Shown in pieces: positions 1 through 64,000 of a stretch of DNA of 64,000 nucleotides. The notes beneath the pieces are model-generated. The model saw only the letters and a program-made list of their open reading frames with translations, made no database searches and was not told the origin of the DNA. This DNA is from Nesterenkonia halophila (GTDB taxonomy: Bacteria; Actinomycetota; Actinomycetes; Actinomycetales; Micrococcaceae): the NCBI RefSeq assembly GCF_009467795.1, contig NZ_WIAX01000001.1:62001-126000 (forward strand), given 5' to 3'. Every line of letters begins with the position of its first letter. The stretch's first letter is position 1. A program made the position numbers and the translations under genes.

Positions 1-687
1 CGGCGTCAGTCCATAGCGTGTCGGCCATGGGCCTCAGCACAGACGCCGCCGGCACTTCGACGTCGACGCCGTCGCCCGCCTGCAGCAGATCCTGGTGCTG
101 CGCGGGCGAGGGTTCTCGCTGGCCGAGATCGGCGAGCTGCTGGACGAGCCGGGCGCCGAGGCCGAGCATCTGACGCGGCTGGTCCAGCGGCTCACCGCCG
201 AGCACGACCGGCTCGAAGTCCGCATCCGCGCCGTCCGGCACACGCTCGACTCGCGCCGGCACGGCGCCGAACCGTCGATGGAGAAGATGATGGACGGCTT
301 CGAGGCAGAGCACGAGGACGAAGTGATCGAGCGCTGGGGCGAGGATGCCTGACGGTGCAGCGCCGCCTGGTGGGAGTCCACGTCCTTCGCCGAACAGGCC
401 GAGTTCCGTCGGCGCGCCGACGACCTGGTCGCCCGCTGGAAGGGGGTCGCCGACGCCGGGGAGGACCCGCGCGGGGCGCGCGGCCGGGCCCTCGCCGCCG
501 AGCAGATCGACTGGCTCGGCGGCATGCCCGGCACGCCGAGGAGTCCGGTGATCCGGCGACTCGGGCCGAGTACGTACGCTGCCTGGCGCACATGTACGTC
601 GACGACGCGCGCTTCGCCGAGACCTATGGCGGCCGGCGGAGCGGGGAGTTCGACCGCGACGCGCTGCTGGCCCATCTGGAGGGCTGA
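1..687 (+). pseudogene. Broken MerR-family regulator with TipA-like effector domain
   Basis: Three pieces of one protein can be read in order on the + strand. The first (about 17-349) begins with the end of a MerR DNA-binding domain (HFDVDAVARLQQI, then GFSLAEIGELLD) and runs through the dimerisation helix to DGFEAEHEDEVIERWGEDA. An in-frame TGA at 350-352 interrupts it. The same frame then continues as AAWWESTSFAEQAEFRRRAD to about 536, where a one-base shift moves the reading to LAHMYVDDARFAETYGG, ending at 687. This order is that of TipA-type MerR proteins, whose C-terminal domain binds small hydrophobic or antibiotic-like ligands. A TAG at 14-16 in the same frame suggests that the N-terminal part is damaged too; the 5' end lies outside the window. 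Sequencing error could explain one lesion but hardly all of them. Confidence 0.72.
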
Positions 688-732
688 GGCCGCGCCGCCT
701 CCGGATGTGCGACCCGGAACGGCGCTGGACGC

Positions 733-1860
733 TCAGTTCTGCGCGGCCTCCGCCGTCGCCTCGAGCGTCGGGTAATCGGTGTAGCCGCGCTCGCCGCCGA
801 CGTAGAACGTCTCCGGCACCGGGGCATTCTCCGCGGCGTCGAGCTCCCACCGGCGGGCCAGATCCGGGTTGGCGATCGCCGATCGCCCGACGCCGACCGC
901 CTCGGCGACGTCGTCGGCGACCAGCGAGACGGCTTCCTCGCGGGTGGTCTGCACGCTGAAGCCGGTGTTGGCGATCAGCGGGGCGCCGGAGGCCCGCCGG
1001 ATGGTCTGGACCAGCTCGCCGGCCGGCTCGGCGTGCAGCACGTCGACGTGGGCCAGGCCCAGCGGGGCCAGCCCCTCGGCCAGCGCGCGGTAGGTGGTCA
1101 GCGCGTCGTCGGCGTCCTCCTCCAGCGCGCCCTGGATGTTGTGCTGCGGGGAGAGCCGGATGCCGGTGCGGTCGGCGCCGATCGCCTCGGCCACGGCCGC
1201 GGCGACCTCGACCGACAGCCGCGCCCGGTTCTCCGGGGAGCCGCCGTACTGGTCGGTGCGGGTGTTGGTGGAGGGCGCGGTGAACTCGTGCAGCAGATAG
1301 CCGTTGGCGCCGTGGACCTGCACTCCATCCATGCCGGCGGCGATCGCGCGGCGGGCGGCGGCGGCGAACTGTCCGACGGTCTCGGCGACTTCCTCCGTGG
1401 TCAGCGCATGGGGAACCGGGTGCTCGTCCTTGCCCTCGGGCGTGCGGATCTGGCCCGGTGCCGCGAGCGCCGAGGGAGCGGTGACCCGGCCGGTGGTGGA
1501 GACCAGGCGGTGGCCGATGCGGCCGCCGTGCATGATCTGCATGACGATCGTGCCGCCGGCGGCGTGGACGGCGTCGGCCACCCTCCGCCAGCCGGCCATC
1601 TGCTCGGTCGTCTCGATGCCGGGCTGGCCGACCCAGGTGCGTCCCTCGCCGATCGGGAAGGTGCCCTCGGTGACGATCATCCCCAGCGAGGCGCGCTGGG
1701 CGTAGTAGCGGACCATCGCCTCCGTGGGCACGCCGTCCTCGTCGGCGCGGATGCGGGTCAGCGGTGCCATCACCAGACGGTTGTCCAGCTCGACGGCGCC
1801 CAGGCGGGCGGGGGAGAAGAGCTTCTGCGCTGCGGTCTGCTCGTCGACGGAGTGCGTCAT
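733..1860 (-). CDS. Old yellow enzyme family NADH:flavin oxidoreductase
   Basis: A 375-residue FMN-dependent ene-reductase of the OYE/NemA family, which reduces activated C=C bonds or nitro groups using NAD(P)H. The start is MTHSVDEQTAAQKLF at 1860, because AAAGGA lies just upstream on this strand; an in-frame upstream extension is Arg/Pro-rich and carries no domain. The N-terminus LFSPARLGAVELDNRLVMAP is typical of the family's first beta strand. The substrate-binding His/Asn pair appears in VHGANGYLLHEF, and the FMN-binding end appears as VGVGRSAIANPDLARRW. The length is normal for the family. It stands alone, with a lipoprotein and a MarR gene upstream on the same strand; MarR regulators often control OYE genes, but that link is inferred here. 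Confidence 0.9.
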   Translation of the reverse strand: MTHSVDEQTAAQKLFSPARLGAVELDNRLVMAPLTRIRADEDGVPTEAMVRYYAQRASLGMIVTEGTFPIGEGRTWVGQPGIETTEQMAGWRRVADAVHAAGGTIVMQIMHGGRIGHRLVSTTGRVTAPSALAAPGQIRTPEGKDEHPVPHALTTEEVAETVGQFAAAARRAIAAGMDGVQVHGANGYLLHEFTAPSTNTRTDQYGGSPENRARLSVEVAAAVAEAIGADRTGIRLSPQHNIQGALEEDADDALTTYRALAEGLAPLGLAHVDVLHAEPAGELVQTIRRASGAPLIANTGFSVQTTREEAVSLVADDVAEAVGVGRSAIANPDLARRWELDAAENAPVPETFYVGGERGYTDYPTLEATAEAAQN

Positions 1861-1980
1861 CCGAAGGTCCTTTCGCGAGGGTCTGCCAGGCGCCTGCCTG
1901 GGCTCACGAGAAGGGCCAACGGGGCGACGGCGGCGCTGATTCCGCAGTGTGCGGGGGATCACCGGCTCATGCGGGGCCGA

Positions 1981-2286
1981 TCACTCGTGGGGCTGCTCGT
2001 CGATGAGGGCCTCGAAGGTGACCTCGCCGTCCTGCTCTCCGCCCGAGGTCACCGTGACCCCGTAGGAAGTGCCGCCGTCGGTCAGCGTGCAGCGCACTTC
2101 GGATCCCTCCTCGGCGGGGAGCGGATCGGGGCAGTCGACCGCGTCGGGCTCCTGGCCGACCTGCTCGGCGAGCGAGCTCGTCACCTGCTCGGAGAGCTCG
2201 TCGGCGGGCACCTCGGTGCCGCAGGCGGTCAGAGCCAGTGCCGCCGCGGCGAGCACAGGCACCAGGGCGCCGGCGCGGGTCGTCAT
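1981..2286 (-). CDS. DUF4333 lipoprotein
   Basis: A 101-residue exported lipoprotein. The start at 2286 is supported by GGAGGGG a few bases upstream and gives MTTRAGALVPVLAAAALALTACG, a short signal peptide ending in a lipobox (LTAC). The mature part carries the DUF4333 pattern: a conserved Cys in VDCPDPLPAEEG and a second Cys in VRCTL, which are expected to form a disulphide. The function of DUF4333 is not established; such proteins are common in actinobacterial envelopes. The gene lies between the MarR regulator and the old yellow enzyme on the same strand. Confidence 0.8.
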   Translation of the reverse strand: MTTRAGALVPVLAAAALALTACGTEVPADELSEQVTSSLAEQVGQEPDAVDCPDPLPAEEGSEVRCTLTDGGTSYGVTVTSGGEQDGEVTFEALIDEQPHE

Positions 2287-2375
2287 CAGGGTCCCCTCCA
2301 GTGGTGCGACGGCAGTGCGAGAGCCCATCGTAGGGTCGCTGTCGAGTGGCCGCCAGAGATCGCGTCCCCGGCGTC

Positions 2376-2927
2376 TCATGTCCCGTCGGGCGGCTCGGTC
2401 GAGGCCAGCCGGTCGAGGAAGGAGCGGACGACGTCGCGCTCCTCCGGGGTGAGCTCGGCGACGGCGCGGAATCGGTCGGCATGCGGGCCGCCGACGGCTC
2501 GGCGGGCCGCGCGCCGGGTCTCCTCGACGACTTCGATCGCCGTGCTGCGGCGATCCTCGGGATGGGGGAGGCGCCGGATGTGGTCCTGCGCGGCGAGGCG
2601 GTCGAGCAGCTTGGTCACCGAGGCCGTCGAGATGTCCAGGTGTCGGGCGAGCCCGCCGGGCGTGGCGAGCCGCTCGTCGCGCTGGGCGGCGATGATGAAG
2701 CGCAGCGCGCGCATGTCCGTCTCCCCGAGGCGCATCGCCGCCTGTGAAGCCTCGTTCATCCGGCGCTCGGCCAGATGCCAGCGGCGCAGCGACTCCAGCA
2801 CCCCGACGATCTGGTCCATCTCCTCCGCGGCGATGCCGGCATGCGGGGCGAGCGCCCCCTCCGGATCCATCACGCGGGGGTCCACCATGCGGGGCTCGTC
2901 GCGGTCCGGGGCGGAACGGTCAGGCAT
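2376..2927 (-). CDS. MarR-family transcriptional regulator
   Basis: A 183-residue winged-helix regulator. After a charged tail of about 30 residues, the core runs from MDQIVGVLESLRRWHLAERR through the recognition region LARHLDISTASVTKLLDRLAAQDHIRRLPHPEDRRST, the classic MarR helix-turn-helix and wing with a DRR signature. It is divergent from hemH across about 140 bases that contain CTAG-centred repeats, so autoregulation is likely. The ligand cannot be told from sequence. The genes that follow on the same strand (DUF4333 lipoprotein, old yellow enzyme) may belong to its regulon. Confidence 0.88.
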   Translation of the reverse strand: MPDRSAPDRDEPRMVDPRVMDPEGALAPHAGIAAEEMDQIVGVLESLRRWHLAERRMNEASQAAMRLGETDMRALRFIIAAQRDERLATPGGLARHLDISTASVTKLLDRLAAQDHIRRLPHPEDRRSTAIEVVEETRRAARRAVGGPHADRFRAVAELTPEERDVVRSFLDRLASTEPPDGT

Positions 2928-2947
2928 CGAGATCAGAGTCCTCTGGT

Positions 2948-2982
2948 TTAGCTAGCTGAGAGTAATGCTAGCCTGGCTAGAT
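2948..2982. promoter_or_regulatory. CTAG-centred repeats between marR and hemH, candidate operator
   Basis: Directly ahead of the MarR start lies TTAGCTAGCTGA, a 12-base near-palindrome, followed within 30 bases by TGCTAGCC and GGCTAGA. CTAG is rare in high-GC actinobacterial DNA, so three copies in 35 bases stand out. AT-rich palindromes at the promoter are the usual MarR binding pattern. Assignment as the binding site of the neighbouring MarR is inference. Confidence 0.5.
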
Positions 2983-3069
2983 GAATGGCGGGGAGGGGGG
3001 CGACGCCGCGGCGTCGGCCTCCACGCTACCCCTCGCCGGAGCACCCGCCCGTGAGAGAGGACGCTTCCC

Positions 3070-4275
3070 ATGACAGTCGACGACTCCGGTCCGCTGGCGC
3101 CCGACGGCGACGCGGTCCCCTTCGCCACGGAGGCCTCGGCCGCCGGCGCGCCGCACGTCTCCTCCCCGCAGGAGTACGATGCGATCCTGCTCGCCGGATT
3201 CGGCGGGCCGGAGGGGCAGGAGGACGTGCTGCCGTTCCTGCGCAACGTCACCCGCGGGCGCGGCATCCCGGACGAGCGCCTGGAGGAGGTCGCGGTCCAC
3301 TATCGCCACTTCGGCGGCGTGAGTCCGATCAATGAGCACAACCGGCAGCTGCGGGCGGCGATCGAGGCCGAGATGCGGCGCCGCGGACTGCAGCATCCCG
3401 TCTACTGGGGCAACCGGAACTGGACGCCCTACCTCGAGGACACGGTGAAGGAGGCGGTCGAGGCCGGGCACACCCGCCTGCTGGCCGTGGCGACCAGCGC
3501 CTACAGCTCCTACTCCAGTTGCCGTCAGTACCGCGAGGACTTCGCCCGGGCGGTGCTGGACACCGGACTCGCCGGAATGGTGCAGATCGACAAGGTGCGC
3601 CAGTTCTTCGACGTCCCCGGATTCGTCCGGCCCTTCGCCGAGGGCGTGGCGGACGCGCTGCGCGGATTCGCGGAGGAGGGCCTGGCCCCCGAGGAGATCC
3701 GCGTGCTCTTCGCCACCCACTCGATCCCGACCGCCGACGCCGAGCGGTCCGGTCCGCAGGAGCTGGGGCTGGGCGAGGGTGGCGCCTATGCGGCCCAGCA
3801 TCGGGCCGTCGGCGGTCAGATCATCGAGCAGCTGCGCGCCGAGGGGCATGCTGGTGCGCAGACCGGCTGGGAGCTGGTCTACCAGTCCCGCTCCGGCCCG
3901 CCCACGCAGCCGTGGTTGGAGCCCGATGTCTGCGACCGCATCGCCGAGCTGCCCGCCGAGGGCGTGAAGGCCGTCGCGGTAGTCCCGCTGGGCTTTCTCA
4001 GCGACCACATGGAGGTGCTCTGGGACCTGGACGAGGAGGCGATGGCCGCCGCCGGCGAGGCCGGGCTGCATGCGGTGCGAACGCCGACTCCGGGGGCGCA
4101 CGAAGCCTTCGTGGCCGGTCTCGTCGACCTGCTCGAGGAGCGCATGCAGGCGGTGGAGCCGCAGCGGCGTCCGCAGCTGACCGACCTGGGCCCCTGGTAC
4201 GACGTCTGCCGGCCGGGGTGCTGCGAGAACGTCCGGCGCGGGTTCAGCCCGGCCGCGGCCGGAGTGACGCCCTAG
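3070..4275 (+). CDS. hemH: Ferrochelatase (coproporphyrin III ferrochelatase type)
   Basis: A 401-residue ferrochelatase that inserts iron into a porphyrin. In actinobacteria this enzyme acts on coproporphyrin III in the coproheme branch (CpfC). The core begins at about residue 35 with YDAILLAGFGGPEGQEDVLP. The metal-site region appears as LFATHSIPTADAERSG, and GFLSDHMEVLWDLDEE is the other catalytic stretch. The C-terminus has CRPGCCENVRRGF, a Cys cluster like the one that holds a [2Fe-2S] centre in mycobacterial ferrochelatases. The roughly 34-residue hydrophilic N-terminal extension is unusual but common in this clade. The promoter region is shared with the divergent marR. The next gene starts two bases after the stop. 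Confidence 0.93.
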   Translation: MTVDDSGPLAPDGDAVPFATEASAAGAPHVSSPQEYDAILLAGFGGPEGQEDVLPFLRNVTRGRGIPDERLEEVAVHYRHFGGVSPINEHNRQLRAAIEAEMRRRGLQHPVYWGNRNWTPYLEDTVKEAVEAGHTRLLAVATSAYSSYSSCRQYREDFARAVLDTGLAGMVQIDKVRQFFDVPGFVRPFAEGVADALRGFAEEGLAPEEIRVLFATHSIPTADAERSGPQELGLGEGGAYAAQHRAVGGQIIEQLRAEGHAGAQTGWELVYQSRSGPPTQPWLEPDVCDRIAELPAEGVKAVAVVPLGFLSDHMEVLWDLDEEAMAAAGEAGLHAVRTPTPGAHEAFVAGLVDLLEERMQAVEPQRRPQLTDLGPWYDVCRPGCCENVRRGFSPAAAGVTP

Positions 4276-4277
4276 GC

Positions 4278-4736
4278 ATGCGCCTCTGGTCGCTGCATCC
4301 CTCGCTCCTGGACCGTCAGGGACTCATCGCCTGCTGGCGGGAGACTCTGCTGGCCCAGGCCGTGCTGCTGGGCCGCACGCGCGGCTACACCCGGCACCCC
4401 CAGCTCGAACGGTTCCGCGCCCATCCGGACCCGGTCGCCGCCGTCGGGGCGTACCTCTGTGGTCTGCACGAGGAGGCGACGACGCGCGGCTACCGGTTCG
4501 ACGCCGGCCGGATCGAGCGGTCGCCGGAACCCGGCGCCGTCGTCGAACCCCTCGCGGTGACGACGGGGCAGCTCGCCGTCGAGACCGAGCACCTGCGGTC
4601 CAAGCTCGCCCGACGCTCGCCCGAGGTGCTCGCGGCGCTCGAGGCGTGGCTCGTCGCCGCTTCCCCGGAGGCTCACCCGCTGTTCCGCGTGGTGCCCGGC
4701 GACGTCGAACCCTGGGAGCGCGGGGCGGGTCGGTGA
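4278..4736 (+). CDS. Pyrimidine dimer DNA glycosylase (T4 endonuclease V-like)
   Basis: A 152-residue protein starting MRLWSLHPSLLDRQGLIACW, followed by LAQAVLLGRTRGYTRHPQLERF. This matches the Pyr_excise family, small base-excision enzymes that cut at UV-induced pyrimidine dimers and are related to phage T4 DenV. The start at 4278 is two bases past the hemH stop, so the pair is probably co-transcribed. The catalytic residue was not verified: in DenV it is the alpha-amino group of the second residue after Met removal, whereas here the N-terminus is Met-Arg. The length fits the family. Confidence 0.82.
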   Translation: MRLWSLHPSLLDRQGLIACWRETLLAQAVLLGRTRGYTRHPQLERFRAHPDPVAAVGAYLCGLHEEATTRGYRFDAGRIERSPEPGAVVEPLAVTTGQLAVETEHLRSKLARRSPEVLAALEAWLVAASPEAHPLFRVVPGDVEPWERGAGR

Positions 4737-4812
4737 GGGTCGCCGGGGTGACCGGCCGGCCGGCTGCTGGCCGATCGATCGCGACTGCGACGACGCCGCT
4801 CGGTGCCGTGTC

Positions 4813-4888
4813 TGGTGCCCCCGGCAGGATTCGAACCTGCGACACCCGCTTTAGGAGAGCGGTGCTCTATCCCCTGAGCTACGGGGGC
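4813..4888 (-). tRNA. tRNA-Arg, anticodon CCU
   Basis: The minus strand folds as a full cloverleaf of 76 bases. The acceptor stem is GCCCCCG/CGGGGGC, the D arm has GCTC/GAGC, the anticodon stem is CCGCT/AGCGG with loop CTCCTAA (anticodon CCT in DNA, reading AGG codons), and the T arm is GCAGG-TTCGAAT-CCTGC. The CCA end is encoded. No integrase or duplicated tRNA end was seen nearby, so it is not marked as an integration site. Confidence 0.97.
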
Positions 4889-4930
4889 TGGACCGGAACC
4901 ATCCTACCGTCTGGTCCCGCGTGCGCCGCG

Positions 4931-5578
4931 TCAGCGGCTCGTCGGCTCGACGACAGTGCGACGGAACAGCCGGGTCAGCACTGAGGTCAGCACGCACAGC
5001 CCGACGAGGATCAGCAGCACCCAGCCGACCACGGTCAGCGTCGAGGCGGTGGTCACCGCCGCCGTCGACGGGTCCTCGGCGGCCAGCAGCCGGTCGATGA
5101 GCACGTTGTCGACGATGTCGACCACGGCGAAGGCTGCCGCGCCGGCCAGCACCAGCCAGCGCGCCCTGTGCCGCATGGCCAGGCCTGCGGTCGCCCAGGA
5201 GGCGAGCAGCACTGCCAGCGGGAACAGCGTGCCGGCAGTCTTGTGCACGAAGCTCAGCTGCCCGCGGGCGTCGGCGTCCATCACCTGCTGGAGCCGCTCG
5301 ACGTCCTCGAGGTCGTAGCCCAGGACCCGTGCGTCGGGCATCGCGAAGCCGCCGGAGAGCTGGGTCATCTGCGGCAGCACGAGCAGGTGCAGATACCCGA
5401 AGAGCAGGACCGCGGTGACGACCAGCGCGCCGACGAGCAGCATCGGCTGGGACTGTGCGGCCGCGCGCTGCGTGGCGGAGCCGACGCCGGATGAGGCCGC
5501 GGCCGCGGCCGACGTCCTCGACCTGTCGGCATCGGCCGACTGCGGTGCGCCGCGGGGCTTCTTCCGCCGTGTGGACAT
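4931..5578 (-). CDS. Four-helix membrane protein of unknown function
   Basis: A 215-residue protein with a basic, Ala-rich N-terminal tail of about 45 residues and four hydrophobic segments: MLLVGALVVTAVLLFGYLHL, LFPLAVLLASWATAGLAM, WLVLAGAAAFAVVDIVDNVL and TLTVVGWVLLILVGLCVL. Between helices 1 and 2 is a conserved-looking extracellular or loop stretch, YDLEDVERLQQVMDADARGQ. I do not recognise a named family. It is divergent from pcrA (about 165 bases between starts) and lies downstream of nothing obvious on its own strand. The tRNA gene follows on the same strand. Confidence 0.7.
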   Translation of the reverse strand: MSTRRKKPRGAPQSADADRSRTSAAAAASSGVGSATQRAAAQSQPMLLVGALVVTAVLLFGYLHLLVLPQMTQLSGGFAMPDARVLGYDLEDVERLQQVMDADARGQLSFVHKTAGTLFPLAVLLASWATAGLAMRHRARWLVLAGAAAFAVVDIVDNVLIDRLLAAEDPSTAAVTTASTLTVVGWVLLILVGLCVLTSVLTRLFRRTVVEPTSR

Positions 5579-5743
5579 GCTGCTTCCTCACCCCGTGTGA
5601 TCGGTCCGTCGTCGAGCCGGGCCGTCGTCGGCCCCGTCGTCGTCGATTCTTCCAGAGTGCGCCGCCGGCCGCCCGCCGCGGGCCCTGCACGGCCTTCGCC
5701 GCGGGCGGCGTGCGTCGGCGCCGGACCGTAGACTGGGACGATC

Positions 5744-8365
<2,622 letters not shown>

Positions 8366-8526
8366 GCCGACTGATCGGCCGTGCCGCCTTCCCCGGCTCG
8401 ACGCTGCGCCCGGACCCTTCCACGGCTCTGCGGGGCGGCGTGTGCCGCTCAGCCTCCCGGGGCGTCTCGTCGTCTCGGCCGCGCTGAGGATGTCAGAAAC
8501 GACTTCGACGCAGAAGGACACCACCC

Positions 8527-9693
8527 GTGGACCTGTATGAGTACCAGGCGCGCGATCTGTTCGAGGCACACGGGGTTCCCGTGCTGCCCGGCATCGTGGC
8601 GCACACCCCGGAAGAGGCGAAGGCGGCGGCCGAGAAGATCGGCGGCGGCATCGTCGTCGTGAAGGCGCAGGTGAAGGTCGGAGGCCGCGGCAAGGCCGGC
8701 GGCGTGAAGCTCGCCAAGAGCCCCGACGAGGCCTACGAGCACGCGCAGGCCATCCTCGGCATGGACATCAAGGGTCACACCGTCCACCGTCTGCTGATCG
8801 CCGCCGGCGCCGAGATCGCCGAGGAGTACTACTTCTCGATCCTTCTGGACCGTGCGAACCGCGACTACCTGGCCATGTGCTCCAAGGAGGGCGGCGTCGA
8901 GATCGAGCAGCTCGCCGTGGAGTCGCCGGAGAAGCTGGCTCGGGTGAGCATCGACCCCAACGATGGGATCGACGCCGCCAAGGCCTCCGAGATCGCCGAG
9001 CAGGCCGGCTTCGACGCCGACGAGGTCCCCGCCCTAGCCGAGGTGTTCCAGCAGCTGTGGACCACCTTCCAGAAGGAGGACGCCACCCTGGTGGAGGTCA
9101 ACCCGCTGGTGAAGACCGGCGAGGGGAAGATCATCGCCCTCGACGGCAAGGTCTCCACCGATGACAACGCCGACTTCCGCCAGCCCGGGCACGCCGAGCT
9201 CGTCGACGAGCAGGCCGAGGACCCGCTGGAGGCCAAGGCGAAGGCCAACGACCTCAACTACGTCAAGCTCGACGGTCAGGTCGGCATCATCGGCAACGGC
9301 GCCGGCCTGGTCATGTCCACCCTCGACGTCGTCGCCTACGCCGGCGAGGACCACGGCGGCGTGAAGCCGGCGAACTTCCTGGACATCGGCGGCGGCGCCT
9401 CGGCGGAGGTCATGGCCAACGGCCTCGACGTCATCCTGGGCGACGACCAGGTCGAGTCGGTCTTCGTCAACGTCTTCGGCGGCATCACCTCCTGCGACCA
9501 GGTGGCCACCGGCATCGTGAAGGCGCTGGAGATCCTGGGCGACGCGGCGACCAAGCCGCTGGTCGTGCGCCTCGACGGCAACAACGTCGAGGAGGGCCGG
9601 CGCATCCTCGCCGAGGCGGCCCACCCGCTGGTCACCAACGCCGACACCATGGACGCAGGCGCCGACAAGGCCGCCGAGCTGGCGAACAAGTAA
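8527..9693 (+). CDS. sucC: Succinate-CoA ligase (ADP-forming) beta subunit
   Basis: A 388-residue beta subunit of succinyl-CoA synthetase, the TCA-cycle step that makes ATP from succinyl-CoA. It starts at GTG ([20 protein letters not shown]) behind AAGGA. The N-terminal ATP-grasp half contains [20 protein letters not shown]. The C-terminal CoA-ligase half has [26 protein letters not shown] and [16 protein letters not shown], the family's phosphohistidine-docking and subunit-contact loops. sucD begins 16 bases after the stop, so the two are one transcription unit. The length equals the standard. Confidence 0.97.
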
Positions 9694-9709
9694 GGACTGG
9701 GACTCGAGA

Positions 9710-10621
9710 ATGTCTATCTACCTGAACAAGGACTCCAAGGTCATCGTCCAGGGCATCACCGGCGGCGAGGGCTCCAAGCACACCCGTCTGATGCTCAAGG
9801 CCGGGACGAACATCGTCGGCGGCGTCAACGCCCGCAAGGCCGGGACCACTGTGGCCCACCAGGACAAGGACGGCGCCGACGTCGAGCTGCCCGTCTTCGG
9901 CTCGGTCTCCGAGGCCATGGCCGAGACCGGCGCGGACGTCTCGGTGGCCTTCGTGCCGCCGAAGTTCGCCAAGGCCGCGGCGGAGGAGGCCATCGAGGCC
10001 GGCATCGGTCTGCTGGTGGTCATCACTGAGGGCATCCCGGTGCAGGACGCCGCGGAGTTCTACAACCTGACGCTGACCAAGACCGACGCCGACGGCAATC
10101 CGGTCACCCGGATCATCGGGCCGAACTGCCCGGGCATCATCACCCCCGGCGAGGCGCTGGCCGGCATCACCCCGGCCTCGATCACCGACGCCGGCCCGAT
10201 CGGCCTGGTCTCGAAGTCCGGCACGCTGACCTACCAGATGATGTACGAGCTGCGGGACATCGGGTTCTCCACCTCCATCGGGATCGGCGGCGACCCGGTC
10301 ATCGGCACCACGCACATCGACGCGCTGGAGGCCTTCGAGAACGACCCGGAGACGACGGCGATCGTGATGATCGGCGAGATCGGCGGCGACGCCGAGGAGC
10401 GCGCGGCCGAGTACATCAAGGCCAACGTCTCCAAGCCGGTCGTCGGCTACGTTGCCGGCTTCACCGCCCCGGAGGGCAAGACGATGGGCCACGCCGGCGC
10501 CATCGTCTCCGGCTCTTCCGGCACCGCCTCCGCGAAGAAGGAGGCCCTCGAGGCCGCGGGCGTGAAGGTCGGCAAGACCCCGTCCGAGACCGCGAATCTG
10601 CTGCGCGAGGTCATCGGCTGA
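9710..10621 (+). CDS. sucD: Succinate-CoA ligase alpha subunit
   Basis: A 303-residue alpha subunit that binds CoA and carries the phosphorylated His. The Rossmann-type CoA-binding start reads [24 protein letters not shown]. The middle has [12 protein letters not shown] and [12 protein letters not shown], and the active-site His lies in [12 protein letters not shown]. It forms the alpha2beta2 or alpha-beta enzyme with SucC, which is immediately upstream. Two strong hairpins follow the stop. There are no oddities. Confidence 0.97.
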
Positions 10622-10642
10622 GTCTGAGGCCCTGAGCTCGGG

Positions 10643-10711
10643 CGGCCGGATTCCTCTCCGGCCGCTCATCGACGAGCCCGTCGCCGACTCCGCGTCGGCG
10701 GCGGGCTCGTC
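10643..10711. terminator. Double hairpin between convergent sucD and voltage-sensor-like gene
   Basis: Two adjacent stem-loops lie between the convergent stops. The first is CGGCCGGA/TCCGGCCG (10643-10664) with a 6-base loop. The second (10671-10711) pairs GACGAGCCCG-CGCCGAC with GTCGGCG-CGGGCTCGTC around a short loop, with one mismatch or bulge. Neither has a strong U tract, which is usual for GC-rich actinobacterial terminators. It probably works in both directions. Confidence 0.65.
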
Positions 10712-10726
10712 CGCGTCCGGCAGGGG

Positions 10727-11416
10727 TCAGGCATCCTCCTGCTCGGCGTCGTCCGCTTCGTCGTCCGCGTCGGCGTCGTTCTCGGCATCCTGGTCGTCGA
10801 GGCGCCGGCGCATCACCACGAAGGTGGCACCGGCCAGGACGATCCCGGCGATGATCGCGGCCGTGGTGCCGCCGGTCCGGCCGATGAGTCCCTCGATGAT
10901 CGCGCGCGTCTGTGAGGTCGGATCGGAGAGCACGACGGCGACGAAGGCCGCCACGAGCACCGAGGCCAGTACGGCGGGCACGCGGGACCACCGGCCGGTC
11001 AGCCCCATGCGCTCCTGCAGGATGCGGCCGGCCTTGATGATGCGCCCGGCACGGATGATCCGCAGCGCCCCGACGACCCGCAGCAGCCGCAGCAGCTGGA
11101 CGGGGCCGACGGTGAAGACCACGGCGATGACCACTGCGACGGTCAGCGCCACCAGCCACTTGTGGCGACGAATCCAGTCGATCTTGTCGCCGGAGACGGC
11201 GAAGAGCACCACGGTCTCGGCGATGAGCACTCCGCCGGCGATCCAGTTGATCACCGTTCCGGCGGTCGCGTACGGCTGGTCGAGCAGCGTGAGGAAGACC
11301 GCGGGGACCGAGGCGAGGGCGGCGACCAGGACCGGGATCGCCAGCCGCCGCTCCCACTGCTCCTCGCGTGCCTGCGCGGCGTGCCGCCGGTCGCGACTGC
11401 TCTGATCCACGCGCAC
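10727..11416 (-). CDS. Voltage-sensor-like six-helix membrane protein without a visible pore filter
   Basis: A 229-residue protein with six hydrophobic segments at about 28-44, 54-74, 87-104, 107-133, 146-163 and 186-203. Segment four has positive residues every third position (R110, R113, R119, R122, R125, K128, R131), the hallmark of an S4 voltage sensor. Segments two and three carry acidic residues (E67, D77, D80) that could act as counter-charges, followed by WIRRHKW. The layout S1-S6 matches voltage-gated cation channels, yet the loop between the last two helices (SDPTSQTRAIIEGLIGRTGG) has no TVGYG-like selectivity filter. The tail is very acidic. The start is a GTG at 11416; a second GTG two codons later is equally possible. 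It could be a degenerate channel, a proton channel or a sensor. Confidence 0.72.
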   Translation of the reverse strand: MRVDQSSRDRRHAAQAREEQWERRLAIPVLVAALASVPAVFLTLLDQPYATAGTVINWIAGGVLIAETVVLFAVSGDKIDWIRRHKWLVALTVAVVIAVVFTVGPVQLLRLLRVVGALRIIRAGRIIKAGRILQERMGLTGRWSRVPAVLASVLVAAFVAVVLSDPTSQTRAIIEGLIGRTGGTTAAIIAGIVLAGATFVVMRRRLDDQDAENDADADDEADDAEQEDA

Positions 11417-11474
11417 AGCCTATGGGCAGGACGTGCTCGGTCGCCACGGCGTCGTGGCGTGCAGAGAACTGCCG

Positions 11475-12650
11475 TCAGGCCACGTTCACGCCGAGCAGCG
11501 TGCCGAGAAGGTAGGTCACCCCCGCCGCGCCGAAGCCGATGAGCAGCTGCCGCAGCCCGCGGGACAGCGGCGAGGCGCCGGAGAGCAGTCCGACCAGTGC
11601 GCCGGTGCAGAGCAGCGCCAGGCCCACCAGCGTCAGCGAGACGACGACGGCGGCCGCGCCGGTCAGCCCGAGCAGGTAGGGCAGCACCGGGATCAGCGCT
11701 CCGGCGGCGAAGCAGCCGAAGCTGGACAGCGCCGCGGTCCAGGCGCTGCCGACGACGTCGTGCTCGTCCTGCTCGGGGTCCTCGTGCGGGTGGTGGGACA
11801 GCGACGGGTCGCAGTCGCAGTCGAAGAGCCCGAGCCGCTCCATGGCCCGGTGCTCGGCGTCCTCGCGGCTCATCCCGCGGGCCCGGTAGACCAGCACCAG
11901 CTCGTTCTGGTCCATGTCCAGATCCGGGGCCGCGCGCAACGTGGCCTGGGTCGGGCGGGTGGCGGCCAGCAGCTCCCGCTGGCTGCGCACTGAGACGAAC
12001 TCGCCGGCGGCCATCGACAGCGCCCCGGCCAGCAGCCCAGCGACGCCGGTCAGCAGCACCACCGACGACGAGACTCCGGTGCCGCCCATGCCCATGATCA
12101 GCGCGAGATTGGAGACCAGCCCGTCGTTGGCTCCGAAGACCGCCGCGCGGAAGCCGCCGGAGAGCTTCTCCCGCCCGCGGGTGGCCAGCGCGCGGACGAC
12201 CTCCTCATGGACGGCCTCGTCGGCGGCCATGCCGGCGGTGGCGTCGGCGTCGCCGGCGTAGGGGGAGTCGCTCTCCGCGCGCTGGGCCAGCGCCAGGATG
12301 AACACCGAGCCGAAGATCCGCGCCATCCAGCTCAGCAGCACCCGGTGCGCCGACGGCGACGGCAGCCGCTCAGCGTGCTCGCCGAGCAGCTCGCGCCAGT
12401 GGGATTGGTGGCGCTCCTCGGCACGGGCCAGCCCGAGCAGGATCTGCCGCTCCTCGCCGGACTTGCGGGACGCGAGGTCGGTGTAGAGCTTCCCCTCGGC
12501 GATCTCGTCGGACAGGTACTTCCGCCAGCGGCGGATCTGGCGCGGCGTCGGATCGGCGGCGGGCTGCTGCGGCGCGGCGGTATCGGCGGAGGCATCTGCG
12601 GCGCTGTTGGACGAGGCGGGCTGTGGCGCGGAGGCGTCGTCGGTGGTCAC
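11475..12650 (-). CDS. Ferritin-like/VIT1 membrane fusion (MbfA-type Fe/Mn transporter)
   Basis: A 391-residue protein in two parts. After an Ala-rich tail, residues about 37-135 form a ferritin-like helical domain with metal-ligand patterns EERQILLGLARAEERHQSHW and DEAVHEEVVRAL. From about 155 follows a VIT1/CCC1 transporter domain: FGANDGLVSNLALIMGMGG, then AAGEFVSVRSQRELL, and three C-terminal membrane helices. MbfA proteins of this build export iron, and the ferritin part senses or oxidises it; VIT1 relatives move Fe(II) or Mn(II). The cytosolic loop contains a His/Asp/Cys-rich stretch (FDCDCDPSLSHHPHEDPEQD) that could bind metal. It lies just outside the low-GC operon. Confidence 0.88.
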   Translation of the reverse strand: MTTDDASAPQPASSNSAADASADTAAPQQPAADPTPRQIRRWRKYLSDEIAEGKLYTDLASRKSGEERQILLGLARAEERHQSHWRELLGEHAERLPSPSAHRVLLSWMARIFGSVFILALAQRAESDSPYAGDADATAGMAADEAVHEEVVRALATRGREKLSGGFRAAVFGANDGLVSNLALIMGMGGTGVSSSVVLLTGVAGLLAGALSMAAGEFVSVRSQRELLAATRPTQATLRAAPDLDMDQNELVLVYRARGMSREDAEHRAMERLGLFDCDCDPSLSHHPHEDPEQDEHDVVGSAWTAALSSFGCFAAGALIPVLPYLLGLTGAAAVVVSLTLVGLALLCTGALVGLLSGASPLSRGLRQLLIGFGAAGVTYLLGTLLGVNVA

Positions 12651-12970
12651 GTCTCGATTGTTCCCCCGATGGCGCCGGCGGCGAGGCCCGCTCCGGCACT
12701 GTGACGAACTTTCGGTATCCCTAAAGCTCGTGGAACACAGTCCTTCTCATATCAGCGGCGAGCATCGATCGAGTGCTGCCTTCCGGCCTGCCTGGGGGAT
12801 TCTGGCCGTCCCTGCTCTCCGTAATTGTTGGAGAGTCAACATGCAGTCTCGCGGCGAGCTGCTTCTCATGATTCTCGTTGATCGCTGCAATGACAGTGAA
12901 GTACGGATGATTTGTGTCATAACGCCCGGTGGATGCGTGCTCTATAGGCCGACCCCGAAGGTTGAAAGGG
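12651..12970. other. Intergenic stretch upstream of the sulfoglycolysis operon
   Basis: About 320 bases with no gene I can support. Base composition drops here compared with the flanking core DNA, marking the left edge of the acquired segment. A 6-bp stem CTCTCC/GGAGAG (12815-12835) encloses an AT-rich loop. Short open frames exist on both strands, but they have no family resemblance and poor start signals. The 5' end of the VIT1 gene is on the left. Confidence 0.5.
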
Positions 12971-13006
12971 TTGACATTCGAACATGACGTGTCTAATATC
13001 ACACTT
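12971..13006 (+). promoter_or_regulatory. Near-consensus promoter of the sulfoglycolysis operon
   Basis: TTGACA (12971-12976) and TAATAT (12994-12999) are separated by exactly 17 bases, which is almost the ideal housekeeping sigma promoter. An imperfect inverted repeat, GTGT-N8-ACAC, overlaps the -10 box and could be an operator for the DeoR regulator at the operon's end. The expected transcript start near 13006 gives a leader of about 30 bases before the ATG at 13039. Confidence 0.72.
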
Positions 13007-13038
13007 CAAGACCAATGGGCGTCGTGAAAGGCGGTTCT

Positions 13039-14292
13039 ATGACCTGGCTGACATCTCCCGCACATGCACGCTGGTTGGAGGCTGAAGCGGACCGAATCTT
13101 CGAGTTCGGGCGCAATGCCCACGTTCCGACCGGTTTCGGCTGGTTGAGCAACAGTGGGGAGGTTCGGACGGACGTGCCGACTCAGCTCTGGATCACGAGT
13201 CGCATGGTGCATGTGTATTCTCTGGCCTCGCTCCTGGGCCGTCCCGGGGCGGGCGCTCTGGCCGACCACGGCATCGAGGCATTGCAGCGCGTCTTCTGGG
13301 ACGCGCAACACGGAGGCTGGTATGCCTCGGTCACCGAGGGCGGGCCCCATGACCGCAGCAAGCCCGGCTATGCACACTTCTTCGTGCTGCTTGCCGCGGC
13401 CAGCGCGACGGCCGCGCGGCGTCCCGGTGGTGACGACCTCCTCCGTCAGGCGATCGCCATCATTGAGCGCTACTACTGGTCCGAAGGCGAGCAGGGGTGT
13501 CTCGACTCGTGGGACGAGAGCTTCTCGGAGACTGAGGCGTACCGCGGGGGCAATGTGAACATGCATGCGGTCGAGGCCTTCCTGGTCACCGCCGACGTCA
13601 CCGGCGATCAAAAATGGCTTGACCGGGCCTTGGCGATCTCCCAGCGCGTCATCCATGACGTCGCGCGGAAGAACGAGTACCGCGTGGTGGAGCACTTCGA
13701 CGAGAGCTGGCAGCCGCTCTTCGACTACAACCGGGACAACCCCGTCCATCGATTCCGGGCCTATGGGGGTACCCCGGGGCACTGGACGGAGTGGAGTCGA
13801 CTTCTGCTGTCGCTTCGGGCCAGCCTGCTGGCACGGGGAGAGGAGGCGCCGGAATGGCTGGTGACGGATGCCCGGGGCGTCTTCGACGCCGCGATCAGGG
13901 ATGCCTGGGAGCCGGATGGGAAGCCCGGATTCGTCTACACCGTGGACTGGAACGGGAAGCCTGTCGTACGTGAGCGCATTCGGTGGGTCGTGGTCGAAGC
14001 GATGGGCGGTGCCGCCGCTCTCCACCAGGTGACCGGGGAGTCCCGCTACGACGCGTGGTACCAGCGGTTCTGGGACTATGCCCGCACCTACCTCATGGAC
14101 TTCGACGGAGGGTCCTGGCACCAGGAGCTGGATCCGGACAACAACGTCACGAGTGAAGTGTGGGACGGCAAACCTGACATCTACCACCTCATGCACTGCC
14201 TCGTAGTGCCGCGGCTGCCACTGGCTCCCGCTATGGCTCCTGCTCTGGCCGCAGGACTGCTGGATGGGAGGGACGACAATGGCCGAAGTTGA
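13039..14292 (+). CDS. yihS: Sulfoquinovose isomerase, YihS-like (AGE family)
   Basis: A 417-residue (alpha/alpha)6-barrel isomerase of the N-acylglucosamine 2-epimerase family. Start: the ATG at 13039, behind GAAAGGCGG and about 30 bases after the promoter; an ATG at 13015 has no ribosome site. As I recall E. coli YihS, the active-site residues fall at identical positions here: W51 and R55 (QLWITSRM), H176 (NVNMHAVEA), H248 ([11 protein letters not shown]), W316, Q362 and the catalytic H383 (DIYHLMHC). YihS converts sulfoquinovose to 6-deoxy-6-sulfofructose (and mannose/glucose to fructose more weakly). It is the first gene of the operon and overlaps the kinase gene by 14 bases. A mannose isomerase is the alternative, but the neighbours favour sulfoquinovose. 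Confidence 0.88.
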
Positions 14293-15229
14293 GCCCCCTC
14301 GTCTCGTGTTCGCCGGTGTCGCGACGGAGGATGCCTTGGCCGCTGTCGACCAGTACCCGGGGCCGGATGAACGGGTGCTGGCCCAGGACTTGTCGTTCGG
14401 CGGTGGAGGGCCGGCCGCGACGGCCGCTGTGGCCGCGGCGAGACTCGGCATGTCGGCGGCGATCGTCGCCTCGGTCGGCGACGACGCCGCCGGGGTGACG
14501 GTCCGGGAGCGCCTGGCCGACGAAGGCGTCGACGTCTCCGGCCTCCATGTCGTCGACGGAGCGCCGACGTCGCGCAGCATCGTGATCGTCAGCGGCCCGG
14601 AACGACAGCGGGCGATCATCAATCAGAAAGGCCCTGAGCTAGATCTGGAGCGCAACCCGAGGGGAAGGGAGCTTCTGGAGGGAGCGGACTGGGTGCACGT
14701 CGATCAGCACGGGTGGCGCGAAGTCGGGGAACATCTTCGGAGTCGCGCAATGGGCGGGGAGACGTCCCGCCCGGCCCTGTCCGTCGATGACGGCAATCCC
14801 ATCCCAGGGCTAGTGCTTCGCGGTGTGGGACTGTATGCGCCCACCTTGATTCAGCTTCGGGAGCGATACGGAGATCAGCTGGGCATCGATCAGCTGATCC
14901 GGGCAGCACTGGATGAAGGTGCTGAACGCGTCGTGGTTACCGCGGGCGGGGAAGGGGCATACGCAGCGGACCGAGAGACGGACGTCGTTCACGTGAAATC
15001 CCCGCCCGTCGAGATTCGAAGCACGCTCGGCGCCGGAGACGTCTTTCACGGGGCTCTCCTCGCTGCATACACCCACGCCTCCCACGGTGCGATCGGGGCG
15101 GGCATCGCCGCCGTGGCCGCCTACGCGACGACAGTCGCCACCTTGTCATGTCGAGGGCTCGATGGAAGAAGCCGGATCCCGGACCACCATGAGGTGATTC
15201 GACACCTCGACGAGCAGTACATCTATTGA
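14279..15229 (+). CDS. yihV: PfkB-family sugar kinase, probable sulfofructose kinase (YihV-like)
   Basis: A 316-residue ribokinase/PfkB kinase. The N-terminal signature [17 protein letters not shown] (about 41-57) and the C-terminal [13 protein letters not shown] with catalytic D254 both resemble YihV, which phosphorylates 6-deoxy-6-sulfofructose to the 1-phosphate. Start: the ATG at 14279 after GGGAGG, inside the end of the isomerase gene, which suggests translational coupling. The aldolase gene begins nine bases after its stop. Sequence alone would allow another ketose kinase (fructose, tagatose-6-P); the flanking YihS- and YihT-like genes decide the call. Confidence 0.84.
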
Positions 15230-15238
15230 GAGGCCAGT

Positions 15239-16132
15239 ATGACTACTTCCACGAATGAAGCCGTGAACTTCAGACTTGCACCGCTGCGACGAGAATCGGG
15301 CGGATTTGCGATGCTTGCCGTCGACCAGCGCGAGGCGCTGCGAAACATGCTCGGAGAGCATCGGGCAGGCCCCGTGTCAGACGCTGATCTGCAGGAGTTC
15401 AAGCTGACGGCCACACGCGCGCTCACCCCATTCGCCTCTGCGGTGCTGATCGATCGTCAATTCGCTCTCGACGCAGCGATCGAGCAGGGGGCCGTGGCGG
15501 ACTCGTGCGGGTTGATCGCGTCGGCCGACCATTTCGAACCGGCCCATGGCGAACTCGTCGGCGAAGTCACGATCGATCACCAGATCGCCCCGGGATCTCT
15601 GCGGGAGAGGGGAGTGGTGGCTCTCAAGCTCCTCGTCCTCTACCGGCCGGACCAGCCCCCGTCCGCACGCATCGAGATGGTCCACGAGTTCCTCGCGATC
15701 TGTGGGGCAGCCGGAGTCGCAAGCATCGTCGAGCCGGTCTCACGAGCGCCTCTCGACGGGCGCGACTGGGATTGGAATGAGGGAGTGCTGGCAGCGGCGG
15801 AGGAACTCGGGTCTCTCGGAGCCGACCTCTACAAGGGTGAAGTCCCTTATCGCGGAGTCGCCTCGGAGGAGGAGCTGCGCTCAGCATACGCAGAGATGAA
15901 CAGGAGCATCGATGGCGAATGGGTCGTGCTCTCCTCCGGGGTCGACCAGGAGACCTTCCCGCCGGCGGTTCGTATCGCCTGCGAGGAGGGTGCCTCGGGC
16001 TTCCTCGCCGGGCGAGCCGTGTGGGCGGCGTCTCTGCAGGCCGCCGACATTGAGCATGACCTGCAGGAGAACGCTACGTGGCGACTGGAACGTCTCGTCG
16101 ATGTCGTGGATGCGACGGTCGGCTCCAGGTAG
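15239..16132 (+). CDS. yihT: Sulfofructose-1-phosphate aldolase, YihT-like (class I)
   Basis: A 297-residue class I aldolase of the LacD/YihT family. It opens with RRESGGFAMLAVDQREALRNM, close to YihT as I recall it, and continues with SAVLIDRQF, ALKLLVLYRPDQPPSARIEM and SIVEPVSRAPLDG. The Schiff-base Lys is expected at K199 in GADLYKGEVP. SSGVDQETFPPAVRIACEEG and GFLAGRAVWA complete the barrel. YihT splits 6-deoxy-6-sulfofructose 1-phosphate into DHAP and 3-sulfolactaldehyde. LacD-type tagatose-bisphosphate aldolase is the main alternative; the SGGFAMLAVDQRE and SGFLAGRAVWA stretches look more like YihT. It sits third in the operon. Confidence 0.86.
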   Translation: MTTSTNEAVNFRLAPLRRESGGFAMLAVDQREALRNMLGEHRAGPVSDADLQEFKLTATRALTPFASAVLIDRQFALDAAIEQGAVADSCGLIASADHFEPAHGELVGEVTIDHQIAPGSLRERGVVALKLLVLYRPDQPPSARIEMVHEFLAICGAAGVASIVEPVSRAPLDGRDWDWNEGVLAAAEELGSLGADLYKGEVPYRGVASEEELRSAYAEMNRSIDGEWVVLSSGVDQETFPPAVRIACEEGASGFLAGRAVWAASLQAADIEHDLQENATWRLERLVDVVDATVGSR

Positions 16133-16206
16133 TCCGCAGAAGAGGCGGGTGCCGGCGCGACTTGAGGTCGGGCTGGGCACGAGCGACCCGATTAAGGGAG
16201 TGCGTG

Positions 16207-17508
16207 ATGTATAGGAATGCCAGAGCTACGAGTATGGACAGGCGGGGGTTTCTCGGCGTGGCCGGGGCCTTCGGAGCGGCAGGGCTGATGTCTGCCTGCG
16301 CGGGCCCCGGGAGCACCAGTTCTGGTGCCGGAGGGTTCACGACTGACGATGTGGCCACGGGAGAGGTCTCCTTCGCCCATTGGCGAGGAGAGGACCGGAA
16401 GATCTTCAAGGAGTTGATCGCTGACTTCACGAAGGTCGAATCCGAGATTTCCGTAGCCCAGGACATCTCTCCCTCGGACGACTACGAAGCGCAGGCGCTC
16501 AGAAGGATGCGTAACGGGTCCGTCGGAGACGTCGCGCCAGCCTTCCGTGGAGCGCAGTTCGAGAGCTTCGTGGAGTCGGGCTTCTTCGTGGATCTTGAGC
16601 CTACGGACTTGACCTCCCGGTACAAGGCCGAGCTGATCACGGCGGGGAGCGCTGACGGCGTCCAGTACGGGTACCCATACCAGATCGTGTTCAACGACCC
16701 GATCGCGAACCTCGACATCCTAGAGAAAGCAGGGTATCCCGAACCTGCCGGGGACTGGGACTCCTACCTGGACATGCTCGACAAGATCCAGTCCCAGGGG
16801 GTTACACCGATCGCCATGCCCGGGGCGGATGCCGGCAATGCCGGGCAGCTCATCAACCCCATGATCATGAATCTCGGCCCGACAGAGGACATGTGCGCGA
16901 AGATCGAGTCTGGCGAATACAAACTCACCGATGACTGGTTCCTCGAGATGCTGAGGAAGTATGGCGAGCTGGGTGATTACGTGCAGCCGAATGCCTCCGG
17001 CACGGCTGCGGAGCCCGCACAGCAGATGTTTGCGACGGGCGAGGCCGCGATCCTGGCCACGGGCAGCTATCACATGGCCTCCGTGCGGTCGCTCGGGGCG
17101 GAATTCCCCATCGACATCGCTCCGCCCATCACGAGTGATCCTGGACAGGCCGTATACCTCGCCGCCTACAACGCGACCTTCATCCTGGGCATCAATTCGG
17201 CCTCTGAGGTGCAAGGCGCCGGGATCGCTTGGCTGGAGTATCTGAGCCGGCCCGAGGTTGCCGGCGCCTATGCCGACGGAACGGCGCAGTTCTCGCCGGT
17301 GAAGGGCGTCGAATATGAGAATCCTGATCTCGACCGTGTGTCCTCGTGGCTCGAGAAAGACATTCTCCTCGCCCCGCGATACCAGTTCACAGACCTCGAC
17401 ATGCGTGCCGCAGTGGAGGACTCGTGCTTGCAGGCCCTCACCGGCACCGAACCAGAGAAGGCAGCTGAAGATGCCCAGCACATCGTTGATCAGCGAATCG
17501 ACTCCTGA
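16207..17508 (+). CDS. ABC transporter sugar-binding lipoprotein (sulfoquinovose/SQ-glycoside import)
   Basis: A 433-residue extracellular solute-binding protein of family 1. The start at 16207 follows AAGGGAG with six-base spacing. An internal MDRRGFLGVAGAFG carries a twin-arginine pattern, and LMSAC is a lipobox, so it is probably a Tat-exported lipoprotein anchored outside the membrane. Mature residues show the usual two-lobed pattern: VSFAHWRGEDRKIFKELIADF, YPYQIVFNDPIANLDILEKAGY, MFATGEAAILATGSYHMASV. Given the operon, the ligand is expected to be sulfoquinovose or sulfoquinovosyl glycerol, but the specificity is inferred from the neighbours. Its coding end overlaps the first permease gene. 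Confidence 0.85.
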   Translation: MYRNARATSMDRRGFLGVAGAFGAAGLMSACAGPGSTSSGAGGFTTDDVATGEVSFAHWRGEDRKIFKELIADFTKVESEISVAQDISPSDDYEAQALRRMRNGSVGDVAPAFRGAQFESFVESGFFVDLEPTDLTSRYKAELITAGSADGVQYGYPYQIVFNDPIANLDILEKAGYPEPAGDWDSYLDMLDKIQSQGVTPIAMPGADAGNAGQLINPMIMNLGPTEDMCAKIESGEYKLTDDWFLEMLRKYGELGDYVQPNASGTAAEPAQQMFATGEAAILATGSYHMASVRSLGAEFPIDIAPPITSDPGQAVYLAAYNATFILGINSASEVQGAGIAWLEYLSRPEVAGAYADGTAQFSPVKGVEYENPDLDRVSSWLEKDILLAPRYQFTDLDMRAAVEDSCLQALTGTEPEKAAEDAQHIVDQRIDS

Positions 17509-18469
17509 AGCGGGCGAGTCCGAGGGGGCGTCGCCTGTCCTCGGAGCCCCACGCGCGCGGAAGGTGATGAAGGACAGGCGCCGGAGATCGTCTCGGCGTA
17601 CACCGTGGGCATACTTCGTTTTTCCGCTGCCGGCATTCGTCCTGTATGTCGTCTTCTTCGTGATTCCGACGCTGCAGACCGTGCAGTATTCGATCACGAA
17701 CTGGGACGGCTACAGCGCGAACTATGATCTTGTCGGTCTCGACAACTTCGCGCGAGCTGTCACAGGCGATGCTCTGTTCACGAACGCCTTCGTGAACAAC
17801 ATGAAGTTCATGATGGTGGTGGTCGTCGGTCAGACCGTGTTGGCACTGATCCTGTCGGTCCTGCTCGTGAGAAATACGAAGACGACGATCTTCCTCCGGG
17901 CGCTCTACTTCTTCCCGACCATCTTGTCATCGGTCTCAGTGGGGTTCATCTGGAAGTTCGTCTACGATCCGAACTTCGGCGTGATCAACGGCCTGCTCGG
18001 CCGGCTCGGCCTGTCTGAAGCCCAGTCATCGTTCCTCGGAAATGATGACCAGGCGATCTATTGGCTGTCCATCACGCAGATCTGGTTCCACGCCGGGATG
18101 ATGGTCGTGATCTTCGTCGCCGGGCTCCAGGCAATCCCGGCCGAGCTGTACGAATCCGCGGAGGTCGACGGGGCCAGCAGATGGCAGCAATTCTGGTCGA
18201 TCACATGGCCGCTGATCGCTCCTGCGATGTCGATCGTTGTCGCATACACGACGATCCAGTCGTTCAAAGCGTTCGATCTGGTCCTGAGCATCTCGGGAAA
18301 TCCGCCCAGTTCCTCCCTCGACATCCTGTCGACGCGCATCTATTCGTCCTTCGCTAACTCTGAGATGGGATACGCGGCGACAGAATCAGTGCTGTTCATC
18401 GCAGCCATCGTTGCCATCACATTCGCGCTCAGGCGGTTCCTGCGCCTGGTGCAGAGGGGAGAGTCATGA
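17471..18469 (+). CDS. Sugar ABC transporter permease 1 (MalF/UgpA type)
   Basis: A 332-residue inner-membrane subunit with six predicted helices, starting with WAYFVFPLPAFVLYVVFFVI. The EAA loop that contacts the ATPase is LYESAEVDGASRWQQFWSITWPLI. The chosen ATG overlaps the binding-protein gene by 38 bases and has AGAAGG nine bases upstream. A start at 17567 (MKDRRRRSSRRTPW) would remove a polar tail of 32 residues and is also plausible. It overlaps the second permease gene by four bases (ATGA), typical of co-translated transporter subunits. Confidence 0.88.
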   Translation: MPSTSLISESTPEAGESEGASPVLGAPRARKVMKDRRRRSSRRTPWAYFVFPLPAFVLYVVFFVIPTLQTVQYSITNWDGYSANYDLVGLDNFARAVTGDALFTNAFVNNMKFMMVVVVGQTVLALILSVLLVRNTKTTIFLRALYFFPTILSSVSVGFIWKFVYDPNFGVINGLLGRLGLSEAQSSFLGNDDQAIYWLSITQIWFHAGMMVVIFVAGLQAIPAELYESAEVDGASRWQQFWSITWPLIAPAMSIVVAYTTIQSFKAFDLVLSISGNPPSSSLDILSTRIYSSFANSEMGYAATESVLFIAAIVAITFALRRFLRLVQRGES

Positions 18470-19281
18470 CGGGAAAGGTGCTGGGCTTCGGTATCCGAAG
18501 CATCTACGCGGTCCTCATCGTCATCCCGCTCCTGGTCGTCCTGTTTGGCAGCTTCAAGACGACCTCGGAGATCTTCAAGAGCCCCTTCGCCCCACCCGCG
18601 TCGCCCAGTCTGGCGAACTATGCGGAGGCTTTCAGCGGAGGGAGCCTCATCGGGGCGTTCGCCAACAGTGCCATGATCACGACCACGTCCGTGTTCCTGA
18701 CCTTGTTCCTGGGGTCGATGGCGGCCTATGGCCTCTCCCGGATTCCAGGCTGGCGGGGCTGGCTGCTCTTCGGGTTCATCGTGATCGGAATGTCGGTCCC
18801 CGTCCAGGCCAACATGATTCCTCAGTATGTGTTGTTCGGGAGTCTGGGGTTGCTCGACACCCAATTAGGGCTGATCATCATCAATATTGTGGTGACGCTC
18901 CCGGTATCCGTGTTCATCATGGGCGGGTTCATGCGTACCCTCCCGGCGGAGCTCTTCGAGGCTGCCGAGGTGGACGGGGCAGGTCCCTGGCGGAACTACT
19001 ACCAGATCGCCCTTCCCCTTTCGGCGCCGTCGATCGCCGCGACCGCGACGTTCCTATTCGTGATGCATTGGAACGATCTGCTGTATCCGCTGCTCTTCAT
19101 CTCGTCGGAGGAGAAGATGACTCTCCCCCTGGCGCTGCTTCGTTTCCAGGGTGAGTACATGACGAACTATCCGCTCCTCTTCGCCGGAGTGGTGCTGACA
19201 TCGATCCCCGTCGTCGTGGCCTATGTGTTCCTCCAGAGATTCTTCGTCGCCGGAATCACCGGCGGAGCCGTGAAGGGGTGA
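18466..19281 (+). CDS. Sugar ABC transporter permease 2 (MalG/UgpE type)
   Basis: A 271-residue partner permease with six membrane segments, beginning SIYAVLIVIPLLVVLFGSFK. The EAA motif reads LFEAAEVDGAGPWRNYYQIALPL. The length is standard for MalG-like subunits. With the preceding permease and lipoprotein it forms a CUT1 importer. No ATP-binding gene is present in this operon or elsewhere in the window, so the importer must borrow a shared ATPase (MsmK/MsmX type) encoded elsewhere. The glycosidase gene begins four bases after the stop. Confidence 0.9.
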   Translation: MTGKVLGFGIRSIYAVLIVIPLLVVLFGSFKTTSEIFKSPFAPPASPSLANYAEAFSGGSLIGAFANSAMITTTSVFLTLFLGSMAAYGLSRIPGWRGWLLFGFIVIGMSVPVQANMIPQYVLFGSLGLLDTQLGLIIINIVVTLPVSVFIMGGFMRTLPAELFEAAEVDGAGPWRNYYQIALPLSAPSIAATATFLFVMHWNDLLYPLLFISSEEKMTLPLALLRFQGEYMTNYPLLFAGVVLTSIPVVVAYVFLQRFFVAGITGGAVKG

Positions 19282-19285
19282 GCTG

Positions 19286-21580
19286 ATGAGTACACATCGC
19301 AGAGAGGCGGAGGCCAAAATGCTTCGCCATGTCGAGCGGGTCACGGCGACCGCCGAAGCAGTCTGGGTTGATGTCCAGGCTGTCTCGGCGACCACACTGG
19401 GAGCGATGCCTGGATGGCTCACGGGTGAGCCCTTCGAGGACCAGGGTGTCGAGACGACCATGCCGAATCTCCCGGAGGACATCACTGTGCCTCCCCTGGA
19501 TCCTGAGGAATGGCGGCTCAAGATCTCGGTCCACGGACCCCGCACCGTGAGGCTGGTCGCGGCTCCCCGAGGAAGCCGCGTCTTCGAAGAGAAAGCCGGG
19601 TGGCTCGGCATCGTCACGGACGAATCGTACGAGTCCTACCAGGTGCATGAGGCCGATGACATCGTCGAGGTATCCGGTGAGTCGTTCAGCCTGACCGTCA
19701 CCAAATATCCGTTTGCCCTGGTGGTCAAGAACACGGAGGGGCGAACGGTGGCCAGGACATCGGACCGGCTGCGTCAGGTGGCCGGTTTTCCGGTCGCGCC
19801 GCCGATCCTCCACGGGCAGCGAGGGTTGTCGTTGAACATGGAGCTCGCCGGCGATGAGAGTATCCTCGGTTTCGGTGAGATGTTCGGTCGGGTCGAGAAG
19901 AACGGGCAGCATCTCGAGCTTCGGACGGACGATGCCTTGGGAACGGGTACAGGGCTTTGTTACAAGCCGGTGCCGGTCTGGCATTCATCGGCCGGATACG
20001 GGGCGTTCATCAACACTGGAGCCGCCGTCACCGCTGATGTCGGACACCGCCAGCCCAGTGTGCTCGGGCTCGGTGTCGAAGACGAAGCGATCGACCTCTT
20101 CCTGTTCATCAGCGACGATCCGGCACAGCGGCTCGCTGACTACACGACGTTGACGGGGCCGTCCGTGGTGCCGCCTGTATGGGCGTTCGGATATTGGATG
20201 GGGCGGTGCCGCTATCACTCGCGGCGCGAGATGGTCGACGTCTCCGAGGGGCTGACAGCTCGGGGGATTCCCTGCGATGTACTGCACCTGGACCCGGATT
20301 GGCTCGTCGTCGACCGTCTCAACACGGACTTCATATGGAACGAGGAGCGCTTCGGGAGTCGGCATGAGTTCATCATGGATCTCTTTCAGTCCGGCCGACG
20401 GCTCTCCCTCTGGGAATTGCCCTATGTGGATCCTGCCTCGCCCGTGTATCCGGAGCTCGAGTCCCGCGGCTATCTCGTCCGGAGCTCCGCGGACGAGCCG
20501 GCCGCACTGGAAGGGACTCCGACGCCCGACGGGCGTTCCAGGGGGCTCATCGACTTCAGCAACCCGGATGCTCGTCGATGGTGGAAGGATCAGCATCGGG
20601 CGTTCCTCGATGACGGAGTGGCAGTCTTCAAGACAGATTTCGGCGAGGGATTCCCCCGAGAGGGAGTCGTGGCTGCGGATATCCCGTCCACACACCTCCA
20701 CAATCTCTATCCGCTCTGGTACAACGCGGCTACCAGCGAGGCCATCGCGGAGCTGACCGATCGGGATCCGCTGGTCTGGGGGCGGTCCGGGTGGGCTGGT
20801 TCCCATCGGTACCCCGGGCAGTGGGGTGGAGACGCCGAATCGACGACGGCCGGAATGCGAGCGACGCTGCGCGGGGGCCTCTCCTATGCGCTTTCAGCGC
20901 CGGGATTCTGGAGCCACGACATCGGGGGGTTCTTCGGGCCGGAGCTCACCCCTGGGCTCTACGTGCGATGGACGCAGTTCGGAGCATTCTCCCCCCTCAT
21001 GCGAGCACATGGCTTGAGACCTCGTGAGCCATGGGAATTCGGCGAGCAAGCTCTTCATGTGACGCGTGAGTGGATCCGGCGGCGTTACGAGATGCTTCCG
21101 TACCTCTGGCAGCAGGCTCACATGTCCGTGCGCGAAGGCCTGCCGATGATGCGTCCGTTGTACGTGGCGTTCCCCCAGGACCCGGTGGCACGCGTCGTCG
21201 ACGACACCTTCATGCTCGGGCAGGAACTTCTCATCGTCCCGGTCTTCGACGATTCTGCCGAGCCGGTCTCGCGTACCTTCTACGTCCCGGACGGCGAGTG
21301 GCTCGACATGTTCACTGGAGAGCATTTCGCCGGGGGGCAGCACCATACGGTGCACCTGCCTCTCGATGCGATGCCGGTGCTCGTGCGTTCTGGCACCTCG
21401 ATACCCGCACTCGAGATGCCGGACGGAGCATCGAACACCGATGACGTGCTGTACCAGCCCTGGCATCTGAGGGTGTTCGGAGGGCGCAACACCGTGCGGG
21501 GGGCCCGTCCCCGCGACCTGGTGGATTTCCATGGCGACCCGGTGGACACGAGGAGTCTCCCGGCGCGACACGTGTTCTGA
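19286..21580 (+). CDS. GH31 glycosidase, candidate sulfoquinovosidase of YicI-like type
   Basis: A 764-residue retaining alpha-glycosidase of family GH31 with no signal peptide, so it acts in the cytoplasm. The N-terminal beta domain (to about 290) precedes the barrel, which opens PPVWAFGYWMGRCRYHSRREM. The nucleophile is D451 in FKTDFGEGFP and the acid/base is D516 in GQWGGDAEST, followed by GFWSHDIGGFFG. These motifs match YicI-like alpha-xylosidases. In E. coli YihQ the Arg/Trp pair that holds the sulfonate sits in a stretch like GIRMTSFGKRVMWNW; the equivalent here, DWLVVDRLNTDFIWN, is different. Its place between the importer and the dehydrogenase suggests release of sulfoquinovose from a glycoside, but alpha-xylosidase or alpha-glucosidase activity cannot be excluded. 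Confidence 0.82.
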   Translation: MSTHRREAEAKMLRHVERVTATAEAVWVDVQAVSATTLGAMPGWLTGEPFEDQGVETTMPNLPEDITVPPLDPEEWRLKISVHGPRTVRLVAAPRGSRVFEEKAGWLGIVTDESYESYQVHEADDIVEVSGESFSLTVTKYPFALVVKNTEGRTVARTSDRLRQVAGFPVAPPILHGQRGLSLNMELAGDESILGFGEMFGRVEKNGQHLELRTDDALGTGTGLCYKPVPVWHSSAGYGAFINTGAAVTADVGHRQPSVLGLGVEDEAIDLFLFISDDPAQRLADYTTLTGPSVVPPVWAFGYWMGRCRYHSRREMVDVSEGLTARGIPCDVLHLDPDWLVVDRLNTDFIWNEERFGSRHEFIMDLFQSGRRLSLWELPYVDPASPVYPELESRGYLVRSSADEPAALEGTPTPDGRSRGLIDFSNPDARRWWKDQHRAFLDDGVAVFKTDFGEGFPREGVVAADIPSTHLHNLYPLWYNAATSEAIAELTDRDPLVWGRSGWAGSHRYPGQWGGDAESTTAGMRATLRGGLSYALSAPGFWSHDIGGFFGPELTPGLYVRWTQFGAFSPLMRAHGLRPREPWEFGEQALHVTREWIRRRYEMLPYLWQQAHMSVREGLPMMRPLYVAFPQDPVARVVDDTFMLGQELLIVPVFDDSAEPVSRTFYVPDGEWLDMFTGEHFAGGQHHTVHLPLDAMPVLVRSGTSIPALEMPDGASNTDDVLYQPWHLRVFGGRNTVRGARPRDLVDFHGDPVDTRSLPARHVF

Positions 21581-21648
21581 CCGCCGCGGGGCTCCGGCGC
21601 GCGTTCGGGCCCGTGGGGCAGGCAGGACTGATGAGGACAAGGAGTGAC

Positions 21649-23079
21649 ATGAACAGGATACTTCCGACGACGCTCATCGATGGTGAGTGGAGAGCACTTG
21701 ACCAGCGCCGAGAGGTGAGGAATCCCGCGACGGGAAGCGTCGTGGGAACGGTCGGGTGGGGAGGTGAGAGCGAGGCGCGAGAGGCTGCGGACGCGGCGGA
21801 GCGCGCCTTTCGCGGATGGGCTGCACGAAGCGGTCGTGAGCGCGCCGATCTGCTGCTGCGGGCGGCGGAGATTCTCGACCAGCGTTCCGCGGAGACCGCC
21901 CAACTGCTCGCATCGGAAGCGGGAAAGCGTCTCCCGGAGGCGGCCGGCGAGATCAAGCTCTCGGGAGAGTATCTTCGCTGGTTCGCGGAGGAGGCCAGAC
22001 GTCCGCTCGGCTCGGTCCACAGTCCCGAGGGTGATGGCAGGCGGCATATGACCACCCGCTCCCCATCTGGAGTGGTCGCGAGCCTGACATCGTGGAACTT
22101 CCCGGTATCTCTGCAGGCCCGGAAGATCGCACCCGCACTCGCCGCGGGATGCACTGTCGTCGCCAGAGTGTCCGAGAAGGCGCCGCTTGCCGCAACGGAG
22201 CTGATCCGGGCGCTTGATGAGGCCGGCCTTCCTTCCGGGGTGGTCAATATCGTGCATGGTCCAGGGCGACAGGTCACCCGAGAGCTCCTCAATCACCGAG
22301 CGGTGAGGGTGGTGACCTTCACCGGCTCGACTGCGGTCGGAAGCGACATCATGGCTCAGGCGGCTCCGCGCGTCGTGAGGCCCCTCCTGGAGCTCGGAGG
22401 GGACGCTCCCTTCATCGTGTTCGGAGATGCGGACGTGGATCATGCCGTCGACGCCGCCGTCGTCGCGAAGACGAGGAACTCCGGGCAGTCCTGCATCGGG
22501 GCCAACCGGTTCCTGGTCGAGGAGAGTATTCATGATGAGTTCGTCGCCAAGCTTGCGAGGCAGCTCGATGCCCTGCGGCTCGGCGATGGTTCGACGGAGC
22601 CCGTGGCGGATCTGGGACCCCTGATCGACGCCGAGGCCGTCTCAGGAGTCCAGGCGATGGCCGATGATGCCGTGGAACGCGGCGCCTACGAGGCGACCAA
22701 GCCGCGTGAGGTGCCTCAGACCGGTTCGTTCCTGCGACCAATGCTGTTCACCGATGTCCCCGACGATTCCCTGCTGGCAACGCAGGAAGTGTTCGGGCCG
22801 GTGGCTGGGGTGTTCCGTTTCACCGCCGAGGACGAAGCAATTGCGCGCGCAAATGCCACGGAGATGGGTCTCGCGGCCTATATCTTCACCGGCGAGGTGT
22901 CGACCGCGTGGCGAGTGGCGGATCGGCTCGACGCCGGGATCGTGGGGGTCAATGATCCTGTGCCGTCGGTAGCGTTCGCGCCGATGGGAGGCGTCAAGCA
23001 GTCGGGCATCGGACGCGAGGGCGGTCGCGTCGGGCTGGAGGAGTTCACGGAGCCGAAGTACCTTGCGTGGCGTCTCTGA
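21649..23079 (+). CDS. Aldehyde dehydrogenase, probable sulfolactaldehyde dehydrogenase
   Basis: A 476-residue NAD(P)-dependent aldehyde dehydrogenase of the succinate-semialdehyde dehydrogenase branch. The ATG at 21649 follows AAGGAG closely; upstream GTG and ATG codons lack such a site. Key residues: N150 (LTSWNFPVSLQARK), E248 (LLELGGDAPF) and nucleophile C282 (NSGQSCIGANRF). The C-terminus FAPMGGVKQSGIGREGG is conserved. Sulfolactaldehyde dehydrogenases known from other sulfoglycolytic bacteria belong to this branch and give 3-sulfolactate with NAD(P)H. The operon has no YihU-like reductase, so oxidation and not reduction is predicted. Semialdehyde specificity is the alternative. Confidence 0.84.
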   Translation: MNRILPTTLIDGEWRALDQRREVRNPATGSVVGTVGWGGESEAREAADAAERAFRGWAARSGRERADLLLRAAEILDQRSAETAQLLASEAGKRLPEAAGEIKLSGEYLRWFAEEARRPLGSVHSPEGDGRRHMTTRSPSGVVASLTSWNFPVSLQARKIAPALAAGCTVVARVSEKAPLAATELIRALDEAGLPSGVVNIVHGPGRQVTRELLNHRAVRVVTFTGSTAVGSDIMAQAAPRVVRPLLELGGDAPFIVFGDADVDHAVDAAVVAKTRNSGQSCIGANRFLVEESIHDEFVAKLARQLDALRLGDGSTEPVADLGPLIDAEAVSGVQAMADDAVERGAYEATKPREVPQTGSFLRPMLFTDVPDDSLLATQEVFGPVAGVFRFTAEDEAIARANATEMGLAAYIFTGEVSTAWRVADRLDAGIVGVNDPVPSVAFAPMGGVKQSGIGREGGRVGLEEFTEPKYLAWRL

Positions 23080-23097
23080 GGGCGGGGAACTGGCACC

Positions 23098-23844
23098 ATG
23101 AATGTGGAGGAGCTGCTTGCGCTGGCGGGGCTGGTCGGGGCCGTCCTCCTCGGCTCGGCATTGCAACGCACCACGGGCGTCGGTTTCGCCCTCGTCGCCG
23201 CACCGTTCTTGGTGGCGCTCTTGGGCCCCTTCAACGGGATCCTCGTGGTCAACCTGTTCGGTATGCTAACTGCCCTGCTGGTCTTCTTCCGGGTATTCCG
23301 CCGCGTCGAGTACAAGCGTGTCTTCTGGCTGCTGCTCCCTGCACTTGTTGCGACGATCCCCGGTGCGTGGGTGGCCGTCAACGTGCCGCCGGCCGAGCTC
23401 TCCGTCGTAGTCGGTGTACTCATCATCATTGCTCTGGCAGGGTCGTTCCTCATCCGGAGACGGACCTTCGCGAGTGGGAGGGGCGGAGCGCTGGCGGGCG
23501 GACTGGCGTCTGGGTTCATGAACGTCACCGCCGGAGTCGGAGGGCCAGCCATCACGGCCTATGCTGTAGCAAGCAGATGGCCGCAGCACCAATTCGCCGC
23601 CAGTGTGCAGCTCTATTTCTGCGTCTTGGGGGCAGGGTCCATGCTCGCCAAATTCTCCTTACCGACTCTCGACGCTCCCCAGTGGGCCGGGACGGCGGTC
23701 GGCCTCGTCGCTGGGATCATCGCGGGAGAGGTTCTCGGTAGGCGGGTGTCAGCCGTACTCGCTCGCCGAGTCGTCATCGGCCTCGCCTTCCTCGGCGCAA
23801 TGATCGTCATGCTCCAGGGGCTCGTCGATCTTGCCGGCTCGTAG
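23098..23844 (+). CDS. TauE/SafE-family anion exporter, probable sulfolactate exporter
   Basis: A 248-residue membrane protein with about eight hydrophobic segments in two repeats. The repeats show family marks: LQRTTGVGFALVAAPFLVALLG in the first half and GFMNVTAGVGGPAITAYAVA in the second. TauE/SafE proteins export sulfite or organosulfonates such as sulfoacetate and sulfolactate. Coming 18 bases after the dehydrogenase gene, it most likely removes sulfolactate; sulfite export would need a desulfonating enzyme, and none is present. A paralogue lies at 28313-29071. Confidence 0.85.
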   Translation: MNVEELLALAGLVGAVLLGSALQRTTGVGFALVAAPFLVALLGPFNGILVVNLFGMLTALLVFFRVFRRVEYKRVFWLLLPALVATIPGAWVAVNVPPAELSVVVGVLIIIALAGSFLIRRRTFASGRGGALAGGLASGFMNVTAGVGGPAITAYAVASRWPQHQFAASVQLYFCVLGAGSMLAKFSLPTLDAPQWAGTAVGLVAGIIAGEVLGRRVSAVLARRVVIGLAFLGAMIVMLQGLVDLAGS

Positions 23845-23879
23845 GGTGTGACGGCTGACGTAAATTAGGGAGGTAGATA

Positions 23880-24671
23880 ATGAGGAGGGGTACCACCGTG
23901 GATAACACCGGGGATCTCGCTCCACGTCAGCGTGAAATCGTCCAGCGTCTCAACGAGCGTGGGTTCGTCTCGACCTCCCAACTCGCAGAGATCTTCGGGG
24001 TCTCGGACATGACGATTCGACGGGATGCCAGGACGCTCGAGCGTGTCGGTGCAGCCAGCATCGTGCATGGCGGCCTGATGCTCCCGCACGGCACGATTCA
24101 TACTGGTGGGTTCGCCGAACGAGCACGTCATAACTTCGCTGCGAAGAAGCGCATTGCAGCCGCATGCCTGGAACTGCTCGACAACCGCCAGCGCGTGGTG
24201 ATCGATGCCGGAACGACGGCCTTCGAAGTGGCCTATGCCCTCCCGAAGACATTCGAAGGCACGATCATCACGCACTCAGCCCCCGTCTTCCAGCTAGCGC
24301 TGCGGCTACCTGCGGCCACGACGATCAGCCTCGGTGGTGAGCTCTTGCAGGACAGCCAGGCGTTCATCGGTGAACTGGCCGAGTCCAACCTCCGGCGACT
24401 GCGTGCAGAGGTCGCGATCATCGGAACGGCGGCCATGAATGAGCACGGCATCTACATCGAACGAAACCTCGAGCTGTCGACGAAGTTGGCTCTCATGGAC
24501 GCCGCGGACCAACGAGTGCTCGTGGTGACGCATGACAAGATGGGGTCGTCAGAGCTCGTGTACCTCTGCGGGCTGGACCGGATTGACATCGTCGTCACGG
24601 ATGCGGATCCGCCGGAGAAGATGGCCACGGCTCTCCATGACCATGGAGTCCGCACGATCGTTGCTCACTAG
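23880..24671 (+). CDS. DeoR-family transcriptional regulator (YihW/CsqR-like role)
   Basis: A 263-residue regulator. The N-terminal helix-turn-helix is LAPRQREIVQRLNERGFVSTS then SDMTIRRDARTLERVG and IVHGG, the DeoR signature. The C-terminal sugar-phosphate sensor domain has VIDAGTTAFEVAYAL, ISLGGELLQDSQAFIGELAE and a late VVTDADPPEKM. Two starts are possible: ATG at 23880 after GGGAGG, or GTG at 23898 after GAGGAGGGG. As the last gene of the operon it probably represses its own operon and is released by a pathway phosphate ester, by analogy with E. coli YihW. The stop overlaps the convergent phosphatase gene by four bases. Confidence 0.88.
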   Translation: MRRGTTVDNTGDLAPRQREIVQRLNERGFVSTSQLAEIFGVSDMTIRRDARTLERVGAASIVHGGLMLPHGTIHTGGFAERARHNFAAKKRIAAACLELLDNRQRVVIDAGTTAFEVAYALPKTFEGTIITHSAPVFQLALRLPAATTISLGGELLQDSQAFIGELAESNLRRLRAEVAIIGTAAMNEHGIYIERNLELSTKLALMDAADQRVLVVTHDKMGSSELVYLCGLDRIDIVVTDADPPEKMATALHDHGVRTIVAH

Positions 24672-25573
24672 CTTCGTCGTGTGGTTCCCGCGGTCCGCCG
24701 GGCGGTGATCTCTCCCAGCACCGCGCGCGCCGTCGGCGCCTCCACGCCCGGGGCCAGCCCCAGATAGTGCGGGGCGAGGTGGTCCGGCGTCCCGGGTGCG
24801 CCGCCGTCGACGAGGTATCGGCCGCCGGCCCGCCGCAGGATCAGCATCCCGGCGGCCACGTCCCAGGGGCTGGTGTCCGCGCCGAGGACGACGTCGGCCC
24901 AGCCCGCCGCGGCGTGGCAGAGCTCCAGGGCCCCGGAGATCAGCCGGCGGACGGCCGAGTACGTGGTCACCAGCGTCCCGAAGGTCTCCAGCGCGGCCGC
25001 CCCCGCGGACTCGACGGCCTCGGCCGAGGGGTAGCTCGTGACCAGGTTCAGCGTCTCCTCCGCCCGCGGCCCGCGTCGGGCATCGTCCTCGCCGGTGGCG
25101 CCCAGCATGCGCTCGCCGTCGCCGTCCTGCAGCCAGGCGCCGGAGTCGTCGGCGGAGAAGGTCAGCCGGCCGACCGGGTCGTGGACCACCCCGGCGACCA
25201 CCTCGCCGTCGACGGCCGCGGCGATCGAGAGGGAGAACATCGCGAAGCCGTGGGCGAAGTTCGAGGTGCCGTCGATCGGGTCGATGATCCACTCCACGGC
25301 GCCGGAGCCGTGGGATCCGCCCTCCTCGCCGGTGAACTGCGAGTCGGGGACTGCGCCGTGCAGCACCTCGACGAGCCGGCGTTCGGTGGCGGTGTCGTGG
25401 TGGGTGACCAGGTCATGGGCGCTGGTCTTGGTGTCCACGTCCATCGCGCGGCGGAAGGCCTCGACCAGCGGAGCGCCGGCGTCGACGGCGGCGTCGACGG
25501 CGATCCGACGCAGCTCGGCGGGAGAGGGGGCGACGGGGGAGGGGCGGTCGGCGGAGTCGGCGCGTGACGTCAC
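24668..25573 (-). CDS. Inositol monophosphatase family protein
   Basis: A 301-residue Mg-dependent phosphatase. Metal-site motifs are in order: TGEEGG, WIIDPIDGTSNFAHGF and DTSPWDVAAGMLILRRAGG. Substrates in this family include inositol-1-phosphate, histidinol phosphate and 3'-phosphoadenosine 5'-phosphate; the sequence does not decide. An acidic insert follows the second motif (MLGATGEDDARRGPRAEETL). GC-rich codon use returns here, marking the right edge of the acquired operon. The start region overlaps antisense with the upstream part of the divergent App1 gene. Confidence 0.88.
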   Translation of the reverse strand: MTSRADSADRPSPVAPSPAELRRIAVDAAVDAGAPLVEAFRRAMDVDTKTSAHDLVTHHDTATERRLVEVLHGAVPDSQFTGEEGGSHGSGAVEWIIDPIDGTSNFAHGFAMFSLSIAAAVDGEVVAGVVHDPVGRLTFSADDSGAWLQDGDGERMLGATGEDDARRGPRAEETLNLVTSYPSAEAVESAGAAALETFGTLVTTYSAVRRLISGALELCHAAAGWADVVLGADTSPWDVAAGMLILRRAGGRYLVDGGAPGTPDHLAPHYLGLAPGVEAPTARAVLGEITARRTAGTTRRS

Positions 25574-25647
25574 GAGACCAGCCTACGAGATGCGGGGCGT
25601 GGAATCCGGGCGGCCCGTCGAGGCCGTCCCCGTGGCAGGATGGTCCC

Positions 25648-26826
25648 GTGACTGAGGTGGCACAGGATGCGGCGGCGGCAGGCCGCCACTACGCGGACGC
25701 CGCGCGCAACCGGGCGATGAAGGCCGAGGACCGCTGGCATCAGCTCCGGCTGGATCTCGCCCGGCGCCGGCGGCAGAACGTCACCGTGCTCTCCATGGTC
25801 GGCTACGGCACCCAGCACTGGGTCCGGGTCTTCTCGCGCGTCGTCATGGCCCCGGACTCGCATTTCGTCAACGGCCGCCGCGTCACCAAGCTGATCGCCG
25901 ACGGCTTCCGCGGCTGGCGCAACTTCATCTCCGCGCCGGTGCCCTTCGCCGAGGTCACCATCACCGCCGGCGGGCGGACCTTCGACGTCGTCGCCGACCG
26001 CGGCGGGATCGTCGACACGGTCATCGCCGTCGACCTCGAGCCCGGCTGGCGACGGGTCACCCTGCAGGCCGACGGCGCGCAGCCGGCCGCCGCGGACGTT
26101 CGCATCATCGCCGACGCCGCGCGCACCGGGGTGGTCTGCGACGTCGACGACACGGTGGTGGTCACCCGCCTGCCGCGCCCGCTGCTGGCCGCCTGGAACT
26201 CCTTCGTCCTCGACGAGCACGCCCGCACCCCGACGCCGGGCATCGCAGTGATGATGGAGCGGCTGATGGGCCGCTTCCCGCAGGCGCCGGTGCTCTACCT
26301 CTCCACCGGCGCGTGGAACGTCGCCCAGGCGCTGACCCGGTTCCTGACCCGCAACCTGTATCCGCGCGGACCGCTGCTGCTGACCGACTGGGGCCCCACC
26401 GACGAGCGCTGGTTCCGCTCCGGGGCCGAGCACAAGGTCGCCGAGCTCGAACGCCTGGCGGTGGACTTCCCGGAGATGTCCTGGCTGCTGATCGGCGACG
26501 ACGGCCAGCACGACCCGTCCATCTACGCCGACTTCGCCCGTCGCCACCCGCAGAACGTCCGCGCGGTGATCATCCGGCAGCTGACCTACTCCGAGGCGAT
26601 GCTGGCCGGCGGCCGCGCCAGCGACCCGGACGCCGAATCGCTGCTGGGCGGCGTCGACGAGCGCGAGGACGCAGCGCGAGGGCCCGGCGGCTCCGGCGAC
26701 GACGCCGGGCGGCCGGGCGAGCTCGCCGGCGTCCAGCGGGTCGGCGGCCGCCGCATCCCGTGGATCTACGGGCCCGACGGCAAGGACATCGTCGCCAAGC
26801 TGGAGCGCCACGGGCTGCTCGGCTAG
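25648..26826 (+). CDS. App1-family phosphatase (DUF2183, HAD-like)
   Basis: A 392-residue protein whose C-terminal half is the App1 catalytic domain, first known from yeast phosphatidate phosphatase. The catalytic motif is CDVDDTVVVTRLPRP (DxDxT at about residues 173-177), followed by LYLSTGAWNVAQAL and LLIGDDGQHDPSIYADFARRHPQNV. The N-terminal half (VSMVGYGTQHWVRVFSRVV-like, then a beta-rich domain) is shared with bacterial relatives. GTG at 25648 is preferred because AGGA lies seven bases upstream. There is no signal peptide and the bacterial substrate is unknown. Before the conserved end there is a linker rich in Gly, Asp and Arg. Confidence 0.85.
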   Translation: MTEVAQDAAAAGRHYADAARNRAMKAEDRWHQLRLDLARRRRQNVTVLSMVGYGTQHWVRVFSRVVMAPDSHFVNGRRVTKLIADGFRGWRNFISAPVPFAEVTITAGGRTFDVVADRGGIVDTVIAVDLEPGWRRVTLQADGAQPAAADVRIIADAARTGVVCDVDDTVVVTRLPRPLLAAWNSFVLDEHARTPTPGIAVMMERLMGRFPQAPVLYLSTGAWNVAQALTRFLTRNLYPRGPLLLTDWGPTDERWFRSGAEHKVAELERLAVDFPEMSWLLIGDDGQHDPSIYADFARRHPQNVRAVIIRQLTYSEAMLAGGRASDPDAESLLGGVDEREDAARGPGGSGDDAGRPGELAGVQRVGGRRIPWIYGPDGKDIVAKLERHGLLG

Positions 26827-26853
26827 CTCCGGCTCCGCAGCTGCCGGCGGCGC

Positions 26854-28125
26854 TCAGCGGCGGGGCAGGAACTGGTCGCCGAAGGACTCCCAGTCGCCGA
26901 AGTCGGCGAACAGCCCGGTCAGCCGGCTCTGCTGGTGGAGGAACGACTTCGCATGCAGCCGCTGCAGCTTCTCGTTGGCGTCGACGGCTCGGGCATAGTG
27001 GCCGATCAGCTGGTTGCAGACCGCCTCCCAGGTGCGCTCGACCACCGTCTCGTGGGCCGCGGCGCCGAAGCGGGCCCGAGCGGCGGCGTCGCCGACCAGG
27101 TGCTCGACCGCCGAGCGCATCCCGTCCAAGTCTCCGGGGCGGTACAGCCATCCGGTGCGGCCGCCGTCGACCAGGTCCAGCGGACCGCCGCGTCCGACGG
27201 CGACCACCGGCACGGCCGCGGCCATGGCCTCCTGGATGGTCTGGCAGAAGGTCTCCGAGGCGCCCGGGTGGACGAAGACGTCCAGGCTGGCCACATGGCG
27301 GCCGAGGTCGTCGCCGCTCTGGAAGCCGGCGAAGTGCGCGTTCGGCAGTCGCCGGCGCAGCTCCTCCTCCTGCGGACCGGAGCCGATGATCACCAGCCGC
27401 GCCCCGTCCAGCGCGTCGATCGCCTCCAGATCCTCGATCTGCTTCTCCGCGGCGAGGCGGCCGACGAAGCCGACCAGCCGCTCGCCGTGCGGGGCGATCT
27501 CGGCCCGCAGGGACTCGTCGCGGCGGGCCGGGGAGAAGCGCTCGCCGTCGACGCCGCGGCGCCAGGTCTTCAGCCGGCGGATCCCGCGGTCGCGCAGCTG
27601 AGCCTTGCAGAACGAGGAGGGCACCAGCGTCAGCGTCGAGGCCCGGTGCATGCGGTCGACGTGCTGCCAGAGCAGATCCTCGGCCCAGGGCAGCCGATAG
27701 CGCGACGCGTAGGTGGGCACTTCGGTCTGGTAGACCGAGACGGTCGGCAGGCCGAGGTCGCGGGCGGCCTGGATCGCGCGCCAGCCGAGCACGAAGGGCG
27801 AGGCGACGTGGACGACGTCGGGCCCGATCCGGTCCAGCAGCTGGCGGATCCGCAGCACGAAGCCCGCCGCCACGCGCACAGTGGGGTAGTCGGGGAAGGG
27901 CAACGAGGGTACCCGGACCACCGGGAAGCCCTCGACCTGCTCCTCGCTGCGCTCGACCGCGTCGGAGGTCGGCGGCACCAGCATCGAGCTGCCCGGGGCG
28001 ATGACCACCGCGTCATCGCCCCGGCGGCGCAGGTGGGCGAGCACATGAAGCACGGAATTCGTCACGCCGTTCATGTGCGGGAGGAATGATTCAGCGACCA
28101 CGACGACCTTCACGACCCCCAGCAT
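26854..28125 (-). CDS. GT4-family glycosyltransferase (alpha-mannosyltransferase type)
   Basis: A GT-B fold glycosyltransferase. The N-terminal acceptor domain starts VKVVVVAESFLPHMNGVTNS, which is typical of actinobacterial MgtA/PimB-like mannosyltransferases that use GDP-mannose. The donor domain has GFVGRLAAEKQIEDLEAI, LVIIGSGPQEEELRR and the E-x7-E region VFVHPGASETFCQTIQEAMA. The start is uncertain: ATG at 28125, or GTG at 28113, which would begin with MKVVVVAES as relatives do; neither has a strong ribosome site. The final 30 residues (HQQSRLTGLFADFGDWESFG) are a less usual tail. Role: glycolipid or cell-envelope mannosylation, inferred. Confidence 0.88.
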   Translation of the reverse strand: MLGVVKVVVVAESFLPHMNGVTNSVLHVLAHLRRRGDDAVVIAPGSSMLVPPTSDAVERSEEQVEGFPVVRVPSLPFPDYPTVRVAAGFVLRIRQLLDRIGPDVVHVASPFVLGWRAIQAARDLGLPTVSVYQTEVPTYASRYRLPWAEDLLWQHVDRMHRASTLTLVPSSFCKAQLRDRGIRRLKTWRRGVDGERFSPARRDESLRAEIAPHGERLVGFVGRLAAEKQIEDLEAIDALDGARLVIIGSGPQEEELRRRLPNAHFAGFQSGDDLGRHVASLDVFVHPGASETFCQTIQEAMAAAVPVVAVGRGGPLDLVDGGRTGWLYRPGDLDGMRSAVEHLVGDAAARARFGAAAHETVVERTWEAVCNQLIGHYARAVDANEKLQRLHAKSFLHQQSRLTGLFADFGDWESFGDQFLPRR

Positions 28126-28312
28126 GGCGCGGGCATGTCACCGGCGGCGGACCTCCGCGTGAGAGTTCGGTGAACCTCGGCCGAACAGTGCGAAGCTCGG
28201 CGCCCTCCGCGTAGAGTCGTCCAGTGTGTCGGCGTCGGGGATCACCGCGACGACGCACATGACGCGCGTCACATGGGACGCGCGACGGATCACCAGCACA
28301 GGAGGCGGAGCA

Positions 28313-29071
28313 TTGGACATCGCACTGACGGCCGGCATCGTGGGGTTCGTCCTGCTGGCGGCCACAGTGCAGCGGATCGCCGGGATGGGCTTCGGGATGA
28401 TCATGGCTCCGTTCATGGTCGTCCTGCTCGGCGCCCATGAAGGTGTGATGCTGGTGAACTTCATCAGCATCCTCGCCCCCGTCCTGGTGCTCCCGCGCGT
28501 CTGGCGTTCCATCCGCTGGGACAAGGTCCTCTGGATCAGCGTGCCCGCCGTGCTGGTCATGGCTCCCTCGGCCTGGGTCTCGGTGAAATCCCCGGCCGGC
28601 CCGCTCTACGTCCTCGTCGCCGCGCTGGTGCTGCTCGGGCTGGCCAGCTCGGTGGTGCTCAGCCGCGTGGCCACCCGCGTCGACGGCGAGGGGCGCACCG
28701 CCCAGGCCGTCACCGGCGTCGGCTCCGGCGTCGGCACCGTCCTCGGCGGAGTGGGCGGTCCGGCGGTGACCATCTATGCAGTGCTCGCCCGCTGGCAGGT
28801 GCGCGAGATGGTCGCCACGCTGCAGCCGGTGTGGATCCTGCTCTCGCTGTGCTCCTTCCTGATCAAGCTCTCGCTGGACGACGGTCAGCTGCCCGACATG
28901 CCGCTCTGGGGCTGGATCGGCGCGGCCGTCGCGATCGTCGTCGGCATCCTGGTCGGCGAGCGCATCCAGCGCCGGGTGCACGAGCAGTCGGTGCGCCGCT
29001 TCGTGGTGCTGCTGGCCTCGCTGGGCTCGGTCCTCGCGCTGGTCACCGGCGTGCAGCTGATGCTCGCCTGA
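28313..29071 (+). CDS. TauE/SafE-family membrane exporter, second copy
   Basis: A 252-residue membrane protein closely resembling the exporter at 23098. Shared patterns are VQRIAGMGFGMIMAPFMVVLLG and GVGGPAVTIYAVLARWQ. I prefer the TTG at 28313, because GGAGG lies seven bases before it and the first helix starts immediately; an ATG at 28226 would add 29 polar residues before the first helix. The substrate is unknown: sulfite, an organosulfonate or another small anion. GC is high here, unlike the copy in the operon, so it is probably the older resident gene. PerM follows on the same strand. Confidence 0.85.
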   Translation: MDIALTAGIVGFVLLAATVQRIAGMGFGMIMAPFMVVLLGAHEGVMLVNFISILAPVLVLPRVWRSIRWDKVLWISVPAVLVMAPSAWVSVKSPAGPLYVLVAALVLLGLASSVVLSRVATRVDGEGRTAQAVTGVGSGVGTVLGGVGGPAVTIYAVLARWQVREMVATLQPVWILLSLCSFLIKLSLDDGQLPDMPLWGWIGAAVAIVVGILVGERIQRRVHEQSVRRFVVLLASLGSVLALVTGVQLMLA

Positions 29072-29184
29072 GGCCGGGCGGGAGGATCGTCGGGCCCGAG
29101 CCGGCGCTCCACCATCCTGGGAGTTCGGTGAACGCCGGTCTGTCCGCGCGCAGGCGGAACCGGGGCCTGGCACGATGGAGGACG

Positions 29185-30708
29185 ATGACCCGCACCCACG
29201 TGGACCCGACCTCCGCCGGCGACGCCGGCCGGCGCACGCGCACCCTCCGCCTCCCTCCGCCGCCGCTGTGGCTGCTCGGCCTGATCGAGGCTGTCCAGGT
29301 CCTGCTCGCCGGCGCCCTGATGGTGGCCGTGCCGGTGCTGGCCATCGGGCTGGCCGGCGGGCTCTCCGCCGTCGACGTCGAATCGCTGGCCACGCTCTCC
29401 GCCCGCATCTGGCTGGTGCTCCACGGCACCCCGGTGGTGCTGAGCCTCGAACCCGGCGCGTTCGGCGGCGGCCTGGACGCTCCCGACGGCGGATGGTTCC
29501 ACCTGCTGCCCATGGGCCTGACCGCAGTGCCCCTGGCGCTGGCCTGGCGGGCCGGAGCGCGGGTGGCCCGCGGCGCGTGGACCCGCCAGCTCTGGCAGGG
29601 GATGATCACCCTGGTCGTCGGCTACGCCGCCGGTGGCGCCGGTGTCGCGGTGCTGGCCGACGACGCCGCCTTCGGCGTGCAGCCCGGCCTCGCGGCGGCC
29701 TTCGCCGCCCTGGTGATGGGCGTCGGCTCGCTGGCCGGCGGCTACTCCGAGTCACAGTCCTGGACCCGGCTGATCGGCGTCGACCTGGAGTCCCGGGTGG
29801 CGGCGTTCTCGCAGAAGCTGCGCTGGGCCGGCTCCTACCTGTGGGCCATGGTGCGCGCCGGCACGCTGGCGGTGGTCGCGGCCGTCGGGCTCTCGGCGCT
29901 GCTGCTGGCCGTCCAGATCGCCCGGCACTGGATGGACGTGGCCAATATCTACCAGGAGCTCGATCCCGGGGTTCTGGGCGTCGTCGGGCTGACGCTGGTG
30001 CATCTGGGCCTGCTGCCGAACCTGGTGCTGTGGACGCTGTCCTACGTCGCCGGAGCGGGCTTCTCCGTCGGCGCCGGCACCCAGGTGGCCCCGCACGCCG
30101 TCGACGTCTCCAGCCTGCCGGCGGTGCCCCTGCTCGGTGCGCTGCCCGCCGGCTCCTCCGTGCCGTCGATGCTCGCCCCGGCGCTGGTGGTCCTCGCCGG
30201 GATCGTCGCCGGCTGGTGGCTGATGCGCGAGGGCGAGAACCATCTGGACGACTGGTTCGCGCTGCGGATCGACTGGCGTCCGGCCTCGCTGATGCTGTCC
30301 TCGCTGGTGCTGGCGCTGCTGACCGGACTGACCGCCGGACTGATCCTGCTCGGGCCGCTGTGGCTCTCCCGCCTGTCGCTGGGCGTCGGGCGGATGACCG
30401 AGATCGGACCGCCGTCGCTGCTCGCCGCCGGGCTGGTGGCCGCCTGGGTCGCGGCCGGCACGCTGCTGGGCTATCTGATCTCGCCGATGCTGCACCGGCT
30501 CGCCCCCGACGCGGCGACCGGTCGTCAGCGGGTCCGCCGACGGCGCGAAGCGCGGCGGGAGAAGCACGAGGAGCGCGACCGGCGGAAGATCGAGAAGCAG
30601 GTCGCCCGGCGGGAGGCGAAGCGCGCGACGACGCAGGCCCGGCGCGCGAAGAAGCGCCCGGACGGCGGCGGTGACGAGGAGAGCTTCGGCAGCGACGGCG
30701 CTCGTTGA
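29185..30708 (+). CDS. DUF6350 / PerM-like cell division membrane protein
   Basis: A 507-residue protein with around ten hydrophobic segments and a strongly basic tail (RRRREARREKHEERDRR and a further Lys/Arg stretch). DUF6350 includes mycobacterial PerM, needed for division under stress. The start at 29185 follows GGAGG with short spacing. Recognisable pieces are LIEAVQVLLAGALMVAVPVL near the start and PNLVLWTLSYVAGAGFSVGAG in the middle, the latter a frequent DUF6350 pattern. In related genomes this gene sits near sucD and purN, as here. The assignment rests on topology, context and these motifs. Confidence 0.7.
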   Translation: MTRTHVDPTSAGDAGRRTRTLRLPPPPLWLLGLIEAVQVLLAGALMVAVPVLAIGLAGGLSAVDVESLATLSARIWLVLHGTPVVLSLEPGAFGGGLDAPDGGWFHLLPMGLTAVPLALAWRAGARVARGAWTRQLWQGMITLVVGYAAGGAGVAVLADDAAFGVQPGLAAAFAALVMGVGSLAGGYSESQSWTRLIGVDLESRVAAFSQKLRWAGSYLWAMVRAGTLAVVAAVGLSALLLAVQIARHWMDVANIYQELDPGVLGVVGLTLVHLGLLPNLVLWTLSYVAGAGFSVGAGTQVAPHAVDVSSLPAVPLLGALPAGSSVPSMLAPALVVLAGIVAGWWLMREGENHLDDWFALRIDWRPASLMLSSLVLALLTGLTAGLILLGPLWLSRLSLGVGRMTEIGPPSLLAAGLVAAWVAAGTLLGYLISPMLHRLAPDAATGRQRVRRRREARREKHEERDRRKIEKQVARREAKRATTQARRAKKRPDGGGDEESFGSDGAR

Positions 30709-31008
30709 GGACTCGCCCCGGCGGTGAGCGCCGGCTCGCCTCGTCGAGTTCGTCGGGCCTCGTCGAACTGGACGAGGAGAACGCAACATGACGGGGCCTT
30801 GCGGTGGGCCCGTCCAGCTGGACGGGGCGATCTGGTCCGCCGGGCGGACGCACCGCGGTCGCCGTCGTGCCCCGCCCCACTGGACGGGGTGGAACGGGCT
30901 GCGCTGAGGCCGAGGCCAGGAACCGGGCCCTGTCGCACGGCGTCCCGGCGCGGGCCCCTCAGCCCCGGCTCGTTCGTCCTGCTCAGCCCTGCAGTTCAGC
31001 CCTGCAGC
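30709..31008. repeat. Intergenic region with three palindromic repeats and a tandem repeat
   Basis: This lies between convergent stops. Palindromes of about 20 bases occur at 30758-30777 (arms CCTCGTC/GACGAGG), 30809-30826 (perfect, CCCGTCCAGCTGGACGGG) and 30870-30889 (CCCCG/CGGGG). All share TGGACGRGG. Near 30984-31009 the unit CAGCCCTGCAG occurs twice in tandem. No gene is visible. The palindromes may be stacked bidirectional terminators or protein-binding sites. Confidence 0.5.
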
Positions 31009-31917
31009 TCACCCCCCCCCCAGCCGGCGCAGCTCCTCGCGCAGGTTCCGCCGGGCCGCGTCCTCCCAGACCTCGCGCCCGCTCGTCGTGCGGTAGAGCC
31101 GGGGCTGGTCCAGCAGTCGGCGCAGCACCGCCGCCCGCCCGCGCCGGAAGGCGTCGTCGGGCACGCGGGAGAAATCGCGACGCACCTGCTCGGCGTAGCG
31201 GGCGTAGGCCGTCGGCGCACGGCCGAGCACCTCAAGATCGGCGTCGACGAGCACCGCCCCGGCGACGTCGCCGTCTCCCGGGTCGTGCGACGCGGTCAGC
31301 CGCACCAGCCGGGCGACTTCGGCGACCTCGGCGGCGTCCAGCAGCGGCGCCAGGCGTTCCTCGGCCAGGACGGCGGAGGCCTCCTCGTCGTCCCCGGCGA
31401 CGCCCGCGCCCGCGTAGACGGCGTCGTGGAACCAGGCGGCCAGCCGCACCGTTCGGGCGGCGTCATCCACCGGGCCGGCGAGCTCGCCCGCCCGCTCCAG
31501 GCGTGCGACGGCGGCCAGGACTGAGGCCAGGTGGGTGGGGGAGTGGTAGTGCCGATGCGGCTCGGCCCAGCGCTCGAGCAGCTCCTCGCCGAGCTCCGGC
31601 GCCGCGGGCAGCAGGCGGTCCCAGGCCAGAGCGAGTCGGCCGCGGACCTTCTCCGGGCGTTCGATGCTGCGCACGCGCAGCCCGCTGTGCGCGAGGATGC
31701 GCACCAGCTGCGAGCCGGGGACCGGCACGGCGCCGCCGGCGACGAGCTCGTCGTGCCGATGCGCGGGCACATCGTAGTGGTCGCGGTCGAAGGCACGGGC
31801 GCTGATCCCGGCGCGCTCGGCGGCGGCGTGCAGCTCGTCGAGGGAGACGTCCGAGATCAGATGGGAGAACAGCGTCCCGTGGGCGGGCCAGGCAGGAGGG
31901 TCGATGTAGATCGTCAT
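31009..31917 (-). CDS. DUF4031 plus HD-domain protein
   Basis: A 302-residue two-domain protein. Residues 1-80 (MTIYIDPPAWPAHGTLFSHL to LAHSGLRV) fit DUF4031, a small domain of unknown role. From about 115 the rest is an HD-type metal hydrolase: PHRHYHSPTHLASVLAAV, then AAWFHDAVYAG with the HD pair, and LVRLTASHDP. The HD part resembles predicted metal-dependent phosphohydrolases. The gene ends in a run of ten G (coding strand) just before the stop, giving a Gly-Gly-Gly end; slippage there would change the C-terminus. purN lies upstream on the same strand. Confidence 0.82.
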   Translation of the reverse strand: MTIYIDPPAWPAHGTLFSHLISDVSLDELHAAAERAGISARAFDRDHYDVPAHRHDELVAGGAVPVPGSQLVRILAHSGLRVRSIERPEKVRGRLALAWDRLLPAAPELGEELLERWAEPHRHYHSPTHLASVLAAVARLERAGELAGPVDDAARTVRLAAWFHDAVYAGAGVAGDDEEASAVLAEERLAPLLDAAEVAEVARLVRLTASHDPGDGDVAGAVLVDADLEVLGRAPTAYARYAEQVRRDFSRVPDDAFRRGRAAVLRRLLDQPRLYRTTSGREVWEDAARRNLREELRRLGGG

Positions 31918-31993
31918 GGGGTCATCGATCTCCGGGACGGGCGGGTGCGGGATCAGGGGACGGGGGCGGCCGGACCGGGCGCCGGAGGGGCGG

Positions 31994-32575
31994 TCAGCTG
32001 GTCGGCAGCCTCCGGCCGGCGGCCAGTGCGGCCAGGGTGTCGATCAGCAGACGCCGCTCGAGGCGCTTGATCCGCTCATGCAGGGCCTGCTCGTCGTCGC
32101 CGTCGAGGATGTGCATCGGCTCCTGGGCGATGATCGGACCGGTGTCTACGCCGGCGTCGACCAGGTGCACGGTGCAGCCGGTGACGCGCACGCCGTGGGC
32201 CAGAGCGTCGCGGACGGCATGGGCGCCGGGGAAGGATGGCAGCAGCGCCGGATGGGTGTTGATGATCGGCGCGTCGACTCCGTCGAGGAACGTCGGGCCC
32301 AGGATGCGCATGAACCCGACGGTCACCACCAGGTCCGGGGCATGGGCGACGACGGCGTCGCGCAGCGCGGCGTTCCAGGCCTCGCGGTCGTCGCCGCGGG
32401 CCAGCGGGACGGAGAAGGTCATCAGCCCTGCCTTCTCGGCGCGGGCGAGGCCGCCGCAGTCGGGCACGTCGGAGCCGACGGCGGAGATCTCCACGGGCAG
32501 CTCGCCGGCGTCGACGGCGTCGATCAGCGACTGCAGATTCGTCCCCGAGCCGGAGACCAGGACCACGATGCGCAT
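31994..32575 (-). CDS. purN: Phosphoribosylglycinamide formyltransferase
   Basis: A 193-residue enzyme that formylates GAR with 10-formyl-tetrahydrofolate in purine synthesis. The start at MRIVVLVSGSGTNLQSLIDA is chosen over a longer Arg-rich reading because the phosphate-binding SGSGTNLQ loop begins right there in all relatives. Catalytic Asn/His are in INTHPALLPSFPGAHA and the Asp in HLVDAGVDTGPIIAQ. purH, which often follows purN, is not in the window. The length is normal. Confidence 0.95.
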   Translation of the reverse strand: MRIVVLVSGSGTNLQSLIDAVDAGELPVEISAVGSDVPDCGGLARAEKAGLMTFSVPLARGDDREAWNAALRDAVVAHAPDLVVTVGFMRILGPTFLDGVDAPIINTHPALLPSFPGAHAVRDALAHGVRVTGCTVHLVDAGVDTGPIIAQEPMHILDGDDEQALHERIKRLERRLLIDTLAALAAGRRLPTS

Positions 32576-32677
32576 GGAGGCCAGCCTACTGGTCCGGCCC
32601 CGACCCCCGCGCCTCGACCCACGGTCGGGTCTGGTCAAGGTGAGCCGACGACGGCGCGACGCGTAGGCTGGTGTGCC

Positions 32678-33124
32678 ATGAGCACTGCACCGCCGAACGG
32701 CTCCGGGCCGGGGTCCCAGGAGAGTCGTCCCGTCGAGACGGACCCGGAGATCCTGCGTCGTTGGTCACGGTCCACCGGCTGGCTGGTGCTGGCGCTGGTG
32801 CTGGCCTACATCGGGCTCCAGGTGCCGCTGCCGTGGCGGCTGATCACGCCGATCGCCGGGCTCGCCGGCGTCGTCGGCGGGATCGTGCTGCTGGTGGCGG
32901 CGATCCGGCGTCGCCTGCCGCCGATGATCCGCGTCAGCGCCGTCGTCGGGATCCTCTGCTGCGGGCTGTTCGGGCTCACCGGCGCCGCACAGGCGATCTT
33001 CTGGGAGGCGACGGCGACCTACGACGAATGCCGCGCCGAGGCGCTGACCCAGCGGTCCAGCGACCAGTGCGTGAGCGACTACGAGGAGGACATGCTCTCC
33101 ACGATCCCGGGGATGTCTCCCTGA
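32678..33124 (+). CDS. Small membrane protein, unknown function
   Basis: A 148-residue protein with three hydrophobic segments (GWLVLALVLAYIGLQVPLPW, LITPIAGLAGVVGGIVLLVA, VSAVVGILCCGLFGLTGAAQ) after a polar tail of about 30 residues. The C-terminal part has two Cys in YDECRAEA and DQCVSDYEEDM, which could form a disulphide outside the membrane. I do not recognise a family. The gene is divergent from purN (about 100 bases apart) and ends before a strong terminator. Confidence 0.65.
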   Translation: MSTAPPNGSGPGSQESRPVETDPEILRRWSRSTGWLVLALVLAYIGLQVPLPWRLITPIAGLAGVVGGIVLLVAAIRRRLPPMIRVSAVVGILCCGLFGLTGAAQAIFWEATATYDECRAEALTQRSSDQCVSDYEEDMLSTIPGMSP

Positions 33125-33169
33125 CGACCTCCTGAGGCGCGCCGGGCCGACCGAGCGAGAGTCCGTCGC

Positions 33170-33217
33170 GACGAGCAGGGGCCGCACCGTGGACCCACGG
33201 TGCGGCCCCTGCTCGTC
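33170..33217. terminator. 22-bp perfect hairpin between convergent genes
   Basis: A perfect 22-bp stem with a 4-base loop (left arm 33170-33191, right arm 33196-33217, beginning GACGAGCAGG and ending CCTGCTCGTC). It lies between the stops of the small membrane protein (+) and the low-complexity membrane protein (-), so it should terminate both. Confidence 0.8.
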
Positions 33218-33245
33218 GGCTGCTCCGGCTGTGACCTTCGTGCGC

Positions 33246-34322
33246 TCAGCGCGGGGCGTCGTCCGAGGGGTCCTGCGGGTCCTGCTCGGACGACGGTGCC
33301 CGCCCGGCCGAGTCGGGGTTCTGCGAAGCGGAGTCCGGTGATCCGTGCTGCGGCTGGGCGATCTGCTGGCCGTAGGGCTGTTGGCCGTAGCCCTGGGATG
33401 TGTACCCCTGGTGCCCATAGCTCTGCTGGCCGTACCCCGGCTGGCCGTAGGACTGCTGGCCGTACCCCTGCTGCCAGGCCTGCGGCGCGGCGGGCTGCTG
33501 CCACGCCTGCTGCGGATAGGCCTGCACGGGGTAGGTCCCGGTCGCCGCGGCAGGTGCCTTCGCGGCCCGGACACGGCGCACGTGCTCGGTGCTCTGCGGC
33601 ACCCACAGCAGCACCAGCGCGGCGATGCTGGGCGCGACCACCAGCAGCAGGTTCCATGGGGTGAAGACCAGCGAGGTGAGGCTGAGAGCCAGATAGATCG
33701 TGGCGAGGATGCGCCCGACCTGCGACCCCATCGTGCTGAAGAAGGCCAGCGCGTAGTACGGGGCGGCGAAGACGACGGCGCCGATGAGGGCGAGCACGCC
33801 GAAGGTCATCACCAGGTCGGCGCGATCCTGGTAGCCCATCCCGGTGTAGGGATACCCCATCCCGCCCATGACGGTCGCCGGGTCCGCGGAGAAGAGGTTC
33901 ATCGCGACGACGACTCCGCCGATCAGCAGCAGCGTGCCGGCCACCAGCTGCAGGATCATGCTGAGCACCAGCGTGATCGGCCGGGAGCCGCGTGCCGGCC
34001 CTCGCTGGTCGGACGGCTGCTGGGCGGTCGTCGGCTGTCCCTGAGCCGGAGCCTGCGCCCAGTGCTGCGTGTGATGGGGCGGCTGCGCCTGCTGGTACTG
34101 ACCCTGCTGGTCCTGACTCTGCTGGTTCCAGCCCGGCTGCGCCCACCCTTGCTGAGCCGATCCCGGCTGCTGCTGGCCCGGCTGCGGCTGGGCTTCTCCG
34201 GAGGGGCGGTCGTACCGCTGTCCGTAGGCCGGCTCCCCGGACGCCGACTGCCCATACGCCGGGGGTCCGGACGTCGGCTGCCCGTAGGTCTGCTGGTCGT
34301 GCTCGTCCGGAGAGCTGGTCAT
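33246..34322 (-). CDS. Membrane protein flanked by Gln/Tyr/Gly-rich low-complexity tails
   Basis: A 358-residue protein. The ATG at 34322 follows GAGGAGG. Residues 1-115 are a disordered tail rich in Gln, Gly, Pro and Tyr with YGQ units. Four hydrophobic segments follow ([74 protein letters not shown]). Residues from about 270 form a second tail of repeated YGQQ/GYGQ motifs. Such tails resemble prion-like or phase-separating sequences and are also known from actinobacterial envelope proteins. No enzyme motif is visible and the function is unknown. Confidence 0.7.
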
Positions 34323-34426
34323 GGCTCCGGTCCTCCTCGTGCCGGTGGGGACAGTCTCTGATCTCGGCATTCAGCCTATCGCCCGGCGATCCGCGCAGAC
34401 AGACGCCTTCTGCCAGACTGGTCCCC

Positions 34427-35131
34427 ATGGCATCATCGAGCACCCCCGACCCGAGCGCCGCCTCGCGGCCGGCGTCGGCCACCGTCCACATGGTCCGCCA
34501 CGGCGAGGTCGAGAACCCCGAGAAGGTCCTCTACGGGCGGCTGCCCGGCTACGGGCTCTCCGAGCTGGGTCGCCGCATGGCCGACGGCGTCGCCGAGCAC
34601 TTCGGCCGCCGCGCCGACGCCGGGCGGCCGGTGCACCTGCTCGCCGCCTCGCCGCTGCTGCGCGCCCAGCAGACCGCCGCGCCGATTGCCGAGCGGCTGG
34701 ACCTCGAGATCGTCGGCGAGGACCGCGTGCTGGAGGCGGAGAACGCCTTCGAGGGGCTGTCGAACGTGCGGCGGCATCTGCGCAGTCCGCGGCGCTGGCC
34801 GCTGCTGGTCAATCCGCTGCGGCCCTCCTGGGGCGAGCCCTACACCCAGCAGGTCTCCCGCGTGCTCGCCGCGGTGAAGGACCTCTCCGATCAGGCGGTC
34901 GCCGAGCACGGCGACGGCGCGGAGGTCGTCGTCGTCTCCCACCAGCTGCCCATCTGGGTCACCCGGCTGTGGGCCGAGGACCGTCGGCTGTGGCACGATC
35001 CGCGCAGCCGCGAATGCTCGCTGACCTCGATCACCTCGCTGCACGTCGGCCCCGACGGCGTCGAGGCGGTCAGCTATGAGGAGCCCAATCGCGAGCTGCT
35101 CAAGGACGCGACGGCGCTGCCCGGCGCCTGA
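34427..35131 (+). CDS. Histidine phosphatase family protein
   Basis: A 234-residue member of the phosphoglycerate-mutase-like superfamily. The catalytic RHG motif is VHMVRHGEVENPEKVLYGRLPG. The second conserved His is in VVVVSHQLPIWVTRLW, and ASPLLRAQQTAAPIAERL provides the Arg. The substrate cannot be told. It is the first gene of the run towards the cytochrome c maturation genes, an order common in Micrococcaceae, although about 310 bases separate it from the next gene. Confidence 0.88.
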   Translation: MASSSTPDPSAASRPASATVHMVRHGEVENPEKVLYGRLPGYGLSELGRRMADGVAEHFGRRADAGRPVHLLAASPLLRAQQTAAPIAERLDLEIVGEDRVLEAENAFEGLSNVRRHLRSPRRWPLLVNPLRPSWGEPYTQQVSRVLAAVKDLSDQAVAEHGDGAEVVVVSHQLPIWVTRLWAEDRRLWHDPRSRECSLTSITSLHVGPDGVEAVSYEEPNRELLKDATALPGA

Positions 35132-35442
35132 GACTGACCTCCGAGGCCGACGCCGCGCGGCGGCCGGCGGCCGGCCGGTGAGCGGGCAGTGAGCGGGCGG
35201 AGACCAGCTGGTCAGGCCGCACCGAGCTTCCGCTGGTACGGTCCCCGACGGCGTCGGACGACGGCGCGTCGGACCCGGGCCCGGTCACACGGAGTCGCCA
35301 TGGGCCGTCGGGTCCTACTACGCGCTGTAGAATTGTGCCGGCGGAGCCGTCCCGCGGCCCGCTCGACGTCGGCGACGCCGACCCGCACGACCGTCTGCCG
35401 GCGTCCGACGCACGGCAGCCCCGCTCTCCCGAGGACCGCTCC
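35132..35442 (+). promoter_or_regulatory. Intergenic region with promoter-like element before tlpA
   Basis: About 310 bases without a gene. It holds an 11-base tandem repeat (GTGAGCGGGCA/GTGAGCGGGCG near 35178-35199) and a -10-like TAGAAT at 35328-35333 with no clear -35 at the usual distance. The ribosome site GAGGA comes just before the tlpA start. Promoter assignment is tentative. Confidence 0.35.
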
Positions 35443-36105
35443 ATGACACCTTCCCAGGATTCGCCGAACGAGCCCGCCCCGCCGGGCGGCGTCGAGCGAC
35501 GGACGGTGGGTCGTCGTGCCGTGCTCGGCGGTGCCGGACTGCTGACCGGGCTGCTCGCGCTGAGCGCCTGCGGGGCGGAGAACGACGACCTCGCCCAGCA
35601 GGCCGGCGACGACGGGAAGAATTACGTCGCCGGCGACGGCTCGGTGCAGGAGTTCGCCCCAGCCGACCGCGGCGAGCCGGTCACCTTCGAATCGGAGACC
35701 TTCTCCGGCGAGACCACCGGCCCTGCCGACTGGCGCGGCGATGTCGTCGTGCTGAACTTCTGGTACGCCGCCTGCGCCCCCTGCCGCGCCGAGGCCCCGG
35801 ACCTGGCGGAGCTGCACGGGAAGTACTCCGACCAGGGAGTGCAGTTCTATGGAGTCAACACCCGTGACTCAGAGAGCACCGCGGCGGCCTTCGAGCGCAA
35901 CTTCGGCATCGAGTACCCCTCCTTCGAGGACCGCGACGGCCAGGTCATGCTCACGATGACCGACTACGTGCCGCCGTCGGCGGTGCCGACCACGCTGGTC
36001 CTGGACGTCGAGGGCCGCGTGGCCGCCCGCATCCTCGGCGCCGCCGAGCCGAGCATCCTCGACGAGCTGATCTCCACTGCGCTCGAGGAGCGCGCGGAGG
36101 CATGA
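35443..36105 (+). CDS. TlpA/ResA-like thioredoxin-fold lipoprotein
   Basis: A 220-residue extracellular thiol-disulphide protein. The signal region GRRAVLGGAGLLTGLLALSAC contains a twin-arginine pair and a lipobox. The redox motif is WYAACAPCRAEAPDL (CAPC). VPTTLVLDVEGRVAARILG carries the cis-Pro region. It is expected to reduce apocytochrome c for heme attachment, taking electrons from CcdA, whose gene overlaps its stop by four bases. The start at 35443 follows GAGGA. Confidence 0.9.
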   Translation: MTPSQDSPNEPAPPGGVERRTVGRRAVLGGAGLLTGLLALSACGAENDDLAQQAGDDGKNYVAGDGSVQEFAPADRGEPVTFESETFSGETTGPADWRGDVVVLNFWYAACAPCRAEAPDLAELHGKYSDQGVQFYGVNTRDSESTAAAFERNFGIEYPSFEDRDGQVMLTMTDYVPPSAVPTTLVLDVEGRVAARILGAAEPSILDELISTALEERAEA

Positions 36106-36857
36106 GCGGCAACCCCTTCGCCGAGATCGTCACCGACGGCTCGCTGCTGCTGTCGCTGCCGGTGGCTCTGCTCGCCGGCCTGGTCTCCTTCCTCTCGCCC
36201 TGCGTGCTGCCGCTGGTGCCCGGCTGGCTCGGCTACGTCACCGGCCTCTCCGGAGTGCAGCTGCAGGACCGCCGGCGCGCCCGGCTGGTGCTCGGCGCCG
36301 TGCTCTTCGTGCTCGGCTTCTCCGTGATCTTCCTGCTCGTCGGCTTCCTGTTCTCGCAGGCCACGGTGTGGCTGCGGGTCGAGGGCGGCTGGCTGACCCA
36401 GGCCCTCGGCGCCGTGGTGGTGCTCATGGGCCTGGTCTTCATGGGAGTCTTCACCCCGCTGCAGCGCGAACGACGCATCGCGCGCCGCCCGCCCGACGGA
36501 CTGCTCGGCGCCCCGCTGCTGGGCGCGACCTTCGGCCTGGGGTGGGCGCCGTGCATCGGCCCCACTCTGGCGGCGGTGCTGGCGATGTCCACCCCCGTCA
36601 GCGGCGACCCCGCCCGCGGGGCGCTGCTCGTCTTCGTCTACTGCCTGGGCCTGGGCATCCCGTTCATCCTCATCAGCATGGGGCTGACCCGCGGCATGCG
36701 GGCAGTGGACTTCTTCCGACGGCACCGCGTCGTCGTCGCCCGCGCCGGCGGCGGCATGCTGATCCTCATCGGCGTGCTCATGCTGACCGGCGTGTGGAAC
36801 CTGTGGGTCTATGCTCTGCAGGACTGGTTCGCCAACGAGGTGAGGTTGCCCATCTGA
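36102..36857 (+). CDS. ccdA: Cytochrome c biogenesis protein CcdA
   Basis: A 251-residue six-helix membrane protein that carries reducing equivalents from cytoplasmic thioredoxin across the membrane. The two redox Cys appear in FLSPCVLPLVPGWLGYVTG and GLGWAPCIGPTLAAVLAMS. It delivers electrons to the TlpA-like lipoprotein encoded just upstream. Its stop overlaps the start of resB by one base, so the set is tightly coupled. Confidence 0.95.
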   Translation: MSGNPFAEIVTDGSLLLSLPVALLAGLVSFLSPCVLPLVPGWLGYVTGLSGVQLQDRRRARLVLGAVLFVLGFSVIFLLVGFLFSQATVWLRVEGGWLTQALGAVVVLMGLVFMGVFTPLQRERRIARRPPDGLLGAPLLGATFGLGWAPCIGPTLAAVLAMSTPVSGDPARGALLVFVYCLGLGIPFILISMGLTRGMRAVDFFRRHRVVVARAGGGMLILIGVLMLTGVWNLWVYALQDWFANEVRLPI

Positions 36858-38632
36858 TGACCCAGCCGTCCGCCCACCGTGACAATGCGCGCGAGGACGC
36901 GCTGACCGAGGCCGAGTCCACCGCCGACGGCGGCTCCGGCGCGTCCTCCGGTCGGCGCCGCGGCGACGTCGCCGTGCCCGCGCTGGGCCCGGTCGGCATG
37001 CTGCGCTGGGCCTGGACCCAGCTGACCAGCATGCGCACCGCGCTGATGCTGCTGCTCCTGCTCGCCGTCGCCGCAGTGCCCGGCTCGCTGTTCCCGCAGC
37101 GCGTGCAGGGGCAGGCCGCCGTCGAGCGCTGGCTCGACGACCACCCGACCGCCGGGCCGATCCTGGACTCGCTGCAGGTCTTCGACGTCTACTCCTCCTT
37201 CTGGTTCTCGGCGATCTACCTGCTGCTGTTCACCTCGCTGGTGGGCTGCATCATCCCGCGGGCGAAGAAGCACCTGGAGCAGATGAGCTCCCCGCCGCCG
37301 CGGACGCCGCGCCGGCTGGAGCGGCTGCCCCAGCACGGCGCCGTGGAGCTCGACGACGACGGCCCGGCCCCCGAGCAGGCGGTCCGGGAGGCGGCGCGGG
37401 TCCTCAAGGGGCGGCGCTACCGCGTCGACGTCCGCGAGGCGAGCACCGACGCCCGCGGCCGCGAGGTGCCCGCCTCGGTGGGCGCCGAGAAGGGGTATCT
37501 GCGCGAGATCGGCAACCTGCTCTTCCACGTCTCGCTGGTGGGGGTGCTGATCTGCGTGGCCGCCGGGTCGATGTTCAGCTACAGCGGGCAGAAGATCGTC
37601 ACCGAGGACGAGAGCTTCGTCAATTCGCTGGTCTCCTACGACAACTTCGTGCCGGGCACCGCCTTCGACGAGTCGCAGATGGAGCCGTTCTCGGTCACGC
37701 TGGACAGCTTCGAGCGGATCTTCGACCGGGAGAACCCCAGCCACTACGGTCAGCCCCTGGACTTCACCGCCGACGTCACCGTCCGCGAGGAGCCCGGGGC
37801 CGAGCCGGAGGAGCACGAGCTGAAGGTCAACCACCCGCTGACCTTCGGCGGCGCGCGGGTCTTCCTGGTCGGCAACGGCTACGCCCCGGAGGTCACCGTC
37901 CGTGACGGCGCCGGCGACGTCGCCTACTCCGGGCCGGTGGTCGCCCGGGCGCAGGACTCGGTCTACACCTCGACCGTGGTGATCAAGGCCCCCGACGCCC
38001 GGCCGGAGCAGCTGAGCTTCGTCGGACTGCTGCTGCCCACCGCCCAGGAGGGTGACTCCGGCGCGGCGGTCTCCGTGGATCCGGCGCTGCAGAACCCGCA
38101 GCTGCAGCTGAACTCCTACGCCGGCGATCTGGGGCTGGACTCCGGCGAGCCGCAGAACGTCTACGTGCTCGACACCGAGGGGCTGACCGAGCTGAACTCC
38201 CGGACCTCCGAGTCCGGCGGGCTCTCGCTCGGCGTGGGCGAGACCGCCGAGCTGCCCGATGGACTGGGCTCGATCAGCTTCGACGGAGTGACCAACTACA
38301 TCGGCATCGACATCCACTACAACCCGGGCAAGACCGGCGTGCTGATCTTCGCGCTGGCCGCGCTGGCCGGGCTGATCCTCTCGCTGTTCCTGCGCCGGCG
38401 TCGCGCGTGGGTGACGGCGACGACGAACGAGGCCGGCCGCACGCTGGTGACCTACGGGCTGCTGGCCCGCGGAGAGGACTTCCGCCTGCGCGAGGAGACC
38501 ATCGCGCTGCGGTCCCGGTTCGAGAAGCAGTGGCCGGTGCGCGCGCCCGAGCAGGCGCACCATGAGACGCCGACCGACGAGCAGGACGGGCCCGGCCGAC
38601 GCGGCCGCGGCGCGTCCGGACGAGAGAAGTGA
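36857..38632 (+). CDS. resB: Cytochrome c biogenesis protein ResB
   Basis: A 591-residue subunit of the system II cytochrome c synthase. A polar N-tail is followed by membrane helices (ALMLLLLLAVAAVPGSLFPQ, SAIYLLLFTSLVGCIIPR, LLFHVSLVGVLICVAAGSMF), a large extracellular domain with FNYDNF-like and FGGARVFLVGNGYAPE patterns, and a final helix (GVLIFALAALAGLILSLFLR). With CcsB it transports and attaches heme. A His/Glu-containing tail faces the cytoplasm. The start at 36857 overlaps ccdA. Confidence 0.95.
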   Translation: MTQPSAHRDNAREDALTEAESTADGGSGASSGRRRGDVAVPALGPVGMLRWAWTQLTSMRTALMLLLLLAVAAVPGSLFPQRVQGQAAVERWLDDHPTAGPILDSLQVFDVYSSFWFSAIYLLLFTSLVGCIIPRAKKHLEQMSSPPPRTPRRLERLPQHGAVELDDDGPAPEQAVREAARVLKGRRYRVDVREASTDARGREVPASVGAEKGYLREIGNLLFHVSLVGVLICVAAGSMFSYSGQKIVTEDESFVNSLVSYDNFVPGTAFDESQMEPFSVTLDSFERIFDRENPSHYGQPLDFTADVTVREEPGAEPEEHELKVNHPLTFGGARVFLVGNGYAPEVTVRDGAGDVAYSGPVVARAQDSVYTSTVVIKAPDARPEQLSFVGLLLPTAQEGDSGAAVSVDPALQNPQLQLNSYAGDLGLDSGEPQNVYVLDTEGLTELNSRTSESGGLSLGVGETAELPDGLGSISFDGVTNYIGIDIHYNPGKTGVLIFALAALAGLILSLFLRRRRAWVTATTNEAGRTLVTYGLLARGEDFRLREETIALRSRFEKQWPVRAPEQAHHETPTDEQDGPGRRGRGASGREK

Positions 38633-38643
38633 CGAGGTTCGCC

Positions 38644-39768
38644 ATGCCCACCTTCACCGGTTCGATCGATCAGGAGCTGGCGCAGTACAGCGACCTGTTC
38701 ATGCTCATCGCCGCGCTGATCTACACCGGCGCCTTCCTGATGTTCGCCCTGGACATCGCGCGCAGCTCGGTGACGATCCGGCGCCTGGAGGCCGACCTCG
38801 CCGCCGAGCAGGAGGCCGAGCGGGCCGAGCGCTCCGCACAGGTCCGGGCGACGGCGTCCGCCGGCGCGGGGTCCTCGGCGGCCGGGAGCGCCGGCGCCGG
38901 GGGCTTCGACGCCGAGGGATCCGGCGAGGCGCCGGGCGCCGTCGAAGCCTCCGCCGAGGATCTCGTCGACGACGAGATGACCTACACCGGCATCGCGCGT
39001 CCGCTGGCGAACGTGGCGGTGGCGCTGACCATCCTCGCCGCGCTGGCCCACGGATTCGCCGTCGGCGCCCGGGCGACGGCGGCCGGCCGCGTGCCCTGGG
39101 GCAACATGTACGAGTTCCTCACCACCGGCGCGCTCGTCGTCGCGGCGGTCTACCTGGTCTCGCTGCTGCGCAAGGATCTGCGATTCCTGGGGACCTTCGC
39201 CGTCGGCCTGGTCGTGGTGATGATGACTGCCGCGACCATCGGCTTCCCGACGCCGCTGGGCCATCTGCAGCCCTCGCTGCAGAGCCCGTGGATCGTCATC
39301 CACGTCTCCGTGGCGGTGTTCTCCATGGGGCTGTTCACGCTGACCTTCGCGATGAGCGTGCTGCAGCTGATCCAGCACCGCCGCGAGGCCAAGCGCGCCG
39401 CCGGGATGCTGTCCGACACCGGCGGCTGGCAGTTCATGCGCATGGTGCCCTCGGCGATGGCGCTGGAGAACCGGGCCTACCGGATCAACACCATCGGCTT
39501 CGTGACCTGGACGCTGACGCTGATCTTCGGCGCGATCTGGGCGGAGGAGGCCTGGGGCCGCTACTGGGGCTGGGACACCAAGGAGGTCTGGACCTTCGTG
39601 GTCTGGGTCGTCTATGCCGGATACCTGCACGCCCGCGCGACGCGCGGATGGACCGGCTCGCGCTCGGCCTGGCTGTCGATCATCGGCTTCGCCTGCGTGA
39701 TCTTCAACTTCACCGTGGTCAACACGCTCTTCGCCGGCCTGCACTCCTACGCGGGCCTGCCGGAGTGA
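38644..39768 (+). CDS. ccsB: Cytochrome c biogenesis protein CcsB/ResC
   Basis: A 374-residue heme-handling membrane protein. The tryptophan-rich signature reads WGRYWGWDTKEVWTFVVW, with conserved His residues in the flanking helices (VIHVSVAVFSM, YLHARATRGW, LHSYAGLPE). The ATG at 38644 is preferred because GACGAGG sits six bases before it; a GTG at 38629 overlapping the resB stop would add five residues. A 60-residue Ala/Gly/Glu-rich insert (about 52-112) after the first helix is typical of actinobacterial forms. It ends the cytochrome maturation block. Confidence 0.94.
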   Translation: MPTFTGSIDQELAQYSDLFMLIAALIYTGAFLMFALDIARSSVTIRRLEADLAAEQEAERAERSAQVRATASAGAGSSAAGSAGAGGFDAEGSGEAPGAVEASAEDLVDDEMTYTGIARPLANVAVALTILAALAHGFAVGARATAAGRVPWGNMYEFLTTGALVVAAVYLVSLLRKDLRFLGTFAVGLVVVMMTAATIGFPTPLGHLQPSLQSPWIVIHVSVAVFSMGLFTLTFAMSVLQLIQHRREAKRAAGMLSDTGGWQFMRMVPSAMALENRAYRINTIGFVTWTLTLIFGAIWAEEAWGRYWGWDTKEVWTFVVWVVYAGYLHARATRGWTGSRSAWLSIIGFACVIFNFTVVNTLFAGLHSYAGLPE

Positions 39769-39877
39769 GATGCGCGGGCGCGCCGGAATGAGGGGCGCCG
39801 CTGCCTGCGAGCGCGGAGGCTGGTCAGGAGCTCGCCGGGCGACTAGCGTCGGGGATCCCGGATGAGAGGAGACCCGC

Positions 39878-40105
39878 ATGACTGCGCGTGACGATCTCAG
39901 AGCACAGAAGGCGCTGCAGGGAGTCGACTTCCCGGCGTCCAAGGACGACCTCGTCGGCTATGCCGAGGAGCGCGACGTCGACGCCAAGTCGTTGCAGGCC
40001 CTGCGCGCGCTGCCCGATCAGCGATTCGAGAGCATGGACGACGTGGTCGAGGCCGTGCCCCAGGAGCCCGAGGGCCAGGACGCGCCGGGCGGCACGGAGC
40101 GCTGA
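39878..40105 (+). CDS. DUF2795 small protein
   Basis: A 75-residue acidic protein, starting behind AGAGGAGA. LRAQKALQGVDFPASKDDLVGYAEE and VDAKSLQALRALPDQRFESMDDV match DUF2795, a domain common in actinobacteria with unknown function, possibly stress-related. A DUF2267 gene follows 38 bases later on the same strand and may share its transcript. Confidence 0.8.
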   Translation: MTARDDLRAQKALQGVDFPASKDDLVGYAEERDVDAKSLQALRALPDQRFESMDDVVEAVPQEPEGQDAPGGTER

Positions 40106-40143
40106 GCCGTCCGACGACCCGACGCAGGGAAGGAGCACCACCC

Positions 40144-40521
40144 ATGAACACCGACGACGTGACCGACCTGGTGCGCCGGCGTGGCGGGTACCCCTCCGAG
40201 GAAGAGGCCCGGCGGGTCACCACCGAGGTGCTGACCGTGCTGGGGAGCCGTGATCTGGGCGGAGAGGCCGCCCGCCTGGCGGCCCAGCTGCCGAGCGGAT
40301 TCGCCGAGTTGCTGACCGATCCCGGGGAGGATGCCGGGCGGTTCGGCGAGGACGAGTTCATCGACCGTCTCCGGGGCCGGCTCGACCAGACCGCCGATCA
40401 GGCCCGCGACGCCGCGCATGCGGTGCTGTCCTCGATCGCCGAGACGGTCAGCGAGGGGGAGCGGACCGACTTCATGGCCGCCCTGCCCACGGACCTCTCC
40501 GGATACGCGCACTGGAGCTGA
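40144..40521 (+). CDS. DUF2267 protein
   Basis: A 125-residue all-helical protein. RRRGGYPSEEEARRVTTEVLTVLGSR and GEAARLAAQLPSGFAELL are the repeated DUF2267 pattern, followed by FGEDEFIDRLRGRL. The function is unknown; DUF2267 proteins are often linked to stress responses. A good ribosome site (AAGGAG) precedes the start. It probably forms a two-gene unit with the DUF2795 gene. Confidence 0.82.
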   Translation: MNTDDVTDLVRRRGGYPSEEEARRVTTEVLTVLGSRDLGGEAARLAAQLPSGFAELLTDPGEDAGRFGEDEFIDRLRGRLDQTADQARDAAHAVLSSIAETVSEGERTDFMAALPTDLSGYAHWS

Positions 40522-40573
40522 CTCCGAGGCGACGGGCAGGTGAGCTGCGGGGCCGGTGCCGGCCCCGCGTCAC

Positions 40574-40969
40574 TCACCCGCGCGGGCGGTCGTCCTCCGC
40601 GCCGCGGTCCGGTCCGACCGTGTTCCGGTCGCCCTGGTCCTCCGGGGCCCGACGGTCCTGTTCGGACTGCCGCGTATTCTGCGGCCGGACGTCGGCCGTG
40701 TGGTACTGCTCGGCCAGCGCGTCCTCGGCATCGGCGTCTGCCTGCTGCCGGGCCCCGGTCCTGCGGCGGCCGGAGACGATCGCGGCCAACTGCTCGCCGG
40801 CGGCCAGTCGCAGGCGGTTGAAGAAGAGATAGGCCACCGCCCAGGAGACCAGCAGTCCCACCAGGACCGCGAAGGGCAGCGTGAAGCGATCGAGCTGCAG
40901 GAACATGCACGCGGCGAAGACCACGCAGAAGGTCGCCAGACGGATCAGGGAGTATTTGAGGAGCGCCAC
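40574..40969 (-). CDS. DUF4229 membrane protein
   Basis: A 131-residue protein with two N-terminal membrane helices (IRLATFCVVFAACMFLQL, TLPFAVLVGLLVSWAVAYLFF) and a long charged cytoplasmic tail. This build and the start MALLKYSLIRLATFC match DUF4229, usually encoded beside menA and PLDc_N genes in Micrococcaceae, as here. The function is unknown. Confidence 0.78.
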   Translation of the reverse strand: MALLKYSLIRLATFCVVFAACMFLQLDRFTLPFAVLVGLLVSWAVAYLFFNRLRLAAGEQLAAIVSGRRRTGARQQADADAEDALAEQYHTADVRPQNTRQSEQDRRAPEDQGDRNTVGPDRGAEDDRPRG

Positions 40970-41073
40970 CCCTCGATTGTAGGTCGCCGGCCCGCCGTCC
41001 GGCGCATCGGGCGGCCGCCGTGCGGTCCGACGTGGAGTGATGCGACCTGCGCCGATGAACTAAGGTGGCAGGT

Positions 41074-41619
41074 ATGAGGCTGATCATTCCGCTCGGGATC
41101 GTGGGCCTCGGTCTGGTCATCTACAGCCTGATCGAGTGCATCCAGACCCCGCGCCATCGCCTGCGGGTGATGGGCAAGGCCGCGTGGCTCGCGGTCATCG
41201 TGCTCGTGCCGGTCATCGGCGCCGGCCTGTGGCTGGGCTTCGGCCGCCGCCGCGGCGACGCGGGCGCCGGCCCGACGGCGCCGAAGGGCGCTCCCGACGA
41301 CGACCCGAACTTCCTGCGCACGTTGGAGGTCCAGCGCCGCCGGCGTCAGCGCGAGGAGGAGCTGCGCCGCAAGGAGCAGGAGCTCGAGGCCCGGGAGCGG
41401 CGGAAGAAGCCGGACGCCGACCGAGACGACGCCGACGGCGGCTCGCCGGCCGGCACGAACGGTCGGAGCGGCTCGGCCGGTTCTGCCGGCTCGGACGACA
41501 CGGGCAGCACGGACGACTCCAGCGACGGCACCGACAACGCCGACAACACTGACGGCGCGGACGACGCCGATGACACCCCCGAGGCCCCGGGCTCGGACGC
41601 GCCGGACCAGCCCCGCTGA
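41074..41619 (+). CDS. PLDc_N-domain membrane protein with acidic tail
   Basis: A 181-residue protein. Residues 1-55 form the two-helix PLDc_N domain (IPLGIVGLGLVIYSLIECIQ, then WLAVIVLVPVIGAGLWLGFG), seen at the start of cardiolipin synthases but here standing alone. A charged coiled stretch (QRRRRQREEELRRKEQELEA) follows, then a Ser/Gly/Asp-rich disordered tail. Stand-alone PLDc_N proteins have no catalytic HKD motif. The gene is divergent from the DUF4229 gene. Confidence 0.8.
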   Translation: MRLIIPLGIVGLGLVIYSLIECIQTPRHRLRVMGKAAWLAVIVLVPVIGAGLWLGFGRRRGDAGAGPTAPKGAPDDDPNFLRTLEVQRRRRQREEELRRKEQELEARERRKKPDADRDDADGGSPAGTNGRSGSAGSAGSDDTGSTDDSSDGTDNADNTDGADDADDTPEAPGSDAPDQPR

Positions 41620-41695
41620 CCGGGCCCGCTGACCCGGCGCCTTGACCGGGCCCGCGGTCGTCCGCGGAGCCGCCCGCGCTGCGGACTGCGGAGGC

Positions 41696-42571
41696 TCAGC
41701 CGAGCAGCAGCGCCGCCGAGTGCAGCGCGGCGAAGACCAGCCCGATCTGGCCGGTCAGCTGCAGCACGGTGATCAGCGCGCCGCCGGTGTGCCGGGCGGA
41801 GAGCATGATCCGCGCCGGGCCGAGGGCGAACGGCACGGCCAGCAGCACCAGCAGGAACCACAGGCTCTGCCCCAGCAGCGTCAGCGGCAGCAGCAGCGCC
41901 ATGCCGGTCATCACCACGTAGCTCGCCCGGGCGGGACGCTCGCCCAGCCGTACCGCCAGCGTGCGCTTGCCGGATTCGCGGTCGGTGGGGATGTCGCGGA
42001 CGTTGTTGGCCATCAGCAGCGCCGCGGCGATCAGCCCGTGGCTGACCGCTCCGACGACGGCGCCGGAGCTGAGCTGCTGGGCCATCGCCCAGGTGGTGCC
42101 CAGCGTCGCGGCCAGGCCGAAGAACAGGAAGACCATCACTTCGCCCAGGCCGAGGTAGCCGTAGGGCCTCGACCCGCCGGTGTACCACCAGGCCGCCAGC
42201 ACGCAGACCACCCCGAGGCCGAGCATCCACCACTGCCCGGAGAGCACCACGATGACGAGCCCCGCCAGGGCCGCGACGCCGAAGCTGAGGAAGGCCGCGG
42301 CCTTCACCCGGCCCGGGGCCGCCGCACCGGTGGCGGTCAGCCGCATCGGGCCGACGCGCTCGTCGTCGGTGCCGCGGACGCCGTCGGAGTAGTCGTTGGC
42401 GTAGTTCACCCCGACCTGCAGCGCCAGCGCCACCACCAGGGCGAGCACGGCGATGAGCAGGTCGAAGGCTCCCAGCGCGGCGGCCGCGGCCGCGCCGATG
42501 ACGACCGGGGCGACGGCCATCGGCAGCGTGCGCGGGCGGGCTCCGGCGATCCAGTCATGCGGGGCGGCCAT
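41696..42571 (-). CDS. menA: 1,4-dihydroxy-2-naphthoate polyprenyltransferase
   Basis: A 291-residue UbiA-type membrane prenyltransferase that joins DHNA to a polyprenyl chain in menaquinone synthesis. The first Asp-rich motif is NYANDYSDGVRGTDDERVGP and the second NNVRDIPTDRESGKRTLAV. About eight to nine membrane helices are visible. The start at 42571 follows GGAGGAG. menE lies just upstream on the same strand (51 bases), so the two are probably co-transcribed. Confidence 0.95.
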   Translation of the reverse strand: MAAPHDWIAGARPRTLPMAVAPVVIGAAAAAALGAFDLLIAVLALVVALALQVGVNYANDYSDGVRGTDDERVGPMRLTATGAAAPGRVKAAAFLSFGVAALAGLVIVVLSGQWWMLGLGVVCVLAAWWYTGGSRPYGYLGLGEVMVFLFFGLAATLGTTWAMAQQLSSGAVVGAVSHGLIAAALLMANNVRDIPTDRESGKRTLAVRLGERPARASYVVMTGMALLLPLTLLGQSLWFLLVLLAVPFALGPARIMLSARHTGGALITVLQLTGQIGLVFAALHSAALLLG

Positions 42572-42622
42572 GGGGCTCCTCCAGAGGGTACGAGGCGGAC
42601 GGGGAGGCAGGACGAGGGCGGC

Positions 42623-43906
42623 TCACGGCCGGTCCTCGGCCAGGAGATCGAGCAGCCGGCGCCGGTCGGGCTTGCCGGTGGTCAGCAGCGGCAGCGCCGT
42701 CAGCACCTGCAGGCTCTTCGGGGCGGCGGCAGGGCCGAGGCGCTCGCGGACGGCGGCGCGCAGGGTCTCGAGGACCTCGTCAGTGCGCGAGGCTGCGCCC
42801 AGCACCACCGCCGCACGGACGGTCTGACCCCAGTCGCGGTCGGCGACGCCGCCGACGAAAGCGTCGGTCACCTCGGGATGCTCGAGCAGCACGGCCCGGA
42901 CCTGCTCGGCGGAGACCTTCACCCCGCCGGTGATGATCACGTCGTCGAGGCGGCCGGTGATCGTCAGCCGCGGCACGCTCGAGGGGGTCGCACCCGACGG
43001 CGCCGGGTCGGCGGGAGTGCCCGCGGCGTCGGGGGCGAAGGTGCTCAGTGCGCCCAGGTCGTCGGTGCGGAAGCGGCGATGCCCGGTGGCCGGGTCGACG
43101 TCGAAGCGCTCGGCGCTCAGCGCGGCGTCGGCGTAGCCCAGTGCGACCATCTGGCCGGAGAGGCTGATCCGCCCGTCCGCGTCGGCGGAGACGCCGACGC
43201 CGGGCAGCGGGCGGCCGTCGTAGACGCAGCCGCCGCAGGTCTCGCTCATCCCGTAGGTGCGCACCACGCCGACCCCGGCCGCGTTCGCACGCTCGAGCAG
43301 CTCGTCCGAGGAAGCGCCGCCGCCGAGCAGGATCCTGTCGAAGCGGCGCAGCGCGGCCGTCGCGCGGTCGTGGCCGGCGTCGAGCAGCCGGGACAGCTGG
43401 GTGGGCACCAGGGAGACGAAGCGCCGCTCGGCGGTGAGCTGCTCGGCGGCGGCGGCGAAGCACTCGGGATCGGTGGTGCCGGTCAGCAGCGGCACCGGCG
43501 TCGTGCCGGCCACGAGGCTGCGGGAGAGCACCGCCAGGCCGGCGACGTAGCTGGGCTGCAGGGTGAGCAGCCACTGGCCGTGGCCGCCGAGCGCCTCGGC
43601 GGTGGCCTCGGCGGAGGCGCGCAGCGCGGCGGCGGAGAGCAGCGTCTGCTTCGGCGTGCCGGTGGAGCCGGATGTGCGCACGACGACGGCCGGGGGCTCG
43701 GTCGAGGCACCGGCGTCGGCTGTGCCGGGATCGGCGCGGGCGGCCGGATGCGGCAGGTCGAGCACATCGGGCCGCGGAGTCCAGTCCGCGGCGCCGTCGT
43801 CGTCGGCCGGGCGGAACTCCAGAGGTGCGGCGTCGCCGCGCAGGGCGGCGTCCAGGGCGTCGAGCGCCTGCGCCGTCCGGCGCTCTGCGGGGCCGGTCAG
43901 ACTCAT
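42623..43906 (-). CDS. menE: o-Succinylbenzoate-CoA ligase
   Basis: A 427-residue acyl-adenylate enzyme that activates o-succinylbenzoate in menaquinone synthesis. The phosphate-binding motif is VVRTSGSTGTPKQTLLSA. YGMSETCGGCVYDGRPLPGVG and YRTDDLG-like FRTDDLGALS follow, then GRLDDVIITGGVKVSAEQV and a final catalytic Lys in TGKPDRRRL. The compact length (about 400-430) fits actinobacterial MenE. menA follows; menB is about 2 kb away, beyond the aldo/keto reductase and the toxin pair. Confidence 0.92.
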   Translation of the reverse strand: MSLTGPAERRTAQALDALDAALRGDAAPLEFRPADDDGAADWTPRPDVLDLPHPAARADPGTADAGASTEPPAVVVRTSGSTGTPKQTLLSAAALRASAEATAEALGGHGQWLLTLQPSYVAGLAVLSRSLVAGTTPVPLLTGTTDPECFAAAAEQLTAERRFVSLVPTQLSRLLDAGHDRATAALRRFDRILLGGGASSDELLERANAAGVGVVRTYGMSETCGGCVYDGRPLPGVGVSADADGRISLSGQMVALGYADAALSAERFDVDPATGHRRFRTDDLGALSTFAPDAAGTPADPAPSGATPSSVPRLTITGRLDDVIITGGVKVSAEQVRAVLLEHPEVTDAFVGGVADRDWGQTVRAAVVLGAASRTDEVLETLRAAVRERLGPAAAPKSLQVLTALPLLTTGKPDRRRLLDLLAEDRP

Positions 43907-44070
43907 CGGCCGCGGGAGGAGTCGGCGGCGGCAGTCTCGGACCGCTCGGTGCCGAGCCGTCGGCAGACGTCCCGTCCGGTGCCCGACTCGCGGACTGGGC
44001 GGCGGGTGCGTGCTGCCCCCGAGGAGATCTCAGGCATGGCCCTCAGACTAGCATCGGCCTTCCGGCGAGG

Positions 44071-44109
44071 CCGTGCGGCGTGAGCTCGGCGACGCCTCAC
44101 GCCGCACGG
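44071..44109. terminator. Hairpin downstream of the aldo/keto reductase
   Basis: A perfect 14-bp stem, CCGTGCGGCGTGAG (44071-44084) with CTCACGCCGCACGG (44096-44109), and an 11-base loop. It lies just past the stop of the minus-strand aldo/keto reductase and should separate that gene from menE. Confidence 0.72.
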
Positions 44110-44118
44110 TCGCCCTGC

Positions 44119-45255
44119 TCAGGAGCGGGCGCCGAACTGTTCGGCCACTTGCTCGCCGATGGTGCCGATGATGTCCTCGTCGGCCGGGCTGAGCCGCTCG
44201 GCGGCCATGTCCGCCTGATGCCAGTGCGGGTAGATGACCTCCGGGCGGCTGACCCGGTCGATGGTCGACAGGTCCTCCGCAGTCAGCTGCAGCGCGGCAT
44301 AGCCCAGCAGGTCCTCGAGCTGCTCGAGGCTGCGGGCGGCGACGGCGGCGTTGTGCACGCCGGGGCGGGTCAGCGTCCAGGCCAGGGCCACCTGCGGGAT
44401 GGTGGCGCCGTCGTGCCGGCGGGCCACCTCCTCCAGCGCGTCGACGACGTCGTGGAGGCGACCCCAGTCCGGCACCCGCATCTCCGCGCCGGTGCCGTCA
44501 TTCAGTCGGGAGGGCCCTTCGGGCTGCCCGCCTCGGCGCCACTTTCCGGTGAGCAGGCCCATGTTCAGCGGGCTCCACGGCTGGGTGGAGATGCCGGCGT
44601 CGAGCGCGGCGGGGATCTGCTCGTACTCGGCGGTGCGGGTGTAGGCGGAATAGAGGATCTGCTGGGAGACCGGCTTGATGAAGCCGTTGGCCTCGCAGAC
44701 CCGCAGGGCCTTCTGCAGCTGCCAGCCCATGTAGTTGGAGACGCCGTAGTAGCGGATCTTCCCGGAGCGCACCAGGGTGTCCATCGTCTCCAGCGTCTCC
44801 TCCAGCGGGGTCTGGCCGTCCCACTGGTGCAGGTAGAAGAGGTCGATGTGGTCGCGGCCCAGCCGGGACAGCGAGCGGTCGACTTCGCGCAGCAGGTGCC
44901 AGCGGGAGGCGCCGCCGTCGTTGGGGCCGTCGCCGATCACCATGCGGGCCTTGGTGGTGATCAGGAAGTCCTCGGCGCAGTCGAGCTTCGTCAGGGCGTC
45001 GCCGACGACCTCCTCGGCCACGCCGTTCCCGTAGAGATTGGCCGTGTCGATCAGGTTGACCCCGGCCTCATGGGCGCGGGCCAGCATCCGGGCGGCGCCG
45101 TCGGCGTCGACGTCTCCCATGTGGGTGAGCTCCTCGCCGCGGCCGAAGGTCAGCGTGCCCAGGGTGATGGGGGAGACCCGCAGTCCGCAGGTGGGGGAGA
45201 GTTGGCGGTGGAACGGCTCGGATCCGGACGGTGCGTAGGGAGTCGGGGTGCTCAC
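44119..45255 (-). CDS. Aldo/keto reductase
   Basis: A 378-residue NADPH-dependent oxidoreductase of the AKR superfamily. The GTG at 45255 is chosen because AGGAGG lies seven bases before it; a longer upstream reading is out of family. The catalytic tetrad is visible: D in GVNLIDTANLYGNG with its Tyr, K in ITTKARMV, and H in LFYLHQWDGQTPLEETLETM. The end is LTAEDLSTIDRVSRPEVIYPHW. It resembles YajO/YccK-like AKRs with broad aldehyde substrates. It is not part of menaquinone synthesis, although it sits between men genes. Confidence 0.9.
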   Translation of the reverse strand: MSTPTPYAPSGSEPFHRQLSPTCGLRVSPITLGTLTFGRGEELTHMGDVDADGAARMLARAHEAGVNLIDTANLYGNGVAEEVVGDALTKLDCAEDFLITTKARMVIGDGPNDGGASRWHLLREVDRSLSRLGRDHIDLFYLHQWDGQTPLEETLETMDTLVRSGKIRYYGVSNYMGWQLQKALRVCEANGFIKPVSQQILYSAYTRTAEYEQIPAALDAGISTQPWSPLNMGLLTGKWRRGGQPEGPSRLNDGTGAEMRVPDWGRLHDVVDALEEVARRHDGATIPQVALAWTLTRPGVHNAAVAARSLEQLEDLLGYAALQLTAEDLSTIDRVSRPEVIYPHWHQADMAAERLSPADEDIIGTIGEQVAEQFGARS

Positions 45256-45370
45256 GAGGGTGCCTCCTGCTGATCGGCGGAGCGTGTCCACGAGCGAATC
45301 TATACCCTCGTCGCGCTGAACTGAATCGTTCTTCCGCGTCGATATGCGGATGCTGGCCTCGACCGTCCTC

Positions 45371-45391
45371 ACCGGCACCGCCGGTAATACC
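45371..45391. promoter_or_regulatory. Palindromes upstream of the antitoxin, candidate operator
   Basis: ACCGGC-ACC-GCCGGT (45371-45385) is directly followed by the overlapping palindrome GGTAATACC (45383-45391), about 15 bases before the antitoxin start. Ribbon-helix-helix antitoxins commonly repress their own promoters at such sites. Assigned by position and symmetry only. Confidence 0.4.
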
Positions 45392-45405
45392 ATCGTGGTG
45401 TGGCC

Positions 45406-45606
45406 ATGACGCTGCGGCTTCCGGAGGACATCGATCGTCAGCTCGACGAGCTGGCGAAGTCCAGCCATGTCTCCAAGCAGGCTCTGGTCATCCAGACCAC
45501 GGAAGAGCTGCTCCGCCGCCGGGAGGCGCAGCGCAAGATCGACCGAGCTGTGGACGACACCTTCGAGCGCTACGGCGACGTGGTCGAGCGCCTCGCCGAC
45601 GCCTGA
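45406..45606 (+). CDS. Ribbon-helix-helix antitoxin (CopG/ParD-like)
   Basis: A 66-residue protein: MTLRLPEDIDRQLDELAKSS and HVSKQALVIQTTEELLRRRE are a complete ribbon-helix-helix fold, followed by a helical toxin-binding tail (DRAVDDTFERYGDVVERLAD). A GTG six bases upstream is an alternative start. The stop overlaps an ATG that begins the toxin remnant, the usual antitoxin-toxin coupling. The toxin is apparently frameshifted, so the antitoxin may now be solitary. Confidence 0.78.
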   Translation: MTLRLPEDIDRQLDELAKSSHVSKQALVIQTTEELLRRREAQRKIDRAVDDTFERYGDVVERLADA

Positions 45607-45979
45607 TGGAGCGTGTTGCGCTCGAAGGGGCCCCGCCGTCGTCGAGCGGCTGGGGTTCCACATCCGGGACGAAGGGCTGCTCGAGTCTGGTCTTGCCCGC
45701 CCCGTCACCACGGTCTTCGAGCGTCGCGCCTATCCCGGGCTGACGCTGGCCGCTGCGGCACAGAGCGAGTCGCTGGCGCGGAACCATGCCTCGGTGGACG
45801 GGAACAAGCGCAGCACGTTCTTTCTGCTGACCGTGTTCCTCTCGCTGAACGACGCGCAGCTCATCGCCGAGAATGATGCCGTCTTCGACTACATCGTCGC
45901 CCTCGCGCAGGGACAGCTGACTCTGGGGGATTGCGCCGCCTTCCTCGAGGCGACCATCCGGCGCGGGCCGTCGGCCTGA
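45606..45979 (+). pseudogene. Doc/Fic-type death-on-curing toxin, frameshifted near its start
   Basis: From the ATG that overlaps the antitoxin stop, MERVALEG can be read; a one-base shift at GGGGCCCC (45627-45634) is then needed to continue into AVVERLGFHIRDEGLLESGL and on to SLARNHASVDGNKRSTFFLL and the stop at 45979. The second part is clearly the Doc/Fic fold with the DGNKR loop; the usual HxF before it is HAS, so a conserved Phe is missing too. No start codon exists in the second frame close enough to make a full domain. A sequencing error or true decay are both possible. The domain would kinase-modify EF-Tu in Doc relatives. Confidence 0.68.
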
Positions 45980-45998
45980 GGCTCTCGGCGGGCCGGAC

Positions 45999-46994
45999 TC
46001 AGTAGTAGTGCGGGAAGTCGGCCCAGTTCGGCTCGCGCTTGGCCAGAAAGGCGTCGCGGCCCTCGACGGCCTCGTCGGTCATGTATCCCATGCGAGTGGC
46101 CTCGCCGGCGAAGACCTGCTGGCCCGCCATGCCGTCGTCGACGGCGTTGAACGCGAACTTCAGCATCCGCACCGCCTGCGGGGACTGGCGGGCGACGTCG
46201 TCGGCGTACTCCAGCGCGACCTCCTCCAGCCGCTCGTGGTCGACGGCCTCGTTGACCGCCCCGGCGGCGACCATGTCCTCGGCGGAGTGCTCGCGGGCCA
46301 GGAAGAAGATCTCGCGGGCCTTCTTCTGGCCGATCTGGCGGGCCAGCAGCGCCGAACCGTAGCCGGCGTCGAAGGAGCCCACCGTCGCATCGGTCTGCTT
46401 GAACTTCCCGTGCTGCCGCGAGGCGATGGTCAGGTCCGCGACGACGTGCAGCGAGTGTCCGCCGCCGGCCGCCCAGCCGTTGACGACGGCGACGACGACT
46501 TTGGGCATGGTGCGGATCAGCCGCTGCACCTCCAGGATGTGCAGTCGCCCGGCGCGGGCCGGATCGATCGTCTCGGCGGTCTCGCCGTCGGCGTAGTGGT
46601 AGCCGTCGCGGCCGCGGATGCGCTGGTCGCCGCCGGAGCAGAAGGAGTGCCCGCCGTCCTTCGGCGAGGGCCCGTTGCCGGTGAGCAGCACGGCGCCGAC
46701 GTCGGGCGTCATCCGCGCGTGGTCCAGCGTGCGGTGCAGCTCGTCGACGGTGCCCGGGCGGAAGGCATTGCGCACCTCCGGGCGGTCGAAGGCGATGCGC
46801 ACCGCCGGCAGATCGCGGAGGATGCGGCCGTCGGCGTCGCGCTCCACGCGGCGGTGGTAGGTGACGTCCTGCAGCTCGAAGCCCTCCACGCGGCGCCACT
46901 GCCACGGGTCGAAGAGGTCGGAGACCTGCTCGGGGAGCGGCGGGGTCGAGGCGGCAGAGTCCTGGCGGTCCTGGGTGTCCTGAGCGTCGGTCAC
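45999..46994 (-). CDS. menB: 1,4-dihydroxy-2-naphthoyl-CoA synthase
   Basis: A 331-residue crotonase-fold enzyme that closes the second ring in menaquinone synthesis. DRPEVRNAFRPGTVDELHR, SFCSGGDQRIRGRDGYHY and NGWAAGGGHSLHVVADLTIAS (oxyanion hole) are typical MenB; TDATVGSFDAGYGSALLARQ carries the catalytic Asp-Gly region, and EPNWADFPHYY is the diagnostic C-terminus. The GTG at 46994 begins VTDAQDTQDRQD; a longer frame upstream is Arg/Pro-rich and unlikely. It converges with the toxin remnant and diverges from the DUF2332 gene. Confidence 0.94.
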   Translation of the reverse strand: MTDAQDTQDRQDSAASTPPLPEQVSDLFDPWQWRRVEGFELQDVTYHRRVERDADGRILRDLPAVRIAFDRPEVRNAFRPGTVDELHRTLDHARMTPDVGAVLLTGNGPSPKDGGHSFCSGGDQRIRGRDGYHYADGETAETIDPARAGRLHILEVQRLIRTMPKVVVAVVNGWAAGGGHSLHVVADLTIASRQHGKFKQTDATVGSFDAGYGSALLARQIGQKKAREIFFLAREHSAEDMVAAGAVNEAVDHERLEEVALEYADDVARQSPQAVRMLKFAFNAVDDGMAGQQVFAGEATRMGYMTDEAVEGRDAFLAKREPNWADFPHYY

Positions 46995-47065
46995 GGATCC
47001 GAGTCTATCGCGGGTCGTCGCTGGCCCCTGTTCCGTCCGCGGTCCGCCGACCGTAGGGTGTGGGT

Positions 47066-48067
47066 ATGAGAGACATTCCGGCCGACGGCGGTCTGGACCG
47101 CCTGCGCGAGCATTTCCGCCACTTCGCCGAGGTGGAGGCCGCACCGGTCTCGGTGCTCTACGAGGACTGGGGCCTCGGCGTCGCCGCCGACGACGAGATC
47201 CTCGAGCGGCTGCTCGCCCTGCCGGGGGACAAGCGGCAGGCGAATCTGCTCTTCGCCGCCGCCCGGCTGCACGGCACGCCGCTGAAGCCCTGGGCCGACG
47301 CCCGGGCCCAGGTGCTGGCCCGCTGGCACGACGTCGTCGAGACCATGCGGCTCCGGCGCACCCAGACCAACGAACCCGGGCGCAACGCGGTGACCAATCT
47401 GGCGCTGTCCCGCATCGAGGGGCCGGTCGCGCTGATCGAGGTCGGCGCCTCCGCTGGCCTGTGCCTCTACCCGGACGCCTGGACGTTCCGCTACGGCACG
47501 CCGGACGGGCCGGTCGAGCTGCTCCCGCGCGGACCGGTGACCACGGATCTGGAGATCGACTGCGGCCTGGAAGGCGTGGACCCGCCGAAGGCGCTGCCGG
47601 AGATCGTCTGGCGCGGCGGCGTCGACCTCAATCCGCTGGACCTGACCCGCGAGGAGGACCTCGCCTGGCTCGAGATGCTGGTCTGGCCGGGCATGGAGCA
47701 CCGGCTCGAACGCATCGACGCCGGCGCGCAGCTGATCTCCGCCCGGCAGCCCGAGCTGGTCGGCGGCGACCTCAACGCCGAGCTGCCGGACCTGCTGGCC
47801 CGCGTGCCCGAGGGTGCCACCCCGGTGGTGATGCATTCGGCGGTGCTGGTCTACCTGTCGCCCGAGGAGCGACGGCGCTTCGTCGAGCAGGTGCGCGCGG
47901 CCGGGGCGCGCTGGATCAGCAACGAGGGCATCGGCGTCCTGCCGGAGATCGCCGAGCAGCTGCCCGAGGAGGACCGCGACGCGACCGGCTTCATCCTCGC
48001 GCTCGACGGCGAGCCGATCGCCCGGACCGGCCCGCACGGGCAGTACGCGCGGCAGCTGGTGCGCTGA
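47066..48067 (+). CDS. DUF2332 protein
   Basis: A 333-residue protein of DUF2332, found mainly in actinobacteria. Features are LREHFRHFAEVEAAPVSVLYE near the start, ALIEVGASAGLCLYPDAW in the middle (a glycine-rich loop like that of SAM-binding proteins), PVVMHSAVLVYLSPEERRRF and a C-terminal beta-hairpin. The function is not established; a methyltransferase-like fold is plausible. ATG at 47066 or GTG at 47060 could start it. Confidence 0.82.
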   Translation: MRDIPADGGLDRLREHFRHFAEVEAAPVSVLYEDWGLGVAADDEILERLLALPGDKRQANLLFAAARLHGTPLKPWADARAQVLARWHDVVETMRLRRTQTNEPGRNAVTNLALSRIEGPVALIEVGASAGLCLYPDAWTFRYGTPDGPVELLPRGPVTTDLEIDCGLEGVDPPKALPEIVWRGGVDLNPLDLTREEDLAWLEMLVWPGMEHRLERIDAGAQLISARQPELVGGDLNAELPDLLARVPEGATPVVMHSAVLVYLSPEERRRFVEQVRAAGARWISNEGIGVLPEIAEQLPEEDRDATGFILALDGEPIARTGPHGQYARQLVR

Positions 48068-48097
48068 GCGGGGTCGCGGCGGGTCGTGGGCCCGGGG

Positions 48098-49024
48098 TCA
48101 GGGCTTCCGGGCCAGGACGATGATCTCCGGGGAGTCGGTGTCGAGCTCCTCGCGGTCCCAGTCGCCCCAGAGCTGCTCGATCACGAAGCCGGCCTGCTCC
48201 AGGGAGTCGCGCAGCACCTCCAGCGGGCGAAAGCGCAGCGTCTCCTCCGTGGTGACGTGCCGGCCGTCGGGCAGGACCATGTGGCCGCGATGGGTGACCA
48301 GCGGGCCGTCGTCGTCCGCGCACTCGGCCTGCTCTCCGGCGACATCCTGTTCTCCTACGACACGGACCAGCTCGATCCACGAGTCGAAGGTCCCGCCGTC
48401 AGGGTGCTCCTGGGTCTCCCGGGTGTGCTCCTCATCCCAGACGTCGAGCTCCAGTCCGTCGGGATTGCGCGACTCGAAGGTCAGCGCGCCGCCGGGGACC
48501 AGCGCCCGATGCGCGTGGGCGAGGACCTCATCCCAGGCGGAGCGCTCCAGGAAGTACTGGGCGACGTGGCCCTCCATGAGCACGACGTCGGCGCTCGCCG
48601 TCGGCAGCCGGTCGGCGAAGCCGTGGTGCCAGGTCACCTGCTCGTCGAGCCCGGAGCCGGCGGTGCGCGCCTCGGCGGCGTCGATCATCGCCCGCGAGGG
48701 GTCCACGCCGGTGACCCGGATCCCGGCGGCGGCCAGCCGCAGCCCCAACACCCCGGTGCCGCAGCCGATGTCGGCGACGTGCGGGGCGCCGGCGGCGACG
48801 GTCTCGGCGGGTCCGCCGGACCACGCGCCGCCGTCGACCGACACCCCGACCAGCTCGCCGATCAGCTCGGCGTAGAAGTCGTGGTCCCAGCCGCCGGCGT
48901 TCTCGACGTCGTAGACCCGGACATAGTCGGGGTCCTCGGTCCAGGCGTGCTCGGGGAGAGGGGCGGGGGCGGCGTCGTCGGGCGCGCCGGCCGCCGTGCC
49001 GTCGTCGGCGAGATCCTCAGCCAT
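48098..49024 (-). CDS. Class I SAM-dependent methyltransferase
   Basis: A 308-residue methyltransferase. The start at 49024 follows AGGAGG. The SAM-binding motif is VADIGCGTGVLGLRLAAAG, then TGVDPSRAMIDAAEARTAG and ADVVLMEGHVAQYFL. The insertion ELDVWDEEHTRETQEH and the end EIIVLARKP fit the family of small-molecule methyltransferases. The substrate is unknown. It lies downstream of oligopeptidase B on the same strand, separated by an inverted repeat. Confidence 0.86.
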   Translation of the reverse strand: MAEDLADDGTAAGAPDDAAPAPLPEHAWTEDPDYVRVYDVENAGGWDHDFYAELIGELVGVSVDGGAWSGGPAETVAAGAPHVADIGCGTGVLGLRLAAAGIRVTGVDPSRAMIDAAEARTAGSGLDEQVTWHHGFADRLPTASADVVLMEGHVAQYFLERSAWDEVLAHAHRALVPGGALTFESRNPDGLELDVWDEEHTRETQEHPDGGTFDSWIELVRVVGEQDVAGEQAECADDDGPLVTHRGHMVLPDGRHVTTEETLRFRPLEVLRDSLEQAGFVIEQLWGDWDREELDTDSPEIIVLARKP

Positions 49025-49037
49025 CGTCCTCCTGCCG

Positions 49038-49105
49038 TGAGTGGTCACGAATGACCGGGTCTCGGGGTCGACACGCCGTGCGTCACCGTCAGAAGTGACC
49101 ACTCA
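49038..49105. repeat. Inverted repeat with 11-bp perfect arms at the end of the oligopeptidase gene
   Basis: TGAGTGGTCAC (49038-49048) and GTGACCACTCA (49095-49105) are perfect inverse copies enclosing 46 bases. Further partial matches continue inward (21 of 34 positions match when the halves are compared). The right arm covers the oligopeptidase stop codon. It could be a transcription terminator or a degenerate long palindrome of the kind found at 55157 and 58103. Confidence 0.55.
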
Positions 49106-51322
49106 GCGTCCGGCATCCGCGGCCACACCCAGGTGGTGGGCGATGAAGGCGTAGTCCCAGGCGCGGTCCTTCCAGGCCTCGTACCGGCCGGAGGCGCCGC
49201 CGTGGCCGCCGTCCATCTCGATCTTGAACACGATCGGCGCCTCGCCCTGCTGGTGCTCGCGCAGCCGCTGCACCCACTTGGTCGGCTCCACGTAGAGCAC
49301 ACGGGTGTCGTGGAGCGAGGTCACCGCCGCGATCGCCGGGTAGGCGGTGTCGTGGACGTTCTCATACGGCGAGTAGGACTTCATGCACCAGTAGACGTCC
49401 TCGTCGGTGATCGGGTTGCCCCATTCCTCCCATTCGAGGGCCGAGAGCGGCAGGTCCGGATCCAGGATGGAGGTCAGGTTGTCCACGAAGGGCACCTGCG
49501 CGACGATCGCGACGTACTTCTCCGGAGCCATGTTCGCCACGGCGCCCATCAGCAGTCCGCCGGCTGAGCCGCCCCAGGCGGCGATCCGCTCGGGATCGGC
49601 CCAGCCGGTGGTCACCAGGTGGTCGGTGGCGGTGACGAAGTCGCGGAAGGTGTTGGGCTTGGCCAGCTTCTTGCCGTCCTCGTACCAGCCGCGGCCCAGC
49701 TCGCCGCCGCCGCGGACATGGGCGACGGCGACGACGATCCCGCGGTCCAGCAGCGACAGTCGGGGCACCGAGAAGGCCGGGTCCATGCTGACCTCGTAGG
49801 AGCCGTAGCCGATGACCAGCGTCGGGTGGGAGGAATCCGGTGTCACATCGCGGTGGTGCAGTACCGTCACCGGAACCTGGACCTGATCCCCGGAGGCGTC
49901 GACGTCGTCGGTGGGCGCCCAGATCCGTGTAGCGCGGTAGGCGTCGAGGTCGACGTCGTGCACCGGAGTCTCGCGGCGCAGGATCGGCTCCGGGGCGTCA
50001 TCTCCGGGCGTCGGGTGAGGGATGTCGTAGATCCGCGGCGGGGTGAGCCAGGAACTGTGGACCACGCGGAACAGCGGGGCCTCGTAGCGGGCGGAGGCGA
50101 GGAAGCAGGTGTAGAGGTCCTCGTCGAAGCGCAGTCCGTCCAGCTGCGAGGTCGGCGTCGGGGTCGCGCCGTCACGGACGGCCCGCAGTGTGGCCAGCGG
50201 CAGGCGCTGGACCGACTCGATCGTGTCGCGCCGGGCGCTGACCAGCACCTCGGCGGCGGTGACGGCCACGCCCTCGAGCTTCACCGTCTCCTCATGCGGC
50301 AGCACGGTGGTGCCCAGATCCAGCGGCTCGTCCTCGGTCTGGGCGCGCAGCGTCGCGGCCGAGGTCAGCGAGAGCGCGTTGTTCGCGCCGGACTGGTTGT
50401 GCGTGATCAGCAGCAGTCGCTGCCCGTCGAGCTCGATCGGCTCCACTGTGTGCAGCAGCCGGCGGGCGGCGCTGATCAGCAGCTGCGGCTCGGCGTCGGG
50501 GTCGGTGAGGTCCAGCAGTCGGGACTCGTCGTATTCGGCGTTGCCGGAGATGATCAGCAGCTCGCGCTCGTCGGCGGAGGTCTCGATGCCGGTCCAGAGC
50601 TGCTCGTCGTCGATCTGCAGAAGCATCCGGTCGGTTCCGGCCGGAGTGCCGACAGTGTGGACCCAGAGCTGGTGGGGGCGCCAGGCGGCGTCGGCGACCA
50701 TGTAGTAGGCGCGCTCGCCGGCCGGGTCCAGCACCGGGCCGCCGTGGACGTTGTCCACCGCCTCGTCCAGCGTCTCGCCGGTGCTCAGGTCGCGGAAGCG
50801 CAGCGTGTGGTGCTCGTCGCCGGAGGTGTCCTCGCTGTAGGCCAGCAGGCGTCCGGCCTGGTCACGAGTCATGCCGCCGAGCTGGTAGAAGGGGTGCTTC
50901 GCCGCCTCGGCATTGGTGTCGAAGTAGGTCTCCTCGCCGGCCAGCGAGACGCCGGGCTCGACCTCCGGCGGCGTCCAGGCCGACAGCCCGCCGTCGTCGG
51001 GCGCGGCAGGCACGCGGCAGAAGACCGGGTGCTGCTCGCCCTCGATGGTGCGGGTGAAGTACCACCAGTCGCCCTGCCGCGAGGGCACGGACAGGTCCGT
51101 CTCGACAGTGCGGTGCTTGGTCTCGGCGAAGAACGCGTCACGCAGCGACTGCTGGTCGGCGGTGACGGCCTCCGTGTAGGCGTTCTCGGCGTGCAGGTGG
51201 TCGAGGACCTCCTGCGACTCCTTGTCCCGGAGCCACTCGTACGGATCGACGACAGTGTCGCCGTGGTGGGTGCGCTCGACGGGGACCTGCGTCGCCTGCG
51301 GGGGAGTGGGGGCGTCAGACAT
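49103..51322 (-). CDS. Oligopeptidase B-like S9 family peptidase
   Basis: A 739-residue cytosolic serine peptidase with an N-terminal beta-propeller gating a C-terminal alpha/beta-hydrolase. The start MSDAPTPPQATQVPVERTHH leads to DPYEWLRDKESQEVL, typical of the family. Catalytic residues: Ser in AAWGGSAGGLLMGAV, Asp in SLHDTRVLYVEP, His in DGGHGGASGRYE. GGELGRGWYEDGKKLAKPNT is the conserved stretch before the Ser. Oligopeptidase B cuts after Arg/Lys in short peptides. A TTG four codons upstream is a possible alternative start. It lies just downstream of the response-regulator gene. Confidence 0.93.
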   Translation of the reverse strand: MSDAPTPPQATQVPVERTHHGDTVVDPYEWLRDKESQEVLDHLHAENAYTEAVTADQQSLRDAFFAETKHRTVETDLSVPSRQGDWWYFTRTIEGEQHPVFCRVPAAPDDGGLSAWTPPEVEPGVSLAGEETYFDTNAEAAKHPFYQLGGMTRDQAGRLLAYSEDTSGDEHHTLRFRDLSTGETLDEAVDNVHGGPVLDPAGERAYYMVADAAWRPHQLWVHTVGTPAGTDRMLLQIDDEQLWTGIETSADERELLIISGNAEYDESRLLDLTDPDAEPQLLISAARRLLHTVEPIELDGQRLLLITHNQSGANNALSLTSAATLRAQTEDEPLDLGTTVLPHEETVKLEGVAVTAAEVLVSARRDTIESVQRLPLATLRAVRDGATPTPTSQLDGLRFDEDLYTCFLASARYEAPLFRVVHSSWLTPPRIYDIPHPTPGDDAPEPILRRETPVHDVDLDAYRATRIWAPTDDVDASGDQVQVPVTVLHHRDVTPDSSHPTLVIGYGSYEVSMDPAFSVPRLSLLDRGIVVAVAHVRGGGELGRGWYEDGKKLAKPNTFRDFVTATDHLVTTGWADPERIAAWGGSAGGLLMGAVANMAPEKYVAIVAQVPFVDNLTSILDPDLPLSALEWEEWGNPITDEDVYWCMKSYSPYENVHDTAYPAIAAVTSLHDTRVLYVEPTKWVQRLREHQQGEAPIVFKIEMDGGHGGASGRYEAWKDRAWDYAFIAHHLGVAADAGR

Positions 51323-51330
51323 GGCTCCAT

Positions 51331-52035
51331 TCAATCAGGTGGAGCGGCGCCGCCTCCGATCCGTCGCCTGCCGTCGGCGACGTCCAGCCGGGCGCGGGCG
51401 ACGACGACGGCCAAGTGGGCGCCGGTGTCGGCCCCGACTTTGTCCATCGCGCGGCGGACGGTGGACTTCACCGTGCTGGGGGAGAGGTACAGCGTCTCGG
51501 CGATGTCCTGATAGGTCCTGCCGTCACCGATGAGGCTGGCCACCTGGAGCTCGCGGTCGGCGAGTCCGGCGACCTGGTGGCGCGCGTCCTGGCACACCTG
51601 GTCGGTGGTCGGGGTGACATAGCTGGCGATCAGCCGGGAGGTCATGGCCGGCGAGATCATCGGGTCGCCGTCGTGGGCCATGCGGATCGCCGTGGCCAAC
51701 AGGTCCGGGGCGTCGTTCTTCAGCAGGAAGCCCGTGGCCCCGGCGTCGAGGGCCCCGCGCAGGTAGTGGTCGGTGTCGAAGCTGGTCACCGCCAGCACGG
51801 CCGGCGGGGTCAGCTGTCTGCGGAGCCGACGAGTGGTCTCGACCCCGTCCATGGTGCCGCGCAGGTGCAGGTCCATCAGGACGACGTCGGGCTGGTGGGC
51901 CCGGACCGCCTCCACGGCCTCCTGCCCGGTGCCGGCGGTGCCGAGGACGCTGACATCCTCCTCCGGCACCAGGATGTTCTGCAGCGCGCCGAGGACCAGG
52001 GGGTCGTCGTCGACTGCCACCACGGAGATCTGCAC
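51331..52035 (-). CDS. LuxR/NarL-type response regulator
   Basis: A 234-residue response regulator. The receiver starts VVAVDDDPLVLGALQNIL; the phospho-acceptor Asp is in DVVLMDLHLRG, and VTSFD and LLKND complete the active site. The output domain has LADRELQVASLIGDGRTYQDI and LYLSPSTVKSTVRRAMDKV, a LuxR helix-turn-helix. It pairs with the histidine kinase 63 bases upstream on the same strand. The stop is close to the oligopeptidase start. Confidence 0.93.
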   Translation of the reverse strand: MQISVVAVDDDPLVLGALQNILVPEEDVSVLGTAGTGQEAVEAVRAHQPDVVLMDLHLRGTMDGVETTRRLRRQLTPPAVLAVTSFDTDHYLRGALDAGATGFLLKNDAPDLLATAIRMAHDGDPMISPAMTSRLIASYVTPTTDQVCQDARHQVAGLADRELQVASLIGDGRTYQDIAETLYLSPSTVKSTVRRAMDKVGADTGAHLAVVVARARLDVADGRRRIGGGAAPPD

Positions 52036-52098
52036 CCCGACAGACTACCAACGCGGCGGTGGCCGGCGCCGCGTTGGTAGGCCGGCCCCGGGCCCGGC

Positions 52099-53322
52099 TC
52101 AGGCGTCGGCGTCGTCCGCCGCCCATGGCAGGTGCACAGTGAGCGTGAACAGGTCGTCGGCGTGCTGGACCTCCGCCGTGCCGCCCAGCAGCTGAGCCCG
52201 TTCCCGGATGCCGGTCAGTCCGGTGCCGGAGCCTGCGGTGAAGCCGGCCGAGTCCGCGGTGCGGTTGCTGACCCGCAGGTCGATGCCGCGGCCGGGGGAG
52301 CCGGCGATGCTGACCTCCGCCGCACGATCGCTGCCGTGGCGGAGGACGTTGGTCAGCGCCTCTCCGATGATGCGCCGGACGGTGTGCTGCAGGGCGTGGG
52401 GCGCGGCCGAGTAGCCGTCCACCAGGACGAAGGGACGCACCTGGATCCCCTGGGAGGAAGCTTCCTCGAAGAGCGCCTGCAGATCGGCGATCCCCTGGGG
52501 CGAGGGAGCGGGAGCGTCGTCGTCGGCCCCGCCCTCGCGCAGCGAGGTCAGCAGGGTGCGAAGATTGGTGAGCGCCTGGTCCGCGTAGTCGCGGGTGGTG
52601 CGCAGCCCTTCGCGGAGCTGGGGATCCGGGGTGGTCTGGACGGCCTTCTCCAGCCCGCCCACGTGCAGGGAGAGCCCGGAGAGGTCGGAGGCGAGGGTGT
52701 CGTGCACCTCCCGGGCCAGCTCGTCGCGCTCTCGCCGGCGGGTCAGCTGCTCGGAGAGCTGTTCGCTGGTGTGCTCGGCGGCGCGGGCCTGGGCCTCGGC
52801 GGCCTCGGCCGAGCGGCGCTGCCGGGTCCACAGAGAGATGCCCAGCACCAGGCCGAGGCACAGCACCGTCAGCGCGACGACGGTGATCTGCCCGGTGCGT
52901 CGATGCTCCTCATCCGCCCAGCTGGAGAGCGCGTGCAGGTGCAGGCCCGCGCTGATCAGGATCACCGCGATCCCGGCCGCCGCGACCGCCCAGTGCCACC
53001 GGCGGCGAGCCCGGACGATCCATACCGTCAGCCCCACGGCCAGCACGAAGGGATCCAGGCCCAGCAGCAGCGCGGCGACGGTGCCGGCGAGCATCGGCAC
53101 CAGCGGGGCCCGCCGGTAGAGGGGCAGGGTGAGCAGCGCCAGCATGCCCAGCCCGGCCATGACGGCGCCGACGTCCGTGGCCTCCCCGGTGGCGGGGTCG
53201 GCCAGGGCGGGATCCGTCATCGTCGCTGACACCAGGATCAGCAGGCCGACGATGATCATCGTGAGCACGATGAGGCCGGAGACGACGGCGCGCGCGGTCC
53301 GGGGCCAGGTTCGGGGGAGCAT
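52099..53322 (-). CDS. NarL-family sensor histidine kinase
   Basis: A 407-residue membrane kinase. Four to five helices in residues 1-180 form the sensor (for example AVVSGLIVLTMIIVGLLILV, WHWAVAAAGIAVILISAG). A coiled stretch leads to the HisKA_3 phospho-acceptor RDELAREVHDTLASDLSGLS. The ATPase part has RIIGEALTNVLRHGSD (N box) and GSGTGLTGIRERAQLLGG (G box). ATG at 53322 is the best start; an open extension further upstream is low-complexity and crosses the promoter region. It signals to the response regulator that follows. Confidence 0.9.
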   Translation of the reverse strand: MLPRTWPRTARAVVSGLIVLTMIIVGLLILVSATMTDPALADPATGEATDVGAVMAGLGMLALLTLPLYRRAPLVPMLAGTVAALLLGLDPFVLAVGLTVWIVRARRRWHWAVAAAGIAVILISAGLHLHALSSWADEEHRRTGQITVVALTVLCLGLVLGISLWTRQRRSAEAAEAQARAAEHTSEQLSEQLTRRRERDELAREVHDTLASDLSGLSLHVGGLEKAVQTTPDPQLREGLRTTRDYADQALTNLRTLLTSLREGGADDDAPAPSPQGIADLQALFEEASSQGIQVRPFVLVDGYSAAPHALQHTVRRIIGEALTNVLRHGSDRAAEVSIAGSPGRGIDLRVSNRTADSAGFTAGSGTGLTGIRERAQLLGGTAEVQHADDLFTLTVHLPWAADDADA

Positions 53323-53360
53323 TCCGCCAGTGTAATGAGGGTCCCCCGCCGGTCGGAGAC

Positions 53361-53413
53361 CGGATCGGGGCGCGGATTCTGCCCGATCGGGCATGCTGCT
53401 CGGCCCGATCCGG
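53361..53413. promoter_or_regulatory. Repeated GATCGGG sites in the divergent promoter region
   Basis: CGGATCGGGG (53361-53370), the perfect palindrome GCCCGATCGGGC (53381-53392) and GGCCCGATCCGG (53402-53413) lie at about 20-base spacing between the divergent kinase and membrane-lipoprotein-like gene. Evenly spaced sites suggest a dimeric regulator, possibly the neighbouring response regulator. Assigned by pattern only. Confidence 0.4.
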
Positions 53414-53506
53414 CGTTCCGCGGCGGGTCGGGGGTCGGAGAGGCTCGTGAGAGCACATCGACGTGCATCACTCGCAGAACTCCAGAGAAGAGAGCAGGTA
53501 CCCCCG

Positions 53507-54346
53507 ATGACCACGACGCATACTGGACCCGCCGCCGTCGCCTCCGGGCCTGGTCGGAACGTCCTGGGCCTGATCGCCCTGATCACCGCGATCCTCGGAA
53601 TGATCTTCGCCTGCATCCCGGGAGCGCTGATCGTCGGCTGGGTGCTGCTTCCGATCGCGTTCATCCTCGCGCTGGTGTCCCTGTTCCTGCGGGACAGGAA
53701 GCGCGGCACCGGGATCGCCGCGCTGATCGTGTCCGTGGTGGGCACCGTCATCGGATTCATCGTCTTCTTCGCGGTGGTCGCCGGCTCCGTCGACGAGGCC
53801 TTCTCGGACGACACCACCGTCTCGGCGCCTGAGGCAGATGCGGGCGACGCCGAGGAGGCCGGGTCCGAGGACGTCGGATCTGAGGATGTCGGGTCCGAGG
53901 AGGGCGCCGAGGGCGAGCAGGGCACCCGGGCGAACCCCTACGCGCCGGGCGTGGAGATCTCCAGCTCCGACTGGGCGGTGACGGTCAACAGCGTGGAGCT
54001 GGACGCCACCGACGCCGTCCTGGCGGAGAACGAGTTCAACGAGGCTCCGGAGGAGGGACACACCTACATCCTGGTCGACATCACCGTGCAGTACACCGGG
54101 GACGACCCCGAGGGAAGCATGCCGATGACGAGCGTCGCGTACGTCTCTCCGGAGGGGAACACCTTCGACGGCACCGAGATGTCCGCCATGGCTCCGAACA
54201 GCTTCGACTCGATGAGCACGCTGTACGAGGGCGCCTCGACCACCGGCAACATCGCCCTGCAGGTTCCCGCCGACAGCATCGAGGACGGGACGCTGAAGGT
54301 CACGCCGGGCATGCTCGCCGACGACGTGTTCGTCGCGGTGGACTGA
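53507..54346 (+). CDS. Membrane-anchored protein with DUF4352-like C-terminal domain
   Basis: A 279-residue protein. Two membrane segments (VLGLIALITAILGMIFACIP, then VGWVLLPIAFILALVSLFLR and a third at AALIVSVVGTVIGFIVFFAVV) precede an acidic linker with a tandem SEDVG unit. The extracellular part (ISSSDWAVTVNSVELD, EEGHTYILVDITVQYTGD, then ALQVPADSIEDGTLKV) resembles DUF4352/telokin-like domains, Ig-like folds of unknown ligand. It is divergent from the sensor kinase and may be its regulated target. A strong palindrome follows the stop. Confidence 0.78.
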   Translation: MTTTHTGPAAVASGPGRNVLGLIALITAILGMIFACIPGALIVGWVLLPIAFILALVSLFLRDRKRGTGIAALIVSVVGTVIGFIVFFAVVAGSVDEAFSDDTTVSAPEADAGDAEEAGSEDVGSEDVGSEEGAEGEQGTRANPYAPGVEISSSDWAVTVNSVELDATDAVLAENEFNEAPEEGHTYILVDITVQYTGDDPEGSMPMTSVAYVSPEGNTFDGTEMSAMAPNSFDSMSTLYEGASTTGNIALQVPADSIEDGTLKVTPGMLADDVFVAVD

Positions 54347-54356
54347 GCCGCCCGGT

Positions 54357-54382
54357 CCAGGTGCTCGCCGGCGAGCACCTGG
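54357..54382. terminator. 26-bp perfect palindrome after the DUF4352-like gene
   Basis: The 26-base palindrome with half-site CCAGGTGCTCGCC starts ten bases after the stop codon of the plus-strand gene. It would form a GC-rich hairpin in RNA and probably terminates transcription. The convergent DinB gene ends about 220 bases further on. Confidence 0.72.
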
Positions 54383-54601
54383 AACATGCGCCGAAGGATG
54401 GCCCGATGCCGCGGGGAGCCGGCCGGGCCATCCGCCGGCGGCGCCTTGGTGCAGAGACGGCGCGCCGTCGTCGGCCTGAGGATCCCCGAGTTTTCGCAGG
54501 ATCATCGTGAAACAGCACGGGGACGCTGCGAATACTCGGTGATCGTGGGAGCGGGCCCGCATCCGCCGATCCCCGGCGGGGCAGGGTCGGCCAGCCCACG
54601 C

Positions 54602-55117
54602 TCACCCCTCGCGCGCGGTCGGCTCCATCCCCACCACATACGCCGCCTGCGAGACGTGCGCCAGCGCGTCCAACGAGATGCTCACCAGCCGGGTCCCGCG
54701 CGCGACCGGCGGATCCCACTGCTCGTCGATGATCTCGCCGAGCCGGGCCTCGGTGAGCGTGTCCAGGTAGGCCAGCTGGGCCTCGACGACGGCGCGCAGC
54801 TGCTCGAGCAGCAGCTCGGCGTCGTCGATCTGCACCGCCCGGGCCTGCGCGCCGCTGTGGCCCAGGCCCATGTCATGGCGGTCCAGGCCCAGGCTGAAGC
54901 GGGACTCGAACCCGCTGCGCGTCCAGACCGGCTCCTCGCCGGTCAGCGCGGAGAGCTGCTCGTCGATCTCGCGGGCGGCGTGCCACAGCAGCCAGGCCGG
55001 CGAGTTGTCATGGCCGGGGTGGGCGTTCAGCACCGCCGGCGTCAGCGCACTGCGCAGCGACTCGGCCTCGTCCAGCGGCCGCCGCGCGACGTCCTTCAGG
55101 ATCTCCACGGAGTCCAT
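54602..55117 (-). CDS. DinB-family protein (DUF664-like)
   Basis: A 171-residue four-helix protein. The ATG at 55117 follows GGGAGGAG. PAWLLWHAAREIDEQLSALTG carries the first metal-type His and LDALAHVSQAAYVVGM the last, the DinB/YfiT pattern of a metal-dependent thiol-S-transferase-like fold. Relatives use mycothiol or bacillithiol; the substrate here is unknown. The upstream region contains the long palindrome at 55157. Confidence 0.83.
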   Translation of the reverse strand: MDSVEILKDVARRPLDEAESLRSALTPAVLNAHPGHDNSPAWLLWHAAREIDEQLSALTGEEPVWTRSGFESRFSLGLDRHDMGLGHSGAQARAVQIDDAELLLEQLRAVVEAQLAYLDTLTEARLGEIIDEQWDPPVARGTRLVSISLDALAHVSQAAYVVGMEPTAREG

Positions 55118-55156
55118 GCGGTCTCTCCTCCCGTCGTCGTGCTGCATCGTCGACGT

Positions 55157-55218
55157 GTCACGCCCTCGCCGTGGTGTCACATCCGGGCCCGGATATGACA
55201 TCCGGGCGAGGACGTGAC
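55157..55218. repeat. 62-bp imperfect palindrome with nested symmetric core
   Basis: The whole 62 bases read almost the same on both strands: 26 of 31 half-positions match. The core ATCCGGGCCCGGAT (55181-55194) is perfect and is flanked by GTCAC/ATGAC; the outer arms are GTCACGCCCTCGCC and GGCGAGGACGTGAC. GTGTCAC-type heptamers recur around it. It lies between the DinB gene and the response-regulator gene, both on the minus strand. Terminator, operator and mobile palindrome are all possible. Confidence 0.6.
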
Positions 55219-55291
55219 GCGCCAGCCGGCGGGCGGGACCGCCTCAGGTCGGAACGTGACACAGCCCGTCGGGCCGGGGCAAGAGCTGAGC

Positions 55292-56026
55292 TTACTCCCC
55301 GGCGCGGACCAGCCCCGACTCATAGGCGATCACCACGATCTGCGCGCGGTCGCGCAGCCCCAGCTTCGTCAGGATCCGCGAGACGTGGGTCTTCACCGTC
55401 TGCTCGGCCAGATGCAGCGCCTCGGCGATCTCGGTGTTGGCCATCCCGCGGGCGACTTCGGTCATGATCTCGCGCTCGCGGTCGGTCAGCTCGGCCAGCA
55501 GATGCAGCCGCTGCGGCGACGGCGAGCGGCCCACGTAGTCGGCGATCAGCGTGCGGGTGACCTTCGGCGAGAGCAGCGCCTCGCCCTCGGCCACCACGCG
55601 CACCGCGTGGATCAGCTCCTCCGGAGTGGCGTCCTTCAGCAGGAACCCGCTGGCCCCGGCGCGCAGCGCGTCGACGACGTACTCGTCGGCGTCGAAGGTG
55701 GTCAGCATCACGATCCGCGGCGGCGTGCCGGCCATGTGGGACAGCTGCCGCGTCGCCTCCAGCCCGTTGACCCCGGGCATGCGGATGTCCATGAGCACGA
55801 CGTCGGGACGGCAGCGGCGCACGACGTCGACGATCCCGGCGCCGTCCTCGGCGGTCTCGACGACGGCGAGGTCCTCCTGGGCGTCGAGCAGCGCGGCGAA
55901 GCCGGCGCGGATCATCGACTGGTCGTCGACGATCAGCACCCGCACCGGCGAGCCGGCGGCGGAGCGGTCCGTCGGGGAGACGCCGTCGGGCGCCTCGGAG
56001 GGCGGCGGCAGCGGGGCAGGCGTCAT
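55292..56026 (-). CDS. LuxR/NarL-type response regulator (second system)
   Basis: A 244-residue response regulator. After a 27-residue Pro/Ser-rich tail comes the receiver VRVLIVDDQSMIRAGFAALL with acceptor Asp in DVVLMDIRMPGVNGLEATR. The output domain LTDREREIMTEVARGMANTE and LHLAEQTVKTHVSRILTKLG is a textbook LuxR DNA-binding domain. It is divergent from the kinase at 56132 with 105 bases between, so the pair probably shares a control region; a small inverted repeat TGATG-N4-CATCA (56093-56106) lies there. Confidence 0.93.
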   Translation of the reverse strand: MTPAPLPPPSEAPDGVSPTDRSAAGSPVRVLIVDDQSMIRAGFAALLDAQEDLAVVETAEDGAGIVDVVRRCRPDVVLMDIRMPGVNGLEATRQLSHMAGTPPRIVMLTTFDADEYVVDALRAGASGFLLKDATPEELIHAVRVVAEGEALLSPKVTRTLIADYVGRSPSPQRLHLLAELTDREREIMTEVARGMANTEIAEALHLAEQTVKTHVSRILTKLGLRDRAQIVVIAYESGLVRAGE

Positions 56027-56131
56027 GTTCCCACGCTACCGCGCCGGGCCCGAGATTCCTCCCGCATATCCGACCAGGATGGCTCTGTGGTGTGATGACA
56101 GCATCAGACCCCACCGTCCAGACTCCACTCC

Positions 56132-58072
56132 ATGGTCACCCTCCGCCCCGCCCCGGAACCGGTCAGCATGCTGCGCCGCCTGATCCGCGACGGCGGCTAC
56201 GTGCTGCCCGGGCTGCCCATCGCGATCTTCGGATTCAGCCTGCTGGTCAGCCTCTTCGTCCTCTCCCTGGCGACCTCGGTGCTCTGGATCGGCGCGCTGC
56301 TGCTGCCGCTGACGCTGATCGTCGCCTCCGGCTTCGCCGAGCTCTCGCGGCGGCGGCTGCGCTTCTGGGGCGCGGTCCCCGCCCCGGTGCGCTACCGGCC
56401 CCGCACGGGAGGCGTCGCCGGGCTGATGCGGCTGATCGGCGATCCCCGCCGCTGGCTGGACCTGGTCTTCGAGACGATCATCGCCCTGCCGGCCCGGCTG
56501 GTCACCTGCGCGCTGGCCCTGGTCTGGATCCTCGGTGCGCCGGCGGAGCTGACCTACTTCTTCTGGTCGCTCTTCGTCCCCGGCGAGCGGGGACTGATCG
56601 CGCTGCTCGAGGTCGTCCAGCCCGGACTCCTGCCGTCCGGAGAGTTCGCTCGCTACGCCGTCGACGCCGGCGCCCACTTCCTGCTCGGCGTCGTGCTGCT
56701 GGTGACCCTGCCGATGGTGCTGCGCGGACTCGCCGTCTTCGACGCCGTGCTGGCCACCAGCCTGCTGGGATCCGGCGGCCGCCGCCGGCTGGCTCCGACG
56801 GATTCCGACGACGTCGGCGTGCTGGACGGGCCCGGCGAAGCGGGCCCGGACGTCGAGGCGGGAGGGGCCGACCACCCGCAGGCCTCGTTCTCCGCGGCGG
56901 CCTGGTCCTGGATGGGCACCAGCTTCAGCGCCGTGGTGCTGCTGGCCGTCGGGTGGCCGCTGGTCAGCGCGCTATACGACGTGCCCACGGCGATCGCGAT
57001 GGTGGTGGTCCTGTTCCACTGCGCGGCCCTGCTGATCGCTCTGCGGCGGGCCTGGGTCGGCCTCGGCGTCGCCCTGGTGTCCTCGGCGGCGACCATGTCG
57101 GCCACCGCCGGCGCCGACGTCGTCGTCTGGCCCTGGCCGGTGACGACGATGATCACCCAGTGCGCGGCGGTGCTGGTCGCCGCCCTGACCCGCCGCTGGT
57201 ACTGCGCGGCGTCCGGCTGGGCGGCCGGGGCGCTGCTCACCGCCGGCACGCTGCTGGCCGCCTCCCCAGGTCTGCCCGACGGGGCGGTGAACACCTCGGT
57301 CGTCTTCGTCACCGTGAGCGCAGGCGTCGTGGTGCTGGGGGTGCTGACCCGTCAGTGGATCCTCAACGCCGGGCGGCTGCAGGTCTCCGAGCGCACCAGC
57401 GCCCAGCAGACTCGGCGGCGGCGCGAGCTGGAGGAGCGCAACCGCATCGCCCGGGAGCTGCACGACGTCGTCGCGCACAGCATGTCGGTGGTCAGCGTCC
57501 AGGCCTCCACGGCGCCGTACCGGCATCCGGCGCTGGACGAGGAAGCCCGCGGGGAGTTCGCCGAGATCGCCCGCTCCAGCCGCCGGGCGCTCTCCGAGAT
57601 GCGCATGCTGCTGGGGATCCTGCGCGGCGAGGACGAGGCCCCCACCGGCCCGGCTCCAGGCGTGGAGGAGATCGGCGAGCTGGTCGAGTCCACCCGGGCT
57701 TCGGGGGCGACGATCGCCGTCCGCGGCGTCGACGAGCTGCCCGAGATCCCCTCGGCGGTGGGCATCGCCGCCTACCGGCTGGTTCAGGAGGCGCTGAGCA
57801 ACGCGCTGCGTCACGCGTCGGGGGCGACGGTCTCCGTCGGCGCGACGGTCGAGGACGGCGGGGTGGCCGACGGCGGCTCGGGAGGTCGGAGCCTGCGGAT
57901 CGAGGTGGTCAACACCGCCTCCGACGGCGCCGCCGCCGCCTCCCCCGGAGCGGGGATGGGGCTGCACGGCATCCGCGAGCGGGTCGGCGCGGTCGGCGGC
58001 ACGGTGGAGGTCGGCCCGACCGACGACGGCGGCTTCGCGGTGCGCGCGAGCCTGCCGCTGGAACAGGAATGA
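56132..58072 (+). CDS. NarL-family sensor histidine kinase (second system)
   Basis: A 646-residue membrane kinase with a large N-terminal membrane part: about ten hydrophobic segments in residues 20-420, split by an acidic loop near residue 230. The HisKA_3 box is ERNRIARELHDVVAHSMSVV; the ATPase part has YRLVQEALSNALRHAS and GAGMGLHGIRERVGAVGG. The start at 56132 lacks a strong ribosome site; an ATG at 56168 (MLRRLIRDGGYVLPG) is an alternative. Its partner is the divergent response regulator. A perfect 60-bp palindrome follows the stop. Confidence 0.9.
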   Translation: MVTLRPAPEPVSMLRRLIRDGGYVLPGLPIAIFGFSLLVSLFVLSLATSVLWIGALLLPLTLIVASGFAELSRRRLRFWGAVPAPVRYRPRTGGVAGLMRLIGDPRRWLDLVFETIIALPARLVTCALALVWILGAPAELTYFFWSLFVPGERGLIALLEVVQPGLLPSGEFARYAVDAGAHFLLGVVLLVTLPMVLRGLAVFDAVLATSLLGSGGRRRLAPTDSDDVGVLDGPGEAGPDVEAGGADHPQASFSAAAWSWMGTSFSAVVLLAVGWPLVSALYDVPTAIAMVVVLFHCAALLIALRRAWVGLGVALVSSAATMSATAGADVVVWPWPVTTMITQCAAVLVAALTRRWYCAASGWAAGALLTAGTLLAASPGLPDGAVNTSVVFVTVSAGVVVLGVLTRQWILNAGRLQVSERTSAQQTRRRRELEERNRIARELHDVVAHSMSVVSVQASTAPYRHPALDEEARGEFAEIARSSRRALSEMRMLLGILRGEDEAPTGPAPGVEEIGELVESTRASGATIAVRGVDELPEIPSAVGIAAYRLVQEALSNALRHASGATVSVGATVEDGGVADGGSGGRSLRIEVVNTASDGAAAASPGAGMGLHGIRERVGAVGGTVEVGPTDDGGFAVRASLPLEQE

Positions 58073-58102
58073 TCCGGACGGAGCACCGGCGACCGCTTTC
58101 GG

Positions 58103-58162
58103 GATGACTCTGTGGAATGCGTGGGAAAGAGCGCTCTTTCCCACGCATTCCACAGAGTCATC
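58103..58162. repeat. 60-bp perfect palindrome (copy 1)
   Basis: All 30 half-positions match: the left half starts GATGACTCTGTGG and the centre reads AAAGAGCGCTCTTT. It sits between the convergent stops of the sensor kinase (58072) and the methyltransferase (58201). A related 60-bp sequence lies at 58819-58878. It can act as a terminator for both genes, but its length, perfection and second copy suggest a repeat element. Confidence 0.85.
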
Positions 58163-58200
58163 GGGGCGGTGGGGCTGTGCCGGGCGACGTGCCGCAGTGC

Positions 58201-58929
58201 TCAGCGCAGCCGGCGGGCGCGCAGCGCGACGTCGTCGGGATGGTCGCGCTCGGCGTGCTCCGGCCGGGAACGCGGCCGCGAGCTGTGGACCTCGATCGCC
58301 CAGTCCGCGCCGAGCAGCGCGGCGACCGAGGCGGTGCCGTGGAAGTCCTGCGGATCGGGCGCCCGGGTGCTGCCCTCGCGGAGGCGGCGGGCGATCGCCT
58401 CGGGATCATGGGTGACGAACAGCAGCGTGCCGCCGACGGCGACGGAGTCGGCCAGCGCGCGGACGGCCGCGGCGTCGTCGACCGGCAGCGGGACGTAGTG
58501 GACGCTGACCAGGTCGTAGGCGCGCGGCGTCGGCGCCTCGACGGTGAGGTCGAGCCGTCGGAGACTGATCTGTCCGGCCAGGCCGGCGTCGTCGGCCGCC
58601 TGTCTCGCGCGGTCCAGCGCCACGGCGGAGACGTCGACGCCGGTGACGCGCCAGCCGCGCTCGGCCAGCCAGATCGCGTCGCCGCCCTCGCCGCAGCCGA
58701 CGTCGAGCGCATGGCCGACCGGCAGCTCGGCGGCCTCGGCGACCAGCGCGTCGTTGGCCCGGCCGCTGAAGTACTGCTCGCGACTGCCGTACATCGCATC
58801 CCAGGTCTCCCCCTCGGGGATGACTCCGTGGGACGCGTGGGAATGGTCGTGCTTTCCCACGCTTTCCACGGCGTCATCGTGGAGGTGGGGCGGGTGCTGG
58901 CGCGGGTGGTGGGGCGTGGCGTCGTGCAT
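58201..58929 (-). CDS. Class I SAM-dependent methyltransferase with His-rich N-terminus
   Basis: A 242-residue methyltransferase. The ATG at 58929 follows AGAGGA. The first 45 residues are His-rich (HHPRQHPPHLHDD, then KHDHSHASHG), and part of this is encoded by palindrome copy 2. The enzyme core starts at ETWDAMYGSREQYFSGRAN; SAM motif HALDVGCGEGGDAIWLAERG, then TGVDVSAVALDRARQAAD and LLFVTHDPEAIARR. It resembles thiopurine/tellurite-type small-molecule methyltransferases in actinobacteria. A shorter start inside the His-rich part cannot be excluded. Confidence 0.85.
   Translation of the reverse strand: MHDATPHHPRQHPPHLHDDAVESVGKHDHSHASHGVIPEGETWDAMYGSREQYFSGRANDALVAEAAELPVGHALDVGCGEGGDAIWLAERGWRVTGVDVSAVALDRARQAADDAGLAGQISLRRLDLTVEAPTPRAYDLVSVHYVPLPVDDAAAVRALADSVAVGGTLLFVTHDPEAIARRLREGSTRAPDPQDFHGTASVAALLGADWAIEVHSSRPRSRPEHAERDHPDDVALRARRLR
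58819..58878. repeat. 60-bp degenerate palindrome (copy 2) inside the methyltransferase gene
   Basis: Exactly 60 bases long and aligned end to end with copy 1, with 49 of 60 bases identical by hand count; it starts GATGACTCCGTGG and ends GCGTCATC. It lies in frame in the 5' part of the methyltransferase gene and encodes 20 residues containing HDHSHASHG on the minus strand. Confidence 0.75.
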
Positions 58930-59031
58930 GGGGATCGTCCTCTCCTCGGGGCGGGACGTCTCCACTCTGCCCGGTCCGTGCCGCGTCGGCAGGACCGTTT
59001 GCCGGATCGGCAAGAACCCGCCGCCGCGGGA

Positions 59032-60141
59032 TCAGCGCGCCCGGTACTGGGCCATCAGCGGGCACTCCATCGGGTCCGAGTAGCCCAGCCCCACGCGGTG
59101 CAGGTAGCGGATCACGATGCCGTAGGACTCGATCAGCCCGGTCTCGGTGTAGGGGATCTCGCGCTCGGCGCAGAAGCGGCGCACGATCGGCCGGACCTTC
59201 CGCAGGTTCATGCTGGGCATGCGCGGGAAGAGGTGGTGCTCGATCTGGTAGTTGAGCCCGCCCATGGCCCACTCCATCGGCAGTCCGCCGCGGATGTTGC
59301 GCGAGGTCATCACCTGCCGCCGCAGGAAGTCGACTTTGGAGTCCTTCGGGATCAGCGGCATGCCCTTGTGGTTCGGCGCGAAGCTGCCTCCCATGTACAC
59401 GCCGAAGACCACCAGCTGCACGGCGAGGAAGGCGATGCCCAGACCGGGGCCCATCACCATGATCGCCAGCGCGGGGAAGCCGATCAGCCGCACGGCGATC
59501 AACGTGCCCTCGGCGACGCGGTGCTTCACCCGGGAGTCGGTGGCGATCGTGTGCACCGCGTGGAAGTGCAGCGAGAAGGCGAAGAGGGTCAGCAGCGGGA
59601 AGAACAGCCAGCCCTGGCGGCGGGTGATCCAGCCCATGAAGCCGGTGCGTCCCTCGTTCTCGCCGGGGACGAAGACCAGCGCGCCGGTGGCGATGTCGCC
59701 GTCGCGGCCGATGGTGTTGGGGCTGGAGTGGTGGCGTCCGTGCTTGCGCGACCACCAGCCGTAGCTCAGTCCCACGCCCAGGTTGCCCACGAAGCGCGAG
59801 AACCACTCGTTGCGCCGCCCGTTGGCGAAGACCTGCTGGTGGGCCGAGTCGTGGGAGAGGAAGGCCAGCTGGGTGAACAGCACGCCGAAGACGGCGGCCA
59901 GCCCGAGCTGCCACATGCTGTCGCCGAGGAGGATCATCGCCGCCAGCGCGCCGACCAGGGCGACGCCGAGGATCGCCGTGCGCAGCACGTAGCTGCCGGC
60001 CCGGCGGTCCATGAGCCCGGCGTCCTTCACCTCGCGGGCGAGGGCGGCGAAGTCGTTGGTCTGTCGATTGCGCGGGATGCTCGCGACCGGATCGGCGCGG
60101 AGCGCGTCCCTCGGGCGTTCGACGGTGCTGGTGGTGGTCAT
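59032..60141 (-). CDS. Membrane fatty acid desaturase
   Basis: A 369-residue di-iron acyl-lipid or acyl-CoA desaturase. The three histidine boxes are HDSAHQQVF, HGRHHSSPN and QIEHHLFP, with four hydrophobic helices between them. The Gln at the start of the third box is typical of linoleoyl-CoA/front-end-like desaturases. No cytochrome b5 domain is fused, so electrons must come from a separate ferredoxin. The upstream region carries a perfect hairpin. Cold or membrane-fluidity response is the usual role. Confidence 0.92.
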   Translation of the reverse strand: MTTTSTVERPRDALRADPVASIPRNRQTNDFAALAREVKDAGLMDRRAGSYVLRTAILGVALVGALAAMILLGDSMWQLGLAAVFGVLFTQLAFLSHDSAHQQVFANGRRNEWFSRFVGNLGVGLSYGWWSRKHGRHHSSPNTIGRDGDIATGALVFVPGENEGRTGFMGWITRRQGWLFFPLLTLFAFSLHFHAVHTIATDSRVKHRVAEGTLIAVRLIGFPALAIMVMGPGLGIAFLAVQLVVFGVYMGGSFAPNHKGMPLIPKDSKVDFLRRQVMTSRNIRGGLPMEWAMGGLNYQIEHHLFPRMPSMNLRKVRPIVRRFCAEREIPYTETGLIESYGIVIRYLHRVGLGYSDPMECPLMAQYRAR

Positions 60142-60193
60142 ACCGTCACCGTAGGGAAACGTTCTCCATCGTCGCGTCCCGCCCCGGAGCCAG

Positions 60194-60223
60194 ATGGACC
60201 CCCTACTTCAGTAGGGGGTCCAT
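60194..60223. terminator. Perfect hairpin between symporter and desaturase genes
   Basis: ATGGACCCCCTAC (60194-60206) pairs with GTAGGGGGTCCAT (60211-60223) around loop TTCA. It is about 50 bases upstream of the desaturase start and 95 bases downstream of the symporter stop, all on the minus strand. It can end the symporter transcript or act in the desaturase leader. Confidence 0.6.
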
Positions 60224-60317
60224 CGCGGGAGCGGCCGACGACGCCGCGCGGGTCAGGGCCTGGTCGGAGCCGGCTCGGCGCCGTCCCCAGCCCCGGCCCG
60301 GGGCGTCACAGTCCGTC

Positions 60318-61805
60318 TCAGCGCGAGGTCGTCGTCTCGCGCCGGGCCAGGCTGCCGGCCATGTCTTCGCGGCTCCAGCACTCCAGGTTCGTCAGCTCGG
60401 GCAGGTCCTCGTCGACGAAGATCGGGTCCAGCCCGCGCTTCTTCTGGTCCTCGAAGTGGCGCAGCAGCTTGCAGGCCTTGCCGCCGAGCAGGGTGATGGC
60501 GACCAGGTTGCACATCGCGATGATCACCATCGTCACTCCGGCGATGGCCCAGGCCAGGTCCACGGTGATGACCGAGCCGAGGAAGACCACGGCGGTCAGC
60601 ACCAGAGCGAAGCTCTTGCGCACTCCCTCTCCGGAGGAGATGAACAGGATGTTCGCCTCGCCGTAGGAATAGTTGCCCAGCACGGAGGTGAAGGCCACCA
60701 GGAAGATGATCACCGCCAGGGCGACGGCGCCGAAGGTGCCGAAGGTCGACTCCAGCGCCCCCTGGGTGAGTTCGGCTCCGAGGTTCGCGTCCGCCGCGAC
60801 GGGATCCTCATAGGTGAAGAGGATGATGAAGGCGGTCACCGAGCAGATGATCAGCGTGTCCAGGTAGACGCCCAGCGTCTGCACCAGGCCCTGCTTGGCC
60901 GGATGGGAGACGTCGGCGGTGGCGGCGACGTTGGGGACCGAGCCCATGCCGGCCTCGTTGGAGAACATGCCGCGCTGCACGCCGGCCATGATCACCGCAC
61001 CGAAGGCGCCTCCGGCCGCCGAGCGGAAGTCGAAGGCGTCGCCGAAGATCTGGCCGAGCACCCGCGGCAGCTCCTCGATGTTCAGGATCACCACGACCAG
61101 GCCGAGCAGGATGTAGAGCATGGCCATCAGCGGGACCACGTTCTGCGCCACGCGGGCGACGCTGCGCAGGCCGGCGACGACGATCACGCCGGTGAGCAGG
61201 GTCAGCACGATGGCCAGGCCCCAGGTGAGGCCGGTGGTGTTCTCCGCGCCCATCGATTCGGCGGCGCCGGTGACGGCGTCGACGATGGTGTTGGCCTGCA
61301 GCGAGGTGAAGGACAGCGCGAAGCAGAAGATGAAGATCACCGCGAAGACGATGCCTCCGGAGCGCGAGCCCAGCCCCTGCTGGATGTAGTAGGCCGGGCC
61401 GCCCTTGAACGTGTCGAAGCGCTTGCGCTTGTAGAGCTGGGCGAGGGTGGACTCGACGAAGGAGGCAGCGGAGTTGAAGATCGCCATCACCCACATCCAG
61501 AACACCGCACCTGGACCGCCCAGGGTGATCGCGCCGGCGACGCCGGCGATGTTTCCGGTGCCCACCCGCGCCGAGGCGGTGATCGTGAAGGCCTGGAAGG
61601 CCGAGAGCGACCGGGTCCGTCCGGACTCGTCGCGCTGGGCCTTCTCGACGATCGACCGGAACATGCCGGGGATGTGGCGCAGCTGCACCACGCGGGTCCG
61701 GATCGTCAGATAGATCCCGACGGCGATGATCACCCAGATGCCGAGCCAATCCCAGGCGATGGTCTCGATGTCTCCGATGGTCGAGAGGAGAGAGTCCATA
61801 GTCAT
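60318..61805 (-). CDS. Alanine/glycine:cation symporter (AGCS family)
   Basis: A 495-residue transporter with about eleven membrane helices, coupling Na+ or H+ to uptake of Ala or Gly. Family signatures are FQAFTITASARVGTGNIAGVAGAI, FKGGPAYYIQQGLG, AGVQRGMFSNEAGMGSVPN and FTSVLGNYSYGEANI. Possible starts are clustered (61820, 61805, 61799); I chose MTMDSLLST at 61805. The C-terminal tail (RREDMAG-like, Arg/Thr-rich) is cytoplasmic. No glycine riboswitch fold was seen upstream. Confidence 0.93.
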   Translation of the reverse strand: MTMDSLLSTIGDIETIAWDWLGIWVIIAVGIYLTIRTRVVQLRHIPGMFRSIVEKAQRDESGRTRSLSAFQAFTITASARVGTGNIAGVAGAITLGGPGAVFWMWVMAIFNSAASFVESTLAQLYKRKRFDTFKGGPAYYIQQGLGSRSGGIVFAVIFIFCFALSFTSLQANTIVDAVTGAAESMGAENTTGLTWGLAIVLTLLTGVIVVAGLRSVARVAQNVVPLMAMLYILLGLVVVILNIEELPRVLGQIFGDAFDFRSAAGGAFGAVIMAGVQRGMFSNEAGMGSVPNVAATADVSHPAKQGLVQTLGVYLDTLIICSVTAFIILFTYEDPVAADANLGAELTQGALESTFGTFGAVALAVIIFLVAFTSVLGNYSYGEANILFISSGEGVRKSFALVLTAVVFLGSVITVDLAWAIAGVTMVIIAMCNLVAITLLGGKACKLLRHFEDQKKRGLDPIFVDEDLPELTNLECWSREDMAGSLARRETTTSR

Positions 61806-61947
61806 AGTGCCCGGGAGCATACCCCGATGTCATCGCAGTCACAGAGGTCCGGCGGCCGTCCGATGGACGCTCGCAGCGGCGGCGGCTCGCCGAGCAGCGC
61901 CTCGGGATCGCGTCCATGCCGCGGATCGTCGTCGTCGCTGTTGCCCC

Positions 61948-61981
61948 GTGAATCGTTTCACCATACAGTGATCGGTATCAC
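61948..61981. promoter_or_regulatory. LacI-like operator pair upstream of the rhamnogalacturonan lyase
   Basis: GTGAATCGTTTCAC (61948-61961) matches the LacI-family palindrome TGAAWCGWTTCA closely, and GTGAT-CGGT-ATCAC (61968-61981) is a second inverted repeat 20 bases on. Both lie 50-80 bases ahead of the lyase start, where promoters are expected. Control by a LacI-type regulator responding to pectin breakdown is inferred. Confidence 0.55.
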
Positions 61982-62030
61982 AGGCATCGACGCAGATCAT
62001 GCAGATCATCGAGACCCGAGGGGGACTTCC

Positions 62031-64000
62031 ATGCAGCACCGACGACCTGCTCGCACCACCCTGCTCGCCGGAGTCTGCACGGCCTCGCTGGCCGTCGCCG
62101 GCCTCGGCGGCGGAGCTGCGGCGGCCGCCCCGCCGGGAAGCGCGGCGCAGACCGCCGGCGCCGGCGGCGACGTCCAGCTCGAGGAGCTGGACCGCGGCCT
62201 GGTCGCGGTCGCCGTCGAGGACGGAGTGCACCTGAGCTGGCGGCTGCTGGGGGAGGAGTCCTCCGGCAGCGCCGGCCACGGAGTGAAGGGCCCGGCCTTC
62301 CACGTGCTGCGCGACGGCGAGAAGATCGCCACCGTCACCGACAGCACCGACTACCGCGACGCCGAGGGCACCGCCGACTCCACCTATACGGTGCGCCCGG
62401 TGCGAGGCGGTGGTCCCGAGGGGCAAGCTGAGGTCTGGGCCGAGGGCCACCACGACATCCCGCTGTCCAAGCCGGCCGGCGGCACCACCCCCGTCGGCGA
62501 GGAGTACAGCTACACCGCCAACGACGTCAGCGTCGGCGACGTCACCGGCGACGGCTCCTACGAGTACGTGGTCAAGTGGGATCCCACCAACTCCAAGGAC
62601 GTCTCCCAGGTCGGCTACACCGGCCCGGCCTATGTGGACACCTACACCGCCGAGGGCGAGCTGCTGAATCGCATCGACCTGGGGCCGAACATCCGCGCCG
62701 GCGCGCACTACACCCAGTTCCTGGTGCAGGACTTCGACGATGACGGCACCAGCGAGATCATGCTCAAGACGGCCCCGGGCACCAGCTCCGCGGCCGCCGA
62801 GGACGGCGAGCTGGGCGAGTCCTCGCCCATCACGCTGCCGGCCGACGACGTCGCCGCCGGGGTGACCCATGACGACGACCACCGGCTCAGCGCCGAGGAG
62901 TACTACGACCACCTGGTGGCGATGTTCCAGGACTGGGACGAGCACCCCGAGGTGGTCGACGGCACCTGGCCGGCCACGCTGGAGGAGGCCTTCGGCATCG
63001 AGCAGCGCCACGAGTACCCGCTGACGCGCAGCGCGGCCGAGGACCTGGCCGACTACTTCATCGACGAATATGCGCCGTCGCGCTCGGAGCGCAACGACCT
63101 GCGCAGCTTCGAGGGCTTCGTCCTGAATGGGCCGGAGTATCTGACCGTCTTCGACGGCGCCACCGGCGCGGAGCTCGACACCGTCGACTACCAGCCGGCC
63201 CGCGGCGACGACGGTCTGATGTGGGGCGACTACGCGATGTCGCGGATCGAGCCGGGCAACCGCGTCGACCGCTTCCTCTCCGGAGTGGCTTACCTCGACG
63301 GGCAGAGTCCCTCGGCGATCTTCGCCCGCGGCTACTACACCCGCGCGGCGGTGGCCGCCTACGACTTCGACGGCGAACAGATCAGCACCCGCTGGCTCGC
63401 CGACTCCGGCCACGTGGAGATGGACAACCCCTTCGACGCCTCGCCGCACGGGAAGCCCGGCCGGAACGCCGCGCACGCCGAGCTGGCCGGGCAGGGCTTC
63501 CACACGCTCTCCACCGCCGACGTCGACGACGACGGCCGCCACGAGATCGTCTACGGCGGCGCCACGCTCGACGACGACGGCTCGCTGCTCTACTCGACCG
63601 CCGCCGAGGGGCATCCGGAGAGCGAGATCGCCGGCGAGACGGCCCCGCTGGGCCACGGCGACGCCCAGCACGTCGGCGACTTCGACCCGAACCGCGACGG
63701 GCTGGAGATCTTCACCGTCCACGAGGGCAGTGAATGGGCGCCCTACGGCTACGTGATGCGCGCCGCCGAGGACGGCGAGGTGCTCTGGGGCGGCTACACC
63801 GGCGTGGACACCGGCCGCGGCATGGTCGGCGACATCGACCCGGACCGTCCCGGCTTCGAGGCCTGGACCTCCGGCTCGGAGGGCCCGGACCCCACGGGAC
63901 TGTTCAGCGTCGACGGCGAGCACCTCGGCGACGCGACGCCCTCGACGAACATGTCCATCCGCTGGAGCCCGGACATGACCACCCAGCTGATCACCGGCGT
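62031..64000 (+). CDS. Rhamnogalacturonan lyase, polysaccharide lyase family 11-like (3' end missing)
   Basis: About 656 codons are visible and the frame is still open at the window edge. The ATG at 62031 follows AGGGGG. A signal peptide (RTTLLAGVCTASLAVAGLGG, then an Ala run) sends it outside. The mature part starts with a beta-sandwich (VQLEELDRGLVAVAVEDGVH) and continues as an eight-bladed propeller with repeated Ca-binding Asp loops: VGDVTGDGSYEYVVKWDP, VQDFDDDGTSEIMLKT, STADVDDDGRHEIVYGG. These match family PL11 (YesW/YesX), which cleaves the rhamnogalacturonan I backbone of pectin. Family PL11 proteins are about 600-800 residues, so most of it is here. Confidence 0.9.
   Translation, partial: MQHRRPARTTLLAGVCTASLAVAGLGGGAAAAAPPGSAAQTAGAGGDVQLEELDRGLVAVAVEDGVHLSWRLLGEESSGSAGHGVKGPAFHVLRDGEKIATVTDSTDYRDAEGTADSTYTVRPVRGGGPEGQAEVWAEGHHDIPLSKPAGGTTPVGEEYSYTANDVSVGDVTGDGSYEYVVKWDPTNSKDVSQVGYTGPAYVDTYTAEGELLNRIDLGPNIRAGAHYTQFLVQDFDDDGTSEIMLKTAPGTSSAAAEDGELGESSPITLPADDVAAGVTHDDDHRLSAEEYYDHLVAMFQDWDEHPEVVDGTWPATLEEAFGIEQRHEYPLTRSAAEDLADYFIDEYAPSRSERNDLRSFEGFVLNGPEYLTVFDGATGAELDTVDYQPARGDDGLMWGDYAMSRIEPGNRVDRFLSGVAYLDGQSPSAIFARGYYTRAAVAAYDFDGEQISTRWLADSGHVEMDNPFDASPHGKPGRNAAHAELAGQGFHTLSTADVDDDGRHEIVYGGATLDDDGSLLYSTAAEGHPESEIAGETAPLGHGDAQHVGDFDPNRDGLEIFTVHEGSEWAPYGYVMRAAEDGEVLWGGYTGVDTGRGMVGDIDPDRPGFEAWTSGSEGPDPTGLFSVDGEHLGDATPSTNMSIRWSPDMTTQLITG

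Follow-up and report, generated by a model that had tools for sequence, protein, structure and literature searches.

The window, a stretch of 64,000 nt from Nesterenkonia halophila (GCF_009467795.1, NZ_WIAX01000001.1 positions 62,001-126,000, forward strand), contains ten genes between 13039 and 24671, all called as ORFs on the + strand with short or negative gaps between them (Table 1). Sulfoquinovose (SQ) is a plant sulfosugar, and the original prediction had read these genes as a sulfo-EMP operon for its catabolism. The prediction was right about the ten co-directional genes and their families, all ten of which are matched in Pfam, including GlcNAc_2-epim for the isomerase (2.7e-124), PfkB for the kinase (2.7e-35), DeoC/LacD for the aldolase (5.2e-28) and the GH31 TIM barrel for the glycosidase (1.6e-83). 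Ruania albidiflava (L032) has all ten genes as well, with order and strand unchanged and identities of 55-80%, the tenth being cut where the stretch retrieved from that species ends; the arrangement is therefore not a matter of chance.

Table 1. Genes and predicted regulatory features of the operon, in window coordinates.
Feature	Position	Strand	Basis
Candidate operator, perfect palindrome TGTTG-N6-CAACA	12826..12841		No other perfect copy in the 64 kb
Degenerate second palindrome copy over the -35 hexamer	12969..12984		Sequence GGTTGACATTCGAACA; putative functional link
Sigma-70-like promoter TTGACA-N17-TAATAT (predicted)	12971..12999	+	Consensus scan: one match, against 0.3 expected from shuffled sequence
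YihS-like sulfoquinovose isomerase (predicted), 417 aa	13039..14292	+	YihS identity, PDB matches, tree
YihV-like PfkB sulfofructose kinase (predicted), 321 aa	14264..15229	+	YihV (7ag6) top among solved relatives
YihT-like class I sulfofructose-phosphate aldolase (predicted), 297 aa	15239..16132	+	YihT identity, PDB scores, tree
ABC solute-binding lipoprotein	16207..17508	+	Pfam SBP_bac_8/1 (SBP_bac_8 5.7e-19); lipobox LMSAC
ABC permease 1 (UgpA-like)	17567..18469	+	Pfam BPD_transp_1; NCBIfam UgpA-like below cut-off
ABC permease 2	18466..19281	+	Pfam BPD_transp_1
GH31 glycosidase outside the YihQ clade (proposed sulfoquinovosidase), 764 aa	19286..21580	+	Pfam, tree, context
Aldehyde dehydrogenase, proposed sulfolactaldehyde dehydrogenase	21613..23079	+	Pfam Aldedh 4.8e-149
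TauE/SafE permease, proposed sulfolactate exporter	23098..23844	+	Pfam TauE 9.2e-21
DeoR-family regulator, proposed reader of TGTTG-N6-CAACA	23880..24671	+	Pfam HTH_DeoR, DeoRC

The isomerase shares 62.6% identity with E. coli YihS across 409 aa, residues 1-409 aligning with 1-409 without a gap, and its best PDB matches are YihS. In a tree whose rows include no characterised mannose isomerase, it groups with YihS and the isomerases of other sulfo clusters, apart from relatives that lack sulfo genes. Seven residues had been named as kept at their YihS numbers; the gapless alignment upholds the numbering, but as proof the set was rejected, because six of the seven also occur in all, or nearly all, of the relatives that lack sulfo genes. 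R55, H176, H248, W316 and H383 are present in all 31 relatives not seen beside such genes, and W51 in 27 of them. Only Q362 separates the sets, with 37/37 in the sulfo-context rows (window and YihS included) vs 3/31 in the others, where H is usual. Two of the three exceptions (L004 and L005) come from short stretches of genomes G328 and G024, longer stretches of which do carry sulfo clusters; the third (L006, from G393) has a YihS-like isomerase and no kinase, aldolase or GH31 match in 20 kb. The NCBIfam D-mannose isomerase model NF051846 (cut-off 600) gives 522 bits for the window protein, 501 for E. coli YihS and 500-542 for four other relatives, and does not discriminate.

The aldolase is 45.7% identical to YihT and scores far better against YihT structures (3.9e-76) than against tagatose-bisphosphate aldolases (6.8e-17). 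It groups with YihT in the tree, where a single branch (98*) sets 20 sulfo-cluster rows apart. The NCBIfam tagatose-bisphosphate aldolase model (cut-off 184) gives 137 bits for both the window aldolase and YihT. The kinase has only 28.7% identity to YihV, which is nevertheless the best of its 51 solved relatives (7ag6, 3.4e-18; next 2.2e-16). Of D244, N109 and R138, which we take to be functional residues of YihV, the first two are retained and the position of the third is not kept. The sulfo-EMP reading of the operon is thus supported by tree and PDB scores for isomerase and aldolase, and the assignment of the kinase is the weaker leg.

In the dehydrogenase, W161-N162-F163, R170, R288 and C294 have the spacing of W162-N163-F164, R171, R289 and C295 in RlGabD (PMC10599462), a residue set that cannot tell sulfolactaldehyde from succinate semialdehyde as substrate. 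No match to a YihU-like reductase was found in the window at 1e-10. Homologues of the binding protein and of the DeoR-family regulator, the latter 27.8% identical to CsqR, are present in every cluster compared. TGTTG-N6-CAACA, at up to one mismatch and a spacing of 6, occurs in hand-picked upstream stretches of 13 of 15 sulfo clusters.

The proposed pathway, in which all substrates, the transport direction and the repression are inferred, would run as follows. SQ or SQ glycosides would enter through the binding protein and the two permeases, which presumably use a shared ATPase, since the ten genes include none. The GH31 enzyme, of a lineage other than YihQ, would release free SQ from alpha-SQ glycosides, the isomerase would convert SQ to sulfofructose, and the kinase would phosphorylate this to sulfofructose-1-phosphate, which the aldolase would split into DHAP and sulfolactaldehyde. 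The aldehyde dehydrogenase would then yield sulfolactate, to be exported by the TauE protein, and the DeoR protein, bound to TGTTG-N6-CAACA, would repress the operon until a sulfosugar intermediate appears. The probability that the operon encodes this sulfo-EMP pathway, ending in an oxidation and with a GH31 sulfoquinovosidase, TauE export and DeoR repression, is put at roughly four in five.

Kaur et al. (2022; PMC8873060) described the variant with ABC import, sulfolactaldehyde dehydrogenase and TauE in Arthrobacter and further Actinobacteria, in agreement with the original prediction's remark that Gram-positive forms of sulfo-EMP were on record, and the operon as a whole is therefore of a known kind. 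As described there, the cluster of Arthrobacter sp. AK04/AK01 shares with the window homologues of YihS, YihV and YihT, a sulfolactaldehyde dehydrogenase (proposed in the window) instead of YihU, ABC import with a binding protein, TauE (in AK04) and the lack of a mutarotase, of which the ten genes here include none. The isomerase, kinase and aldolase of the E. coli yih operon belong to the families found here, and that operon too has a GH31 and a DeoR-family regulator; in contrast, YihO, YihP, YihU and YihR are without a match in the window, sulfolactaldehyde is proposed to be oxidized here rather than reduced, and the window GH31 lies outside the YihQ clade. The unusual part of the operon is the lineage of this GH31, not the pathway.

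That the operon includes a GH31 glycosidase had been predicted correctly as to family; its treatment as one more part of the known pathway did not hold, since it falls outside the YihQ lineage. The NCBIfam model NF007746 (cut-off 553) gives 202.5 bits for the window protein and 1247 for E. coli YihQ, and the best-scoring NCBIfam model, that for alpha-xylosidase (cut-off 606), gives the window protein 416. Among solved structures alpha-glucosidases and alpha-xylosidases score best, with 5f7c at 1.7e-107 and YicI at 1.1e-87, well ahead of the best YihQ-type structure, 5ohy (1.3e-39). In a tree of 61 rows, with 22 of 43 near relatives (every second one), the window clade, seen in ten genomes, is on the YicI side and separate from YihQ; long branches part the YihQ side from all other rows, and the tree was flagged for this. 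An AU test rejected the grouping of the clade with YihQ (p 5.6e-5, lnL difference 227). YihQ orthology is accordingly rejected on the basis of PDB scores, alignment, tree, AU test and NF007746. No match to this GH31 was found in a plasmid collection at E 1e-150.

Like YihQ, SftG and SmoI, the window enzyme retains both catalytic aspartates, D451 and D516 lying on YihQ D405 and D472 in an alignment of 82 sequences (the fragment L186 was dropped); unlike them, it has a longer N-terminal region and other residues in place of W304 and Y508. The sulfonate-binding set of YihQ is, we assume, Q262, Q288, R301, W304 and Y508. In the 82-row alignment the clade has T or C for W304, F for Y508 and D for Q288, with T347 and F549 in the window protein, and R344 is not placed on R301. 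In the other three of four alignments, namely a mixed structure alignment (covering 2/10 clade members), a profile alignment (6/10) and BLAST, whose match begins at 344 on 301, R344 is aligned to R301. Further candidates for the pocket would be R309, H311, N346 and R578, which are invariant in the clade. An AlphaFold2 model had a mean pLDDT of 63.4, with active-site loops 302-317 and 319-347 below 50, and was set aside.

In all ten genomes the clade GH31 is accompanied by a YihV-like kinase, a YihT-like aldolase, a binding protein and two permeases. Genes at the fetched loci were called with a home-made script, so product lists there are approximate. Aldehyde dehydrogenase and TauE are seen in 7/10, and neither in the stretches L129, L130 and L196. 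The isomerase is YihS-like in two clusters, those of the window and R. albidiflava, and SqvD-like in eight. Of the latter eight L-fucose-isomerase-like proteins, the three compared with Pfam matched Fucose_iso_C, one of them below the gathering score, and the remaining five have tblastn matches of 65-80% to one of those three; they are probably SqvD, judging by family and place. These eight clusters, with YihV-like and YihT-like proteins and an SqvD-like isomerase, resemble the hybrid sulfo-EMP/EMP2 clusters described for Actinobacteria, from which the window and R. albidiflava differ by retaining YihS (PMC10599462; PMC10991401). At the nine next-nearest GH31 loci, taken from the higher-scoring among many non-clade matches and including one of only 5.7 kb (L210), no YihS-, SqvD-, YihV- or YihT-like gene was found; two had permease matches of 28-34% and two had aldehyde dehydrogenase matches of 28-37%.

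GH188 enzymes are NAD-dependent sulfoquinovosidases. No close GH188 was found in the ten GH31-clade genomes, where the best match had 32% identity (1.7e-21) and none exceeded 37% among the matches listed. In the window assembly the best query match had only 30% identity (9.5e-21), a lack that is weak evidence by itself because this assembly is 65.5% complete. Related clusters without the clade GH31 have a GH188 gene in 4/5 cases, and for one of these proteins (L040) the best solved relatives are the SqgA structures 8qc3 and 8qc2. The fifth (L044) has neither enzyme, so a sulfo cluster can do without both. SqgA is an experimentally proven sulfoquinovosidase from an actinobacterial type of sulfo cluster (PMC10755693). 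The same account gives AK01 and AK04 as lacking a GH31 sulfoquinovosidase and AK01 as having SqgA, in contrast to the window, with its GH31 of separate lineage and no close GH188 found; it leaves the frequency of GH31 in such clusters unstated, as it lists only those that lack a homologue of YihQ.

The GH31 clade most probably represents another lineage of GH31 sulfoquinovosidases, the second to arise and independent of the first. We lean, with some reserve, towards the fuller proposal that Actinobacteria derived this enzyme from the alpha-xylosidase/alpha-glucosidase side, independently of YihQ and with a sulfonate pocket of its own formed by R344 and further residues invariant in the clade, and that it takes the place of GH188, or GH188 its place, as entry enzyme of sulfo-EMP and hybrid operons that are otherwise similar; the clade would then be a third type of sulfoquinovosidase.

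An unlikely reading keeps the sulfo-EMP operon but has it import free SQ, its GH31 being a common alpha-glucosidase or alpha-xylosidase that would release some other sugar from the plant material that supplies the SQ. Such an enzyme would fit the structure scores, the NCBIfam scores, the position on the YicI side of the tree and the loss of most of the assumed YihQ sulfonate motif. It would fit poorly with the occurrence of the clade in sulfo-EMP or hybrid clusters in 10/10 cases and of pathway genes at 0/9 non-clade loci, and with the lack of a close GH188 in the former vs its presence in 4/5 sister clusters, since an enzyme of mere side activity and a sulfoquinovosidase would hardly be expected to replace one another between clusters. 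An operon for some other sulfosugar, for example glycosides of sulfofucose or sulforhamnose, with the GH31 as matching glycosidase, is improbable. A sulfofucose pathway has been reported without an identified sulfofucosidase, and an SqvD-like isomerase replaces YihS in 8/10 clusters; that sulfofucose route, as described, is however of the Entner-Doudoroff type (PMC12421959), GH188, proven on SQ glycosides, occurs in sister clusters (PMC10755693), and the window isomerase has the close identity to YihS given above. Another point for this reading is that we know of no tested substrate for the GH31 clade. A mannose, fructose or tagatose operon merely resembling the yih genes is very improbable and was rejected as a likely reading: mannose isomerase and tagatose-bisphosphate aldolase are the top NCBIfam models, but both proteins fall below the curated cut-offs, YihS and YihT score alike, so that these scores are no argument against yih function, and trees and PDB scores place the proteins with YihS and YihT.

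If the GH31 clade does consist of sulfoquinovosidases, a sulfonate pocket would have arisen twice on one GH31 scaffold, and the clade would supply glycoside cleavage in actinobacterial clusters without YihQ or GH188. A separate lineage of this kind could also escape markers based on YihQ; primers for yihQ and a YihQ reference tree serve to mark SQ users (PMC13219744), and membership in the Pfam family has been used to count GH31 genes close to those for sulfolactaldehyde dehydrogenase as sulfoquinovosidases (PMC10599462, figure 7).

Canonical YihQ-like loci were also seen in the same phylum (L204-L208). L207 and L208 gave no further pathway match, L205 had a weak match to the GH188 query (23%), L204 an aldehyde dehydrogenase match (36%), and L206 weak matches to SqvD-like (29%) and YihV (30%) proteins.

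A Pfam scan and the ORF positions bore out the place and all ten families of the gene set that the original prediction had read as a sulfoquinovose (SQ) catabolic operon, and both that observation and the pathway reading stand. The importer genes of the set encode a binding lipoprotein and two permeases, and no ATPase gene is present among the ten. Importers of this kind in actinobacteria often work with a shared ATPase, which would presumably serve here as well; the host assembly comprises 2.19 Mb in 29 contigs and is 65.5% complete. In Ruania albidiflava (locus L032, ~7559-9656; 77-79% identity), as in the window, the operon is closely preceded by sucC and sucD, the relative orientation being opposite; their proximity may reflect either common descent of the neighbourhood or chance.

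Features of the operon and its surroundings, in window coordinates
Feature	Position	Strand	Remark
sucC and sucD	8527-10621		
Perfect palindrome TGTTGGAGAGTCAACA	12826		Sole perfect TGTTG-N6-CAACA in the window
Degenerate palindrome copy	12969		Overlaps the -35 hexamer
Sigma-70-like promoter TTGACA-N17-TAATAT	12971-12999	+	Upstream of the ten genes
Ten-gene operon	13039-24671	+	
YihV-like kinase gene	14264-15229	+	
GH31 gene	19286-21580	+	
Second TauE-like stretch (enclosing ORF)	28226-29071	+	tblastn match at 28331; 39% identity to the operon TauE; ~4 kb downstream

The main text of Kaur et al. (2022; PMC8873060) describes Arthrobacter isolates that grow on SQ and release sulfolactate, with YihS, YihV, YihT, a sulfolactaldehyde (SLA) dehydrogenase, an ABC transporter and TauE (AK04). 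As described there, the variant has no mutarotase and no identifiable sulfoquinovosidase, and only clusters devoid of a YihQ homologue were retained in the accompanying list of relatives. The text of a further paper identifies the sulfoquinovosidase that had been missing as the NAD-dependent GH188 enzyme SqgA (PMC10755693). Hybrid actinobacterial clusters with SqvD instead of YihS, and GH31 genes counted by Pfam beside SLA dehydrogenase genes, also appear in main text (PMC10991401; PMC10599462). Putative counterparts of the Arthrobacter isomerase, kinase, aldolase, SLA dehydrogenase, ABC importer and TauE all occur in the window operon, and the published variant and hybrid clusters mean that the pathway was already known in this phylum. 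A search of openly accessible main text found no GH31 lineage outside YihQ described for these clusters. The pathway is of a published kind, and any novelty would lie in the GH31 lineage.

In sequence, the GH31 resembles YihQ less than it does YicI and the alpha-glucosidase 5f7c. It scored 202 bits with the NCBIfam model that fits YihQ (cut-off 553; E. coli YihQ, 1247 bits) and 416 bits with the alpha-xylosidase model, below the cut-off of 606. Some GH31 match was found in 227 of the 396 genomes sampled from the order, and in nine of the sample (the window's and eight others) a GH31 had at least 58% identity, the next best having 38%; 396 genomes sampled from the phylum added one more member (genome G562; next best 43%). 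In a 61-row tree these ten formed one clade (support 100), placed on the YicI side; the tree came from a short search, and the program warned of long branches separating the YihQ side from the other rows. Membership in the YihQ clade was ruled out by the failed YihQ-fitting model and by the AU test, in which a tree constrained to group the ten with 20 YihQ rows was 227 lnL units worse (p 5.6e-5).

Genes for a YihV-like kinase, a YihT-like aldolase, a binding protein and two permeases cluster with the clade GH31 in all ten genomes, with a YihS-like isomerase in the window and R. albidiflava and an SqvD-like one in the other eight. The genome listed as G175 is taken as R. albidiflava DSM 18029, the isomerases of the two being identical. 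Aldehyde dehydrogenase and TauE are present in seven of the ten stretches (not in L129, L130 and L196), and nine loci of next-nearest GH31 genes (36-43% identity) gave no YihS-, SqvD-, YihV- or YihT-like match at 1e-10. Three SqvD-type loci (L131, L132, L134) carry an extra gene between GH31 and aldehyde dehydrogenase, the products being alike by eye; that of L132 is a Peptidase_M24.

Five YihS-type sulfo clusters lack the clade GH31: two from Microbacterium (L037, L040), two from the window's family (L136, genome G024; L137, genome G328) and one from a MAG (L044). A GH188-like gene is present in each of them except the MAG cluster. The best solved relatives of the L040 protein are SqgA structures (2.6e-137), and all four GH188-like proteins have an RFPFLxK stretch whose spacing fits R166, L170 and K172, given as sulfonate-binding residues of GH188 in the text of PMC11465081. 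With the L040 protein as query, G024 and G328 gave matches of 55-56% identity (~1e-139), and the ten GH31-clade genomes gave many distant Gfo/Idh/MocA relatives, the best at 1.7e-21 with 32% identity and none above 37% among the matches listed. In the clusters seen, the GH31 clade and GH188 thus alternate in the same setting; no other argument for the clade performing the sulfoquinovosidase step, as it probably does, weighs as much as this alternation. The MAG, labelled Acidobacteria, has a sulfo-EMP cluster close to the actinobacterial ones that holds neither clade GH31 nor GH188; its Gfo/Idh/MocA protein is of a different kind, and neighbouring products resemble, by eye, altronate-dehydratase/sulfolyase-type and dehydrogenase proteins.

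Both catalytic aspartates, D451 and D516, are conserved in the window GH31. R344, invariant in the ten members, matched R301 of YihQ in three comparisons (a mixed alignment, a profile alignment and pairwise BLAST), and a larger alignment was gapped at this spot; the data are no more than suggestive of a counterpart. At the positions of W304 and Y508 of the YihQ sulfonate motif, the clade has T/C and F. R309, H311, N346 and R578 are among the clade-invariant positions rare in near relatives; the quality of the structure model did not suffice for locating them.

In a gapless alignment of 409 residues, the isomerase shares 62.6% identity with E. coli YihS, and a tree of 68 isomerases groups it with YihS and the remaining sulfo-cluster proteins, separately from the set without sulfo genes. 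Rows were classed as sulfo (37, against 31) if the fetched stretch held a YihT- or YihV-like gene, the window and YihS by definition; many of the 31 are 4-kb stretches in which a farther cluster is invisible, and two of them, L004 and L005, merely repeat short parts of L137 and L136, which makes them truly sulfo. Seven YihS residues had been offered as evidence. Q362 alone separates the two sets; the other six are common in the non-sulfo set (five in 31/31, W51 in 27/31). A mannose/tagatose operon is very improbable; the NCBIfam mannose-isomerase model (cut-off 600) is indecisive, since YihS (501 bits), the window protein (522) and four non-sulfo relatives (500-542) score alike, all below the cut-off. 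YihS itself passes no NCBIfam model, its best being that one (NF051846), and YihQ passes NF007746, still named alpha-glucosidase, so that sulfo operons can be misread when annotated automatically. Locus L212 (genome G393) has a YihS-side isomerase 58% identical to the window's, with no match to the pathway kinase, aldolase or GH31 in 20 kb.

The aldolase shares 45.7% identity with YihT, and 20 sulfo-cluster rows formed one side (support 98) of a 39-row tree. For the kinase (28.7% identity), YihV was the best of 51 solved relatives, by a small margin. R138 of YihV, which we take to be functional, is not conserved at its position; a VHxDxxG stretch in this region is conserved in the kinases of these actinobacterial clusters, in which sulfonate recognition may differ from that of YihV.

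The aldehyde dehydrogenase keeps, at unchanged distances from the catalytic cysteine, the W-N-F and two arginines that the text of PMC10599462 proposes as SLA-binding in RlGabD, and lacks the second cysteine reported there as missing in the Arthrobacter enzyme. The arginines support, and do not prove, an SLA substrate, since the same positions serve succinate semialdehyde in human SSADH (PMC10599462, same text). The operon TauE would export sulfolactate, as proposed for Arthrobacter AK04 in the text of PMC8873060.

With one mismatch at most, TGTTG-N6-CAACA occurs upstream of 13 of 15 clusters including the window's, a raw count on stretches hand-picked around the first gene or a divergent regulator gene; it is absent from those of L137 and L044. 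When spacings of 5 to 8 are counted, every fetched locus contains between one and four of these sites. The operon's DeoR protein has a homologue in every cluster compared and is likely to read this palindrome.
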